Positions 1 through 64,000 of a stretch of 64,000 nucleotides of DNA are shown here, in pieces. Each line of letters starts with the position of its first letter. Positions within the stretch are counted from its first letter, which is position 1. Origin of the DNA: Alphaproteobacteria bacterium. GTDB taxonomy: Bacteria; Pseudomonadota; Alphaproteobacteria; Acetobacterales; Acetobacteraceae. A program made the translations under genes and the position numbers. The stretch is taken from contig JADZEB010000035.1 in the NCBI GenBank assembly GCA_020850755.1, forward strand, positions 1-64,000. Direction: 5' to 3'. The notes beneath the pieces are model-generated. The model was not told where the DNA came from. It saw only the letters and a program-made list of their open reading frames with translations, and made no database searches.

Positions 1-555
1 CAGGTCGATACCACCAACATCCTGTTCATCTGCGGCGGCGCCTTCGCCGGGCTCGAGCGCATCATCTCGGCGCGCACCAAGGGCACGGCGATCGGCTTCG
101 GTGCCGATGTGCGCGCCCCGGACGAGCGCCGCACCGGCCAGATCCTGCGCGAGACCGAGCCCGAGGACCTGCTCAAGTTCGGCCTGATCCCGGAATTCAT
201 CGGCCGCCTGCCGGTTGTCGCCACCCTCGACGATCTCGACGAGAAGGCGCTGATCGACATCCTGACCAAGCCCAAGAACGCGCTCTGCAAGCAGTATCAG
301 CGCCTGTTCGAGATGGAGGGGGTGAAGCTCGCCTTCACCGAGGATGCGCTCAAGGCCGTGGCGGTGCGGGCGATCCAGCGGCGCACCGGCGCGCGCGGCC
401 TGCGCTCGATCCTGGAGAGCATCCTCCTCAACATCATGTTCGACCTGCCCGGCCTCGATGGCGTGTCGGAGGTGGTGGTGAACCGCGAGGTGGCCGAGAA
501 CCGCGCCAATCCGCTGTTCATCTACGCCGAGCGGCGCGGCGAAACCACCGCGTAA
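1..555 (+). CDS. clpX: ClpX ATPase, C-terminal part (5' end outside window)
   Basis: ATP-dependent unfoldase that feeds substrates to the ClpP protease in the cytoplasm. The reading frame is open from base 1, so only the last 184 residues are present. They cover the end of the large AAA+ domain and the small domain: a stretch resembling the family's [12 protein letters not shown] segment, and GARGLRSI, which carries the sensor-2 arginine. The zinc-binding domain and Walker motifs would lie upstream of the window. The next gene is lon, the usual clpP-clpX-lon protease block of Alphaproteobacteria. A strong hairpin follows the stop codon. Confidence 0.97.
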
Positions 556-987
556 GATTTTCGGCGCAGACTGGCCCGAGCGATCGCGCGCGCCGAACCG
601 GCGGCGTTCATCTGGCAGGTTCGCCTGCCAGGCGCGGCGTTGCGGTACCCGAAAGCGGGGCCGGTCCGACGCGAGCATTCGCTTGCAGGTTTCGCAGATC
701 GCGACCTTCTCTACCACGAGGTTCGGTTCCCCTGGGCGTTGCCGCCAGCACGGTTGCGCGCGGGCAGTCGGTCGGCCATGCTGGCCGGGCGTTATTGCCG
801 GACTGGAGTCCGTCCGCCAGGGCCGGGAGCCTCGCCGGAAGCTGCCCCGAAACGGGGCTTGATTCCCCGCCGATGCGGGCCACGTTTGCACACGAGCGCC
901 GCATGGCGGCGCGTCATCACAAGCCGACGGCGCGCGCTGCCGCAAAGCGGGGCAAGGGCCGGGTGGCAGGAAGGTAGAAAGCACATC
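556..987. other. clpX-lon intergenic region (432 bp), no gene seen
   Basis: No credible coding sequence: the long frame crossing it is only an open upstream extension of lon. It holds several small dyads, including CTGGCAGG-TTCG-CCTGCCAG just after clpX and GCCCCG-AAA-CGGGGC at 844-858. I could not pick a convincing sigma-70 or heat-shock promoter for lon. Candidate TTGCAG/CTTGCA hexamers near 684-690 lack a good -10 element. Confidence 0.5.
612..631 (+). terminator. Possible terminator hairpin with UUCG loop after clpX
   Basis: A perfect 8-bp stem (CTGGCAGG / CCTGCCAG) closes on TTCG, an exceptionally stable RNA tetraloop, 57 bp after the clpX stop. No T-run follows, so it may be a Rho-independent terminator lacking its U tract, an mRNA 3'-end stabiliser, or a processing site. 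The position fits the end of a clpX transcript. Confidence 0.4.
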
Positions 988-3438
<2,451 letters not shown>

Positions 3439-3563
3439 TCGTCGCCACCGCAGGCGAGGGAAACGGGCGGCGGATCCGGCACGGATGCGCCGCCCGCTTC
3501 GTTTGCGCGCCGGGCGCATCGCATCGCGTCACGTGCGCGTGCTGCGCGGTGCGCGCTGCGTGG

Positions 3564-3592
3564 TTGACGGGCCGAAGCCCTCCTACCTAGAG
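3564..3592 (+). promoter_or_regulatory. Probable sigma-70 promoter of hupB
   Basis: TTGACG (3564-3569), a 17-bp spacer and CTAGAG (3587-3592) form a promoter of the alphaproteobacterial TTGAC-N17-CTA type. The predicted start, near 3599, leaves a leader of about 45 nt before the GTG of hupB. The tRNA-Asp promoter downstream has the same architecture. Confidence 0.6.
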
Positions 3593-3644
3593 TGCGCCGC
3601 CGCGGCGTGGTTCCGCTCGCAGCATCGCAGGGAAGGCGCCGTCC

Positions 3645-3917
3645 GTGAACAAGAACGACCTCATCGCCGCGGTTGCGGAATCGACCGAGCTGCCCCGCAC
3701 CAAGGCGAGCGAGGTGGTCGATGCGGTGTTCGAGCACATCACCAGGGCGCTGCGTGCGAGCGGCGAGGTGCGGCTGGTCGGGTTCGGAACCTTCGCCACG
3801 GCCAAGCGCAAGGGCGGGCTCGGGCGCAATCCGCGCACCGGGGCCGAGATCAGGATCGCGGACTGCACGGCGGTGAGGTTCAAGCCGGGCAAGGCGCTCA
3901 AGGACGCGGTGCAGTAG
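3645..3917 (+). CDS. hupB: HU family DNA-binding protein, 90 aa
   Basis: Small dimeric histone-like protein that bends and compacts DNA. The full HU fold is present: N-terminal helices starting MNKNDLIAAVA, the LVGFGTF strand, and the DNA-binding arm with the conserved RNPRTG motif followed by EIRI. It starts with GTG at 3645; no in-frame ATG gives a full-length HU. It lies directly after lon, the common lon-hupB pairing, and has its own predicted promoter. The tRNA-Val gene starts 51 bp after its stop and may be co-transcribed, because no separate promoter is visible there. Confidence 0.97.
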   Translation: MNKNDLIAAVAESTELPRTKASEVVDAVFEHITRALRASGEVRLVGFGTFATAKRKGGLGRNPRTGAEIRIADCTAVRFKPGKALKDAVQ

Positions 3918-3968
3918 CGCCTCGCGCGCCGGTTCCGGAGGCGTCGAAGGCAGGGCCGTTCAAGTTGG

Positions 3969-4043
3969 GGGCGATTAGCTCAGCGGTAGAGCATCCCGTT
4001 TACACCGGGAGGGTCGGCGGTTCGAATCCGTCATCGCCCACCA
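3969..4043 (+). tRNA. tRNA-Val, anticodon TAC
   Basis: Complete cloverleaf: acceptor GGGCGAT/ATCGCCC, D-arm GCTC/GAGC, anticodon stem TCCCG/CGGGA with loop TTTACAC (anticodon TAC), T-arm GGCGG-TTCGAAT-CCGTC, discriminator A and an encoded CCA. It decodes GTA and related valine codons. Confidence 0.97.
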
Positions 4044-4134
4044 AGCCTTGCCCATGCGGTGCGTGGGGCGCGGGCGGCTGGCACGCCCCGGCGCGGCCAT
4101 TCGCAAAAGATCACGCTTTTCGCTCCGGCCGTGC

Positions 4135-4163
4135 TTGACACGGGGGCGCGCGCTGCCCTAAAC
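4135..4163 (+). promoter_or_regulatory. Probable promoter of tRNA-Asp
   Basis: A consensus TTGACA (4135-4140), a 17-bp GC-rich spacer and CTAAAC (4158-4163) sit 24 bp before the tRNA-Asp gene, placing initiation near 4170. The spacer contains a GC-rich block, as in stringently controlled stable-RNA promoters; that reading is inference. Confidence 0.6.
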
Positions 4164-4187
4164 CCGCGTCCTCCCAAGCTTGGGCCT

Positions 4188-4264
<77 letters not shown>

Positions 4265-4328
4265 CCCAAGCATCCCGCCCGGGCGGCCCGGCCGCCGAGC
4301 CGCAATCCCAACCCGATTCGTCCGGATT

Positions 4329-4348
4329 CCGCCCCCGCCCAGGGGCGG
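4329..4348 (+). terminator. Possible terminator hairpin after tRNA-Asp
   Basis: A 7-bp GC stem, CCGCCCC / GGGGCGG, with loop CGCCCA lies 65 bp past the tRNA. Only a weak T cluster (GTTT) follows, so termination is uncertain. Confidence 0.35.
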
Positions 4349-4380
4349 CAAGTGTTTGGCGTATCATCGTTAACACCCTG

Positions 4381-4409
4381 TTGGCCGCGGCCGCCGAACC
4401 CTATAGAAA
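4381..4409 (+). promoter_or_regulatory. Candidate promoter of the nuo operon
   Basis: TTGGCC (4381-4386), 17 bp, then TAGAAA (4404-4409) lies about 95 bp before nuoA. The hexamers match the consensus at 4 of 6 bases each, and the -10 resembles the TAGAAC of the lexA promoter in this window. No better pair was found between the tRNA and nuoA. Confidence 0.4.
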
Positions 4410-4502
4410 GCGCAGCGGAACGGGGCTAATGTCGCGCCGCAATACTGGGGGCCGGGCAGGATTGCCGCGGCCCGGAATCATGGGCCCCGACGGGGGATTG
4501 GG

Positions 4503-4868
4503 ATGCAAACGCTGCTGCTCGAATACCTGCCGATCCTGATCTTCATTGGGATCGCTGGCGCCATCGCGATCGCCATGGTCATGGCGGCCTTCGTCGCCGG
4601 CCGCCAGAAGCCCTATCCCGAGAAGCTCTCCGCCTACGAGTGCGGCTTCGAGGCCTTCGACGATGCGCGCCGCAAGTTCGACGTGCGCTTCTACCTGGTG
4701 GCGATCCTGTTCATCATCTTCGACCTGGAAGTGGCCTTCCTGTTCCCCTGGGCGGTGGCGCTCGGCGATATCGGGGTGTTCGGCTTCCTGTCGATGGTGG
4801 TGTTCCTGGGCGTGCTGACGGTGGGCTTCATCTACGAATGGATGAAGGGGGCGCTGGAATGGGAGTGA
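4503..4868 (+). CDS. nuoA: NADH-quinone oxidoreductase subunit A, 121 aa
   Basis: Small membrane subunit of respiratory complex I that packs near the quinone channel. Three hydrophobic helices are visible: an N-terminal one, one around the family signature [20 protein letters not shown] with its conserved acidic residues, and a C-terminal one. The cytoplasmic loop carries the conserved [10 protein letters not shown] segment with its cysteine. First gene of the 14-gene nuo operon; nuoB follows after 7 bp. Confidence 0.97.
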
Positions 4869-4875
4869 GCCGTCC

Positions 4876-5448
4876 ATGACAAGCCCGACCATGAGCCAGG
4901 GCGGCCTTGCCGCCGCACCGGCAGGGGCGCGCCCGCTGCCGCCCGGACCGGCGCAGGACGCGCTCCTGAAAAGCGTCACCGGCGAGTTGCAGGACAAGGG
5001 CTTCGTCATCGCCCAGATCGACAAGCTGGTGAACTGGGCACGCACCGGCTCGCTCTGGCCGATGACCTTCGGGCTCGCCTGCTGCGCGGTCGAGATGATC
5101 CATGTCTATATGGCCCGCTACGACCTCGACCGGTTCGGCATCATTCCGCGCGCGAGCCCGCGCCAGTCCGACGTGATGATCGTCGCCGGCACGCTGACCA
5201 ACAAGATGGCGCCCGCGCTGCGCAAGGTCTACGACCAGATGGCCGAGCCGCGCTGGGTGATCAGCATGGGCAGCTGCGCCAATGGCGGCGGCTACTACCA
5301 CTACTCCTACGCCGTGGTGCGCGGCTGCGACCGCATCGTGCCGGTGGACGTCTATGTGCCGGGCTGCCCGCCCACGGCCGAGGCGCTGCTCTACGGCATC
5401 ATGCAGCTGCAGAAGAAGATCCGCCGCACCGGCACGATCCTGCGCTAG
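4876..5448 (+). CDS. nuoB: NADH-quinone oxidoreductase subunit B (cluster N2), 190 aa
   Basis: Peripheral-arm subunit that binds cluster N2, the last 4Fe-4S centre, which passes electrons to quinone. All four ligands are present: the tandem Cys69-Cys70 in [10 protein letters not shown], Cys134 in MGSCANGGG and Cys164 in VPGCPP. The poorly conserved, Pro/Ala-rich first 25 residues are typical of alphaproteobacterial and mitochondrial homologues. Confidence 0.98.
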
Positions 5449-5503
5449 CGCGGGACCGGGCCGGATCGACGCCGCCGCCAGGGACGGGACAGGAACTAGC
5501 GCC

Positions 5504-6124
5504 GTGAGCCTTGCCGAACGCACCACCCGCATGAACGAACTGGGCGCGCACATCGCCGCCGGCTGCCCCGGGGCCGTGCTCGGCCACAGCGTGCGCCGGG
5601 GCGAACTGATGATCGCCGCCCGGCGCGAGGCGCTCCTGGCGCTCATGGTCTTCCTCAAGTCCGATCCGCGCTGCCGCTTCGAGCAGATGGTCGATCTCGC
5701 CGGCGTCGACTGGCCGGGCCGGGCCGAGCGCTTCGACGTGGTCTACAACCTGCTGTCGCTGTCCTTGAACCAGCGCGTGCGCGTGACCATCGCCACCGGG
5801 GAGGACGCGCCGGTCGATTCGATCGTCGATCTCTGGCCCGCCGCCGGCTGGTTCGAGCGCGAGGCCTGGGACCTTTACGGCATCCTGTTCGCGGGCAACC
5901 CCGATCTGCGCCGCATCCTGACCGACTACGGCTTCCAGGGGCACCCGCTGCGCAAGGATTTCCCGCTCACCGGCTATGTCGAGCTGCGCTACGACGAGGA
6001 CCAGAAGCGCGTCGTCTACGAGCCGGTGAAGCTGACCCAGGAATTCCGCAGCTTCGATTTCGTCAGCCCCTGGGAGGGGATGGTGCTGCCCGGCGACGAG
6101 AAGGCCGGGCGGGACCTGACCTGA
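5504..6124 (+). CDS. nuoC: NADH-quinone oxidoreductase subunit C, 206 aa
   Basis: 30-kDa-type peripheral-arm subunit that sits against NuoD near the quinone site. Family markers include [38 protein letters not shown] and the C-terminal [15 protein letters not shown] stretch. The GTG at 5504 was chosen because AGGA lies 9 bases upstream; an ATG at 5531 lacks a ribosome binding site. NuoC and NuoD are separate proteins here, unlike the NuoCD fusion of E. coli. Confidence 0.95.
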
Positions 6125-6185
6125 CCGGCAGGACGGGCGGATCGAGGGTGGAACCGGGCATGGCCACGAGGATGGACACGAGGCA

Positions 6186-7367
6186 ATGACAGCCGAGGTC
6201 GAGATCAAGAGCCACACGATGAATTTCGGGCCGCAGCATCCCGCGGCCCATGGCGTGCTGCGCCTTGTGCTGGAGCTGAACGGCGAGGTGGTCGAGCGTG
6301 CCGACCCGCATATCGGCCTTCTGCATCGCGGCACCGAGAAGCTGATCGAGTACAAGACCTACATGCAGGCGGTGCCCTATTTCGACCGCCTCGACTATGT
6401 CGCGCCGATGTGCCAGGAGCACACTTTCGCGCTGGCGACCGAGAAGCTGCTCGGCATCACCGCGCCGCCGCGCGGACAGTATATCCGCGTGCTGTTCGCC
6501 GAGATCAGCCGCATCCTCAACCACATCCTGAACATCACCACCTACGCGATCGATGTCGGTGCGATCACGCCTGCGCTCTGGGGGTTCGAGGAGCGCGAGA
6601 AGCTGATGGAGTTCCACGAGGCCGCCTGCGGGGCGCGGCTGCATGCCAACTATTTCCGCCCCGGCGGCGTGGCAAAGGACCTGCCCGCGGGCCTGGCCGA
6701 GCAGATCATGAAGTGGGCCGAGGGCTTCCCGCGCTTCGTGGACGATATCGAGGGCCTGCTCACGGAAAACCGCATCTTCAAGCAGCGCACGGTCGATATC
6801 GGCGTGATCTCGCTGGCCGATGCGCATGCCTGGGGCTTCTCGGGGCCCTGCCTGCGCGCCTCGGGCGCGGCCTGGGACCTGCGCAAGGCCGAGCCCTACG
6901 ACGCCTATGCCGAGATGGATTTCGACATCCCCATTGGCAAGCATGGCGATTGCTACGACCGCTATCTCGTGCGTATCGCCGAGATGCGCGAGAGCGTGAA
7001 GATCATCCGCCAGGCGATCGAGAAGATGCCGGGCGGGCCGGTCAAGGTGAACGACCGCAAGATCAGCCCCCCGCCGCGCGCCGAGATGAAGCGCTCGATG
7101 GAAGCGCTGATCCACCATTTCAAGCTCTATACCGAAGGCTACCATGTGCCTGCGGGCGAGACCTACACCGCGACCGAGGCGCCGAAGGGCGAGTTCGCCG
7201 TCTATCTGATCGCCGACGGCTCGAACAAGCCCTATCGCTGCAAGATCCGCGCGCCCGCTTTCGCGCATCTCCAGGCGATGGATTTCCTCTCGCGCGGGCA
7301 CATGCTGGCCGATGCGGTGGCGATCATCGGTTCGCTCGACATCGTGTTCGGCGAGATCGACCGCTAG
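6186..7367 (+). CDS. nuoD: NADH-quinone oxidoreductase subunit D, 393 aa
   Basis: 49-kDa-type subunit that forms much of the quinone-binding pocket with NuoB. It opens with the family's [20 protein letters not shown] segment (quinone-site histidine) and has [20 protein letters not shown] and the C-terminal FGEIDR end. Length is normal. nuoE starts 29 bp after the stop. Confidence 0.98.
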
Positions 7368-7396
7368 GGGCAGGGCGGCAAGGAAGGTACTGACAG

Positions 7397-8056
7397 ATGG
7401 CTGGTCCCGCTAACGACACCCCGCCGCCCGACGTGGAAAGCTTCGCTTTCACCGCCGAGAACCAAGCGCTGATCGCCAGGATCATCGCCAAGTATCCGCC
7501 CGGCAAGCAGGCCTCGGCGGTGCTGCCGCTGCTCGACATGGCGCAGCGCCAGATGGCGGCGCAATCCGGATCGGCCTGGGTGCCGCGCAAGGCGATGGAC
7601 GTGATCGCCGCGACCCTCGGCATGGCGCCGATCCGCGTCTACGAGGTGGCGACCTTCTACACCATGTTCAACCTGCGCCCGATCGGCCGCTACCATCTGC
7701 AGGTCTGCACCACCACGCCCTGCTGGCTGCGCGGCTCGGACGAGGTTGCGGCGGCCTGCAAGCGCGCCACCGGCGCCGACTGGGGCAAGACCAGCCCGGA
7801 CGGGCTGTTCCACATGACCGAGGTCGAGTGCCTGGGCGCCTGCGTCAATGCCCCGATCGTGCAGGTGAACGACGATTTCTACGAGGATCTCGACGCCGCC
7901 TCGACCGAGCGGCTGATCGAGGCGCTCAAGCGCGGCGAGACGCCGCCGATGGGTTCGGCTATCGGCCGGCAGACCAGCGCGCCCGAAGGCGCACTGACCA
8001 GCCTGACCACCCTCTATGGCGACAAGGCGGGCAGCCCCACGCCCGCGGGCGAGTAG
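7397..8056 (+). CDS. nuoE: NADH-quinone oxidoreductase subunit E (2Fe-2S N1a), 219 aa
   Basis: 24-kDa-type subunit of the NADH dehydrogenase module, thioredoxin-like fold, holding 2Fe-2S cluster N1a. The four ligands fall in the two expected pairs, TTPCWLRGS and [10 protein letters not shown]. Helical N-terminal region with [12 protein letters not shown]. The tail after about residue 175 is Ala/Gly/Pro-rich, as in mitochondrial and alphaproteobacterial homologues, which exceed the E. coli length. Confidence 0.97.
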
Positions 8057-8064
8057 GCAGGACG

Positions 8065-9378
<1,314 letters not shown>

Positions 9379-9433
9379 GCAGCAGCAACGCGGGAACGGG
9401 CCAGGCAGCATCAGGCCAGGCGGGGGACGAGCG

Positions 9434-11506
9434 ATGCCCAAGCTGACCATCGACGGCGTCGAGATCGAGGTGCCGGGCGGCATCACCGTCCTGCAGGCGT
9501 GCGAGCTTGCCGGCAAGGAAGTGCCGCGCTTCTGCTACCACGAGCGCCTGTCCATCGCCGGCAATTGCCGCATGTGCCTGGTCGAGCTCGAGAAGGCGCC
9601 GAAGCCGATCGCCTCCTGCGCCTATCCGGCCGCCGACGGCATGGTGGTCAAGACCGACAGCCCGATGGCCAAGGCCGCGCGCAAGGGGGTGATGGAGTTC
9701 CTGCTGATCAACCACCCGCTCGACTGCCCGATCTGCGACCAGGGCGGGGAGTGCGACCTGCAGGACCAGGCGATGGCCTACGGCTTCGACCGCGGCCGCT
9801 ACGCCGAGAACAAGCGCGCCGTGAAGGACAAGGATTTCGGCCCGCTGATCAAGACGATCATGACGCGCTGCATCCACTGCACGCGCTGCGTCCGCTTCGC
9901 CACCGAGATCGCCGGTGTGCCGGAACTCGGCGCCACCGGCCGCGGCGAGAGCATGGAGATCGGCACCTATGTCGAGAAGGCGCTGAGCTCCGAGCTTTCC
10001 GGCAACATGATCGATCTCTGCCCCGTCGGCGCGCTCACCTCCAAGCCCTATGCCTTCGTCTCGCGCCCGTGGGAACTGAAGAAGACCGACAGCGTCGATG
10101 TGCTCGATGCGGTGGGCTCGGCGATCCGCGTCGATGCGCGCGGCCCCGAGGTGCTGCGCATCCTGCCGCGCCTGAACGAGGACGTGAACGAGGAGTGGAT
10201 CTCCGACAAGACGCGCTTCGCGGTGGACGGGCTCAAGCGCGCGCGGCTGGACCGGCCCTATGTCCGGCGCAACGGCAAGCTTGAACCGGCCTCCTGGCCC
10301 GAGGCGCTGGCGGCGATCGCCGATCGGCTCAAGGGTGTGTCCGGCAGCCGGATCGCCGCGCTTGCCGGCGACCTCGCCGATGCCGAGAGCATGGCCGCGC
10401 TCAAGGACCTCATGGCCGCGCTCGGCTCGGCCAACATCGATTCCCGCCAGGATGGCGCTGCGATCGACGCCTCGCGGCGCGACTTCTACCTGTTCAACAC
10501 CACCATCGCCGGGATCGAGGAAGCCGATGCCTGCCTGATCATCGGCAGCAATCCGCGCTGGGAAGCGCCGCTGGTCAATGCACGGCTGCGCAAGCGCTGG
10601 CTTGCCGGTGGTTTCACGGTGGGTCTCGTCGGCGAGGCGCGCGAGCTGACCTATGGCTACGAGCATCTCGGCACCAGCCCGCAGGCGCTGGCCGACCTGC
10701 TGGCCGGGCGCCATCCCTTCGCCGCGACGCTGAAGGCGGCGAAGAAGCCGATGGTGATCGTGGGGCAGGGGGCGCTCGCGCGCCCCGACGGCGCGGCGGT
10801 GCTGGCTGCCGCCTGGGCGCTTGCGCGCGAGGCGAACGCGCTTCGCCCCGACTGGCACGGCTTCAACATGCTGCACATGGCGGCCGCGCGCGTGGCCGGC
10901 CTCGATCTCGGTTTCCTGCCGGGGGCAGGCGGGCGCGACACGGCCGGCATCCTCGCCGGTGCGCAGGACGGCACGATCGAGGCGGTGTGGCTGCTCGGCG
11001 CCGACGAGATCGATCCCGCCACGCTCGGCCGCGCCTTCGTCATCTACCAGGGCCATCACGGCGACAGGCTGGCGCCGCGCGCCGACGTGATCCTGCCGGG
11101 TGCGGCCTACACCGAGAAGAACGGCACCTACACCAGCACGGAGGGGCGGGTGCAGCAGGGCCAGATCGCGGTCTTCCCGCCGGGCGAGGCGCGCGAGGAC
11201 TGGGCGATCCTGCGCGCGGCCTCGGCCATGCTCGACAGGCCCTTGCCCTATGACGACATCGCGGCCTTGCGCGCGCGCCTGGTTGCCGCCAACCCGGTGT
11301 TCGGCCGGATCGGGCTTGCCCGCAATGGCGGCTGCGCCGACCCCGCCGGGCCGGCGGGCGACCCGGCCCGGATGGGCAGCGCGCCCTTCGCCTCGCCGGT
11401 GCGCGATTTCTACCGCACCGATCCGATCAGCCGCTCGAGCCGCACCATGGCCGAGCTCAGCGCGCTGTTCGTCCAGCCCGCGGCCCCGGCCGCGGCGGCC
11501 GAGTAG
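9434..11506 (+). CDS. nuoG: NADH-quinone oxidoreductase subunit G, 690 aa
   Basis: 75-kDa-type subunit, the largest of the peripheral arm, carrying the N1b, N4 and N5 clusters. The N-terminal ferredoxin-like domain has CYHERLSIAGNCRMCLVE. The His/Cys set CDQGGECDLQD and the 4Fe-4S ligands CIHCTRCVRFA with DLCPVGAL follow. The rest is a degenerate molybdopterin-oxidoreductase domain. The length of about 690 matches the alphaproteobacterial and mitochondrial form, not the longer enterobacterial one with an N7 cluster. Confidence 0.97.
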   Translation: MPKLTIDGVEIEVPGGITVLQACELAGKEVPRFCYHERLSIAGNCRMCLVELEKAPKPIASCAYPAADGMVVKTDSPMAKAARKGVMEFLLINHPLDCPICDQGGECDLQDQAMAYGFDRGRYAENKRAVKDKDFGPLIKTIMTRCIHCTRCVRFATEIAGVPELGATGRGESMEIGTYVEKALSSELSGNMIDLCPVGALTSKPYAFVSRPWELKKTDSVDVLDAVGSAIRVDARGPEVLRILPRLNEDVNEEWISDKTRFAVDGLKRARLDRPYVRRNGKLEPASWPEALAAIADRLKGVSGSRIAALAGDLADAESMAALKDLMAALGSANIDSRQDGAAIDASRRDFYLFNTTIAGIEEADACLIIGSNPRWEAPLVNARLRKRWLAGGFTVGLVGEARELTYGYEHLGTSPQALADLLAGRHPFAATLKAAKKPMVIVGQGALARPDGAAVLAAAWALAREANALRPDWHGFNMLHMAAARVAGLDLGFLPGAGGRDTAGILAGAQDGTIEAVWLLGADEIDPATLGRAFVIYQGHHGDRLAPRADVILPGAAYTEKNGTYTSTEGRVQQGQIAVFPPGEAREDWAILRAASAMLDRPLPYDDIAALRARLVAANPVFGRIGLARNGGCADPAGPAGDPARMGSAPFASPVRDFYRTDPISRSSRTMAELSALFVQPAAPAAAAE

Positions 11507-11518
11507 GGGGCGCGGAGC

Positions 11519-12538
11519 ATGTCGAGCCTGATCAACCTGATCCCGGCGCCGCTCTGGCACCTGATCATGATCGTGGCGGGGATCCTCGCCATCATGGTGC
11601 CGCTCCTGGTCGGCGTGGCCTACCTCACCTGGGCCGAGCGCAAGGTCCTGGGCGCGATGCAGATGCGCAAGGGGCCGAACGTGGTCGGTCCATTCGGCCT
11701 GTTCCAGCCCTTCGCCGACGCGCTCAAGCTGATGACGAAGGAGACGATCATCCCGGCCGGGGCGAACCGGCTGCTGTTCGTCGCCGCGCCGATGCTCACC
11801 TTCGCGCTCAGCCTGATCGCTTGGGCGGTGGTGCCCTTCGGCGAGGGGCTGGTGCTGGCCGACATCAATGTCGGCATGCTCTATCTGTTCGCCATCTCCT
11901 CGCTCGGTGTGTACGGCATCATCATCGCCGGCTGGGCCTCGAACTCGAAATACCCCTTCCTGGGCGCGCTGCGTTCGGCCGCGCAGATGGTCTCCTACGA
12001 GGTTTCGATCGGCTTCGTGATCGTGACGGTGCTGCTGTGCGTTGGCAGCCTGAACCTGACCGCGATCGTCAAGGCGCAGGAAGGCATGTGGTTCTTCATC
12101 CCGCTGTTCCCGATGTTCATCGTGTTCTTCATATCGGGACTGGCGGAGACGAACCGCTCGCCCTTCGACATCCCCGAGGGCGAGAGCGAGATCGTGGCCG
12201 GCTTCTTCGTCGAGTATTCCTCGATGGCCTTCGCCCTGTTCTTCCTTGGCGAATACGCCAACATGATCCTGATGAGCGGGATGACCACCATCCTGTTCCT
12301 GGGCGGCTGGCTGCCGCCGATCGCGATCGCGCCCTTCACCTGGGTGCCGGGGCCGATCTGGTTCATCCTCAAGATCTGCGTCTGCCTGTTCGTGTTCCTG
12401 TGGGTGCGCGCCACCTTCCCGCGCTACCGCTACGACCAGCTGATGCGCCTGGGCTGGAAGGTGTTCCTGCCATTCTCGCTTGCCTGGGTGGTGCTTACCG
12501 CCGGCGTGCTGGTGGCCTTCGACTGGGTGCCGAAATGA
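11519..12538 (+). CDS. nuoH: NADH-quinone oxidoreductase subunit H, 339 aa
   Basis: Membrane subunit (ND1 type) that connects the peripheral and membrane arms and forms the quinone tunnel entrance. About eight hydrophobic helices. Signatures are the [20 protein letters not shown] loop near residue 40, and the acidic loop [20 protein letters not shown], which carries the conserved glutamates of the coupling path. Confidence 0.97.
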
Positions 12539-12576
12539 GCGCGCGCCGCGAACGGATCGGATAAGGGCACGGAGCC

Positions 12577-13065
12577 ATGGGTTTCCTCGACCGCACCGCA
12601 CGCAGCTTCCTGCTGGCCGAGCTGGTTTCCGGCATGGCGCTGACGCTGCGCTACTTCTTCAGGCCGAAGGTCACGATCAACTATCCGTACGAGAAGGGGC
12701 CGATCAGCCCGCGCTTCAAGGGCGAGCACGCGCTGCGCCGCTACCCCAATGGCGAGGAGCGCTGCATCGCCTGCAAGCTGTGCGAGGCGATCTGCCCGGC
12801 GCAGGCGATCACGATCGAGGCCGAGCCCAGGGCCGACGGCTCGCGGCGCACCACGCGCTACGACATCGACATGACCAAGTGCATCTATTGCGGCCTGTGC
12901 GAGGAAGCCTGCCCGGTCGATGCCATCGTCGAGGGGCCGAACTTCGAGTTCTCCACCGAGACGCGCGAGGAGCTGATGTACAACAAGGACAAGCTCATTG
13001 CGAACGGCGACCGGTGGGAGGCGGAGATCGCCGCCCGCCTCAAGGCCGATGCCCCCTATCGCTGA
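12577..13065 (+). CDS. nuoI: NADH-quinone oxidoreductase subunit I (8Fe ferredoxin), 162 aa
   Basis: TYKY-type subunit with two 4Fe-4S clusters (N6a, N6b) that relay electrons to NuoB. The two motifs are [12 protein letters not shown] and [12 protein letters not shown], about 40 residues apart. An amphipathic N-terminal segment (residues 5-30) fits its membrane-surface anchoring. ATG at 12577. Confidence 0.97.
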
Positions 13066-13128
13066 GCCACGCCGCGCCATGACCCATCCCGCCATCCCAC
13101 CCGCCCACGCCGCGCCGGAGCAAGGCCG

Positions 13129-13830
13129 ATGATCACCGCGCTTGCCTTCTACATGTTCGCGGGCGTCCTGGTGGCCTCGGCCACGATGGTGATCGCCGCG
13201 CGCAACCCCGTGCACTCGGTGCTGTTCCTGATCCTGGCCTTCTTCAACGCCGCCGGCCTCTTCATCCTGATGGGGGCCGAGTTCCTGGCGATGATCCTGG
13301 TCATCGTCTATGTCGGCGCCGTGGCGGTGCTGTTCCTGTTCGTGGTGATGATGCTCGACATCAACTTCGCCGAGCTGCGCCAGGGCTTCCAGCGCTACCT
13401 GCCGATCGGCGGGCTGGTGGGGCTTGTGCTGCTGGTCGAGCTGATGCTCGTGCTCGGCGCCTGGGTGGTGGCGCCCGAGGCGGCCGCGCTGCGCCAGGCG
13501 CCCACGCCCGATGCCGCGGCGATGAGCAACACCGAGGCGCTGGGGCGGCTGCTCTATACCCGCTACGCCTACCTGTTCCAGGCCTCGGGCATGGTGCTGC
13601 TGGTGGCGATGATCGGGGCGATCGTGCTCACCCTGCGCGATCGCCCCGGTACGCGCCGCCAGTCGGTCGCGGTGCAGGTGGCGCGCCGCGCCGAGGAGAC
13701 GCTGGAGATGCGCAAGGTGGCGCTCGGCCAGGGCATCGGCGAGGAGAAGGGCGTGGTGACGCACGGCACCCCCGGGCTGCGGCCGGCCGAGGCCGCGAAG
13801 ACCGCGACCGAGAAGGCAGAGGTGCGCTGA
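13129..13830 (+). CDS. nuoJ: NADH-quinone oxidoreductase subunit J, 233 aa
   Basis: ND6-type membrane subunit with five predicted helices in the first ~165 residues, including the conserved [19 protein letters not shown] helix. A hydrophilic tail of roughly 65 residues follows, longer than in many homologues, beginning near RDRPGTRRQ. The stop codon shares one base with the nuoK start (TGATG), which implies translational coupling. Confidence 0.95.
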
Positions 13831-14141
13831 TGGCAACCATCGGGCTGTTCCACTATCTGGCGGTCGCGGCGATCCTGCTGACGCTCGGCATTTTCGGCAT
13901 CTTCCTCAACCGCAAGAACGTGATCGTGATCCTGATGTCGGTCGAGCTGATGCTGCTGGCCGTGAACATCAACCTGGTCGCGTTCTCGACCCATCTCCAG
14001 GACCTGGTTGGCCAGGTCTTCGCCATGTTCGTCCTTACCGTCGCGGCCGCGGAGGCGGCGATCGGGCTGGCGATCGTGGTGGTCTATTTCCGCAACCGCG
14101 GCACCATCGCGGTTGAGGACATCAACCTGATGAAGGGCTGA
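13830..14141 (+). CDS. nuoK: NADH-quinone oxidoreductase subunit K, 103 aa
   Basis: ND4L-type membrane subunit with three helices. The membrane glutamates of the proton path are visible in [15 protein letters not shown] and in [14 protein letters not shown]. Starts on the last base of the nuoJ stop; nuoL follows after 9 bp. Confidence 0.97.
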
Positions 14142-14150
14142 GGGGCAGGC

Positions 14151-16229
14151 ATGCTGTACATCGCCGCCGTCTTCCTGCCGCTGCTCGGCTGCCTTCTGGC
14201 CGGACTGATCGGGCAGTATCTGAACGGGGTCTGGCGCCTGGTGCCGGCCGGCGCGGCCGGGCATGGCCACGATGCGCACGGGCATGACGACCACGCCCAC
14301 GCCCACACCCATGGCGATCATGGCCAGGATGACCATGGCCATGGCCACGACCATGCACCGCAGCCGGGCGACCGCTTCGCGCAGATGATCACCGTGCTGT
14401 GCATGGCGGTGGCGGCACTGTGCGGCGTGCTCGCCTTCTTCGATGTCGCCTATGCCGGGCACGCGCGGACGGTGACGCTGTTCACCTTCATCGACAGCGG
14501 CAGCCTCGAGGTTTCCTGGGCGCTGCGCTACGACACGCTCTCGGCCGTGATGGTGGGCATGGTCACGGTGGTTTCCACGCTGATCCATGTCTACAGCGTG
14601 GGCTACATGGCGCACGACAAGACCGTGCCGCGCTTCATGGCCTATCTGTCGCTGTTCACCTTCGCCATGCTGATGCTGGTGACGGCCGACAACCTGGTGC
14701 AGCTCTTCTTCGGCTGGGAAGGGGTGGGCCTCGCCTCCTACCTGCTGATCGGCTACTGGTACGAGCGGCCTTCGGCCGGGGCCGCGGCGATCAAGGCGTT
14801 CCTGGTCAATCGCGTGGGCGATCTCGGCTTCGCGCTCGGCATTGCCGGCGTGTTCCTGCTGTTCGGCTCGGTCGAGTTCTCGACCATCTTCGCCGCCGTG
14901 GCCGAGCATCGCGACGCGGTGGTGAACATCGCCGGCATCGAGATGCGCACGCTCGAACTCCTCTGCGTGTTGCTATTCATCGGCGCGATGGGCAAGAGCG
15001 CGCAGCTCGGCCTGCACACATGGCTGCCGGACGCGATGGAGGGGCCGACGCCGGTCTCGGCGCTGATCCATGCCGCGACCATGGTCACGGCCGGCGTGTT
15101 CATGGTCGCGCGCCTCTCGCCGCTGTTCGAGTATGCACCGAACGCGCTTGCGCTCGTCACGCTGGTCGGCGCCGCGACCGCCTTCTTCGCCGCCACCGTG
15201 GGCTGCGTGCAGAACGACATCAAGCGCGTCATCGCCTATTCGACCTGCAGCCAGCTTGGCTACATGTTCTTCGCCGCGGGCGTCTCCGCCTATCCGGCGG
15301 CGATCTTCCACCTGTTCACCCACGCCTTCTTCAAGGCGCTGCTGTTCCTCGGCGCGGGCAGCGTGATCCACGCCATGTCCGACGAACAGGACATCCGCAG
15401 GATGGGCGGCATCTGGCGCAAGGTGCCGATCACCTACACGGTGATGTGGATCGGCAGCCTGGCGCTGGCGGGCATTCCGCTGTTCGCCGGCTACTACTCC
15501 AAGGACATGGTGCTGGAGGCGGCCTGGGCCTCGCATACGGCGCACGGCAGGATCGCCTATTTCCTCGGCATCGCCGCGGCCTTCATGACCGCCTTCTACT
15601 CCTGGCGCCTGTTGCTGCTGACCTTCCACGGCACCCCGCGCGCGGACAAGCATGTGATGGACCATGTCCATGAAAGCCCGCTGGTGATGACCGTGCCGCT
15701 GATGCTGCTGGCGGCGGGCGCGGTGTTCGCCGGCATGGCCTTCTACGAGAGCTTCGTCGGCCACCACTTCGCCGAGTTCTGGCGCGAGGCGATCTTCATC
15801 GCGCCCGAGCACCACGCCATGCACGATGCGCACGATGTCGCCACCTGGGTGAAGAAGCTGCCGCTGGTCTGTGCGCTCTCCGGGATCGCGCTGGCCTATG
15901 TGTTCTACTTGCTGCGCCCCGAGCTGCCGGGCCTGATCGCCGCGCGCTTCCAGGGGCTCTACCGGTTCCTGCTCAACAAGTGGTACTTCGACGAGCTCTA
16001 CGACGCGATCTTCGTGCGCCCCTCGATGGCGCTCGGCCGCGTCCTGTGGAAGGGCGGCGATGGCGCGGTGATCGACGGGCTCGGCCCGGACGGTGTCGCC
16101 GCCGCCACCCGAGCGGTTGCCGCCCGCGCGGTGCGGGCGCAGACGGGTTTCGTCTATCACTACGCCTTCGTCATGCTGGCCGGGCTCGTCGCGCTGGTCA
16201 CGCTCTGGTTCATGCTGCGCGCGGGCTGA
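14151..16229 (+). CDS. nuoL: NADH-quinone oxidoreductase subunit L with His-rich insert, 692 aa
   Basis: ND5-type antiporter-like proton-pumping subunit at the far end of the membrane arm. Core signatures include FFGWEGVGLASYLLIGYWY, GKSAQLGLHTWLPDAMEGPT, and the Lys/His-bearing helices around KRVIAYSTCSQLGYM and LFTHAFFKALLFLGAGS. The C-terminal region contains the long lateral helix. Between helix 1 and helix 2 (residues 38-68) is an unusual loop of alternating His, Gly and Asp with 13 histidines, resembling metal-binding loops of zinc or nickel transporters. Otherwise normal for the family. Confidence 0.97.
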   Translation: MLYIAAVFLPLLGCLLAGLIGQYLNGVWRLVPAGAAGHGHDAHGHDDHAHAHTHGDHGQDDHGHGHDHAPQPGDRFAQMITVLCMAVAALCGVLAFFDVAYAGHARTVTLFTFIDSGSLEVSWALRYDTLSAVMVGMVTVVSTLIHVYSVGYMAHDKTVPRFMAYLSLFTFAMLMLVTADNLVQLFFGWEGVGLASYLLIGYWYERPSAGAAAIKAFLVNRVGDLGFALGIAGVFLLFGSVEFSTIFAAVAEHRDAVVNIAGIEMRTLELLCVLLFIGAMGKSAQLGLHTWLPDAMEGPTPVSALIHAATMVTAGVFMVARLSPLFEYAPNALALVTLVGAATAFFAATVGCVQNDIKRVIAYSTCSQLGYMFFAAGVSAYPAAIFHLFTHAFFKALLFLGAGSVIHAMSDEQDIRRMGGIWRKVPITYTVMWIGSLALAGIPLFAGYYSKDMVLEAAWASHTAHGRIAYFLGIAAAFMTAFYSWRLLLLTFHGTPRADKHVMDHVHESPLVMTVPLMLLAAGAVFAGMAFYESFVGHHFAEFWREAIFIAPEHHAMHDAHDVATWVKKLPLVCALSGIALAYVFYLLRPELPGLIAARFQGLYRFLLNKWYFDELYDAIFVRPSMALGRVLWKGGDGAVIDGLGPDGVAAATRAVAARAVRAQTGFVYHYAFVMLAGLVALVTLWFMLRAG

Positions 16230-16238
16230 GGAACGACC

Positions 16239-17765
16239 ATGAACGCCGCCGGCTTTCCGCTGCTATCGCTCCTGACCTTCCTGCCGCTCGCGGGTGCCTT
16301 GTTCATTGCCACCGTGCGCGGCGACGAGGCCACGGTCGCGCGCAATGCCCGCTGGGGCGCGCTCTGGACCAGCATGATCGTGTTCGTGCTGAGCCTGTGG
16401 CTGTGGTTCGGCTTCGACAAGTCCTCGGCCGAGTTCCAGTTCGTCGAGCGCGCGGCCTGGCTGCCCGCCTTCAGCATCAACTACCATATGGGCGTGGACG
16501 GCATCTCGGTGCTGTTCGTGCTCCTGTCGACGCTGCTCACGCCGATCTGCATCCTGGCCTCGTGGGAGGCCATCACCGCGCGCGTGCGCGAGTACATGAT
16601 CGCCTTCCTGGTGCTGGAAACGATGATGGTCGGCATGTTCTGCGCGCTCGACATGGTGGTGTTCTACATCTTCTTCGAGGGCGTGCTGATCCCGATGTTC
16701 CTCATCATCGGGGTGTGGGGCGGGCCGCGGCGTGTCTATGCCGCGTTCAAGTTCTTCCTCTACACGCTGCTCGGCTCGGTCCTGATGCTGCTCGCGCTGC
16801 TGGCGATCTACTTCCATGCCGGCACCACCGACATCCCGACGCTGATCAGCCAGCACAACCTGCCGCGCGGCATGCAGACCTGGCTGTTCCTGGCCTTCCT
16901 TGCCTCCTTCGCGGTGAAGGTTCCGATGTGGCCGGTGCATACCTGGCTGCCCGACGCGCATGTGGAGGCACCCACCGCCGGCTCCGTCATCCTCGCCGGC
17001 GTTCTTTTGAAGATGGGCGGCTACGGTTTCCTGCGCTTCAGCCTGCCCATGCTGCCCGAGGCCTCGGCCTATTTCGCGCCGCTGATCTTCGCGCTCTCGA
17101 TCGTCGCGGTGATCTACACCTCGCTCGTGGCGCTGGCGCAGGAGGACATGAAGAAGCTGATCGCCTATTCCTCGGTCGCGCATATGGGCATGGTCACGCT
17201 TGGCACCTTCACCTTCAACACGCAGGGGCTGGAAGGGGCGATGTTCCAGATGCTGTCGCACGGCATCGTCTCGGGCGCATTGTTCCTGTGCGTGGGCGTG
17301 GTCTATGACCGCATCCACTCGCGCGAGATCGCGCGCTATGGCGGCCTGTCGGCGCGCATGCCGATCTATGCGCTGGTGTTCATGCTGTTCACCATGGCCT
17401 CGGTCGGGCTGCCGGGCACGGCGGGCTTCGTGGGCGAGTTCCTGGTCATCGTCGGCGCCTACAAGGTGAATATATGGGTGGCGCTGCTGGCGGCCAGCGG
17501 CATGGTGCTGGGCGCGGCCTACATGCTCTATCTCTACCGCCGCGTCATCTTCGGCGGCATCACGCGCGCCGATCTGCGCTCCATCCTCGATCTCAGCCCG
17601 CGCGAGACAGCGGTGTTCGCCCCGCTTGTGGTGCTGACGCTGTGGATGGGCATCTATCCCTCCAGCTTCACCGACTTCTTCGACCAGTCGGTGCAGGGGC
17701 TGATCGCGCACCACCAGGCGGCGCTCGGCCGGGCAACCGCCTTCGCGGCAGGAGCCGTGCAATGA
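16239..17765 (+). CDS. nuoM: NADH-quinone oxidoreductase subunit M, 508 aa
   Basis: ND4-type antiporter-like proton-pumping subunit. Recognisable elements are [52 protein letters not shown] and [14 protein letters not shown], with the expected membrane lysines. About 14 hydrophobic helices. Its stop overlaps the nuoN start by four bases. Confidence 0.97.
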
Positions 17766-19225
17766 TCCCCGCCACCACCTTCGCCAGCCTGAACTGGTCG
17801 CTGGCGCTGCCCGAGATCTTCCTGGCCTGCGCGGCGATGGTGCTGCTGGTGTTCGGCGTCACGCGCAAGGCCGACCCGCAGCGCGAGGTGTCCTGGCTGT
17901 CGGTCTTGGTGTTGGCCATCACCGCCGCGCTGGTGCTGGCGCAAGGGGGCGACAAGGCGCAGGCCTTCGCCGGGCTGTTCGTGCTGGATGGCTTCGCCCG
18001 CTTCGTCAAGCTGATGGTGCTGCTGGCTGCCGGCCTCGGCATCGTCATGTCGATCTCGTATCTGGAGCACGAGAAGCTGTCGCGCTTCGAGTATCCGGTG
18101 CTGATCCTGCTCGCCACGCTCGGCATGATGATGATGGTCAGCGCCAACGACCTGATGTCGCTCTATCTCGGGCTCGAGTTGCAATCGCTGTCGCTCTATG
18201 TGATCGCCGCCTTCGCGCGCGATTCCGAGCGTTCCACGGAAGCCGGCCTGAAGTATTTCGTCCTCGGCGCGCTGGCCTCGGGGCTGCTGCTCTATGGCGC
18301 ATCGCTGGTCTATGGCTTCGCCGGCACCACCAACTTCGCCGCGATCGCCGATGTGCTCACCAGGGCCGATGCCGCCAAGCCGCCGCTCGGCGTGGTGTTC
18401 GGGCTGGTGTTCGTTGCTGCGGGCCTGTCGTTCAAGGTCTCGGCGGTGCCGTTCCACATGTGGACGCCCGATGTGTACGAAGGCTCGCCCACGCCGGTGA
18501 CGGCCTTCTTCTCGGTCGGTCCCAAGATCGCGGCCGTGGGCCTGTTCCTGCGCGTCATGGCCGGCCCCTTCGCGCCGATGCTCGGCCAGTGGCAGCAGCT
18601 CATGGTGCTGATCTCGATCGGATCGATGGCGCTTGGTGCCTTCGCCGCGATCGGGCAGAGCAACATCAAGCGCCTGATGGCCTACAGCTCGATCGGCCAT
18701 ATGGGCTATGCGCTGATCGGGCTCGCGGCCGGCACGGCCGAGGGCGTGCACGGCGTTCTGGTCTATATGGCGATCTACCTGGTGATGAATGTCGGCACCT
18801 TCGCCTGCATCCTGTGCATGCGCCGCGAGGGGCGGATGGTGGAAGGCATCGACGATCTGGCCGGCCTTGCCCGCACCGACCCGCTGATGGCGCTGGCGCT
18901 GGCGATCTTCATGTTCTCGATGGCGGGCATACCGCCGCTCGCCGGCTTCTTCGGCAAGCTCTACGTGTTCCTGGCGGCGGTGAAGGCCGGCATGTGGGCG
19001 CTGGCCATCATCGGCGTGCTGGCCAGCGTGGTGGGTGCCTTCTACTATCTGCGCATCATCAAGGTGATGTATTTCGACGCCGATGCCGGCGCCTTCGAGC
19101 CGCGTCCGGCTGCGCTCTCTGCGGTGATCGCCGGCACCGGGGCGGTGACGACGCTGTTCTTCGTCTGGCCCGCGCCGCTGGTCGTGGCGGCACAGGCGGC
19201 AGCGGCGACCCTGTTCGGCGGATGA
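17762..19225 (+). CDS. nuoN: NADH-quinone oxidoreductase subunit N, 487 aa
   Basis: ND2-type antiporter-like subunit, last of the 14 nuo genes. Signatures include [54 protein letters not shown] and [20 protein letters not shown]. The ATG at 17762 overlaps the nuoM stop (ATGA), which defines the start although the frame stays open upstream. The birA start overlaps its stop by ATGA as well. Confidence 0.97.
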
Positions 19226-20025
19226 GCGAGGCGGCGGGCGCGCATGCGGGCTGGCGCCTCGCGGTCCATGAGTGTCTGCAGAGCACGAACGACACGGCGA
19301 TAGCGGCAGCCGAGGCCGGCGAGCCCGGGGGTTTGGCCGTGCTCGCGCTGGAGCAGACCGCAGGACGCGGGCGCCACGGGCGCGCCTGGGCCAGCGCCAG
19401 GGGCAACCTCCATCTCTCGGTGCTGCTGCGACCGGCGCAGGTGGCGCATCCGGGCCAATGGGCGATCCTGGCAGGCCTCGCCGCGGCAGAGACGCTGGCC
19501 GACCTGCTCCCTGCCGAGCTGGCGCCGCGCCTGAAATGGCCCAACGACCTGCTCGTGGACGGGGCCAAGATCGGCGGCGTTCTGGTCGAGACGGCGCCGG
19601 GGAACGGTGCGCCCGCAAGCGCCTGGGTGGTGATCGGCATCGGCCTGAACCTCGCCGCGCACCCGGATGACGCGGCGCGGCCGGCAACCTCGCTCGCCGC
19701 GCTCGGCATCGCGCCGCCGCCACCGCGCCGTGTCGCCTCGGCACTGCTCGATGCGATCGCGCGCTGGCGCATGGTGCTCGACCATGCCGGCTTCGCGCCT
19801 CTGGCCGCGGCGTGGTGCAGCCGCGGCCCGGCCATGGGCGAGGTGCTGTCCGTGCGGCTGCCGCGGGGCGCGGTCCAGGGGCGCTTCGCCGGACTGGACG
19901 CGGACGGGGCGCTTGTGGTGGAAACCGGGACGGGGCGCACGGAGCGGATCACCGGCGGCGAGGTCTTCCCCGCCACGCCCGCCACTGCGCCCGCGAAGGA
20001 GGCGGCCGATGCTGCTCGTGGTTGA
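19222..20025 (+). CDS. birA: Biotin-[acetyl-CoA-carboxylase] ligase, 267 aa
   Basis: Attaches biotin to the carrier protein of acetyl-CoA carboxylase and related enzymes through biotinyl-AMP. The biotin/ATP loop GRGRHGRAW and the [15 protein letters not shown] motif are clear, and a small C-terminal beta domain ends the protein. It lacks the N-terminal helix-turn-helix of E. coli BirA, so it should be a ligase only, not a repressor. It overlaps nuoN by four bases and coaX by 17, so it is probably expressed as the tail of the nuo transcript. Confidence 0.93.
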
Positions 20026-20794
20026 CGCCGGCAATACCAACATCGTCTTCGCTGTCCATGACGGCGAGGGCTGGCGCGGGCAGTGGCGCGTCGCCACCAA
20101 CCCCGAGCGCACGGCCGATGAATACGCCGTCTGGCTGCACACGCTGCTGGGCCATGCGGGGCTTCGCTTCCAGGATGTCGATGGCGTCGTCATCGGCAGC
20201 GTGGTGCCGGCGGCGAACTTCAACCTGATGCGCCTGTCGCGCGCCTGGTTCCACTGCGACCCCTTGCTGGTGCGCGCCGCCGGCTTCGACTGGGGCTTCG
20301 AGGTGCGCATCGACAACCCGCAGGAGGTGGGCGCCGACCGGTTGCTCAATGCCATCGCCGCGCATGCCCATTGGAAGGGGCCGCTGATCGCCATCGATTT
20401 CGGCACCGCCACCACCTTCGACGTGGTCGATGGCGAGGGGCATTATCTCGGCGGCGTGATCGCGCCCGGCATCAACCTCTCGCTCGAAGCCCTGCACCGC
20501 GCCGCCGCCGCCCTGCCGCGCATCGCCGTGCAGCGCCCGCAGGCGGTGATCGGCCGCTCCACGGTGCCGGCGATGCAGTCCGGCATCTACTGGGGCTATG
20601 TCGGGCTGATCGAGGGTATCACGCGGCGCATCGCCGCCGAGTTCGGCCAGCCGATGAAGGTGATCGCCACCGGCGGGCTGGCGCCCTTGTTCGCCGGCGG
20701 CACCACCGAGATCCACCATGTCGATCCCGAGCTTACCTTGCGCGGCCTGCTGCTGTTCGCCGCGCGCAACCCGCCGCCCAGGCCGAAGCGCTGA
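20009..20794 (+). CDS. coaX: Type III pantothenate kinase, 261 aa
   Basis: Phosphorylates pantothenate in the first step of coenzyme A synthesis. ASKHA fold: phosphate-binding [13 protein letters not shown] at the N terminus, the [17 protein letters not shown] segment, [14 protein letters not shown] and [11 protein letters not shown] near the end. ATG at 20009 lies inside the end of birA with AAGGAGG just upstream. Confidence 0.95.
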
Positions 20795-20830
20795 GGCCCG
20801 GCGCCCCGCCATCATGCAGGTGTTCCGCAC

Positions 20831-22489
20831 ATGACTGTCCGCGCCGAGGGCGACCTCGCATTCCTGCCCCTTGGCGGGGCCGGCGAGATCGGCATGAACC
20901 TCAACCTCTACCGCTCGGGCGGCAAGTGGCTGGCGGTCGATTGCGGCATGGGCTTCGGCGATGCCGAGACGCCGCATGTCGATATCATGGTGCCGGACCC
21001 GGGCTTCATCGCCGAACGCAAGCGCGACCTGGTGGGCCTTGTCATCACCCACGCGCACGAGGACCATATCGGCGCGATTCCGTCGATCTGGCCGCGCCTC
21101 GGCTGCCCGGTCTACGCCACGCCCTTCGCCACGGCGATGCTGCGGCGCAAGCTTGCCGATGCCGGGCTTGCCGGGGCGGTGCCGATCACTATCGTGCCCT
21201 GCGGCGGGCGCGCCTCGCTGCCGCCCTTCGATGTCGAGTGGCTGCGCGTCGCCCACTCCATCCCCGAGGCGCATGCGCTGGCGATCCGCACCCCGCGCGG
21301 CCTGATCCTGCACACCGGCGACTGGAAGCTCGACCCGCAGCCGCTGATCGGCCCGCCGACCGACGAGGCCGCCTTCGCGCGCCTGGGCGAGGAGGGCGTG
21401 CTCGCCATGATCTGCGATTCCACCAACGCGCTGGTGGAAGGCGAGAGCGGCTCGGAAGCCGATGTGCGCGCGAGCCTGACCGAACTGATGCGCCAGGCCA
21501 GGGGCCGCGTGATCGTGACCTGCTTCTCCACCAACGTCGCGCGCGTGGAGAGTATTGCCGCGGCGGCCGAGGCGAACGAGCGGCAGGTGGCGCTGGTCGG
21601 TCGCTCGCTCTTGCGCGTGGCCGAGGCGGCGCGCGAGACCGGCTATCTGCGCGACCTGCCGGCCTTCGTCAGCGACGAGGATATCGACGACATCCCCGAC
21701 CGGCATGTGACCATCATCTGCACCGGCAGCCAGGCCGAACGCGGCTCGGCGCTGTCGCGCATGGCGGCCGACACGCATCCCACCGTGGCGCTGGGCGAGG
21801 GCGATACGGTGATCTTCTCCTCGCGCGTCATACCGGGCAACGAGCGTGCGATCTTCCGCCTCCAGGACGAGATCGCGCGGCTGGGCGCGCGCGTCATCAC
21901 CGAGCGCGACCATTTCGTGCACGTCTCCGGGCATCCGGCGCGCGACGAGCTGCGCCGGCTCTACGGCCTGGTGCGGCCGAAGATCGCCATTCCGGTGCAT
22001 GGCGAATGGCGCCACATGACCGAGCATGCCGCGCTGGCCAAGGAACTGGGGGTGCCGCGCACCGTGCTGGTGGAGGATGGCGACCTGGTCCGCCTCGCCC
22101 CGGGCACGGCCGAGATCGCGGAGAGCGTGCCGGTGGGCCGCCTCGTGCCCGATGGCGACCGCCTCCTGCCGCTGGAAGGGGGCGTGCTGGCCCAGCGCAA
22201 GCGCATGCTGTTCAACGGCGTGGTGGTGGCGAGCATCGCCGTGGATGCTTCGGGGCGCGTGCTGGCCCCGCCGCAGGTGGCCGCGCCCGGCCTCTACGAG
22301 CCGCAGGAGATCGCCGCCCTCGGCATCCCCGAGCGGCTGATGCAGTCGATCGGCGACCTGCCCACCCCCTTGCGCCGCGACGACGAGGCGCTACGTGATG
22401 CGGCACGCGGGGCGCTGCGCCGCATGGTCGGGCAGGCACTGGGCAAGCGCCCGACGGTGGAGATACACCTCCTCCGGCTGGGGCGCTGA
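20831..22489 (+). CDS. rnj: Ribonuclease J, 552 aa
   Basis: Metallo-beta-lactamase (beta-CASP) ribonuclease with 5'-exonuclease and endonuclease activity in RNA processing and decay. The metal-binding motif HAHEDH is at residues 74-79. LHTGDWKLD, CDSTNA and the beta-CASP motif HVSGHP follow, then PVHGEWRHM and a C-terminal domain. The birA-coaX-rnj-DUF1467-proS order is conserved in many Alphaproteobacteria. Confidence 0.95.
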   Translation: MTVRAEGDLAFLPLGGAGEIGMNLNLYRSGGKWLAVDCGMGFGDAETPHVDIMVPDPGFIAERKRDLVGLVITHAHEDHIGAIPSIWPRLGCPVYATPFATAMLRRKLADAGLAGAVPITIVPCGGRASLPPFDVEWLRVAHSIPEAHALAIRTPRGLILHTGDWKLDPQPLIGPPTDEAAFARLGEEGVLAMICDSTNALVEGESGSEADVRASLTELMRQARGRVIVTCFSTNVARVESIAAAAEANERQVALVGRSLLRVAEAARETGYLRDLPAFVSDEDIDDIPDRHVTIICTGSQAERGSALSRMAADTHPTVALGEGDTVIFSSRVIPGNERAIFRLQDEIARLGARVITERDHFVHVSGHPARDELRRLYGLVRPKIAIPVHGEWRHMTEHAALAKELGVPRTVLVEDGDLVRLAPGTAEIAESVPVGRLVPDGDRLLPLEGGVLAQRKRMLFNGVVVASIAVDASGRVLAPPQVAAPGLYEPQEIAALGIPERLMQSIGDLPTPLRRDDEALRDAARGALRRMVGQALGKRPTVEIHLLRLGR

Positions 22490-22545
22490 GGGCAGGGGCC
22501 TCCACCATCCGGCCGCCGGCCGGCGGAACGCCAAGGAGGTTGCGC

Positions 22546-22812
22546 GTGGGCTGGTTCCATATCGGCGTCGTGTTCGTGCTCGCCTGGTGGACCGTGCTGT
22601 TCGCGGTGCTGCCGCTCTGGACGCGCCCCGTTGCCAACCCCGAGGAGAAGGGGCAGTGGCGCGGGGCACCCGCCAACCCGATGATCGGGCGCAAGCTTCT
22701 GGTCACCACCGTGCTGGCCTGCATCATCACCGCGATCATCTACGCGATCGTCGCCTCCGACATCATCAGCCTGCGCGAGACATTCGCCCCGCCGCGGAGC
22801 TGGGACCGGTGA
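22546..22812 (+). CDS. DUF1467 family small membrane protein, 88 aa
   Basis: Function unknown. Two hydrophobic helices (about residues 5-25 and 50-70) flank a short hydrophilic loop. The protein matches the DUF1467 pattern: N-terminal WWxVLFxVLPxW followed by ANPEEKGQWRGAPANP. The GTG at 22546 was preferred to a TTG at 22540 because AAGGAGG ends six bases before it. The family typically lies next to rnj or proS in this class. The stop overlaps the tag start. Confidence 0.85.
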   Translation: MGWFHIGVVFVLAWWTVLFAVLPLWTRPVANPEEKGQWRGAPANPMIGRKLLVTTVLACIITAIIYAIVASDIISLRETFAPPRSWDR

Positions 22813-23372
22813 GCCTCTATTGCGATTTCGCGCGCGGCCATCCGCTGCACGGTCCCTATCACGACCGCGAATATGGCCGCCCGATCACGGACGAGACCGC
22901 CCTGTTCGAACGCCTGAGCCTGGAGATCATGCAGGCGGGACTGTCGTGGGAACTGGTGCTGAAGAAGCGCGAGGGGCTGCGCGCGGCCTATGCCGGCTTC
23001 TCGCCAGACCGCGTTGCCAGCTTCAGCGCGCGCGACCGGGCGCGGCTGATGGCCGATCCGGGCGTGATCCGCAACCGCCTCAAGATCGAGGCGACCATCG
23101 CCAACGCCGCCGCGGTGGTGGCGATGCGCCAGCGCGATGGCGGCTTCGCCGCCTGGCTCGCGGCGCAGCACCCGTTGCGCAAGCCCGACTGGGTCAGGCG
23201 GCTCAAGACCCGGTTCCGATTCGTGGGCGGGGAGATCGCGGGCGAGTTCCTGAAGAGCCTCGGCTACCTGCCCGGCGCCCATGGCGCGGACTGCCCGGTG
23301 CATCGCAGCATCCTGCGCCAGACAAAGCCGCCCTGGATCGATGTCGGGGCGGACTGGTATTCGCAGCAGTAG
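22809..23372 (+). CDS. tag: DNA-3-methyladenine glycosylase I, 187 aa
   Basis: Base-excision repair enzyme that removes 3-methyladenine from alkylated DNA. Family features: HxxYHDxEYGxP near the N terminus (HGPYHDREYGRPITDE), the FERLSLEIMQAGLSWELVLKKRE segment (shown in part), and a C-terminal GYLPGAH-DCPVH region matching the Cys/His zinc-site area. It starts with GTG overlapping the DUF1467 stop (GTGA), so the two are probably co-translated. No gene follows for 434 bp. Confidence 0.92.
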   Translation: MSLYCDFARGHPLHGPYHDREYGRPITDETALFERLSLEIMQAGLSWELVLKKREGLRAAYAGFSPDRVASFSARDRARLMADPGVIRNRLKIEATIANAAAVVAMRQRDGGFAAWLAAQHPLRKPDWVRRLKTRFRFVGGEIAGEFLKSLGYLPGAHGADCPVHRSILRQTKPPWIDVGADWYSQQ

Positions 23373-23490
23373 GCATTGCTGCACGAACAATAAGCAAATT
23401 GATCGGAATATGATCGGATTGCTGGGTCGCCCGCGCCGGTTGCACGAAAAATGTGCAGGGCGATCGCTGGGACAATGTTGCGCCGGCCAA

Positions 23491-23525
23491 CAAAAAAACA
23501 GGAAGAGGACAGCGCCCCTTCCTGT
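23491..23525 (-). terminator. Intrinsic terminator on the minus strand with no gene assigned
   Basis: Read on the minus strand, ACAGGAAG-N12-CTTCCTGT is followed at once by seven T residues, the standard Rho-independent form. No minus-strand gene ends here; the nearest minus-strand gene in the window is more than 24 kb away. It could end a small antisense RNA or be a relic. Confidence 0.6.
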
Positions 23526-23553
23526 CGTGTGACTGCGTTTCTTCCCAGAACTC

Positions 23554-23580
23554 GGGCCGCGTGCTTTTGCACGTCGGCCC
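23554..23580 (+). other. Hairpin GGGCC..GCGTGC/GCACG..GGCCC with T4 loop
   Basis: Two stacked 5-bp stems (GGGCC/GGCCC and CGTGC or GTGC/GCACG) with a TTTT loop. TATTTG follows on the plus strand, so it could weakly terminate the tag transcript. Equally, it could form part of a minus-strand RNA ending at 23491. Confidence 0.35.
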
Positions 23581-23725
23581 TATTTGTGTAGTCGAACTGC
23601 AATGCGAAGTCATCATTTTTCTATCCCTCCGGGCGCGGCTCCCGCCACGCTCTTTCGGATGGCGCCAGTTGAACGAAACATCCGTGCGCCGAGCCTGGGA
23701 CCCGCGGCTGCGGCGGCGGCACGCG

Positions 23726-23754
23726 TTGCACCAGGGCGGGCCTTTCCCTAATGT
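23726..23754 (+). promoter_or_regulatory. Probable proS promoter
   Basis: TTGCAC (23726-23731), a 17-bp spacer, then TAATGT (23749-23754). Initiation near 23761 gives a leader of about 45 nt, which carries the CCCCCGCACGAACGAGC element just before the start codon. Confidence 0.6.
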
Positions 23755-23782
23755 CTGGCGCTCCCGCGACCTGCCCGCCAAT

Positions 23783-23799
23783 CCCCCGCACGAACGAGC
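23783..23799 (+). promoter_or_regulatory. 17-base leader element shared with bamA
   Basis: CCCCCGCACGAACGAGC ends 7 bases before the proS ATG, where a Shine-Dalgarno sequence would be expected. The identical 17 bases end 5 bases before the bamA ATG. Function unknown; the CGAACGAG part could be a weak ribosome binding site or a target for a regulator. Confidence 0.4.
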
Positions 23800-23806
23800 C
23801 CCGCCG

Positions 23807-25186
23807 ATGCGTCTGACGCGCTACTTCCTGCCCACGCTCAAGGAAACCCCGGCCGAGGCGCAGATCGTCTCGCACCGGTTGATGCTGCGCGCCGGCATGG
23901 TCCGGCTGGAGGCGGCGGGGATCTATTCATGGCTGCCGCTCGGCCTGCGCGTGCTGCGCCGGATCGAGCAGATCGTGCGCGAGGAGCAGGACGCGGCCGG
24001 GGCGCTCGAACTGCTGATGCCGACCATCCAGCCGGCCGAGCTGTGGCGCGAAAGCGGCCGCTACGACGACTATGGCAAGGAGATGCTGCGCATCAAGGAC
24101 CGCCACGAGCGCGACATGCTCTATGGCCCCACCAACGAGGAGATGGTCTCGGCCATCTTCCGCAACTTCGCGAAAAGCTATCGCGACCTGCCCAAGCTGC
24201 TCTACCACATCCAGTGGAAGTTCCGCGACGAGGTGCGGCCGCGCTTCGGCGTGATGCGCGGGCGCGAGTTCCTGATGAAGGACAGCTATTCCTTCGACCT
24301 CGACTATGCCGGCGCGCGGGCGAGCTACAACCGCATGTTCATCGCCTACTTGCGCACCTTCGCGCGCATGGGGTTGAAGGCGATCCCGATGGTGGCCGAT
24401 ACAGGGCCGATCGGCGGCGATCTCAGCCACGAGTTCATCATCCTGGCCGAAACCGGCGAGAGCGCGGTCTATTGCGACCGGGGCCTGACCGATTTCGACA
24501 TCCTGGGCGAGAGCGTGGACTACGAGGCCAACCTCCAGCCGCTGGTGGACAAGTGGACCAGCCTCTATGCCGCCACCGACGAGAAGCACGACGCTGCCGC
24601 CTTCGCCGCCCTGCCGGCCGAGCGGCGGATGGAGGCGCGCGGGATCGAGGTCGGGCACGTGTTCTATTTCGGCACGAAGTATTCCGGGCCGGAGGCGATG
24701 AACGTCACCGTCACCGGCCATGACGGCAAGCTGGTCCACCCCGAGATGGGCAGCTACGGCATCGGCGTCTCGCGCCTCGTCGGCGCCATCATCGAGGCGC
24801 ATCACGACCAGGCCGGCATCCGCTGGCCGGCCGCGGTGGCGCCGTTCCAGGTCGGGCTGGTCAACCTCAAGGTCGGCGATGCTGCTTGCGATGCGCTGGC
24901 GGGCGATCTCTACGCCAAGCTCGCCGCCGCCGGCTGCGATACGCTCTATGACGATCGCGACGAGCGCGCCGGCGTGAAGTTCGCCGACATGGACCTGATC
25001 GGCCTGCCCTGGCAGCTCGTGGTCGGGCCGCGCGGGGCCAAGACCGGCATGGTCGAGCTCAAGAACCGCGCCAGCGGCGCGCGCGAGGAACTCACGGCCG
25101 AGGCCGCGCTGAACAAGCTGGTAGACCCAACGTCACAACTTGGGGGTTTGTTGCAAGAGTTGGGCAAGGGGCTGTCGCCGGGCTGA
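23807..25186 (+). CDS. proS: Prolyl-tRNA synthetase, short alphaproteobacterial type, 459 aa
   Basis: Charges tRNA-Pro with proline. Class II motifs: motif 2 region [21 protein letters not shown] (shown in part; residues ~140-160) and motif 3 [13 protein letters not shown]. The large editing insert between motifs 2 and 3 found in E. coli ProS is absent, typical of the short type in Alphaproteobacteria. The anticodon-binding domain follows. The ATG at 23807 fits the family N terminus; the frame is open 118 codons further upstream through non-conserved sequence. Confidence 0.97.
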
Positions 25187-25215
25187 TTGCCGGACGCTCG
25201 TGGAGAACCGCCGCC

Positions 25216-25827
25216 ATGGACATCGCCGTGCTGATCTTCGACGACCTCACGCCGCTCGACATGGTCGGGCCGGTCGAGGTGCTGAGCCGCGTGCCCGGCG
25301 CCCGGATCAGGATGGTGGCGAAGAAGCCCGGTGCCATCCGCACGCAGTCGGGTGTGATGGGCATCATCGCCGACCACGGCCTGGCCGAGATAACGCGCGC
25401 CGACATCCTGCTCCTGCCCGGCGGCCCCGGCGCGCGCGCCATGGCCGAGGACGAAGCGGTGCTGGACTGGGTGCGCCGCATCCACCCCGCCACGCGCTGG
25501 ACGACCTCGGTCTGCACCGGTGCATTGATCCTGGGCGGCGCGGGGCTGTTGCGCGGGCTCAAGGCCACGACGCACTGGGCCTCGATGGACCGGCTCGCCG
25601 GCTATGGCGCGACGCCCGTGCAGGAGCGCGTCGTGGTGCAGGACAAGATCATCACCGCGGCGGGCGTCTCCTCGGGCATCGACATGGCGCTTGCGCTCGT
25701 GGCCCGGATCGCGGGCGAGGACCGCGCCAAGGCGATCCAGCTGCGCATCGAGTACGACCCGCAGCCGCCCTTCGATGCCGGCTCGGTGGCAAAGGCGGGC
25801 CCCGCCATCGTCGCACTCGCGCGCTGA
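25216..25827 (+). CDS. DJ-1/PfpI family protein, isonitrile hydratase-like, 203 aa
   Basis: Class I glutamine-amidotransferase-like fold. N-terminal VLIFDDLTPLDMVGPVEV with the acidic residue of the nucleophile pocket, LLLPGGPGAR, and the nucleophile elbow TSVCTGALILGGAGLL carrying the reactive cysteine, followed by TTHWA. That combination resembles isonitrile hydratase (InhA) and AraC-associated DJ-1 domains; the true substrate is unknown. It sits between proS and lolC/E with a 29-bp gap upstream and is probably a small accessory gene within a conserved order. Confidence 0.8.
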   Translation: MDIAVLIFDDLTPLDMVGPVEVLSRVPGARIRMVAKKPGAIRTQSGVMGIIADHGLAEITRADILLLPGGPGARAMAEDEAVLDWVRRIHPATRWTTSVCTGALILGGAGLLRGLKATTHWASMDRLAGYGATPVQERVVVQDKIITAAGVSSGIDMALALVARIAGEDRAKAIQLRIEYDPQPPFDAGSVAKAGPAIVALAR

Positions 25828-25851
25828 GCGGGCAGGGGAGAAAGCGCGCGC

Positions 25852-27102
25852 ATGTTCGGCCCGTTCGAGCGGCTTCTCGCCTTCCGCTATCTGCGCGCGC
25901 GCCGGCAGGAGGGCTTCATCTCGGTCATCGCGGCCTTCTCGCTGCTCGGCATCGCGCTTGGTGTCGCGACGCTGATCATCGTGATGAGCGTGATGAACGG
26001 CTTCCGCCAGGAGCTGCTCGGCCGCATCCTCGGCTTCAACGGCCATCTCGGTGTCTATGCGACGCAAGGCCCGCTCACCGACTACGACGCGATCGCCGGG
26101 CGCGTGCGCGGCCTCGATGGCGTCGTCTCCGTCACCCCGATCGTCGAGGGGCAGGTGATGGCGACCACGCCAGATGGCCGCGCCACCGGCGCGCTGGTGC
26201 GCGGCGTGCGGCCAGAGGATGTGCGCACCCGCGCCCTGATCGCGGGCAACATCAGGGCCGGCAGCCTCGACGATTTCCAGGGCGAGGATGCGATCCTGGT
26301 CGGCACGCGCTTCGCCACGCGGATGAACCTGATGCTCGGCGACCGGATCAGCCTGGTCTCGCCGCAGGGCCAGGCGACCGCCTTCGGCACCGTGCCGCGC
26401 ATCCGCAGCTATCGCGTCGTCGCGCTCTATGAAGCCGGCATGTACGAATACGACAACAGCTTCGTCTTCCTGCCGCTGCCGGCGGCGCAGCTCTATTTCC
26501 GCACCGGCGCGGGCGTGACGCAGCTCGAGGTTTTCGTGCGCGACCCCGACCGGGTGGACCAGGTGCGCCGCGCCCTGTTCGCGCTGTCGCCGCGCCCGCC
26601 GATCCGCGTGGTCGACTGGCAGCAGGCCAACTCGGCCTTCTTCAACGCGATCCAGGTCGAGCGGAACGTGATGTTCCTGATCCTGTCGCTGATCATCCTG
26701 GTGGCGGCATTCAACATCATCTCCAGCCTGATCATGCTGGTGAAGGACAAGGGGCGCGACATCGCCATCCTGCGCACCATGGGCGCCACGCGCGGGGCGG
26801 TGATGCGCATCTTCCTGATGTGCGGCGCCTTCGTGGGCGTGGTCGGCACCATCGCCGGCACCATCCTGGGCCTGGTGTTCTGCCGCAATATCGAGAGCAT
26901 CCGCCAGCTCATCGAACGCCTCACCGGCGCCGACCTGTTCAACCCCACCATCCGTTTCCTGTCGCAGCTTCCGGCCGTGGTCGATCCGTGGGAGGTGGTG
27001 CAGGTGGTGGGAATGGCGCTGGCGCTGTCCTTCTTCGCGACGATCTATCCGTCCTGGCGGGCGGCACGCCTCGATCCGGTGGAAGCGCTCCGCTATGAGT
27101 AG
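25852..27102 (+). CDS. lolC: Lipoprotein-releasing ABC transporter permease LolC/LolE family, 416 aa
   Basis: Inner-membrane permease that extracts mature lipoproteins for transfer to the LolA carrier. The family N terminus ([22 protein letters not shown]) is followed by one membrane helix, a large periplasmic domain (about residues 50-270), and three helices with the FtsX-like region [21 protein letters not shown]. Only one LolC/E gene is present beside lolD, so the exporter may be a homodimer of the LolF kind. The stop codon overlaps the lolD start. Confidence 0.93.
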
Positions 27103-27775
27103 CGTCGCGCTGCGGCTTGCCGGAATCACGCGCACCTTCCAGTCGGGCGGCACGGCGCTGCCGGTGCTGCGCGGGGCCGACCTGGCCATCGCGTCGGGCG
27201 AGATCGTGGCGCTGGTGGCCCCCTCGGGCGCGGGCAAGTCGACGCTCCTGCACATCGCCGGCCTGCTGGAGAAGCCCGATGGCGGGGCGGTGGAGATCGA
27301 CGGGCGCAACGCCGCGCAACTGCCCGATGCCGAGCGCACGGCCCTGCGCCGGCGCACGATCGGCTTCGTCTACCAGTTCCATCACCTGCTGCCCGAATTC
27401 TCGGCGCTGGAGAATGTCGTCATACCGCAGATGATCGCCGGTATTGCGCGGCGCCAGGCCGAGGAGCGCGCGCGCGCCCTGCTGGCCGATTTCGGGCTGG
27501 CGGCGCGGGCGAGCCACCGGCCGGCGCGGCTCTCGGGCGGGGAGCAGCAGCGGGTCGCGATCGCGCGCGCGCTGGCCAACGCGCCCAGGCTGTTGCTGGC
27601 CGACGAGCCCACCGGCAACCTCGACCTCGCCACCGCCGACCGGGTGTTCGCTGAACTTCTGGCGGCGGTGCGCAACCAGGGGGTGGCGGCACTGATTGCC
27701 ACGCACAATCCCGAACTGGCGCAACGCATGGACCGCGTCGTGCGCCTGCACGAAGGGCATATCGTTCCCGGCTAG
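27095..27775 (+). CDS. lolD: Lipoprotein-releasing ABC transporter ATPase LolD, 226 aa
   Basis: ATPase subunit that powers lipoprotein release by the LolC/E permease. Walker [11 protein letters not shown]-loop region [18 protein letters not shown] (typical of LolD), signature [15 protein letters not shown], Walker [13 protein letters not shown] and an H-loop in ATHNPEL. The ATG lies eight bases inside the end of lolC, so the two are translationally coupled. Confidence 0.96.
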
Positions 27776-27844
27776 GGCATTTCCTGCGGCCTCGGGGCGT
27801 GTGACACTGGCTCCCGACTCGCGCCCCCGCTGAACCCGTTCGCC

Positions 27845-31371
<3,527 letters not shown>

Positions 31372-31375
<4 letters not shown>

Positions 31376-31501
31376 AGCAGCGTCCGATCTGGTGGAACCG
31401 CAGCGCGGTTCCACCAGATCGGACTAAGCTGCTCGCAAACCATAAGTTTCTCGGGTACGACTTCCGTTCGGCTGATCGAAGCCGAACGGAACGTGCCCTA
31501 G
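31372..31501 (+). repeat. 130-bp double-hairpin intergenic repeat, copy A
   Basis: Starts and ends with CTAG. Hairpin 1 has an 18-bp perfect stem (GTCCGATCTGGTGGAACC and its complement) with loop GCAGCGC, extended by GAGCAGC/GCTGCTC. Hairpin 2 has a 12-bp stem TTCCGTTCGGCT/AGCCGAACGGAA with loop GATCGA and a partly paired outer stem ending CCCTAG. It matches copy B (48289-48418, opposite orientation) at 117 of 130 positions with no gaps. The first CTAG contains the dnaE stop codon. Likely a non-autonomous, REP/MITE-like element that may also act as a transcript end. Confidence 0.9.
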
Positions 31502-31782
31502 GCCCGGGCCGGTCGTCCTGGCCGCATCCGGGCCTCGCCTCCGGACCGTGCCCGCCGGCAACGCCGCCGGGCTTGCAAATCGGGCCATTTCCGGCTAACT
31601 CACCGCCCGCCGGCAGTCCCGCGCCCTTGGGGGCGGGCCGCCGGTAATTCGCACGCAGGGCGCCATCCCCCCGCCACGGCCTTACGGTCGGTGCGGGCTC
31701 CGGTGCCGGCTTCCGCCCCTCGCGGGGTGGTCGCGGCCAAGGCCCTGCGGAGGTTCAACCGGACGGAAGGAGCGCCATACCC
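31502..31782 (+). promoter_or_regulatory. rpsB upstream region with candidate promoter and leader hairpins
   Basis: No gene. TTGCAA (31573-31578), 17 bp, TAACTC (31596-31601) is the best promoter candidate and would give a leader of about 175 nt. The leader can fold: a GC hairpin near 31617-31640 and CCGCCCC-TCGC-GGGGTGG at 31713-31730. A long structured leader suits autogenous control by S2, but this is inference. AAGGAG at 31767 is the ribosome binding site. Confidence 0.35.
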
Positions 31783-32586
31783 ATGGCCCTGCCCACTTTT
31801 ACCCTGCGCCAACTGCTCGAAGCCGGTGTCCATTTCGGCCACCACACCCGCCGCTGGAACCCGCGCATGGCGCCGTATCTCTACGGCGTGCGCAACCAGA
31901 TCCACATCATCGACCTGCAGCAGACCGTGCCGCTCCTGCACCGTGCCATGCAGGCGGTGCGCGATGCCGTGGCCGGGCGCGGGCGCGTTCTGTTCGTCGG
32001 CACCAAGCGTTCGGCCCAGGACTATGTCGCCGAGGCGGCCAAGCGCTGCGGCCAGTACTATGTCAACCATCGCTGGCTCGGCGGCATGCTGACCAACTGG
32101 AAGACGATCCAGAACTCGATCAAGCGCTTGCGCGACATCGAGGAGCAGCTCGGCCAGGAGCAGTCGGGGCTGACCAAGAAGGAAACCCTCAATCTCAGCC
32201 GCGAGCGGGACAAGCTCGAGCGTGCGCTCGGCGGCATCAAGGAGATGGGGGGGCTGCCCGACATCCTCGTGGTGATCGACACCAACAAGGAGAAGATCGC
32301 GATCCAGGAGGCCAACACGCTCGGCCTGCCGGTGGTGGCGATCCTGGACAGCAACAGCGATCCGCGTGGCGTGACCTATCCGGTGCCGGGCAATGACGAC
32401 GCGACGCGCGCCATCTCGCTCTATTGCGATCTGATCTCCTCTGCCGTGCTGGATGGCATCTCGGCCGAGATGGCGGCTTCGGGCGTCGATGTCGGCGCTG
32501 CCGAGGACGTCCCCGAGGAGGCGCTGCCGCCGGCCGAGGCCGCGCCGGCCGAGGGCGGTGCCTCGGAGCCCGCGCCGTCGATCTAA
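31783..32586 (+). CDS. rpsB: 30S ribosomal protein S2, 267 aa
   Basis: Small-subunit ribosomal protein that binds the head/neck junction. Family signatures: [21 protein letters not shown] near the N terminus, [25 protein letters not shown] and [12 protein letters not shown]. The last ~40 residues form an Ala/Glu/Pro-rich tail beyond the E. coli length. It is followed by tsf in the conserved rpsB-tsf pair, separated by an unusual AT-rich hairpin. Confidence 0.98.
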
Positions 32587-32591
32587 AAGTC

Positions 32592-32609
32592 GTAATTACA
32601 GATAATTAC
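32592..32609 (+). promoter_or_regulatory. AT-rich hairpin between rpsB and tsf
   Basis: A perfect 7-bp palindrome, GTAATTA-CAGA-TAATTAC, starts six bases after the rpsB stop, in a 51-bp spacer that is mostly A and T in an otherwise very GC-rich window. CTCTTTTAGG follows. It could be a partial terminator, an RNase cleavage site that sets the rpsB:tsf ratio, or an operator. Confidence 0.5.
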
Positions 32610-32637
32610 GAAAACTCTTTTAGGCAGGATATAAGCA

Positions 32638-33567
32638 ATGGCCGAGATCACAGCAGCGCTCGTCAAGGAGCTGCGCGAAAAGACCGGCGCGGGCATGATG
32701 GACTGCAAGAAGGCGCTGTCCGAGACCGGCGGCGACCTTGAGGCGGCGATCGACTGGCTGCGCAAGAAGGGCCTGTCGGCGGCGGCGAAGAAGGCCAGCC
32801 GCGTTGCCTCGGAAGGGCTTGTCGGCGTCGCGATCGAGAAGCTCACCGCCGCCATCGTCGAGGTCAACGCCGAAACCGACTTCGTCGCCCGCAACGAGCA
32901 GTTCCAGGCCTATGTCGGCAATGTCGCCGGCGTCGTCCTGACCAAGGGCAGCGATGTCGCGACGATCACGGCGGCAGCCTATCCCGGCACCGGGCGGACG
33001 GTGGCCGAGGAGCTGACCCATCTGATCGCCACCATCGGCGAGAACATGTCGATCCGCCGCGCGGCGCGCATCAGCACGCCGAAGGGGCTGATCTCGGCCT
33101 ACATCCACACGCCTCTGGCCCCGGGCCTGGGCAAGATCGGCGTCATCGTGGCGATCGAGTCCGACGGCAAGACCGAGGCGCTGGAAAAGCTCGGCCGCCA
33201 GATCGGCATGCATATCGCGGCCGCCCGGCCCGAGGCGCTCGATATCGCCTCGGTCGATCCGGCGGCGGTGGAGCGCGAGCGGTCGGTCCTGGCCGAGCAG
33301 GCGCGCGGCTCCGGCAAACCCGAGGCGATCATCGCCAAGATGGTCGAGGGGCGGCTGCGCAAGTACTACGAGGAAGTGGTGCTGCTGGAGCAGGTCTGGG
33401 TGCATGATGGCGAGAGCAAGGTCGCCAAGGTGCTGCAGGAGACTGCCAAGGAGGCCGGTGCCCCGGTGAAGATCGTGGGGTTCGTCCGCTTCCAGCTGGG
33501 CGAGGGCATCCAGAAGCAGGAAGGCGATTTCGCCGCCGAGGTCGCCGCGGCCGCTGGGGTGCGCTGA
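32638..33567 (+). CDS. tsf: Elongation factor Ts, 309 aa
   Basis: Guanine nucleotide exchange factor that recycles EF-Tu. The N-terminal UBA-like module contains [19 protein letters not shown]. The core has [16 protein letters not shown], which carries the TDFV motif inserted into EF-Tu. Second core repeat and C-terminal module are normal. Ends just before a strong intrinsic terminator, so the rpsB-tsf transcript probably stops here. Confidence 0.98.
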
Positions 33568-33607
33568 GCGCCTGTCCACTGGCACGCCACCAGGGCTGAC
33601 ACGATCC

Positions 33608-33645
33608 GACCGGCGCGCGGCCCCGCTGTGCGCCGGTCTTCTTTT
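33608..33645 (+). terminator. Rho-independent terminator of rpsB-tsf
   Basis: Perfect 9-bp stem GACCGGCGC / GCGCCGGTC with a 13-base loop, followed directly by TTCTTTTT, 40 bp after the tsf stop. The clearest intrinsic terminator in the window. Confidence 0.9.
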
Positions 33646-33800
33646 TCACCGCCTCGGGCGGGGTGCGGGGGGCGCTCGGCCGGCAGCGCACTGCCCATGG
33701 GGACCGACCGAGTCGCCAGCGGGGCGCGCGGTGCGGGCCGGCCCGCTACCCGGGGGCGGCGCCTGAACTGCGCGATTCGCGCCTTTCCGCCGGTCGCGCG

Positions 33801-33829
33801 TTGGCGCGGCCCGCGCTTCTGTCTATGAT
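33801..33829 (+). promoter_or_regulatory. Promoter of the pyrH-frr-uppS block
   Basis: TTGGCG (33801-33806), 17-bp spacer and TATGAT (33824-33829). Initiation near 33836 would leave a leader of about 150 nt. It lies between the tsf terminator and pyrH, so the downstream envelope genes probably start from here. The rest of the 33568-33987 gap shows no gene. Confidence 0.65.
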
Positions 33830-33987
33830 GCGCCCGGCTGCGCGAGCCCCGGTGACCCAACCGACGCTCGGTACCCGTTTCCCTGCGCCTGCGCGACGGC
33901 CGGGTTCCACACCTCGGGCGTCTGCGTGCGCACGATCACCTCGCCGGGCCGAGCGCCCGGCCTTCCGCGAAGGGCAAAGACCGACCC

Positions 33988-34710
33988 ATGGCCGAGACAC
34001 CCAGCTACAAGCGCGTCCTGCTGAAGGTGTCCGGCGAGGCGCTGATGGGCGGGCGCGATTACGGCATCGACACCGCCACTGTGAACCGCATCGCCGCCGA
34101 CGTGGCGGCGGTGGTGAGGTCGGGCGTCCAGGTGGCGGTGGTGATCGGGGGCGGCAACATCTTCCGCGGCGTTTCGGGCGCGGCCGAGGGCATGGAGCGT
34201 GCGTCGGCCGATTACATGGGCATGCTCGCGACCGTGATCAACGCGCTTGCCATGCAGAACGCGCTGGAGAAAAGCGGCACCTATACGCGCGTGCAGTCGG
34301 CGATCCCGATGTCCTCGGTGTGCGAGCCCTACATCCGCCGCCGCGCCATCCGCCATCTGGAGAAGGGGCGGGTTGTGATCTTCGCCGCCGGCACGGGCAA
34401 TCCCTTCTTCACCACCGATACCGCCGCCGCGCTGCGCGCCGCCGAGATGGGATGCGACTGCCTGCTGAAGGGCACGCAGGTCGACGGCGTCTATTCCGCC
34501 GATCCACGCAAGGACAAGGCGGCCACGCGCTACGAGACCCTCACCTACCACGAGGTGCTGGCCAAGGATCTCGCGGTGATGGATGCCTCCGCGATCAGCC
34601 TCTCGCGCGAGAACGGCCTGCCGGTGGTGGTGTTCAACATCCACCAGTCCGGCGCCTTCCAGGAGGTTGTGGCGGGGCGCGGGCGCTTCACCATCATCCG
34701 CGACCTGTAG
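33988..34710 (+). CDS. pyrH: UMP kinase, 240 aa
   Basis: Amino-acid-kinase-fold enzyme that phosphorylates UMP to UDP for nucleotide and cell-wall precursors. Signatures: [15 protein letters not shown] at the N terminus, [47 protein letters not shown] and [10 protein letters not shown]. Length is normal. First gene after the tsf terminator; frr starts 50 bp after its stop. Confidence 0.97.
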
Positions 34711-34760
34711 CGGGCGTCAGCGGACCCGGTTCGTACCAAGACAGCGAAGGAGGCTTCGGC

Positions 34761-35327
34761 GTGGAGCCCGATATCAAGAAGATCAAGCAGGACCTGCAGC
34801 GCCGCATGGACGGTGCGATGGAGACGCTGCGCAAGGAGTTCGGCGGCCTGCGCACCGGGCGCGCCTCGCCCGCGCTGCTCGAGCCGGTCAAGGTCGATGC
34901 CTATGGCTCCGACATGCCGATCACGCAGGTGGGCACGATCGGCGTGCCCGAGCCGCGCATGATCACCGTGCAGGTATGGGACAAGGGCCTGGTCTCGGCG
35001 GTGGAGAAGGCGATCCGCGACGCGGGGCTCGGCCTCAACCCTTCCTCGGACGGGCAGATCGTGCGCGTGCCCTTGCCCCAGCTCACGGCCGAGCGCCGCA
35101 CCGAGCTTGCGCGCGCCGCCGGCAAGTATGCCGAGGCCGCTCGGGTGGCCGTGCGCGCCGTTCGCCGCGACGGGATGGAGGGGCTGAAGAAGCTCGAAAA
35201 GGACGGCAAGATCAGCAAGGATCAGCACCGCGACTGGTCGAACGAGGTGCAGGGCCTGACCGACGGCTACATCAAGCGCATCGACGAGTCGCTGGTGAGC
35301 AAGGAAGCCGAGATCAAGCAGGTCTAG
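34761..35327 (+). CDS. frr: Ribosome recycling factor, 188 aa
   Basis: Splits post-termination ribosomes together with EF-G. Complete RRF sequence: [20 protein letters not shown], the domain II region, [18 protein letters not shown] and a C-terminal helix. The GTG at 34761 has AAGGAGG seven bases upstream and gives the normal length; the long upstream open frame is non-conserved. Confidence 0.97.
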
Positions 35328-35388
35328 CGGTTGAGCGCGGCGGGAATGCATCTCGGTCGCGGCGGCAGGAAAAGGGCGGAGCAGGCGA

Positions 35389-36138
35389 ATGTCGGGCAGC
35401 GAGGCTAGGCTTCCCCTGGACGCGTCCCTGCCGCAGCGCCCGCCCACCCATGTCGCCATCATCATGGATGGCAACCGGCGCTGGGCGCAGGCGCGCGGCC
35501 TGCCGGTGGCGGCGGGCCACCAGCGCGGCAGCCAGGCGGCGCGTCGCGCGATCGAGGCGGCGATCCAGCAGGGCATCGCCTATCTCACGCTCTACGGCTT
35601 CTCCTCCGAGAACTGGAAGCGGCCGCAGGACGAGGTGGCCGACCTGATGGGCCTGCTGCGCTGGTATCTCAACAACGAGGTCAAGCGGCTGGTCGAGAAT
35701 GGCGTGCGGCTGCGCGTGATCGGCGACCGCACGCGGCTCGATCCCGACATCCGCGCCATGATCGAGCGCGCCGAGGCCGCGACGGAGGCCAATCGTCGGC
35801 TCAATCTCACCGTCGCGCTGTCCTATGGCGGGCGGCAGGAGATATTGGCGGCGGCGCGCGCGCTGGCCGAGGCGGCGCGCGGGGGCTCGCTCGATCCGGC
35901 GGCGCTGGACGAAGCCGGCTTCGAGCGCTTCCTGTTCACCCACGGCATGCCCGACCCCGACGTGATCGTCCGCACCTCGGGCGAGAAGCGCATCTCGAAC
36001 TTCCTGCTCTGGCAGGGGGCCTATGCCGAGTTCGTTTTCCTGGACGTGCTGTGGCCCGATTTCGCGGCCGAGCACCTGGCCGAGGCGGTGGCCGAGTTCC
36101 ACCGCCGCGAGCGGCGCTATGGCGCGCGCACGGGCTAG
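35389..36138 (+). CDS. uppS: Undecaprenyl diphosphate synthase, 249 aa
   Basis: cis-Prenyltransferase making the C55 lipid carrier for peptidoglycan and other wall polymers. Motifs: HVAIIMDGNRRWAQARGLP (catalytic Asp), LTLYGFSSENWKRP, and the C-terminal DPDVIVRTSGEKRISNFLLW and FLDVLWPDF. Followed closely by cdsA, dxr, rseP and bamA. Confidence 0.97.
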   Translation: MSGSEARLPLDASLPQRPPTHVAIIMDGNRRWAQARGLPVAAGHQRGSQAARRAIEAAIQQGIAYLTLYGFSSENWKRPQDEVADLMGLLRWYLNNEVKRLVENGVRLRVIGDRTRLDPDIRAMIERAEAATEANRRLNLTVALSYGGRQEILAAARALAEAARGGSLDPAALDEAGFERFLFTHGMPDPDVIVRTSGEKRISNFLLWQGAYAEFVFLDVLWPDFAAEHLAEAVAEFHRRERRYGARTG

Positions 36139-36147
36139 CGCCGCTCC

Positions 36148-37050
36148 GTGTCCGGCGCGTGGCGCGCCCGGGCCGTGAGCATCGCCGCAGGCATGGGCAC
36201 GGACGGGTCGCAGGCGGGCAAGGCAGGGGAGGCGGCGCGAGGGCGCTGGACCGACCTGCGCGAGCGCGTCCTGTCCGCGATCGTGCTGGCGCCGATCGCG
36301 CTCCTGGCGATCTGGGTGGGCCAGATCCCGTTCAGCATCGCGATCGGCGTCATGGCCGCCGTGCTGGCCTGGGAGTGGGTGCATCTCTGCGGCCTTCAGG
36401 TGCGGCGCTGGCCGGGCATGGCTGTCGCGATCGCGGTGGTGGCCTCTGCCGGGCTTGCCGCGCTGGGCTGGACGGCAAGCGCCTATGGCCTGCTCGGCGT
36501 GGGCGGGGTCATCACCTGGCTGCTCGCGCGCGAGCGCAGGCACCCGCGCGCGGCTTGGCTCGGTGCGGGCGTGCTCTATGTCGGTCTGGCCGCGCTGTCG
36601 CTGATCTGGCTGCGCGACGATCCGCGCGCGGGGCTGACCAACCTGCTGTTCATCGTGCTGCTGGTATGGGCGAGCGACATCGGCGCCTATGCCGTCGGGC
36701 GCATCGTGGGCGGCCCGAGGCTCTGGCCGGCGGTCAGCCCTGGCAAGACCTGGTCCGGGGCGGTGGGCGGCTTGGTGGCCGCCATCGCCGTGGGGATTGT
36801 GGCGGCGCGATTCATCGGGCAGGCGCCCGGCCTGCGCACGGTGCTGGTCGCCGCAGCCCTCGGGATCGTGGCGCAACTCGGCGATCTGTTGGAGAGTGCG
36901 ATCAAGCGCCATTTCAAGGTAAAGGATAGCTCCCACCTGATTCCGGGCCATGGCGGCCTGTTCGACCGGGTGGATGCGTTGCTGGCGGTGGCCCCGGCGG
37001 CGGCGCTGATCGAGTTCGCCCGAGGCCCGGGAGCTTATCTGTGGGAGTGA
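36148..37050 (+). CDS. cdsA: Phosphatidate cytidylyltransferase, 300 aa
   Basis: Integral membrane enzyme making CDP-diacylglycerol, the precursor of all phospholipids. About seven hydrophobic helices. The C-terminal signature is clear: ASDIGAYAVGRIVGGPRLWP, SPGKTWSGAVGG and SAIKRHFKVKDSSHLIPGHGGLFDRVD. The start is uncertain: GTG 36148, GTG 36175 and ATG 36193 are all possible, and none has a good ribosome binding site; conserved sequence begins after all three. Its stop overlaps the dxr start region. Confidence 0.95.
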   Translation: MSGAWRARAVSIAAGMGTDGSQAGKAGEAARGRWTDLRERVLSAIVLAPIALLAIWVGQIPFSIAIGVMAAVLAWEWVHLCGLQVRRWPGMAVAIAVVASAGLAALGWTASAYGLLGVGGVITWLLARERRHPRAAWLGAGVLYVGLAALSLIWLRDDPRAGLTNLLFIVLLVWASDIGAYAVGRIVGGPRLWPAVSPGKTWSGAVGGLVAAIAVGIVAARFIGQAPGLRTVLVAAALGIVAQLGDLLESAIKRHFKVKDSSHLIPGHGGLFDRVDALLAVAPAAALIEFARGPGAYLWE

Positions 37051-38255
37051 CCCGCCGAACGACGATGCACGAGACCGGTCCCGCCGCCGCCCCGCGGCGC
37101 GTGACGGTTCTTGGCAGCACCGGTTCGGTCGGTGTGCGCACCCTGCAACTGCTAGAGGGCCAGGCGGAGCGGGGGGCGTTTGCTGTCGAGGCGCTGGTGG
37201 CCAACCGCAATGCCGCACTGCTGGCCGAGCAGGCGCGGCGGGTCGGGGCACGGCTGGCGGTGGTGGCCGACCCGGACGCCTATGCCGAGCTGCGCGCGGC
37301 GCTTTCCGGCACCGGCATCGAGGCCGCCGCCGGCCCCGGGGCCGTGGTCGAAGCCGCGCGACGCCCGGCCGACTGGGTCATGGCGGCAATCGTCGGTGCC
37401 GCTGGCCTTGCCTCCACCCTGGCCGCGATCGAGCGTGGCTGCATTGTTGCCCTTGCCAACAAGGAAGCGCTGGTTTGCGCCGGTGCCCTGGTGATGCAGG
37501 CGGTGCGCCGGCATGGCGCCACGCTGTTGCCCGTCGATAGCGAGCACAACGCCATCTTCCAGGTCTTCGACCGCGCCGCCCCGGAAAGCGTGGAACGGCT
37601 GATCCTGACCGCCTCGGGCGGGCCTTTCCGCAGCCTGCCCCTGTCCGCCATGCGCGCGATCCAGCCCGAGCAGGCCCTGGCGCATCCGGTCTGGTCGATG
37701 GGGGCCAAGATCTCGGTCGATTCCGCCACGATGATGAACAAGGGGCTGGAGCATATCGAGGCGGCCTACCTGTTCCCGGTCCCGCCCGAGCGGATCGAGG
37801 TGCTGGTCCACCCGCAATCGATCGTCCATAGCCTGGTCGGCTATGTGGACGGATCCGTGCTGGCCCAGCTTGGCACGCCCGACATGCGCATCCCGATCGC
37901 CCACACCCTGGCCTGGCCAAGGCGGATGGCCGCCCCGACCGAGCGTTTAGACCTTGCCAAGCTCGGTTCCCTTACCTTCGAGGCGCCGGACCTGCTACGG
38001 TTCCCGGCCTTGCGGCTGGCTCGCGAGGCGCTGGCGGCGGGGGCGGCGGTCCCAGCGATCCTGAACGCAGCCAACGAGGAAGCCGTGCGGCTGTTCCTGG
38101 AACGGCGGATCGGGTTCCTCGCCATCGCCGAAGTGGTGGAACAAGTATTGCATAGTTTGGGTGCTCCGCGTGCCGACGCCTTGCCCGACCTTCTGGCCCT
38201 TGACGCAGAGGCCAGGGCGGAGGCAAAGCGTTTCGCCGCGGCGGTGGCCGCTTAG
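37041..38255 (+). CDS. dxr: 1-deoxy-D-xylulose 5-phosphate reductoisomerase, 404 aa
   Basis: Second enzyme of the MEP isoprenoid pathway; converts DXP to MEP with NADPH and a divalent metal. N-terminal nucleotide motif VTVLGSTGSVGVRTLQL, LANKEALVCAG, the metal/substrate loop LPVDSEHNAIFQ and SGGPF, then SVDSATMMNKGLE. GTG at 37041 with GGGAG seven bases upstream was chosen; GTG 37047 and ATG 37065 are alternatives. It overlaps cdsA by 10 bp. Confidence 0.96.
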   Translation: MGVTRRTTMHETGPAAAPRRVTVLGSTGSVGVRTLQLLEGQAERGAFAVEALVANRNAALLAEQARRVGARLAVVADPDAYAELRAALSGTGIEAAAGPGAVVEAARRPADWVMAAIVGAAGLASTLAAIERGCIVALANKEALVCAGALVMQAVRRHGATLLPVDSEHNAIFQVFDRAAPESVERLILTASGGPFRSLPLSAMRAIQPEQALAHPVWSMGAKISVDSATMMNKGLEHIEAAYLFPVPPERIEVLVHPQSIVHSLVGYVDGSVLAQLGTPDMRIPIAHTLAWPRRMAAPTERLDLAKLGSLTFEAPDLLRFPALRLAREALAAGAAVPAILNAANEEAVRLFLERRIGFLAIAEVVEQVLHSLGAPRADALPDLLALDAEARAEAKRFAAAVAA

Positions 38256-38266
38256 GGGGAGCGCCT

Positions 38267-39478
38267 ATGGATTTCCTGATGGCTGCCGGCTCAAGCCTTT
38301 ACGACGCGGCGCACCATCTCGTGGTGTTCGTGATCGTTCTCAGCGTGCTCGTTTTCGTGCACGAGTGGGGCCACTACTGGGCCGCGCGCCGCTGCAAGGT
38401 CCATGTCGAGGCGTTCTCGATCGGCTTCGGCCGCGAGATCTGGGGCCGCACCGACCGCCACGGCACCCGCTGGCGCGTAAGCCTGATACCGCTGGGCGGC
38501 TATGTCCGGCTGCACGGTCAGGGCGGTCCGGAGGAGAGCTTCCACGCCGAGGGCAAGGCCGATGCGGCGGAGCCGGCCCAGACGGCGCCGGCCGACCCGC
38601 CACCGGGGGCGCCGATTGCCGGCCCCTACCGTCCGGGCCAGTCCTTCGCCGAGAAGTCGGTCGGTCAGCGCGCCTTCATCGTTGCCGCCGGCCCGCTGGC
38701 GAACTTCGTCCTGGCCGCGCTGCTGTTCGCCGGGCTGTTCATGACCGTGGGCCAGTCGGTGACGCCGCCTCTGGTCACCGCGGTGCAGCCAGGCAGCGCC
38801 GCCGAGCGCGCCGGCATCCAGCCCAATGACCGCGTGCTGAAACTCGACGACCACACCATCTCGCGCTTCGAAGATTTGCAGCGGGTGGTGCGCATCCGCC
38901 CGCAGCAACCCATGGTTGCCCAGGTGGAGCGCGACGGCCAGATCCTCTCCCTCAACATCACGCCTGACCGGCGCGTGGTCGAGGATCGTTTCGGCGGCTC
39001 CCACGAGATGGGAGTGCTTGGCGTGTCCGGCGGCGTGAACGAGATCCGCCGCCACGACCCGCTGACCGCAACCTGGCGCGGCATGGTCGAGACGGTGCGG
39101 CTGAGCGAAGCGACGCTGACGGCGGTTTGGCAGATGATCGCCGGCACACGCGCCGCCGACGAGATCGGCGGGCCGCTGCGCATCGCCCAACTTTCCGGCC
39201 GGGTCGCATCGGACGGGGTGGTGCAGCTGCTCGGCTTCATCGCGCTCCTGTCGATCAATCTGGCGCTGATCAACCTGTTCCCGGTGCCCATCCTCGATGG
39301 CGGACACCTTCTGTTCTACGCCTTCGAGGCACTGTTCGGCCGCCCCTTGAGCCCGCGCGCACAGGAATATGGCTTCCGCCTTGGCCTGATGCTGATCGTC
39401 GTCCTGTTCGTCTTCGCGACCTGGAACGACCTGAAAAGCCTGCGCGTGGTGGAGTGGGTGACGCACCTTTTCGGCTGA
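38267..39478 (+). CDS. rseP: RseP-type site-2 metalloprotease, 403 aa
   Basis: Intramembrane zinc protease that cleaves anti-sigma factors and remnant signal peptides. HEWGH at residues 32-36 in the first helix. The first cytoplasmic segment includes FGREIWGR and IPLGGYVRLHG. One PDZ domain is visible (TAVQPGSAAERAGIQPNDRVL), and the second metal-ligand motif is INLFPVPILDGGHLL. A Pro/Ala-rich segment precedes the second helix. Located between dxr and bamA as in most Proteobacteria. Confidence 0.96.
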   Translation: MDFLMAAGSSLYDAAHHLVVFVIVLSVLVFVHEWGHYWAARRCKVHVEAFSIGFGREIWGRTDRHGTRWRVSLIPLGGYVRLHGQGGPEESFHAEGKADAAEPAQTAPADPPPGAPIAGPYRPGQSFAEKSVGQRAFIVAAGPLANFVLAALLFAGLFMTVGQSVTPPLVTAVQPGSAAERAGIQPNDRVLKLDDHTISRFEDLQRVVRIRPQQPMVAQVERDGQILSLNITPDRRVVEDRFGGSHEMGVLGVSGGVNEIRRHDPLTATWRGMVETVRLSEATLTAVWQMIAGTRAADEIGGPLRIAQLSGRVASDGVVQLLGFIALLSINLALINLFPVPILDGGHLLFYAFEALFGRPLSPRAQEYGFRLGLMLIVVLFVFATWNDLKSLRVVEWVTHLFG

Positions 39479-39492
39479 TCCGCCTGCCGGGG

Positions 39493-39522
39493 GTGACAGC
39501 CGGCCCGGAATGCCCTTATTCT
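39493..39522 (+). promoter_or_regulatory. Candidate bamA promoter
   Basis: GTGACA (39493-39498), 17-18 bp, then TTATTC/TATTCT ending at 39522. Together with the shared 17-base element before the start codon it mirrors the layout of the proS leader. A sigma-E-like promoter was considered, but no clear GAACTT/TCTGA pair is seen. Confidence 0.4.
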
Positions 39523-39552
39523 CCCGCCCTCCCGTTAACCGCCTCGTCGGTC

Positions 39553-39569
39553 CCCCCGCACGAACGAGC
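39553..39569 (+). promoter_or_regulatory. 17-base leader element shared with proS
   Basis: CCCCCGCACGAACGAGC, identical to 23783-23799, ends five bases before the bamA ATG and is followed by GCAGG, a possible short ribosome binding site. Confidence 0.4.
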
Positions 39570-39574
39570 GCAGG

Positions 39575-41917
39575 ATGCCGTTGCCCTCGACCCGCGCCAT
39601 CCTGCTTGCCTCCGCGCTGATCTCGCTTGGTACTGCCGGCCTCGTCTGGCAGGCGCCGCGTGTCGGCGCCGAGGAGATCGCCCAGGCCCCGGCCACGATC
39701 GCCGTCGGCGGCGGTTTCGTCCGCCGCGTCGTGGTCGAGGGCAATGAGCGTATCGAGGAAGCCACCGTCCGGTCCTACATGCTGATCCAGCAGGGCGACC
39801 GCTTCGATGCCGAGCGGGTAGACCGCTCGCTGAAGGCGCTGTTCTCGACCGGGCTTTTCGCCGATGTGGCGATGCGCCGCAGCGGCGACGACCTGGTGGT
39901 GCGGGTGACCGAGAACCCGATCATCAACCGCATCGCCTTCGAGGGCAACCGTGCCCTGGGCGACGAGGTGCTGCGCCCCGAGGTGCAGCTCCGCGCGCGC
40001 TCGGTCTATACCCGTCCGGCGGTGCAGGCCGATACCCAGCGCCTGCTGGAGATCTACGCCCGCCGCGGGCGCTTCGGCGCGCAGATCGAGCCCAAGATCA
40101 TCCGGCTGGCGCAGAACCGCGTCGATCTTGTCTTCGAGATCCGCGAGGGCGACGCCACCGGCGTGCGGCGCATCAACTTCGTCGGCAACCGCTACTACAG
40201 CGACGGCCGGTTGCGCGAGGTGGTGCAGACCAAGGAATCCCGCTGGTACCGCTTCTTCTCGAGCGACGACAGCTACGACCCCGACCGCCTGACCTTCGAC
40301 CGCGAACTCTTGCGCCGGCAGTATCTGCGTGCCGGCTTCGCCGATTTCCGCGTCGCCTCGGCGGTGGCCGAACTGACCGAGGACCGGCGCGCCTTCTTCA
40401 TCACCTACACGATCGAGGAAGGCGACCGCTACCGCGTGGGCAGCGTCAACATCGACAGCCGCCTGCGCGGCCTCGAGGGCGACAGCCTGCGCCGCAACCT
40501 CACCATCGATGAGGGCGACTGGTACAACGCCAACGAGATCGAGAACTCGGTCCAGGCGCTGACCCAGGCGGTAGGCAATGCCGGCTTCGCCTTCGTCGAT
40601 GTGCAGCCGCGCGTCGTGCGCAATCGCGAGACCAAGACCATCGACATCACCTTCGAGGTGGGCGAGGGGCCGCGTGTCTTCGTAGAGCGCATCGACATCG
40701 TCGGCAATGTGCGCACCCAGGACCGCGTGATCCGCCGCGAGTTCCGTCTGGCCGAAGGCGACGCCTTCAACGCCGCGCGCGTGCGCCGCGCCCGCCAGCG
40801 GCTGATCGATCTGCAGTATTTCAACCGCGTCACGGTCAACACGCAGCAGGGCGCTGCGCCCGACCGCACTGTGCTCCAGGTCGAGGTGGACGAGCGCGCC
40901 ACCGGCGAGTTCTCGATCGGCGCGGGCTTCTCCACCGATGCCGGCGCGCTGGTCGAGCTTGGCCTGCGCGAGCGCAACCTGGTCGGCACCGGCATCGATT
41001 TCCGCCTCGCCACCGTGATCGCGCAGCGGCGCGGGCAGCTCGATTTCTCGATCACCGATCCGCAGTTCCTTGACCTTCCGATCGCGCTCGGCCTCGACAT
41101 CTTCTACATCCAGCGCAACCTGGAGCGCTTCAGCTCGTTCAGCGACAAGCGCGCCGGCTTTGCCGTGCGCATCGGCTACGACATCTCGGAGTATCTGCGT
41201 CAGGTCTGGAGCTACACCCTGGCCGAGCGCGAGGTGACCAACGTCCCGGCGGAAGCCTCGCTGTTCGTGAAGGAGCAGGAGGGGCGGACGCTGCTGTCGC
41301 AGATCGGCACCTCGATCGTCTATGACCGGCGCGACAGCCGTGTCGATCCCCGCGATGGCTATGTCGTGCGGCTGGGGCTGGATGTGGCTGGCCTGGGTGG
41401 CGATGTGCGCTACATTCGCTACCGCGCGGATGCCGCCTACTACATCCCGCTGACCCAGCTGATGGGTCATGAGGAATGGGGGCTGGCCTTCCTTGGCAGT
41501 GCCGGCTATCTCGACAATCTCAGCCGGCGCGAGCGTATCGTGGACCGCTTCTTCCTAGGCGGCGATTCGCTGCGCGGCTTCCAGAGCGGTGGCGTCGGCC
41601 CGCGCGACGTGGCCACTGGCGACAGCCTGGGCGGGCGCCTGCTCTGGACCGCCTCGACCGAGCTGCGCTTCCCACTCGGCCTGCCGCAGGAGCTTGGTCT
41701 CAGCGGTCGCGCCTTCGTCGACATCGGCTCCTTGTCGCAGGTTTCCGCGACCGGGCCGAACGTGGCAGACGAGGGCACCCCGCGCGTCGGCGCGGGTTTC
41801 GGCTTCACCTGGCGTGCCCCGATCGGTGTGATCAACATTGATTTTGGCCAGGCATTGGTGAAGAAGTCCTACGACCGGACACAGATCGTCCGAATCGGCT
41901 TCGGTACGAGGTTCTAG
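39575..41917 (+). CDS. bamA: Outer membrane protein assembly factor BamA, 780 aa
   Basis: Omp85 protein that folds and inserts beta-barrels into the outer membrane. A signal peptide with a hydrophobic core (residues 7-25) is cut near VGAEE. Five POTRA domains span roughly residues 45-440 (first begins VRRVVVEGNERIEE). The C-terminal barrel contains the VRGF/IRGF-like DSLRGFQSGGVGPRD motif and ends in a terminal aromatic, GFGTRF, the usual barrel signal. Upstream are rseP and downstream skp, four bases after the stop. Confidence 0.97.
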   Translation: MPLPSTRAILLASALISLGTAGLVWQAPRVGAEEIAQAPATIAVGGGFVRRVVVEGNERIEEATVRSYMLIQQGDRFDAERVDRSLKALFSTGLFADVAMRRSGDDLVVRVTENPIINRIAFEGNRALGDEVLRPEVQLRARSVYTRPAVQADTQRLLEIYARRGRFGAQIEPKIIRLAQNRVDLVFEIREGDATGVRRINFVGNRYYSDGRLREVVQTKESRWYRFFSSDDSYDPDRLTFDRELLRRQYLRAGFADFRVASAVAELTEDRRAFFITYTIEEGDRYRVGSVNIDSRLRGLEGDSLRRNLTIDEGDWYNANEIENSVQALTQAVGNAGFAFVDVQPRVVRNRETKTIDITFEVGEGPRVFVERIDIVGNVRTQDRVIRREFRLAEGDAFNAARVRRARQRLIDLQYFNRVTVNTQQGAAPDRTVLQVEVDERATGEFSIGAGFSTDAGALVELGLRERNLVGTGIDFRLATVIAQRRGQLDFSITDPQFLDLPIALGLDIFYIQRNLERFSSFSDKRAGFAVRIGYDISEYLRQVWSYTLAEREVTNVPAEASLFVKEQEGRTLLSQIGTSIVYDRRDSRVDPRDGYVVRLGLDVAGLGGDVRYIRYRADAAYYIPLTQLMGHEEWGLAFLGSAGYLDNLSRRERIVDRFFLGGDSLRGFQSGGVGPRDVATGDSLGGRLLWTASTELRFPLGLPQELGLSGRAFVDIGSLSQVSATGPNVADEGTPRVGAGFGFTWRAPIGVINIDFGQALVKKSYDRTQIVRIGFGTRF

Positions 41918-41921
41918 ATCC

Positions 41922-42602
41922 ATGTCTCAGTCCTTCCGCCGGCCATTCCGCATGGCCGCTTTCGCCATTGCTATCGCCGCCGCGGCGCTGTTCGCGGGCG
42001 GCCTCGTGTCCGGAGGCACGGCGATGGCGCAGCAGAACCAGCAATGGTTTGTGCCGGGCCAGCAGCAGCAGCAGCGCCCGGCCCAGGCCCAGCGCGGCGG
42101 GCAGGCCCAGCCGCAGCGTCCGGGCCGCCCGCCGGCACCGATCATCGGTATTGTCTCTGTCCCTGACATCATGCGCTCGTCCGTCGCCGCCCAGGGCGTG
42201 CAGCGCGTGATCGAGGAGCGGCGGCTCAAGCTCAACGACGATGCGCAGCGCGAGCAGGAAGCCTGGCGCCAGGCCCAGCAGGCGCTGATCAGCGAGCGCG
42301 CCACCCTGACGCCCGAACAGCTGCGCGAGCGCGAGCGGCAGTTGCAGGAACGCATCAACAATGCCCAGCGCATCTTCCGCGAGCGCACCGTGGCGATCCA
42401 GCGCGTCGGACAGGAGGCGCTGGCGAAGGTCGAGGAGGAACTGGCGAACATCGTCCGCCAGCTGGCCCAGGAACGCGGGCTGAACATGGTCCTGCACCGC
42501 AACCTGGTGATCCTGAACTATCCGGAGTTCGAGATCACCGACGTCGCCACGCAGCGCCTGAACGAGCGCCTGCGCTCGGTCCCGGTGCCGGAGGGCGGCT
42601 AG
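41922..42602 (+). CDS. skp: OmpH/Skp family periplasmic chaperone, 226 aa
   Basis: Periplasmic chaperone that carries unfolded outer-membrane proteins to BamA. Signal peptide with a long hydrophobic core, AMAQ cleavage region near residue 36, then a low-complexity Gln/Pro/Arg linker (about residues 40-70) that is longer than in E. coli Skp. The body is mostly charged coiled-coil helix (residues ~90-180). Weakly conserved in sequence; the assignment relies on the coiled coil, signal peptide and position between bamA and lpxD. Confidence 0.9.
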   Translation: MSQSFRRPFRMAAFAIAIAAAALFAGGLVSGGTAMAQQNQQWFVPGQQQQQRPAQAQRGGQAQPQRPGRPPAPIIGIVSVPDIMRSSVAAQGVQRVIEERRLKLNDDAQREQEAWRQAQQALISERATLTPEQLRERERQLQERINNAQRIFRERTVAIQRVGQEALAKVEEELANIVRQLAQERGLNMVLHRNLVILNYPEFEITDVATQRLNERLRSVPVPEGG

Positions 42603-42744
42603 GGGGTGTCCGTTCCGGTCCGGCCCCGGATGGTTCCGCGAGAGCGGACGTAGCGGACGGGCGATGCTAGGTTTCCCGGACCCCGCTGCGGCGCGGCTGA
42701 TGCCAGTCGTAGTGTCGTTTCCTCCGGGCGGCCTACCGGGGTTT

Positions 42745-42765
42745 GGCCGCGCAGTCCGCGCGGCC
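42745..42765. other. GC-rich hairpin between skp and lpxD
   Basis: Perfect 8-bp stem GGCCGCGC / GCGCGGCC with loop AGTCC in the 235-bp skp-lpxD gap. No T-run on either side. Possibly an mRNA processing or stability element; no promoter for lpxD could be singled out in this gap. Confidence 0.3.
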
Positions 42766-42837
42766 CGCTAGGGCGGCGCGAGCGCTTGAAGGCGCCACAG
42801 ACATGCTCCGCGGCATCCCGCCTTTCCTCGGAAGCGG

Positions 42838-43941
42838 GTGCCGCCGGGCGGGCAGGGCAAGCTGGTCGATCCGCGCTTCTTCGCAACTAGCGGTCCATTC
42901 ACCCTCGCCGAGCTTGCGGCCCGCGCCGAAGCGGCGCTGGCGCCGGGCGCCGATCCAGCATTGACCCTGACCGATGTGGCGCCGCTCGCCGCTGCGGGTC
43001 CGGGCGAGATATCGTTCCTCGACAACAAGCGGTATGTGGCGGCTCTTGCCGGCTGCCGCGCCGGGGCCTGCATCCTGCACCCCTCGATGGTGGCCAAGGC
43101 ACCGGCCGGCATGGCGCTCCTGCTGCACGAGAAGCCCTATCTCGGTTATGCGCGGATCGCGGCCGCCTTCCACCCGCTGCCGCCAGCCACCCCCGGCATC
43201 CACCCGAGCGCTGTCATTGCACCTGGCGCCAAGATCGGCCATGGCTGCGAGATCGGACCCTTCGTCGTGGTCGAGGCGGGTGCCGAGATCGGCGCCAACT
43301 GCCGCATCGCCGCCCATGCCGTGATCGGGCGCGGCGTGGCGATCGGGCCGGATTGCCGGATCGGGCCCCATGCCAGCATCTCGCATGCCATCCTGGGCGC
43401 GCGGGTGATGATCTATCCCGGCGTGCGCATCGGCCAGGAGGGCTTCGGCTTCGCCGAGGGGCCGGCGGGCTTCGTCAGCGTGCCGCAGCTTGGCCGGGTG
43501 CTGGTGGGCGACGATGTCGAGGTCGGCGCCAACACGACGATCGACCGCGGATCGGCCTCCGATACGGTGATCGGCGCCGGCAGCCGCATTGATAATCTCG
43601 TGCAGATCGGGCACAACGTGCGCATCGGCCGCTGCTGCGTGATCGTGGCGCAGGTGGGCATTTCGGGCTCGACCGAGCTTGGCGATTTCGTCATGGCGGG
43701 CGGGCAGGCGGGCTTCACCGGGCACCTGAAGGTCGGCGCGCGGGCACGCATCGCCGCGAAGGCCGGCGTGGCCGGCGATGTCGAGCCAGGCCAGGACGTT
43801 GCCGGGGGGCCGGCACGCCCGGCGGCCGAGCACTGGCGCGCGACCGCGCTCTTGTATCGGCTCGCGCGCGAGGAACGGGAACGCCGGGCGCAAGCCGTGG
43901 CGGGCGCCGCGCAAGGTAGGCCGAAAAAGAAGGCGGACTGA
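42838..43941 (+). CDS. lpxD: UDP-3-O-(3-hydroxyacyl)glucosamine N-acyltransferase, 367 aa
   Basis: Third enzyme of lipid A synthesis; adds the N-linked hydroxyacyl chain. An N-terminal uridine-binding domain (residues ~1-110) is followed by a left-handed beta helix of hexapeptide repeats with many I-G-x-x-x motifs, and a C-terminal helix. LVQIGHNVRIGR carries the catalytic histidine. It starts with GTG at 42838; no strong ribosome binding site. Directly upstream of fabZ. Confidence 0.95.
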   Translation: MPPGGQGKLVDPRFFATSGPFTLAELAARAEAALAPGADPALTLTDVAPLAAAGPGEISFLDNKRYVAALAGCRAGACILHPSMVAKAPAGMALLLHEKPYLGYARIAAAFHPLPPATPGIHPSAVIAPGAKIGHGCEIGPFVVVEAGAEIGANCRIAAHAVIGRGVAIGPDCRIGPHASISHAILGARVMIYPGVRIGQEGFGFAEGPAGFVSVPQLGRVLVGDDVEVGANTTIDRGSASDTVIGAGSRIDNLVQIGHNVRIGRCCVIVAQVGISGSTELGDFVMAGGQAGFTGHLKVGARARIAAKAGVAGDVEPGQDVAGGPARPAAEHWRATALLYRLAREERERRAQAVAGAAQGRPKKKAD

Positions 43942-43944
43942 GGG

Positions 43945-44412
43945 ATGGACGTTACTGAACCAGGCACGCGGGTTGAAGCTCTGGACATCGCTCGCATCAT
44001 GCAGGCGATCCCGCATCGCTATCCGTTCCTGATGGTCGATCGCGTGGTCGAGGTGGTGAAGAACGAGAGCGCGATCGGCATCAAGAACGTGTCGATCAAC
44101 GAGAGCTATTTCCAGGGCCATTTCCCCGCGCACCCGGTCATGCCGGGGGTGCTGATCATCGAGGCGATGGCACAAACGGCGGGCGTGCTGGTGGTGGAAA
44201 CGCTGGGGCCGGAATCCCAGGGCAAGCTCGTCTATTTCATGATGATCGAGAACGCCAAGTTCCGCCGCCCCGTCGTGCCGGGCGACCAGCTGCGCATCCA
44301 TGTGAAGAAGGAACGCAATCGCGGCAATGTCTGGAAGTTCTCGGCCGAGGCCAAGGTCGATGGTGCCGTGGTGGCCGAAAGCACCTATGCCGCGATGATC
44401 CTGGACCGCTGA
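43945..44412 (+). CDS. fabZ: 3-hydroxyacyl-ACP dehydratase FabZ, 155 aa
   Basis: Hot-dog fold dehydratase of fatty acid elongation that competes with LpxA/LpxD for hydroxyacyl-ACP. Catalytic His in [15 protein letters not shown] and Glu in [22 protein letters not shown] near the N terminus. Lies three bases after lpxD and immediately before lpxA. Confidence 0.98.
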
Positions 44413-45246
44413 ATGCCCGAGATCCATCCCACGGCGCTGGTCGCGCCCGGCGCGCGGCTGGCCGAGAGCGTGCGCATCGGCCCCTTCAGCACCATCGGCG
44501 CCGAGGTGACGCTTGGTCCCGGCGTCGAGGTCATGTCGCACGTCGTCATCGATGGCCGCACCGTGGTCGGCGAGGGGTGCCGCATATTCCCCGGTGCCAC
44601 CGTGGGGCTCGCGCCCCAGGACCTGAAATACGCCAACGAGCCGACCGAACTGCGCATCGGCGCGCGCTGCCTGATCCGCGAGCATGTCACCATCCATCGC
44701 GGCACCAAGGGCGGCGGCGGCATCACCTCGGTGGGCGATGACTGCTTCCTCATGGCCTGCGTGCATGTCGCGCATGACTGCCATCTCGGCAACCGCGTGA
44801 TCATCGCCAACAACGCGGTGATGGGCGGCCATGTCGAGATCGGCGACAATGCCGTGATCGGCGGCACGGCGGCGCTGCACCAGTTCGTGCGCATCGGCCG
44901 GCACGCGATGGTGGGCGGCGCCTCGGCCGTGGAGGGCGATGTCATCCCGTTCGGTTCGGTCCTGGGCAACCGCGCCTGGCTTGCGGGCCTGAACCTGATC
45001 GGGCTCAAGCGCCGCGGCTTCCCGCGCACCCAGATCCACGCCCTGCGCGGCGCATTCCGCCTCGTCTTCGGCGCCGAGGGCACGCTCGAATCACGGCTGG
45101 ATGCGGCACTCGCCCGCTGGCCCGAGGAGGCGCTGGTGCAGGAGGTGGTGGCCTTCATGCGCGCGCCCTCGAAGCGGCCCTTGGTGCTGCCTGGGCGTGC
45201 GGGCGCGATCGATGTCGGCGACGCCGACGAGGCGAATGGCGCCTGA
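44413..45246 (+). CDS. lpxA: UDP-N-acetylglucosamine acyltransferase LpxA, 277 aa
   Basis: First enzyme of lipid A synthesis. Left-handed beta helix of hexapeptide repeats starting IHPTALVAPGARL. The catalytic histidine region is ACVHVAHDCHLGN, with GGTKGGGGITSVG-like acyl-loop sequence upstream and a C-terminal helical domain (NLIGLKRRGFPRTQIHALR). The ATG abuts the fabZ stop with no gap. Confidence 0.97.
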   Translation: MPEIHPTALVAPGARLAESVRIGPFSTIGAEVTLGPGVEVMSHVVIDGRTVVGEGCRIFPGATVGLAPQDLKYANEPTELRIGARCLIREHVTIHRGTKGGGGITSVGDDCFLMACVHVAHDCHLGNRVIIANNAVMGGHVEIGDNAVIGGTAALHQFVRIGRHAMVGGASAVEGDVIPFGSVLGNRAWLAGLNLIGLKRRGFPRTQIHALRGAFRLVFGAEGTLESRLDAALARWPEEALVQEVVAFMRAPSKRPLVLPGRAGAIDVGDADEANGA

Positions 45247-45247
45247 C

Positions 45248-46111
45248 ATGGCTCGGCCGCGTGCGCGGCTGGCGGTGCTGGCGGGCGGCGGGCGCGTGCC
45301 CGTGCTCCTGGCCGAGGCGGCGGCGACACAAGGCCGGCTTGCCGTCGTGATCGGCTTCGAAGGCAATGCCGACCCGGCGCCTTTCGCCCGCTTCCCGTTC
45401 CAGGCCGTGCGCATCGGCGCCGCCGGCCGTCTGTTCGAGATCCTGCGCAGCCACGGCGCCGAGGAGATCGTGCTCGCCGGCACGGTTCGCCGTCCTGCCA
45501 TGTCCGCGCTGATGCCTGATCTCGCCGGCATGAAGGTCCTTGCGCGCCTCGGCCGCGCGATGCTGGGCGGGGACGATACGCTGCTCTCGGCCGTGATCCG
45601 CGAGTTCGAGGCGGAGGGATTCCGTGTCGTCGGCGCGCATGACGTGCTGGCCGATCTCCTCACGCCATCGGGCCAGCTCGGGCGCGTCGCCGCGAACGAG
45701 GCGGCGCGTACCGACATCGCACGCGGCGTGGCCGTGTTGCGCGCCATGGGCGCGGTCGATGTCGGCCAGGCGGTGGTGGTGCAGCAGGGCCTCGTGCTCG
45801 GGGTTGAGGCGATCGAGGGCACGGATGCGCTGCTCGCGCGCGTGGCCACGCTCGCGCGCGATGGGCAGGGCGGCGTCCTGGTGAAGCTCGCCAAGCCGCA
45901 ACAGGAGAAGCGTGTCGATCTGCCGACGATCGGGCTGGCGACCGTGCAGGGCGCCGCGGCGGCGGGTCTGGTCGGCATCGCTGCCGAGGCCGGGCGCAGC
46001 TTGTTCCTCGACCGTGCCGAGACGATCGCTGCGGCCGACGCCGCGGGACTGTTCCTGCTCGGTATCGACACCATGAGCGATGACCCGGCAGCGGCGCCCG
46101 CGGCGCCATGA
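45248..46111 (+). CDS. lpxI: UDP-2,3-diacylglucosamine diphosphatase LpxI, 287 aa
   Basis: Hydrolyses UDP-2,3-diacylglucosamine to lipid X in Alphaproteobacteria, in place of LpxH. N-terminal VLAGGGRVPVLLAEAA, the VLAGTVRRPA segment, GAHDVLADLLTPSGQLG, and the C-terminal domain with KLAKPQQEKRVDLPTIG and GIAAEAGRSLFLDR. Fits the DUF1009 family. It begins one base after the lpxA stop and overlaps lpxB by four bases. Confidence 0.95.
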   Translation: MARPRARLAVLAGGGRVPVLLAEAAATQGRLAVVIGFEGNADPAPFARFPFQAVRIGAAGRLFEILRSHGAEEIVLAGTVRRPAMSALMPDLAGMKVLARLGRAMLGGDDTLLSAVIREFEAEGFRVVGAHDVLADLLTPSGQLGRVAANEAARTDIARGVAVLRAMGAVDVGQAVVVQQGLVLGVEAIEGTDALLARVATLARDGQGGVLVKLAKPQQEKRVDLPTIGLATVQGAAAAGLVGIAAEAGRSLFLDRAETIAAADAAGLFLLGIDTMSDDPAAAPAAP

Positions 46112-47322
46112 CCGAGTTCCTGTCGCGCCCCTGGTGCATGCTCGCCGGCGACGAGGAAGCCGATTGCATGCTTGCCCCCGTGGTGCGCGCGCTGCACGCC
46201 GAGGCCAAGGCGCGTGGCCTGGCGTTGCCTGCCCTCGAAGGCGTGGGCGGGCCGGCGCTGCATGCGGCCGGCGTGACGCTCGGCATGACGCTCGCCGACC
46301 TCACCCGCCCGTCGCCGCTGCCGGCGATGTTCCGCACCGGCGCGCGGGTGAAGGAGGCGGCGGCGGGCCTGCGCGCGATGCGCCCCGGCCTTGTCATCGC
46401 CGCGGGTTGGCCCGAATTCACCATGGGCGTGATCGAGAGCATCGAGGCGATGCGCCTGCCGGTGGTGGTGCTGGGTGGCCCTACCGCCTGGGTCTGGCGC
46501 GCCAATCGCGGCGAGCGGCTGGCCCAGCTTGTCCGCCGCGTGCTGCTGTTCCTGCCCTTCGAGGAGGCCTATTTCCGCGCCCACGGCGCGCCTTGCGCCT
46601 TCATCGGCCATCCGGTCACGGAAGGCCGCGCCGGCAAGGGCGAGGCGGCGCGCTTCCGTGCCGCGCACGGGCTGGCCGAGGATGCGCCGCTGGTCCTGGT
46701 CCATGCCGGCGGCTCGGCCGAGGATGCACCCCGCTTCCTGCCCGCCTTTGCCGGCGCCGTGCAGGCGCTCGGGCGCGAGGTGGCGGGCCTGCGCGCGGTG
46801 CTGGCCGGCACCGGTGCCACCGCGCCCGCCTTGCGCAAGGCCGCGCCGCGCTTCCCCGGCGCGATCCTGCTGCCGGCGGACGCGCCCGACGCCCTGTTCG
46901 ACGCCGCGCCTGCCTGCCGCCTGGCACTGGCGGCAGCCGACCACCACACGGTCACGCTCGCCGCCTGCGGCCTGCCGATGGTGCTCGGCCATCGCATCAG
47001 CCCGGTGGCGGCGCTGTTCGCCCGGCGGATGATGGCGCTGCCCCATGTCAGCCTGATCAACCTGCTGGCCGATGGGCTTGCCGCGCCGGAGTTCATCCAG
47101 GATGGCTGCACGTCTGCGCGCATCGGCGCGGCGCTGGCTCTGCTCTGGCGCGACGAGGCGGCGCGCGCCGCCCAGCTTTCGCGCACCGCCGGCGCGGTGG
47201 CCACCCTTGCGCCGCCCGCCGGGGCCCGCTTCTCGGCGCTCGCCGCGGCGCATCTGCTCGACATTGCGCAAGGGCTTCCGCCACAATCCGACGCGACCGA
47301 GGAGGAAGGAGACCGCCCATGA
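46108..47322 (+). CDS. lpxB: Lipid-A-disaccharide synthase LpxB, divergent, 404 aa
   Basis: GT19 glycosyltransferase joining lipid X and UDP-diacylglucosamine. Position after lpxI, overall length and several blocks support the call: WVWRANRGERLAQ, LFLPFEEAYF, FIGHPVTEG and the C-terminal SLINLLADGLAAPEFIQDG. However, the usual N-terminal GEASGD is replaced by AGDEEAD, the LLPGSR-type motif by VHAGGSAED, and the SGTATLE motif by ADHHTVTLA. Function is therefore inferred mainly from context. The stop overlaps gloA (ATGA). Confidence 0.85.
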   Translation: MTEFLSRPWCMLAGDEEADCMLAPVVRALHAEAKARGLALPALEGVGGPALHAAGVTLGMTLADLTRPSPLPAMFRTGARVKEAAAGLRAMRPGLVIAAGWPEFTMGVIESIEAMRLPVVVLGGPTAWVWRANRGERLAQLVRRVLLFLPFEEAYFRAHGAPCAFIGHPVTEGRAGKGEAARFRAAHGLAEDAPLVLVHAGGSAEDAPRFLPAFAGAVQALGREVAGLRAVLAGTGATAPALRKAAPRFPGAILLPADAPDALFDAAPACRLALAAADHHTVTLAACGLPMVLGHRISPVAALFARRMMALPHVSLINLLADGLAAPEFIQDGCTSARIGAALALLWRDEAARAAQLSRTAGAVATLAPPAGARFSALAAAHLLDIAQGLPPQSDATEEEGDRP

Positions 47323-47747
47323 CCGACGCCAGCCAGTTCCGCATCCTGCACACCATGCTGCGCGTGTTCGACCTGCAGAAATCGGTCGATTTCTACACCC
47401 GCCTGCTCGGCATGAAGGAACTGCGCCGGCGCGACTATCCGAACGGGCGCTTCACGCTGGTGTTCCTCGGCTATGGCGAGGAGGCGAGCGGCGCCGTGCT
47501 GGAACTGACGCACAACTGGGACCAGAAGGAGCCCTATGCGCTCGGCACCGCCTATGGCCATGTCGCGATCGGCGTGCCCGACATCTACGCCACCTGCGAT
47601 GGCCTGCGCGCGGCGGGGGCGAAGATCACGCGCGAGCCGGGGCCGATGAAGTTCGGCGGCACCTCGGCGATCGCCTTCATCGAGGACCCGGACGGCTACA
47701 AGATCGAGCTGATCCAGAAGAACGCGGCGGCCGAGCGGCCCGCCTGA
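47319..47747 (+). CDS. gloA: Lactoylglutathione lyase (glyoxalase I), 142 aa
   Basis: Metal-dependent enzyme that converts the methylglyoxal-glutathione adduct to lactoylglutathione. The vicinal-oxygen-chelate fold shows both halves: HTMLRVFDLQKSVDFYTRLLGM with the first metal His, LELTHNWD with the Glu ligand, GHVAIGVPDI with the second His, and FIEDPDGYKIELIQ with the second Glu. The ATG overlaps the lpxB stop and has GGAGGAAGGAG upstream. Confidence 0.96.
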   Translation: MTDASQFRILHTMLRVFDLQKSVDFYTRLLGMKELRRRDYPNGRFTLVFLGYGEEASGAVLELTHNWDQKEPYALGTAYGHVAIGVPDIYATCDGLRAAGAKITREPGPMKFGGTSAIAFIEDPDGYKIELIQKNAAAERPA

Positions 47748-47782
47748 TCGTCCGGCCCGCGTACCGCGCGCCTGCCGCAGCG

Positions 47783-48292
47783 ATGACCTTCGGCACGCTC
47801 GATCTGCCGGGTGGCGGCGGCGGGCGCATCCTGATCGCCTCCTGCCCCGGCGTGGGCGGCGGTTCGCTGGCCGAGGACATGGCGGCGCTCAAGCGCGCCG
47901 GGGCGGTTCTGCTGCTCTCGCTCCTGCCCGAGGACGAGGTGGCGCGTCGCGGCCTTGCCCCCGGCGCGCTGGAAGCGGCCGCGCGCGCGGCGGGGCTGCT
48001 CTGGTTCTCGCTGCCGATCGCCGACTACGACGTGCCCGGCGCCGAGTGGGAACAAGGCTGGCGCACGGGGGTCGCGGCGGCGCTGCATGGCGCGTTCGAT
48101 GCCGGGCTGGGGGTGGCGCTGCATTGCCGCGCCGGGCTTGGCCGCAGCGGCACCATCGCCGCGCGGCTCCTGGTCGAGCGCGGCACGCCGCCCACCGAGG
48201 CGGTGCGGCTGGTGCGTGCCGCGCGCCCCGGCGCGATCGAGACCGCACCGCAGATGGCTTGGCTCTACGCGCTCAAGCGCGGCGCGGGCTAG
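47783..48292 (+). CDS. Dual-specificity/tyrosine phosphatase-like protein, 169 aa
   Basis: Cysteine-based phosphatase fold. The CX5R signature is intact in LHCRAGLGRSGTIAA, with a likely general acid in the PIADYDVPG loop. Resembles cyclin-dependent-kinase-inhibitor-3-like bacterial phosphatases; the substrate is unknown. ATG at 47783 follows gloA by 35 bp. The TAG stop is part of the terminal CTAG of repeat copy B, and the gene is convergent with gltX. Confidence 0.82.
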   Translation: MTFGTLDLPGGGGGRILIASCPGVGGGSLAEDMAALKRAGAVLLLSLLPEDEVARRGLAPGALEAAARAAGLLWFSLPIADYDVPGAEWEQGWRTGVAAALHGAFDAGLGVALHCRAGLGRSGTIAARLLVERGTPPTEAVRLVRAARPGAIETAPQMAWLYALKRGAG

Positions 48293-48418
48293 GGCACGTT
48301 CCGTTCGGCTTCGATCAGCCGAACGGAAGTGGTGCCCTAGAAACTTGAGGATTGCGACCTGCCTGGTCAGATCTGGTGGAATCGCGCTGCGGTTCCACCA
48401 GATCTGACGCTGCTCTAG
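48289..48418 (-). repeat. 130-bp double-hairpin intergenic repeat, copy B
   Basis: Same 130-bp element as 31372-31501 but inverted. Ends are CTAG at 48289-48292, containing the stop of the upstream phosphatase gene, and CTAG at 48415-48418, containing the minus-strand stop of gltX. The element therefore fills the whole space between the two convergent stops. Relative to copy A, a C-G pair in hairpin 1 is A-T here, a compensatory change. The outer stem of hairpin 2 (CTAGGGCAC/GTGCCCTAG) is perfect here, while that of hairpin 1 is degraded. Confidence 0.9.
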
Positions 48419-49812
48419 CGCGCCGCGTCCTCGATCCGCGCCAGCCCCTCCTCGCGGCCGAGTGCCCCCAGCACATCGAAGATGGGCGGGCTTTGAGTCG
48501 AGCCGGTGAGTGCCGCGCGCAGTGGTTGCGCCACCGCGCCGAGCTTCATGGCACGGCTTTCGGCGAAAGCGCGCGTCGCTGCCTCCAGCGCCGCCACCGA
48601 CCAGTCGGTGGCGCCGAGCGCGGCGCCGAGCTCGCGCAGCGCGATCTTCGCCTCGGGCGTGAGCTGCGCCCTGGCCTTGGCGTCCATCGGCAGCGGGCGC
48701 GGATGGGCGAGGAAGGCGGCGCTGTCGGCCAGTTCGGCCAGCGTGCGCGCGCGCTCCTGCAGGCCGGGCATCAGCGCCGCGAGCCGCGCCTTGGCGTGCG
48801 CGCCCACCGCCAGTTCCGTCCGTCTGGCCAGCCGCTCCAGCGTCTCGCGCACCAGCCGCGCCGGGTCTGCCTTGCGCAGGTAGTGCGCATTCAGAGCGGT
48901 CAGCTTGGCGAAGTCGAACCGCGCCGCGCCGCGCCCCACCCCGTCGGTGTCGAACAGGCGGATCGCCTCGTCGCGGTCGAGGATCTCGGCATCGCCATGG
49001 CCCCAGCCGAGCCGCAGCAGGTAGTTGCACACCGCTTCCGGCAGATAGCCCATCTCGCGGAATTCGAGCACGCTGACCGCGCCGTGGCGCTTGGAGAGCT
49101 TCGAGCCGTCGGCGCCGTGGATCAGCGGGATATGGCCGAAGCGCGGCTCGTCCCAGCCCATGGCGCGATAGACCTGGACCTGGCGGAAGGTGTTGGTGAG
49201 ATGGTCGTCGCCGCGAATGACATGGGTGATGCCCATGTCGTGATCGTCCACCACGACCGCATGCAGGTAGGTGGGCGTGCCGTCCGAGCGCAGGATGATC
49301 ATGTCGTCGAGTTCGGTGTTGGCCACGCGCACCGTGCCCTGGACGAGATCCTCGACCACCGTCTCGCCCTCGCGCGGGGCCTTGATGCGGATCGCGGGCT
49401 TGATGCCGGGCGGCGCCTCCTTCGGGTCGCGGTCGCGCCAGCGTCCGTCATAGCGCGGCGGGCGGCCTTCCTTAATCGCTCGCTCGCGCATCTGCTGAAG
49501 TTCCTCGGGCGTGCAGTAGCAGAAGTAGGCGCGGCCGGCGGCCAGCATCTGGTGCGCGACCTCGGCATGGCGCGCCTCGCGCGTGGACTGGAACAGCGGC
49601 GGCTCGTCCGGGCTGAGATCAAGCCAGGCCAGGCTGTCGAGGATCTGCTGCACCGCCTCGGCGGTGGAGCGCTGCTTGTCGGTATCCTCGATGCGCAGGA
49701 GATACTTGCCGCCATGGTGGCGCGAGAACAGCAGGTTGAACAGCGCCGTGCGCGCCCCCCCGATATGGAGGAAGCCGGTGGGCGAGGGGGCGAAGCGGGT
49801 GACGACGGTCAT
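48415..49812 (-). CDS. gltX: Glutamyl-tRNA synthetase, 465 aa
   Basis: Class I synthetase charging tRNA-Glu. The HIGH-like motif is in [18 protein letters not shown] at the N terminus. [12 protein letters not shown], the [12 protein letters not shown] block, and the KMSKS-equivalent [11 protein letters not shown] are present, with a helical anticodon-binding C-terminal domain. Convergent with the phosphatase gene and divergent from comEC. The stop lies inside a CTAG repeat end. Confidence 0.97.
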
Positions 49813-49989
49813 GGCCTGCGATGCGCTGGATGGGGGAGGGCGGGCGCCGCCGCATGGGCGAGGCCGGCGAAGGCGCGGCTTTTAGCATGTGCGGGCCGCT
49901 TCGTGTAGCATGAGGGGCGGTATGCGGCAGCGCGGCGACGGTTCGAGGCAGCGCGGGCGGCACGGAAATCGCGGGCGAGGGCGAGCGGC

Positions 49990-52269
49990 GTGGCAGCAGG
50001 CGGGGCAGGCGGGACCACGGCGCAGGCGGCCGATGCGGCCGTGCTGGACGCCGTCCGCCCCGCGCACTGGGGCAGCGTTCCGGCAAGGCCGAGGCCGACG
50101 CCGTCGGCGCGCCTGCGCGCCGCGATCGGGGCCGCCTTCGCCGCCGAGCGCGAGCGCTGGCCGCTCTGGCTGCCGGTGGCGCTCGGGCTCGGTATCGGCA
50201 TCTACTTCCTGCTGCCGCGCGAGCCCTGGCTCTGGTCCGGTCCGGTCCTGGCCGCCCTGCTGCTGGCGGTGACGCTCAGGCTGCGACTGCGCGGCAGCAT
50301 CCGGGGGGCCTGGACCGCCGGTCTGATCGCTGCGGTGGCGCTCGGTTTCGCCGTGGCGCAACTGCGCACGGATTCCATGCCGGCTCCGCTCGATCCGCCG
50401 CGCCGCGCCGCGGTGCTGGAAGGGGTGGTGCAGCAGGTGGACCGGCTGCCCAATGGCCGGCGCGTGGTGCTGGCGCAGGTGCGGCTGGTCGAGGCGGGCG
50501 GCGCCCCGGTGGCAGCCGAGGCGGCAGGGCCCTGGGCGCGCGCCGTGCGGGTGCGGCTGCGCAACGACGACCGCGCCGCCAACCCCGCCCCCGGCGACCG
50601 CGTGCGCATCCGCGCACTGATCCGCCCGCCGATGCCGCCCGCCCTGCCCGGCAGCTTCGATTTCCAGCGTGCGGCCTTCTTCCAGGGGCTCGGCGCCTCG
50701 GGCTTCGCGCTCGGGCCGCTCAGCGTCATCGCCTCCGGCGCGCCGCCCGGCTCCTTCGCCCATGCGCTCGCCTCCGCCCGCCACAGCATCGTCGAGCGCG
50801 TGCAGGATGCCCTGCCCGCGCGCGAGGCCGGCATCGCCGCGGCACTGCTGACGAATGTCGTCACCTCGATCCCGCCGGCCGACATGCAGGCGATGCGCGA
50901 TGCGGGGCTGGCGCATCTTCTGGCCGTGTCGGGGCTGAACATCGGCATCGTCTGCGGCTTCTTCTTGCTCGGCCTGCGGCTGCTCCTGGCCGCGATCGAG
51001 CCGGTAGCACTGCGCTATCCGATCAAGAAATGGGCGGCGGTGGGGGCGCTGCTTGGCACCTATGCCTACATGCTGCTGGCGGGCGCCAACGTGCCGGTGC
51101 AGCGCGCCTTCCTGATGGCAGCGATCGTGCTGGTGGGGGTCCTGTTCGATCGCGCGGCAAGCCCGATAAGGCTGCTGGCCTGGGCGGCGGCGGCGATCCT
51201 GCTGGTCCAGCCCGAGGCTCTGCTGGGCGCAAGCTTCCAGATGTCCTTCGCCGCGGTGGCGGCGCTGGTGGCGGCATGGGAGGGGTTGCGCCGGCTGCTC
51301 GCGGCCCGGGCCGAGCATGGTGCGCGGCACCGGTTGCTGCTCAAGGCGGCCGGGCTGATCGCGACCAGCTTCGTCGCCAGTGCGGCCACCATGCCCTTCG
51401 CGATCTACCATTTCGACCGGCTGGCGGCCTATTCGGTGCTGGCCAACGCCATCGCCGTGCCTCTGACCAGCGTCTGGGTGATGCCCTGGGGCGTGATCGC
51501 GCTGGTGCTGATGCCCTTCGGGCTGGACGCGCTCGCCTTCGTGCCGATGGGCTGGGGCATCTCGGCGATCCTCGCCACCGCGCATCTGGTGGCGGCGCTG
51601 CCGGGCGCGGCTTGGACTATGCCGGCGATGCCGCCCTGGGGGCTGGCCCTGTGCGCGCTGGGCGGGCTCTGGCTCTGCCTCTGGCAGCGGCGCTGGCGCC
51701 TGTTGGGTGCGCCAGTTCTGGTTCTCGGGCTCGCTAGCGCGGCCCTGGTGCGCCCGCCAGACATACTGGTGTCCGACGATGCGCGGCTGATCGGCGTGCG
51801 GCACGGCTCGGAACTGGTGCTGCTGGCAGAACGCGGCGCGAACCGCCTGGTGCGCGAGGTGTGGCTGCGCCGGATGGGGATCACGCGCACGGTGCCGCTG
51901 CCCGACGAGTGGGAAGGCTGGAACGCCGGCCCGGTGCGCTGCGACGAGGATGCCTGCACCGTGGCTGGGCCGGGCGAGCGGGCGGCGGCGGTGATCCTGC
52001 CCGAAGGCGGCGAGGTCGCGGAGCAATGCGGCCGGGCGCCCCTGCTGCTCAGCCCCGAGCCCTTGCGCGGACGCTGTGCCGGAAGCCGGGTGATCGACCG
52101 CTTCGCGGTCTGGCGCCAGGGCGGACAGGCGGTGTGGTTCGGCGCGGAGGGGGCGCCGCGCGTGGTGAGCGACCGTGCCTATCGCGGGCGGCGGCCCTGG
52201 GTGCCGCCGGAGCGGCCGTCCTTCGCCGAGGATCAGTTCGCGCCCAGACCTGCCGCAGGGGCGAGATAG
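49990..52269 (+). CDS. comEC: ComEC/Rec2 family competence protein, 759 aa
   Basis: Inner-membrane channel for single-stranded DNA during natural transformation. An N-terminal DUF4131 region with two to three helices is followed by an OB-like soluble part (residues ~120-230). The competence domain with HLLAVSGLNIGIVCGFFLL and further helices comes next, then a C-terminal domain that lacks a full HxHxDH metallo-beta-lactamase motif, as in many Proteobacteria. It starts with GTG at 49990. Divergent from gltX and normally beside lexA in this class; here a split low-GC gene lies between. Confidence 0.9.
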   Translation: MAAGGAGGTTAQAADAAVLDAVRPAHWGSVPARPRPTPSARLRAAIGAAFAAERERWPLWLPVALGLGIGIYFLLPREPWLWSGPVLAALLLAVTLRLRLRGSIRGAWTAGLIAAVALGFAVAQLRTDSMPAPLDPPRRAAVLEGVVQQVDRLPNGRRVVLAQVRLVEAGGAPVAAEAAGPWARAVRVRLRNDDRAANPAPGDRVRIRALIRPPMPPALPGSFDFQRAAFFQGLGASGFALGPLSVIASGAPPGSFAHALASARHSIVERVQDALPAREAGIAAALLTNVVTSIPPADMQAMRDAGLAHLLAVSGLNIGIVCGFFLLGLRLLLAAIEPVALRYPIKKWAAVGALLGTYAYMLLAGANVPVQRAFLMAAIVLVGVLFDRAASPIRLLAWAAAAILLVQPEALLGASFQMSFAAVAALVAAWEGLRRLLAARAEHGARHRLLLKAAGLIATSFVASAATMPFAIYHFDRLAAYSVLANAIAVPLTSVWVMPWGVIALVLMPFGLDALAFVPMGWGISAILATAHLVAALPGAAWTMPAMPPWGLALCALGGLWLCLWQRRWRLLGAPVLVLGLASAALVRPPDILVSDDARLIGVRHGSELVLLAERGANRLVREVWLRRMGITRTVPLPDEWEGWNAGPVRCDEDACTVAGPGERAAAVILPEGGEVAEQCGRAPLLLSPEPLRGRCAGSRVIDRFAVWRQGGQAVWFGAEGAPRVVSDRAYRGRRPWVPPERPSFAEDQFAPRPAAGAR

Positions 52270-52364
52270 GGCGGCGGTCGTGCCTGTGCCGCAGGGGCGG
52301 TGCAGGACGGGGAGCGGCGCCAGTGGCCTGTGATACCCGGCGTTGGACCTTCAGCCCGGGTGCG

Positions 52365-52897
52365 CTATGGCATCCTCCGCCGCAACCAGTTGCGGAAGCG
52401 GTTCAACAGTAGGGATAACCGTGGCGGCGGCTTATTGTTCGCCCAAGATGGTGGCTTGGTCGGCCACTCGGAGTGATAATGTTTGCCGGCAGCGTCAATG
52501 ACAGTTGCCCGCAGCCGCCACCAAAGCGCTCCGTACTTTGCCATCTCCGCTTGATCTGTGGAAATTACATATGGAGCGGCCCCCTCAGCAAGGGTTACGC
52601 CTCGGACAGTATCGAATAGCAGGCGATGACGGGTGCCAACATCTTCACCAGCGGGAATCTTGAAATGAACATGGCTTACATAAATTGGCCGGCGGCCTAT
52701 ATTACTTATAGTAACAACAAAAAAGTCTTCGAATGGTTTGCGGCTGTACCAAATCCTTTCATGTCCCATTGTAAACGCACAGTTACTTTTGCGCGGTCCC
52801 GAAAGTAGACCAGTGTGCCGATCATTAGGCCAAGTGGGCCAGTGATGGCGCCAACAAGAGCTGCCCAGTCTTTGATATCCATGATTTTCGTGTTCAC
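52365..52897 (-). pseudogene. Split hypothetical gene with -1 frame change
   Basis: Family not named by me. The first frame (GTG at 52897 to TAA at 52706) encodes a membrane helix (WAALVGAITGPLGLMIGTLVYF) then RDRAKVTVRLQWDM. A second frame, -1 relative to it, continues with VVTISNIGRRPIYVSHVHF, a beta-rich domain and a basic tail, ending at 52365. The two pieces look like one protein of about 175 residues. In the overlap the minus strand reads T_TTT_TTG (52724-52718), a -1 slippery heptamer in the correct phase, with the zero-frame stop four codons later. Either a one-base loss, a sequence error, or programmed frameshifting. Lower GC than its neighbours suggests transfer. Confidence 0.6.
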
Positions 52898-52992
52898 TCG
52901 ACAAGCGTGCGGCGGCGTGGTGGTGACTCGGTCCTGCGCTCACTGTGCGTGGATGGCACCCGACTGTCTCGACGGGTCCCCGGGGCGCGCGG

Positions 52993-53727
52993 CTAGTATT
53001 TCCGCACCAGCCCGACCAGCTTGCCCTGTATCCGCACCCGGTCGGGGCCGAAGATCCGTGTCTCGTAGCGGGCATTGGCGGGTTCGAGCGCGACCGAGTT
53101 GCCGCGCCGGCGCAACCGCTTGAGCGTGACCTCCTCCTCGTCGATCAGGGCGACGACGATCTGGCCGCTCTCGGCATTGTCGCCGCGCCGGATCACGACC
53201 GTATCGCCATCGAGGATGCCGGCCTCGACCATCGAATCGCCGGCCACCTCCAGCGCATAGTGCTCGCCCTGGCCGAGCATGGCGGCCGGCACCTCGGTCG
53301 TGGTGCCATTGTCGCGCAGCGCCTCGATCGGGCTGCCGGCGGCGATGCGGCCGTAAAGCGGCAGGTGCACGGCGGCCGCGGTTTCCGCGACCATGGCGGC
53401 GCCCGCCAGTTGCGGCTGGAAGTTGCCGCGGATGACGTTCGGGGTGAAGCCCGGCGCGGGGGCAGTCGGCGGGGCGGCCACGGTTTCGCGCGGGGTGCTG
53501 CGCGGGGCCAGCGCGTCCGGCAGGCGCAGCACCTCGAGCGCCCGGGCGCGATGGGCGCGGCGGCGGATGAACTGCCGCTCCTCCAGCGCCGTGATCAGGC
53601 GGTGGATGCCCGACTTGGACTTGAGCTTCAGCGCCTCCTTCATCTCCTCGAACGAGGGGGAGAAGCCGGTCTGGCGCAGATGGCGGTCGATGAAGATCAG
53701 CAATTCGTGCTGCTTGCGCGTGAGCAT
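52993..53727 (-). CDS. lexA: LexA repressor, 244 aa
   Basis: SOS repressor that self-cleaves when RecA is activated. Winged-helix DNA-binding domain at residues 1-65 ([17 protein letters not shown]). A longer linker than in E. coli follows. Cleavage site Ala130-Gly131 (IAAGSP), catalytic Ser165 (GDSM) and Lys203 (VTLKR). ATG at 53727 begins the conserved N terminus; the upstream open frame covers the operator and is not coding. Two LexA boxes precede it. Confidence 0.97.
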
Positions 53728-53791
53728 GCGGGCCCCCGATGGCCGTTGCCTGGGTGCGCGGGCGTGCCGAGGCGCCAGATAGCGGCGATCG

Positions 53792-53845
53792 GAACAAACC
53801 AGCAACCAACTGTGGTGTTCTATGTTGGTTCCGGTGCGCCGTCAA
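53792..53845 (-). promoter_or_regulatory. lexA promoter with two LexA boxes
   Basis: On the minus strand: TTGACG (53845-53840), 17 bp, TAGAAC (53822-53817). A perfect GTTC-N7-GTTC box (plus-strand 53817-53831) covers the end of the spacer and the -10. A second, imperfect box, GTTG-N7-GTTC (53806-53792), lies just past the predicted start. This is the alphaproteobacterial SOS operator type and implies autorepression. Confidence 0.85.
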
Positions 53846-53878
53846 CGCTTTTCCACAGCAAGCCGGCTGAACGGCCCC

Positions 53879-55087
53879 CTATATCCCCAGGGCGGCGAGC
53901 GGCACCGCCTCGGCCATCTCGCCGGCGGCGGCGGGCGGGGCGTGGGGCGCGCGCAGCACCAGGCAGTCGGCGCGGGCGAGCCGGCTCATCATCGAGCTGT
54001 CCTGCACCGGGAACGGGGTGGCCTCGGGCACGCCGTCCGGCCCCGGGGCCAACGTCGCGCGCAGATGATCCGCCCGCACGTCATTGGCCTTGAGCGGCAC
54101 GCCCAGCCGCACCCGGATGGTGGGTGGCGCGGTGTCGGCAAGGCCCAGGAGGCGCGCGAGCGCGGGCATGATGAACAGCACGCCGCAGACCATCGCCGAG
54201 ACCGGATTGCCCGGCAGGCCCAGCATCGGCGTGCCGCGGAAGCTGCCGGCGATCAGCGGCTTGCCCGGGCGCATCGCCACCTTCCAGAAATCGACCGCAA
54301 GCCCGAGCGGCTCCAGCACCTGCTGGATCAGGTCGTGCTCGCCCACCGAGGCGCCGCCGGTGGTGACGATCAGATCGGCCTGCTGCAACCCCGCGGCGAA
54401 GCCTGCCAGAGCCTCGGGCGTATCGGCGGCGATGCCGAGGTTGACCGCCTCGCCGCCCGCCGCCCGCACCAGGGCCGCGAGCGCATGGGTGTTGGAACTG
54501 ACGATGCCGCCAGGAGCCAGCGGCTCGCCCGGCATGACGATCTCGTCGCCGGTGGCGAGCAGGGCGACGCGCGGGCGGCGGCGCACCGGCAGCCAGGGAT
54601 GGTTGGCGGCGGCGGCGAAGCCGATATCGCGCGCGCTAAGCCGGCGCGGCGCGGCCAACGCCACCTCGCCCTCGGCGAAGTCGAGCCCGCGCTTGCGGAT
54701 GTGCCGCCCGACCGCGCTCGCCTCGCGGATCGTCACGCGATCGCCCACACGCTCGGTGTCCTCCTGGATCACGACCGCATCGGCGCCGTCGGGGATGACC
54801 GAGCCGGTGAACAGGCGCACGGCCTCGCCCGGGCCGACGCGGCCGGCGAAGGGGTGGCCCGCAGGCGCATTGCCGACCACGCGCAAGCTTGCGGGCACGG
54901 TGGCGCAATCGGCCGCGCGCACGCCATAGCCGTCCATCGCCGAGACATCGGCCGGCGGTTGGGTCAGGCGCGCGCGGACATCGGCGGCGAGCACGCGCCC
55001 GGCGGCATCGGACAGCGACACCCACTCGTCCGGCAGCGTCGCAAGATCCTTCAGGATGCGCGCGCGCGCTTCCTCGACCGAAATCAT
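53879..55087 (-). CDS. moeA: Molybdopterin molybdenumtransferase MoeA, 402 aa
   Basis: Inserts molybdate into adenylylated molybdopterin. Domains follow the MoeA order: N-terminal SVEEARARIL, the ADVSAMDGYGVRA motif, PFAGRVGPGEAVRLFTGSVIPDGADAVVIQED, the MogA-like domain with TGDEI and TTGGASVGEHD, and LPGNPVSAMV. The ATG shares one base with the moaC stop (TGATG), so they are coupled. Confidence 0.97.
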   Translation of the reverse strand: MISVEEARARILKDLATLPDEWVSLSDAAGRVLAADVRARLTQPPADVSAMDGYGVRAADCATVPASLRVVGNAPAGHPFAGRVGPGEAVRLFTGSVIPDGADAVVIQEDTERVGDRVTIREASAVGRHIRKRGLDFAEGEVALAAPRRLSARDIGFAAAANHPWLPVRRRPRVALLATGDEIVMPGEPLAPGGIVSSNTHALAALVRAAGGEAVNLGIAADTPEALAGFAAGLQQADLIVTTGGASVGEHDLIQQVLEPLGLAVDFWKVAMRPGKPLIAGSFRGTPMLGLPGNPVSAMVCGVLFIMPALARLLGLADTAPPTIRVRLGVPLKANDVRADHLRATLAPGPDGVPEATPFPVQDSSMMSRLARADCLVLRAPHAPPAAAGEMAEAVPLAALGI

Positions 55088-55566
55088 CAGGATGCCTCCC
55101 AGGTACCGGACTTGCCGCCGGACTTGTGCACCAGCCGCACCGCCTCGATGCGCATGCCGCGATCGATCGCCTTGCACATGTCATAGACCGTGAGCGCCGC
55201 GACGGTCGCGGCGGTGAGCGCCTCCATCTCCACCCCGGTGCGGCCCGCAAGCTTGCAGGTGGCGGTGATCTCCACCGCGTTCGCGGCACGGTCGGGCGCA
55301 AGCTCGACCTGCACCGAGGACAGGGCGAGGGGGTGGCAGAGCGGGATCAGATCGGGCGTGCGCTTGGCCGCCATGATGCCGGCAAGCTGCGCCACGGCCA
55401 GCACATCGCCCTTCTTGAGCGTGCGCGCCTCGATCTGCGCCAGCGTTGCCGGGGCCATCACCACGCGCGCCTTGGCCACGGCCACGCGCTCGGTCTCGGC
55501 CTTGGCCGAGACATCGACCATCACCGCGTTGCCCTTGGCATCGAAATGGGTGAGATCGGCGGGCAT
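55087..55566 (-). CDS. moaC: Cyclic pyranopterin monophosphate synthase MoaC, 159 aa
   Basis: Second step of molybdopterin synthesis, forming cyclic pyranopterin monophosphate. Signatures: [51 protein letters not shown] and [20 protein letters not shown], with KSGGKSG near the end. Lies between trpC and moeA, the conserved alphaproteobacterial order. Confidence 0.98.
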
Positions 55567-55581
55567 GGCGGGGCGCGATCG

Positions 55582-56430
55582 TCAGCGCGGGCGGGCGAGC
55601 AGCGCACGCGTCGCCGCCGCCACGTCCGCCTGGCGCATCAGGCTTTCGCCGACCAGGAAGCAGCGCGCGCCGACCGCGGCCATGCGGGCAAGATCGGCCG
55701 GCGTGGCGAGCCCGCTCTCTGCCACCAGGAGCCGCTCGGCCGGCACGCGCGCGGCCAGCGCCTCGGTGGTGGCGAGATCGGTCTTGAGCGTTTTCAGGTT
55801 GCGGTTGTTGATGCCGATCAGCGGCGAGCGCAGGCGGAGCGCGCGATCCAGTTCGGGCGCGTCGTGGACCTCGATCAGCGCGTCCATGCCGAGGCCGAAG
55901 GCGAGCGATTCCAGCTCGGCCGCCTGGGCGTCCGACAGCGCGGCCATGATGATCAGGATGCAGTCCGCGCCCATCGCGCGCGCTTCCAGCACCTGCCAGG
56001 GGTCGATCATGAAGTCCTTGCGGATCGCCGGCAGGGAGACGGCGGCGCGCGCAGCGATGAGGTGCTCGGGCGCGCCCTGGAAGAAGGGGCCGTCGGTGAG
56101 CACCGACAGGCAGGTGGCGCCGCCCGCCTGGTAGGCGCGGGCGAGGGCGGGCGGGTCGAATTCGGGGCGGATCAGCCCGCCTGAGGGCGAGGCCTTCTTT
56201 ATCTCGGCGATCAGCCCGTAGCCCGTCCCGGCCGAGGCCGCGCGCAAGGCGCGCAGGAAGCCGCGCGGGGCATCGGCAGCGCGTGCGCGCCGTTCCATCT
56301 CGGCGGTGGGCGTCGCGGCCTTGCGCGTCTCGACATCGGCACGCGTGCGCGCGCAGATCCGCGCCAGCACGTCGGGCAGCTCGGGCGCGGCGTTCGCGGC
56401 GCGCGTCGTGGTGGTGGCGCTCATGCTCAT
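55582..56430 (-). CDS. trpC: Indole-3-glycerol phosphate synthase, 282 aa
   Basis: TIM-barrel enzyme of tryptophan synthesis. Motifs include [19 protein letters not shown] (catalytic Lys), [44 protein letters not shown] and LVAESGL. Two in-frame ATGs, 56430 and 56424; the first is listed. It starts two bases after the trpD stop, as a separate TrpC without a TrpF fusion. Confidence 0.97.
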
Positions 56431-56432
56431 GC

Positions 56433-57463
<1,031 letters not shown>

Positions 57464-57467
<4 letters not shown>

Positions 57468-58057
57468 GCCGGCACCGGCGCGTTCTGGCCCTGGGCCAGG
57501 CGCAGGAAGTTGCGCAACAGGTCGTGGCCGTTCTGGCTGGCGATGCTCTCGGGGTGGAACTGCACGCCCCAGATCGGCAGGGTGCGGTGCGCCAGCCCCA
57601 TGATCAGCCCGTCCTCGGTCTGTGCCGTGACGACCAGCTCGCGCGGCAGGCTGTCGCGCGCGACGATCAGCGAATGGTAGCGCGTGGCACGGAACGGGGA
57701 GGGCAGGCCCGCGAATACATCGGTGCCGCGATGGTAAATGCTGCTGATCTTGCCGTGCATAGGCACCGGCGCACGCACCACCTGGCCGCCGAATGCCTGT
57801 CCGATCGCCTGGTGGCCGAGGCAGACGCCGAGGATCGGGATGCGGCCGGCGGCCTGCTCGATCAGGCCGAGGCAGATGCCGGCCCTGTCCGGGTCGCACG
57901 GGCCGGGCGAGATCACGATGCCGTCCGGGCGCATCGCCAGCGCCTGCTCGACCGACAGCGCATCGTTGCGGCGCACGACGGTTTCGGCGCCGAGATCGCC
58001 CAGGAAGTGGTAGAGGTTGAAGGTGAAGCTGTCGTAGTTGTCGATCAGCAGCAACAT
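57464..58057 (-). CDS. trpG: Anthranilate synthase component II (glutamine amidotransferase), 197 aa
   Basis: Supplies ammonia from glutamine to Trp[21 protein letters not shown], oxyanion ISPGPCDP, catalytic Cys in [15 protein letters not shown], and His-Glu in WGVQFHPES. Overlaps trpD. Upstream, a weak TATGCT -10 candidate at 58188-58183 (minus) lies next to the copper ATPase operator, so trpG probably has its own promoter. trpE lies beyond an inverted gene, about 2.8 kb away. Confidence 0.96.
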
Positions 58058-58204
58058 GGCGGCGGGTCCTTCGCTGGCGGCAGAGGATGCACGCCGGGCG
58101 GGCGAACGGTCAAGCAAGCGGCGGCGGCGCGCTGCTCGACCTGCCAGACCGTCGGCGCAGGGCCGCCTTGCGCGGGGCGCGTAGCATACCGCATCACGCG
58201 GCGC

Positions 58205-58236
58205 TTGACCTTGCCCCAGGGGCAACCCCCAGCTTT
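58205..58236 (+). promoter_or_regulatory. MerR/CueR-type operator-promoter of the copper ATPase
   Basis: TTGACC (58205-58210) is followed by a 7+1+7 dyad, TTGCCCC-A-GGGGCAA (58211-58225), inside a long spacer of 19-20 bp, then a poor -10 (CAGCTT/AGCTTT). The dyad centre is 14 bases from the first T of the -35, the same geometry as the E. coli copA promoter recognised by CueR. No merR-family gene lies in the window. Confidence 0.65.
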
Positions 58237-58272
58237 TCACGCGGGACGCCAACTGCAAATGTGAGCACCGAC

Positions 58273-60744
58273 ATGAACAGCACAGCCGCTATCCTGGAAG
58301 CCCCCCGCCCGCACCAGCCCGCCGCGCCCGCCGCCGCGGCCGGCGCTGGCACCATCCGCCTGCCGCTTGCCGGCATGAGCTGCGCCTCCTGCGCGGCGCG
58401 GATCGAGCGCGCGCTCGCGGAGGTGCCGGGCGTCGCCTCGGCCAGCGTCAATTTCGCCAGCGAGGCGGCAAACGTCGCCTATGACCCGTCGCGCACCAGC
58501 CCGGCCGCACTTGCCGCAGCGGTGGCCGATGCCGGCTACGAGGTGCCCGAGGAGGTGCGCGAGTTCCGCATCGAGGGCATGACCTGCGCCTCCTGCGCCG
58601 GACGGGTGGAGAAGGCGCTGGCCGCCGTGCCGGGCGTGATCGAGGCGAGCGTCAACCTAGTGGGCGAAACCGCGCGGGTGAAGGCGCCAGCGGGCGTGGT
58701 GGACATCGCCTCGCTCGCGGCCGCCGTCGAGGATGCGGGCTATGCGCTGCACCCGCTCGCGGCCGAGGGCGCGGCAGCCGATGCCGAGCAGGCGGCAGCC
58801 GCGGCCCGCGCCCGGCGCGACCTGGTCGTGCTCGGCGCGTCGGCGGCGCTGTCCTTGCCCTTTCTGGTCGAGATGGTGATGCACCTCGCCGGCAGCCATC
58901 ACGCGCTTCTGCCCGGCTGGCTGCAAGTGCTGCTCGCAACCCCGGTGCTGTTCTGGGGGGGCGCGCGTTTCTGGCGCGCCGCCTGGGCGGGCTTGCGCGC
59001 GCGCGCCGGCAACATGGACCAGCTCGTGGTGCTGGGCGCGGGCTCGGCCTATGGCGTCAGCCTCTATCACCTGTTCGTCTCGCCGGGCCCCCTCTATTTC
59101 GAGGCGGCGGCGGTGTTGGTGACGCTGGTGCTGCTCGGCAAGGTGCTGGAGGCGCGCGCCAAGGCCGGCACGGCGGCGGCGGTGCGCGCGCTGATGGCGC
59201 TGCGCCCCGACACCGCGACCCGCATCCGCGACGGCGCCGAGGAGAAGGTGCAGATCGCCGCGCTGGCGGCGGGCGACGTGATCAAGGTCCGCCCGGGCGA
59301 GGCGATCGCCGCCGACGGCACCGTGACCGAGGGCGAGGGCGAGGTCGATGAATCCCTCATCACCGGCGAAAGCCGGCCCGTGGCCAAGGCGCCCGGCGCT
59401 GCCGTGATCGGCGGCGCGGTGAACGGGGCGGGGCTGCTGATGGTGCGCGTGACCGCAGTCGGGCAGGGCTCGACGCTCGCGCGCATCATCCGCGCGGTGC
59501 AGGCGGCGCAGGGCTCGAAGGCGCCGGTGCAGGCGCTGGTCGATCGTGTCTCGGCGGTGTTCGTGCCGGCGGTGATTCTGGTGGCGCTAGCGACCTTCGC
59601 CGGCTGGCTGATGGCCGGCGCCAGCCACGAGCAGGCGATCCTGAACGCGGTCGCGGTGCTGGTTATCGCCTGCCCCTGCGCGCTCGGGTTGGCCACACCT
59701 GCGGCCCTGGTCGCCGGCACGGGTGCGGCGGCGCGGCGCGGGATACTGATCCGCGATGCCGCCGCACTCGAGCGCGCGCGCACGCTCGACACGGTGGTGT
59801 TCGACAAGACCGGCACGCTGACCGAGGGGAAGCTCGCGGCGACGAAGCTCGTCCCGCTGGCGCCAGGCGTGGACGAGGCGGGCCTGCTCCGCCTCGCCGC
59901 TGCACTCCAGCAGGGCAGCGAGCATCCGCTCGCGCGCGGCGTGCTGGCGGCGGCGGCCGAGCGCGGGATCGGGCTGCCCTCGTTGTCGGAGTTCGAGGCG
60001 CGCGTCGGGCGCGGTGTTGCCGGCATGGTGGAGGGCGTTGGCTTCGCGCTCGGCTCGCGCAAGCTGGTGGCCGAGGAGGGGCTCGCCCAGGCGCTCGCCG
60101 CGCACGAGGAAGCCGCGCAGGCACTGGAGGCCGAGGGCGCGACGGTGGTGTTCCTGCTGCGCACCGGCCGCAACCCGGCGCTGCTTGGCCTGATCGCGCT
60201 CGCCGACCGGCTGCGGCCGGAGACGAAGGAGGCGATCGGCGCCGTGCGCGCGCTCGGCCTCGCGCCGATCATGCTGACGGGCGATACCGCCCGCACCGCC
60301 GCGCGCATCGCCGAGGAGGCCGGCATCTCCGAGGTGATCGCCGAGGTCTCGCCCGAGGGCAAGGCCGCGGCGATCGCCGAACTGCACGCCAAGGGGCGCA
60401 CGGTGGCGATGGTGGGCGATGGCATCAACGACGCCCCGGCGCTGGCGGCGGCCGATCTCGGCATCGCCATGGGCGGGGGCACCGACGTGGCCATGGCCAC
60501 CGCCGGTGTCACGCTGATGCGCGGCGATCCGCGCCTCGTGCCGGGGGCGGTGGCGATCGCGCGCGCGACCTTGCGCACGATCCGCCAGAACCTGGTCTGG
60601 GCCTTCGCCTACAATGTGGTGGCGATCCCGCTTGCCGCTCTCGGCTATCTCTCGCCAGTGATCGCGGGTGCGGCGATGGCGATGAGCAGCGTCTCGGTGG
60701 TGCTGAACGCGCTTCGGCTGCGCCATTTCGGCGCGCGGCAGTAG
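58273..60744 (+). CDS. copA: Copper-translocating P1B-type ATPase, 823 aa
   Basis: Pumps copper(I) out of the cytoplasm. Two N-terminal heavy-metal domains, GMSCASC (34-40) and GMTCASC (102-108). Eight membrane helices expected. Actuator TGES, membrane CPC motif at 467-469 in [12 protein letters not shown], phosphorylation DKTGT at 511-515, the HP locus SEHPLA, and [14 protein letters not shown] at 58261 is an alternative start four codons upstream. It is inserted between trpE and trpG in opposite orientation and is preceded by a CueR-type operator. Confidence 0.95.
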
Positions 60745-60776
60745 AGGACGGCCCCGCCGGCGGAGCGCGGGCGGCG

Positions 60777-60869
60777 CTAGAGCAGCGTGAAGGCCATCAG
60801 CCAGACGAGAGCCGCGCCGAGCGCAACCAGGGCGGCCTCGCGCAGGCAGGCGGCGGTCAGGCGCGGCAT
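60777..60869 (-). CDS. Putative 30-residue single-helix membrane protein
   Basis: Unrecognised. The ATG lies 12 bp after the trpE stop with a GGCGGGG stretch upstream. The product is a short basic/polar N terminus (MPRLTAACLRE) followed by about 18 hydrophobic residues ending LLstop, a typical single transmembrane helix. Likely co-transcribed with trpE if real. The last 12 bases, read on the plus strand, are CTAGAGCAGCGT, identical to the start of the 130-bp repeat. Small size makes chance occurrence possible. Confidence 0.4.
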   Translation of the reverse strand: MPRLTAACLREAALVALGAALVWLMAFTLL

Positions 60870-60881
60870 CGCCCCGCCGCC

Positions 60882-62411
60882 CTAGCCGCCGGTCGCGCCG
60901 CGCCGGGCGCGGGTCTCGAACAGCACCGCCTCCTCGGCGGCGCGGATCAGGGCGCGCGCCTTGTGCTGCGTCTCCTCGAACTCCAACTGCGCGTCGCTGT
61001 CGGCCACCACCCCGCCGCCGGCCTGGACATACATCACGCCGTCCTTCACCACCGCCGTGCGCAGGCCGATGCAGGTATCCATGCTGCCATTGGCGGCGAA
61101 GTAGCCGATGCAGCCGGCATAGATGCCGCGCCGCTCGGGCTCCAGCTCCTCGATGATCTCCATCGCGCGGACCTTGGGCGCGCCGGTGAGCGTGCCGGCC
61201 GGGAAGCCCGCCACCAGCGCATCGAGCGCATCGAGCCCCTCGCGCAGCTCGCCCTCGACGTTGGAGACGATGTGCATGACATGGCTGTAGCGCTCGACCA
61301 CGAACTGCTCGGTCACGCGCACCGTGCCGATCCTGGCCACGCGCCCGACATCGTTGCGGCCGAGATCGAGCAGCATCAGGTGCTCGGCCCGCTCCTTGGG
61401 GTCGGCAAGCAGCTCCTGCTCCAGCGCGACATCCTCGGCATGGTCCTTGCCGCGCCGGCGCGTGCCGGCGAGCGGGCGGATCGTGACCTTGCCCTCGCGC
61501 AGCCGCACCAGGATCTCGGGCGAGGAGCCCACCACCTGGAAGCCGCCGAAATCGAGGAAGAACAGGAACGGCGAGGGGTTGAGGCGGCGGAGCGCCCGAT
61601 AGAGCGCGAAGGGCGGCAGCGCGAAGGGCACCGAGAAGCGCTGCGAGGGCACGATCTGGAACGCATCGCCGGCGCGGATATACTCCTTCGCCGTCTCGAC
61701 CATGCCCAGGAACTGCTCGTGCGTGACGTTCGAGCGCGGCGGCGGCAGGGCCGGCATCTCGGGCGCGGCGGGGCGCAGCGGCAGGGGCTGCTCGAAGGCC
61801 GCCAGCACCTCGGCCAGCCGCGCCTCTGCCGTGGCCCAGGCCGCCTCGGCGTCGATGCCGGGGGCGGGGCGGACGGGGGTCACCACCGTGATCGTGTCGG
61901 CGATATTGTCGAAGATCGCCATCACGGTCGGGCGCAGCATCACCGCGTCGGGCAGGGCGAGCCGGTCGGGCTTGAGCGCGGGCAGCCGCTCCATCAGCCG
62001 GACCATGTCGTAGCCGAGATAACCGACCAGGCCGGCCGCCATCGGTGGCAGCCCGGCGGGGATGTCGATGCGGCTTTCGCGTTCGAGCGTGCGCAGTGCC
62101 GCGAGCGGCGCCTCGGCCATCGGCTTGAAGGCGTCGGGATCGGTGAGCGCGGTTCGGTTCACCTCCACCCGCTCGCCCTTGCAGCGCCAGATCAGGTCGG
62201 GCGCGCAGCCGATGATCGAGTAGCGGCCGCGCACCGCACCGCCCTCGACGCTTTCGAGCAGGAAGCTGTTCGCCCGCCCGGCGGCGAGTTTCATGAAGGC
62301 CGAGACCGGTGTCTCCAGGTCGGCCACCGTGCTGGTCCACAGAAGCTGCGCCTCTCCGGCCTGGTAGCGGGCGCTGAACGCGGCCTTGTCGGGCGGGGGC
62401 GGAGGGGTCAT
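60882..62411 (-). CDS. trpE: Anthranilate synthase component I, 509 aa
   Basis: Converts chorismate to anthranilate using ammonia from TrpG. N-terminal regulatory part with the feedback-site-like LLESVEGG region, and the chorismate-binding domain with PSPFLFFLDFGGFQVVGSSPE, RPLAGTRRRG, LMLLDLGRNDVGRV, GTLTGAPKVRAMEII and RRGIYAGCIGYF. Separate from TrpG (not a fusion). No Trp-rich leader peptide or attenuator is seen in the 50-bp gap upstream, so it may be read from the ppiD transcript. Confidence 0.97.
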   Translation of the reverse strand: MTPPPPPDKAAFSARYQAGEAQLLWTSTVADLETPVSAFMKLAAGRANSFLLESVEGGAVRGRYSIIGCAPDLIWRCKGERVEVNRTALTDPDAFKPMAEAPLAALRTLERESRIDIPAGLPPMAAGLVGYLGYDMVRLMERLPALKPDRLALPDAVMLRPTVMAIFDNIADTITVVTPVRPAPGIDAEAAWATAEARLAEVLAAFEQPLPLRPAAPEMPALPPPRSNVTHEQFLGMVETAKEYIRAGDAFQIVPSQRFSVPFALPPFALYRALRRLNPSPFLFFLDFGGFQVVGSSPEILVRLREGKVTIRPLAGTRRRGKDHAEDVALEQELLADPKERAEHLMLLDLGRNDVGRVARIGTVRVTEQFVVERYSHVMHIVSNVEGELREGLDALDALVAGFPAGTLTGAPKVRAMEIIEELEPERRGIYAGCIGYFAANGSMDTCIGLRTAVVKDGVMYVQAGGGVVADSDAQLEFEETQHKARALIRAAEEAVLFETRARRGATGG

Positions 62412-62461
62412 GGCGATGGGTCCGGCTCGGTGTGCGTATCGCGGCGGCGGCGGCGGCGCCG

Positions 62462-64000
62462 CTACTGCGGGGAGACGATGTTGTTGATCACGGTCTGGTT
62501 GACGGTGATCGAGGCGCGCTGGCGCAGCGCCACCAGGAACTGCCGCTCCAGATCATCCGCCAGTCCGAGGCCGAGGCGCGTGCGGACATTGGCGACGCCG
62601 GCGGCATCCGCGGCCGGGTCGGGGCGCGTGACCTCGACCAGCTGGGCGACGACATAGGATTCCTCGGTGCGCACCATGGTGGGCTCGCCCTGTCGCAGCG
62701 CGAACAGCGGCCCGAGCATCTCGGCCGGCACGCCCGAGCCCTGCACCTGCGCGCGCCCGACCGATGGCGAGCGCGTGACGGTGGCCCCGGCTGCGGCGGC
62801 GGCCTCGGCCATCGGCTTGCCTTCCTTGAGTGCGGCGAGCAGGGCCGCGGCGGCGGTTTCCTGCGCGCGGCGACGCTGGTCGGTGTTCCAGGCGGCGCGC
62901 ACGCCTTCAGCCACCGTCTCGAACGGGCGCAGCGCGGGCGGCGTGATGCCTTCGACCCGGACGAAGAAGTAGATGTTGTTCTCGGCCTCGACCATGCGGT
63001 TGTCGGTCTGGCCGGGTTCGGTGGCGAAAGCCTGCTCCACCAGCTGCTGGCCGATCGGATCGAGATCGACCGGAGCGCCTGTGGCGTCTTGCCCCTCGCG
63101 GTCGATCGCCTCGATCGTGCGCATGGGCAGTTCGTGCCGGCGCGCCACCTCCTCGATCGGCAGGCCCTCGGCGAGCGAATCCTCGACCTTGTTCACGGTG
63201 TCGATCGCCACCTCGACCGAGCGGTCGCGCGCCATCTCCTCGCGCATCCGGTCCTTGACCTCGTCGAAGGTCACGGGGCGCGGCGGCGTGATCGTGCCGA
63301 CGCGCAGCACATGCAGCCCGAGCGGCGAGCGCACCGGACCCACCACCGTCCCGGTGGCGGCGCCGAACACCGGATCGGCCAGCGCGGCAAGCGGCATCTC
63401 CTGGCGCGACACGGTGCCGAGCGCGACCGGCTGGGCGTTCGCCGCGCGCGCCTCGGTGCTGATCGCCTCCCAGCTTGCGCCGCCCTTCCAGGCGGCGGCC
63501 AGACGTTCGGCCACGGCCTCGTCGCGGGTTACGATCTGCTGCACCTCGCGCCGCTCGGGCTGGTCGTAGTTGGCGCGCCGCTCGGGAAAGGCGAGGCGCA
63601 GATCCTCGTCGCTGATGCTCACCCGCGCGGCGACGATCTCGGGGCTCAGCATCATGACGCTGATCTTGCGATACTCGGGCGCCTGGAAGGCATCGGGGTT
63701 GTTCTCGTGGAAGCGGCGAAGCTGCTCCTCGGTGGCGGCGGCGGGCTCGGGGGCGGCCTCGAAGCGGAAGGCCACCATGTCGGCCACGCGGCGTTCGTTC
63801 TGGTAGGCGTAGGCCAGGCGGGCGAGGCTCTGCGGGGCGGTGGCGTTGGCGCGCACGGTGCCGCCGAGCTGCTGGCGCAACAGGTTCTCGCGCAGGCGGG
63901 CAACGAAGAATGCCTCGGAGAATCCGCTGCGTTGCAGCGCGTTGTTGAACTCCGCGACGCTGAACCGCCCGTCCACGCCCTGGAAATTCGGGTCGGAGAT
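62462..64000 (-). CDS. PpiD/SurA-type periplasmic peptidyl-prolyl isomerase, C-terminal part
   Basis: Membrane-anchored chaperone of the parvulin group, expected to help fold exported proteins. The frame is open to the window edge, so the N-terminal anchor is missing. Visible: the PpiD-type segment FQGVDGRFSVAEFNNALQ, charged helical regions, a parvulin-like domain around residues 180-260 of the visible part (REVQQIV...VGPVRSPLGLHVLRV), and a second chaperone-like half. The ppiD-trpE-trpG order is common in Alphaproteobacteria. Confidence 0.88.
   Translation of the reverse strand: MSDPNFQGVDGRFSVAEFNNALQRSGFSEAFFVARLRENLLRQQLGGTVRANATAPQSLARLAYAYQNERRVADMVAFRFEAAPEPAAATEEQLRRFHENNPDAFQAPEYRKISVMMLSPEIVAARVSISDEDLRLAFPERRANYDQPERREVQQIVTRDEAVAERLAAAWKGGASWEAISTEARAANAQPVALGTVSRQEMPLAALADPVFGAATGTVVGPVRSPLGLHVLRVGTITPPRPVTFDEVKDRMREEMARDRSVEVAIDTVNKVEDSLAEGLPIEEVARRHELPMRTIEAIDREGQDATGAPVDLDPIGQQLVEQAFATEPGQTDNRMVEAENNIYFFVRVEGITPPALRPFETVAEGVRAAWNTDQRRRAQETAAAALLAALKEGKPMAEAAAAAGATVTRSPSVGRAQVQGSGVPAEMLGPLFALRQGEPTMVRTEESYVVAQLVEVTRPDPAADAAGVANVRTRLGLGLADDLERQFLVALRQRASITVNQTVINNIVSPQ

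Follow-up and report, generated by a model that had tools for sequence, protein, structure and literature searches.

A slippery-type heptamer in a split small-membrane-protein gene between lexA and comEC: probably a recent indel in an acquired gene

When a gene is divided between two overlapping reading frames and a slippery heptamer lies in the overlap, is the full protein made by recoding, or was the frame broken by mutation or by a sequencing error? The question is raised by an AT-rich gene on the minus strand at positions 52882-52365 of the window (the whole 64,000-nucleotide stretch of DNA that was analysed). The zero frame translates from ATG 52882 as MDIKDWAALVGAITGPLGLMIGTLVYFRDRAKVTVRLQWDMKGFGTAANHSKTFLLLL and then ends at TAA 52708-52706. 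This N-terminal part (52706-52882, minus strand) comprises a short N-terminus, a predicted membrane helix, the stretch YFRDRAKVTVRLQWDMKGFG... and an LLLL end. From 52718 the -1 frame translates as VVTISNIGRRPIYVSHVHF... and is open for 117 codons, up to a stop at 52365; this C-terminal part (52365-52718, minus strand) runs from VVTISNIGRRPIYVSH... to RRRMP and is predicted to form a beta-strand domain. Direct reading of the minus-strand letters around the site, ...GAAGAC TTTTTTG TTG TTA CTA TAA..., confirmed what an earlier note on this DNA had described: the heptamer T_TTT_TTG (52724-52718) is in zero-frame phase, its first T being at codon position 3, the zero-frame TAA is the fourth codon after TTG, and a -1 slip at the heptamer enters the second frame. 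The extent proposed in that note, 52365-52897, holds for the gene but probably not for its start, as the start of a Polaromonas homologue aligns at ATG 52882, which is thus likelier than GTG 52897.

This homologue came from a second genome scan based on an N-x-GRRP motif, for which search alignments A2-A6 contained short invented GRRP-motif variants, solely to provide a degenerate pattern; all matches were then confirmed with the window sequence. The protein, encoded in a Polaromonas MAG (L024, 3001-3456), has 151 residues in one unbroken frame and is 41% identical to the window protein across the joined frames (E 1e-31 among candidate stretches). It is the sole closely alignable homologue, and none closer than 41% identity was found. 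Three more distant relatives (L025, L005 and L009) have the same layout, each in a single frame, and further weak matches (L003, L004, L006 and L007) are short and low-scoring, some of them with stops. Aligned with the Polaromonas protein, the N- and C-terminal parts reached BLOSUM62 scores of 102 and 171, respectively, far above the 40 and 47 at which 200 shuffles of each part peaked. Identities at codon positions one, two and three were 0.55, 0.67 and 0.33 in the N-terminal part and 0.54, 0.62 and 0.22 in the C-terminal part, which in both cases is the pattern expected of protein-coding sequence. The proposal that the two overlapping frames form one protein is well borne out by these scores and by the four of four homologues found in one frame; since all of them encode the protein without interruption, the sequences indicate one ancestral protein, interrupted once. 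Two separate, translationally coupled proteins, as the brief overlap of the frames might suggest, are very improbable: both parts are fused in the single-frame homologues, and the -1 frame lacks any ATG, GTG or TTG from the overlap as far as 52544, which makes a restart or coupling of translation at the overlap unlikely.

The encoded protein is most likely of an uncharacterized small membrane-anchored type, in which a single predicted membrane helix at the N-terminus precedes a beta-strand domain that carries an N-x-G-R-R-P motif. A structural model of a homologue, built from a four-sequence alignment (mean pLDDT 70), has a helix at residues 3-28 and then beta strands. Judging from the RDRA stretch and the positive-inside rule, the domain would lie in the cytoplasm. 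The resemblance to the Polaromonas protein extends over the whole length of the alignment and, as with the three other relatives, includes the N-terminal helix, the charged stretch (RDRA in L024) and the beta strands around V(T)xxNxGRRP; the window copy differs from L024 in being in two frames and in having approximately 20 extra C-terminal residues. Searches of Pfam, NCBIfam, PHROGs and PADLOC yielded nothing significant, the best Pfam match being DUF4352 (E 0.25, 12.1 bits versus a cut-off of 25.9), and no solved structure matched by sequence. Archaeal pilins and ApaG were considered as fold relatives of the homologue's model and set aside, as the matches were weak (E at best 1e-3, TM approximately 0.3-0.4). 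Because of the weakness of these fold matches, no function was inferred.

The gene lies in a 723-bp intergenic stretch (52270-52992) between the convergent genes comEC (49990-52269, plus strand) and lexA (52993-53805, minus strand), names that stem from our own reading of the sequences and are backed by the conserved gene order and sequence similarity of relatives. Its GC content is 52.5% over 52365-52882, versus ~70-77% in both flanks. The relatives searched lack the gene, and in several of them (L012, L018, L019 and L020) lexA and comEC lie end to end or nearly so. A search of 298 other genomes of the family with the C-terminal part gave no significant relative: apart from the window's own genome there were only two matches, with E values of 0.003 and 0.008 and 32-33% identity over 50-60 residues. 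Searches of plasmids, phages and viral contigs gave nothing with the C-terminal part alone, which also drew a blank in the first genome-contig scan, or with the joined-frame queries; the Polaromonas query gave a marginal plasmid match (E 0.7). The Polaromonas copy has a GC content of 57%. The absence of family relatives, the adjacency of lexA and comEC in several relatives and the low GC content argue for the recent acquisition of a dispensable gene, and horizontal transfer, previously suggested from the AT-richer composition, gains support from them. These sequence data would fit a sporadic horizontal acquisition, with the junction of the two convergent genes acting as a permissive site.

Another genome of the same family harbours a different single gene in the lexA-comEC gap (L013, 739-1473), methyltransferase-like by eye and with an AT-rich flank. 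The convergent junction itself seems to tolerate insertions. Repeats found near the locus were rejected as insertion boundaries. The 3' end of comEC contains two 24-nt direct repeats, 79% alike and 36 nt apart (TGCCGCAGGGGCG..., 52251-52310). Elsewhere in the window, genes for tRNA-Val (tac) and tRNA-Asp (gtc) lie close together at 3969-4264.

Where the frame changes can be delimited by homology. A frame-aware scan, in which every possible join of the two frames was scored against the four homologues, gave with L024 a best set of 14 joins no more than 4 points apart and spanning 52748 to 52718. The other relatives favour different joins in roughly the same interval, so that equally good joins reach upstream of the heptamer and the probable interval of the break is 52712-52752 (minus strand), a resolution of approximately 40 nt. 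In the L024 alignment the placement is firm for the N-terminal side as far as WDMK-FG and for the C-terminal side from VVTISN onwards. The heptamer (52718-52724, minus strand) is within the break interval and compatible with a break there, though the scan does not single it out; it is a candidate place for an indel rather than a demonstrated frameshift site.

Ribosomal frameshifting on U_UUU_UUG, programmed or adventitious, would yield some full-length protein beside a short form. The layout invites this reading, with the heptamer in phase and a zero-frame stop four codons downstream, as in the bacterial genes with programmed -1 frameshifts (dnaX and IS3-family transposases), which likewise have a phased X_XXZ_ZZN heptamer and a zero-frame stop soon after. 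Such a motif is expected in the overlap by chance in approximately 5-8% of cases: in simulated sequences of the same composition with a 14-codon overlap, a phased X_XXY_YYZ (Y being A or T) occurred in 5%, and one or another of the 64 X_XXZ_ZZN motifs in 8%. The heptamer by itself is thus weak evidence of recoding. Nor is its phase independent evidence, because the loss of a base from a longer T run, such as one encoding a Phe-Phe stretch, automatically leaves a six-T heptamer in exactly that phase.

In contrast to dnaX and the IS3-family transposases, the window gene has neither a detected downstream structure nor a Shine-Dalgarno-like stimulator. Folded without pseudoknots, the downstream RNA is no more stable than shuffles (z values of -0.42, -0.46, +0.28 and +0.23), and inspection of the sequence 8-15 nt upstream of the heptamer showed no Shine-Dalgarno-like motif. 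Rfam searches gave no convincing element at the site. None of the four homologues has a frame transition or the heptamer, and the Polaromonas sequence reads AAGTTCTGGGGTGTCGTA at that place; the closest of them is 41% identical, so a recently evolved site would be compatible with this. The motif also differs from those of the known genes in its expected efficiency. A survey in E. coli (PMC4066793) found the efficient representatives of this motif class to be H_HH.U_UU.Y; it lists U_UU.U_UU.G as efficient for eukaryotes only, and it rates heterogeneous codons, UUG among them, as poorer at shifting than UUU or UUC. On the other side, most heptamers in that survey shifted a few-fold above background even without a stimulator. 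Frameshifting of either kind is unlikely in our estimation, and the suggestion of programmed -1 frameshifting was not upheld, given the single-frame homologues, the lack of a stimulator and the lack of a conserved slippery site. It is also quite unlikely that the gene is functional with U_UUU_UUG and no strong stimulator, in which case a short membrane peptide would be accompanied by a small amount of the full membrane-anchored domain. Slippage during transcription of the T run, by which some mRNA copies would regain the frame, can hardly be credited: the run is at the right place, but the bacterial runs on which high-efficiency slippage was demonstrated consisted of nine A or T residues (PMC5009743), versus six here.

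Ordinary gene decay through a recent indel in the horizontally acquired gene is the leading explanation, and we consider it probable. Counting against it are the presence of a phased slippery-type heptamer and the fact that just one homologue is closely alignable. The break appears to be young, because both parts keep a coding pattern of identity and the -1 part is free of stops over its 117 codons. The same coding-type conservation on both sides, with a lone frame break in an otherwise well-conserved frame, would also be found if the organism had an undamaged gene and the assembly a single miscalled base, such as one in the T run. Six T, however, is a short run for homopolymer miscalls.

To gauge how frequent such errors are, a frame-aware HMM of coding sequence, with the window as its training set, was applied to 384 kb in total: the window itself plus 320 kb taken from 20 further contigs of this genome. 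Of one-base deletions planted as a test it recovered 38 of 40 before an overlapping-gene filter and 44 of 60 after it, and it replaced an earlier frame-break HMM that had recovered none of 24. No true frame break was found among ~308 other genes in the 384 kb: eight calls were left after the filter, and on inspection all eight proved to be ordinary cases of genes that adjoin or overlap. The model, which is tuned to GC-rich genes of host type, did not call the AT-rich insert coding, so it is uninformative on other foreign genes. With no break in these ~308 genes the indel rate is low, and frequent sequencing indels are unlikely, which leaves room for a lone error. An observation of a different kind is a 20-kb contig stretch of the same genome (L039, G000:C13:1-20000), with a GC content of 63% and 46% host-like coding in the first HMM run (the one that missed all 24 planted deletions), which is possibly a genomic island.

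In their treatment of frame-disrupted genes, Antonov et al. (2013, PMC3711429) assign single, non-orphan, homology-validated frame breaks to indel mutations or sequencing errors, and where they discuss such singletons they favour errors. The window gene resembles these singleton fs-genes in its single occurrence, the homology on either side of one break, the lack of a conserved recoding motif and its nature as a dispensable acquired gene; it differs from them in also having a phased slippery-type heptamer, explicable by chance or by an indel in a T run. The Polaromonas gene provides what a recent pseudogene calls for, a homologue in a single frame across the break. Weighing these points, we regard a sequencing or assembly error as a minority possibility, though one to be taken seriously, and we infer that a genuine mutation produced the indel and that the gene is non-functional.

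The history that we propose for the locus would begin with the horizontal acquisition of a small-protein gene and its insertion between the convergent lexA and comEC genes. A one-base change with a net -1 effect on the frame (the loss of 1 nt or an equivalent event) would then have occurred somewhere between 52752 and 52712, the T run at 52724-52719 being one possible site. Ribosomes would then be expected to stop at TAA 52708-52706 and to release only a 58-residue N-terminal fragment, with the membrane helix and a short tail but without the beta-strand domain. Loss of function is the simplest expectation for such a truncated product, and the gene would thus have been inactivated.

The finding is minor in itself and adds members to an unnamed family of small membrane proteins. 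If programmed frameshifting were shown here, the gene would be an unusual case beyond the known mobile-element and dnaX genes. The more general lesson is that recoding is only weakly indicated when a frame break is accompanied by a slippery heptamer in the 'correct phase', since the loss of one base from a T run produces just this phase.
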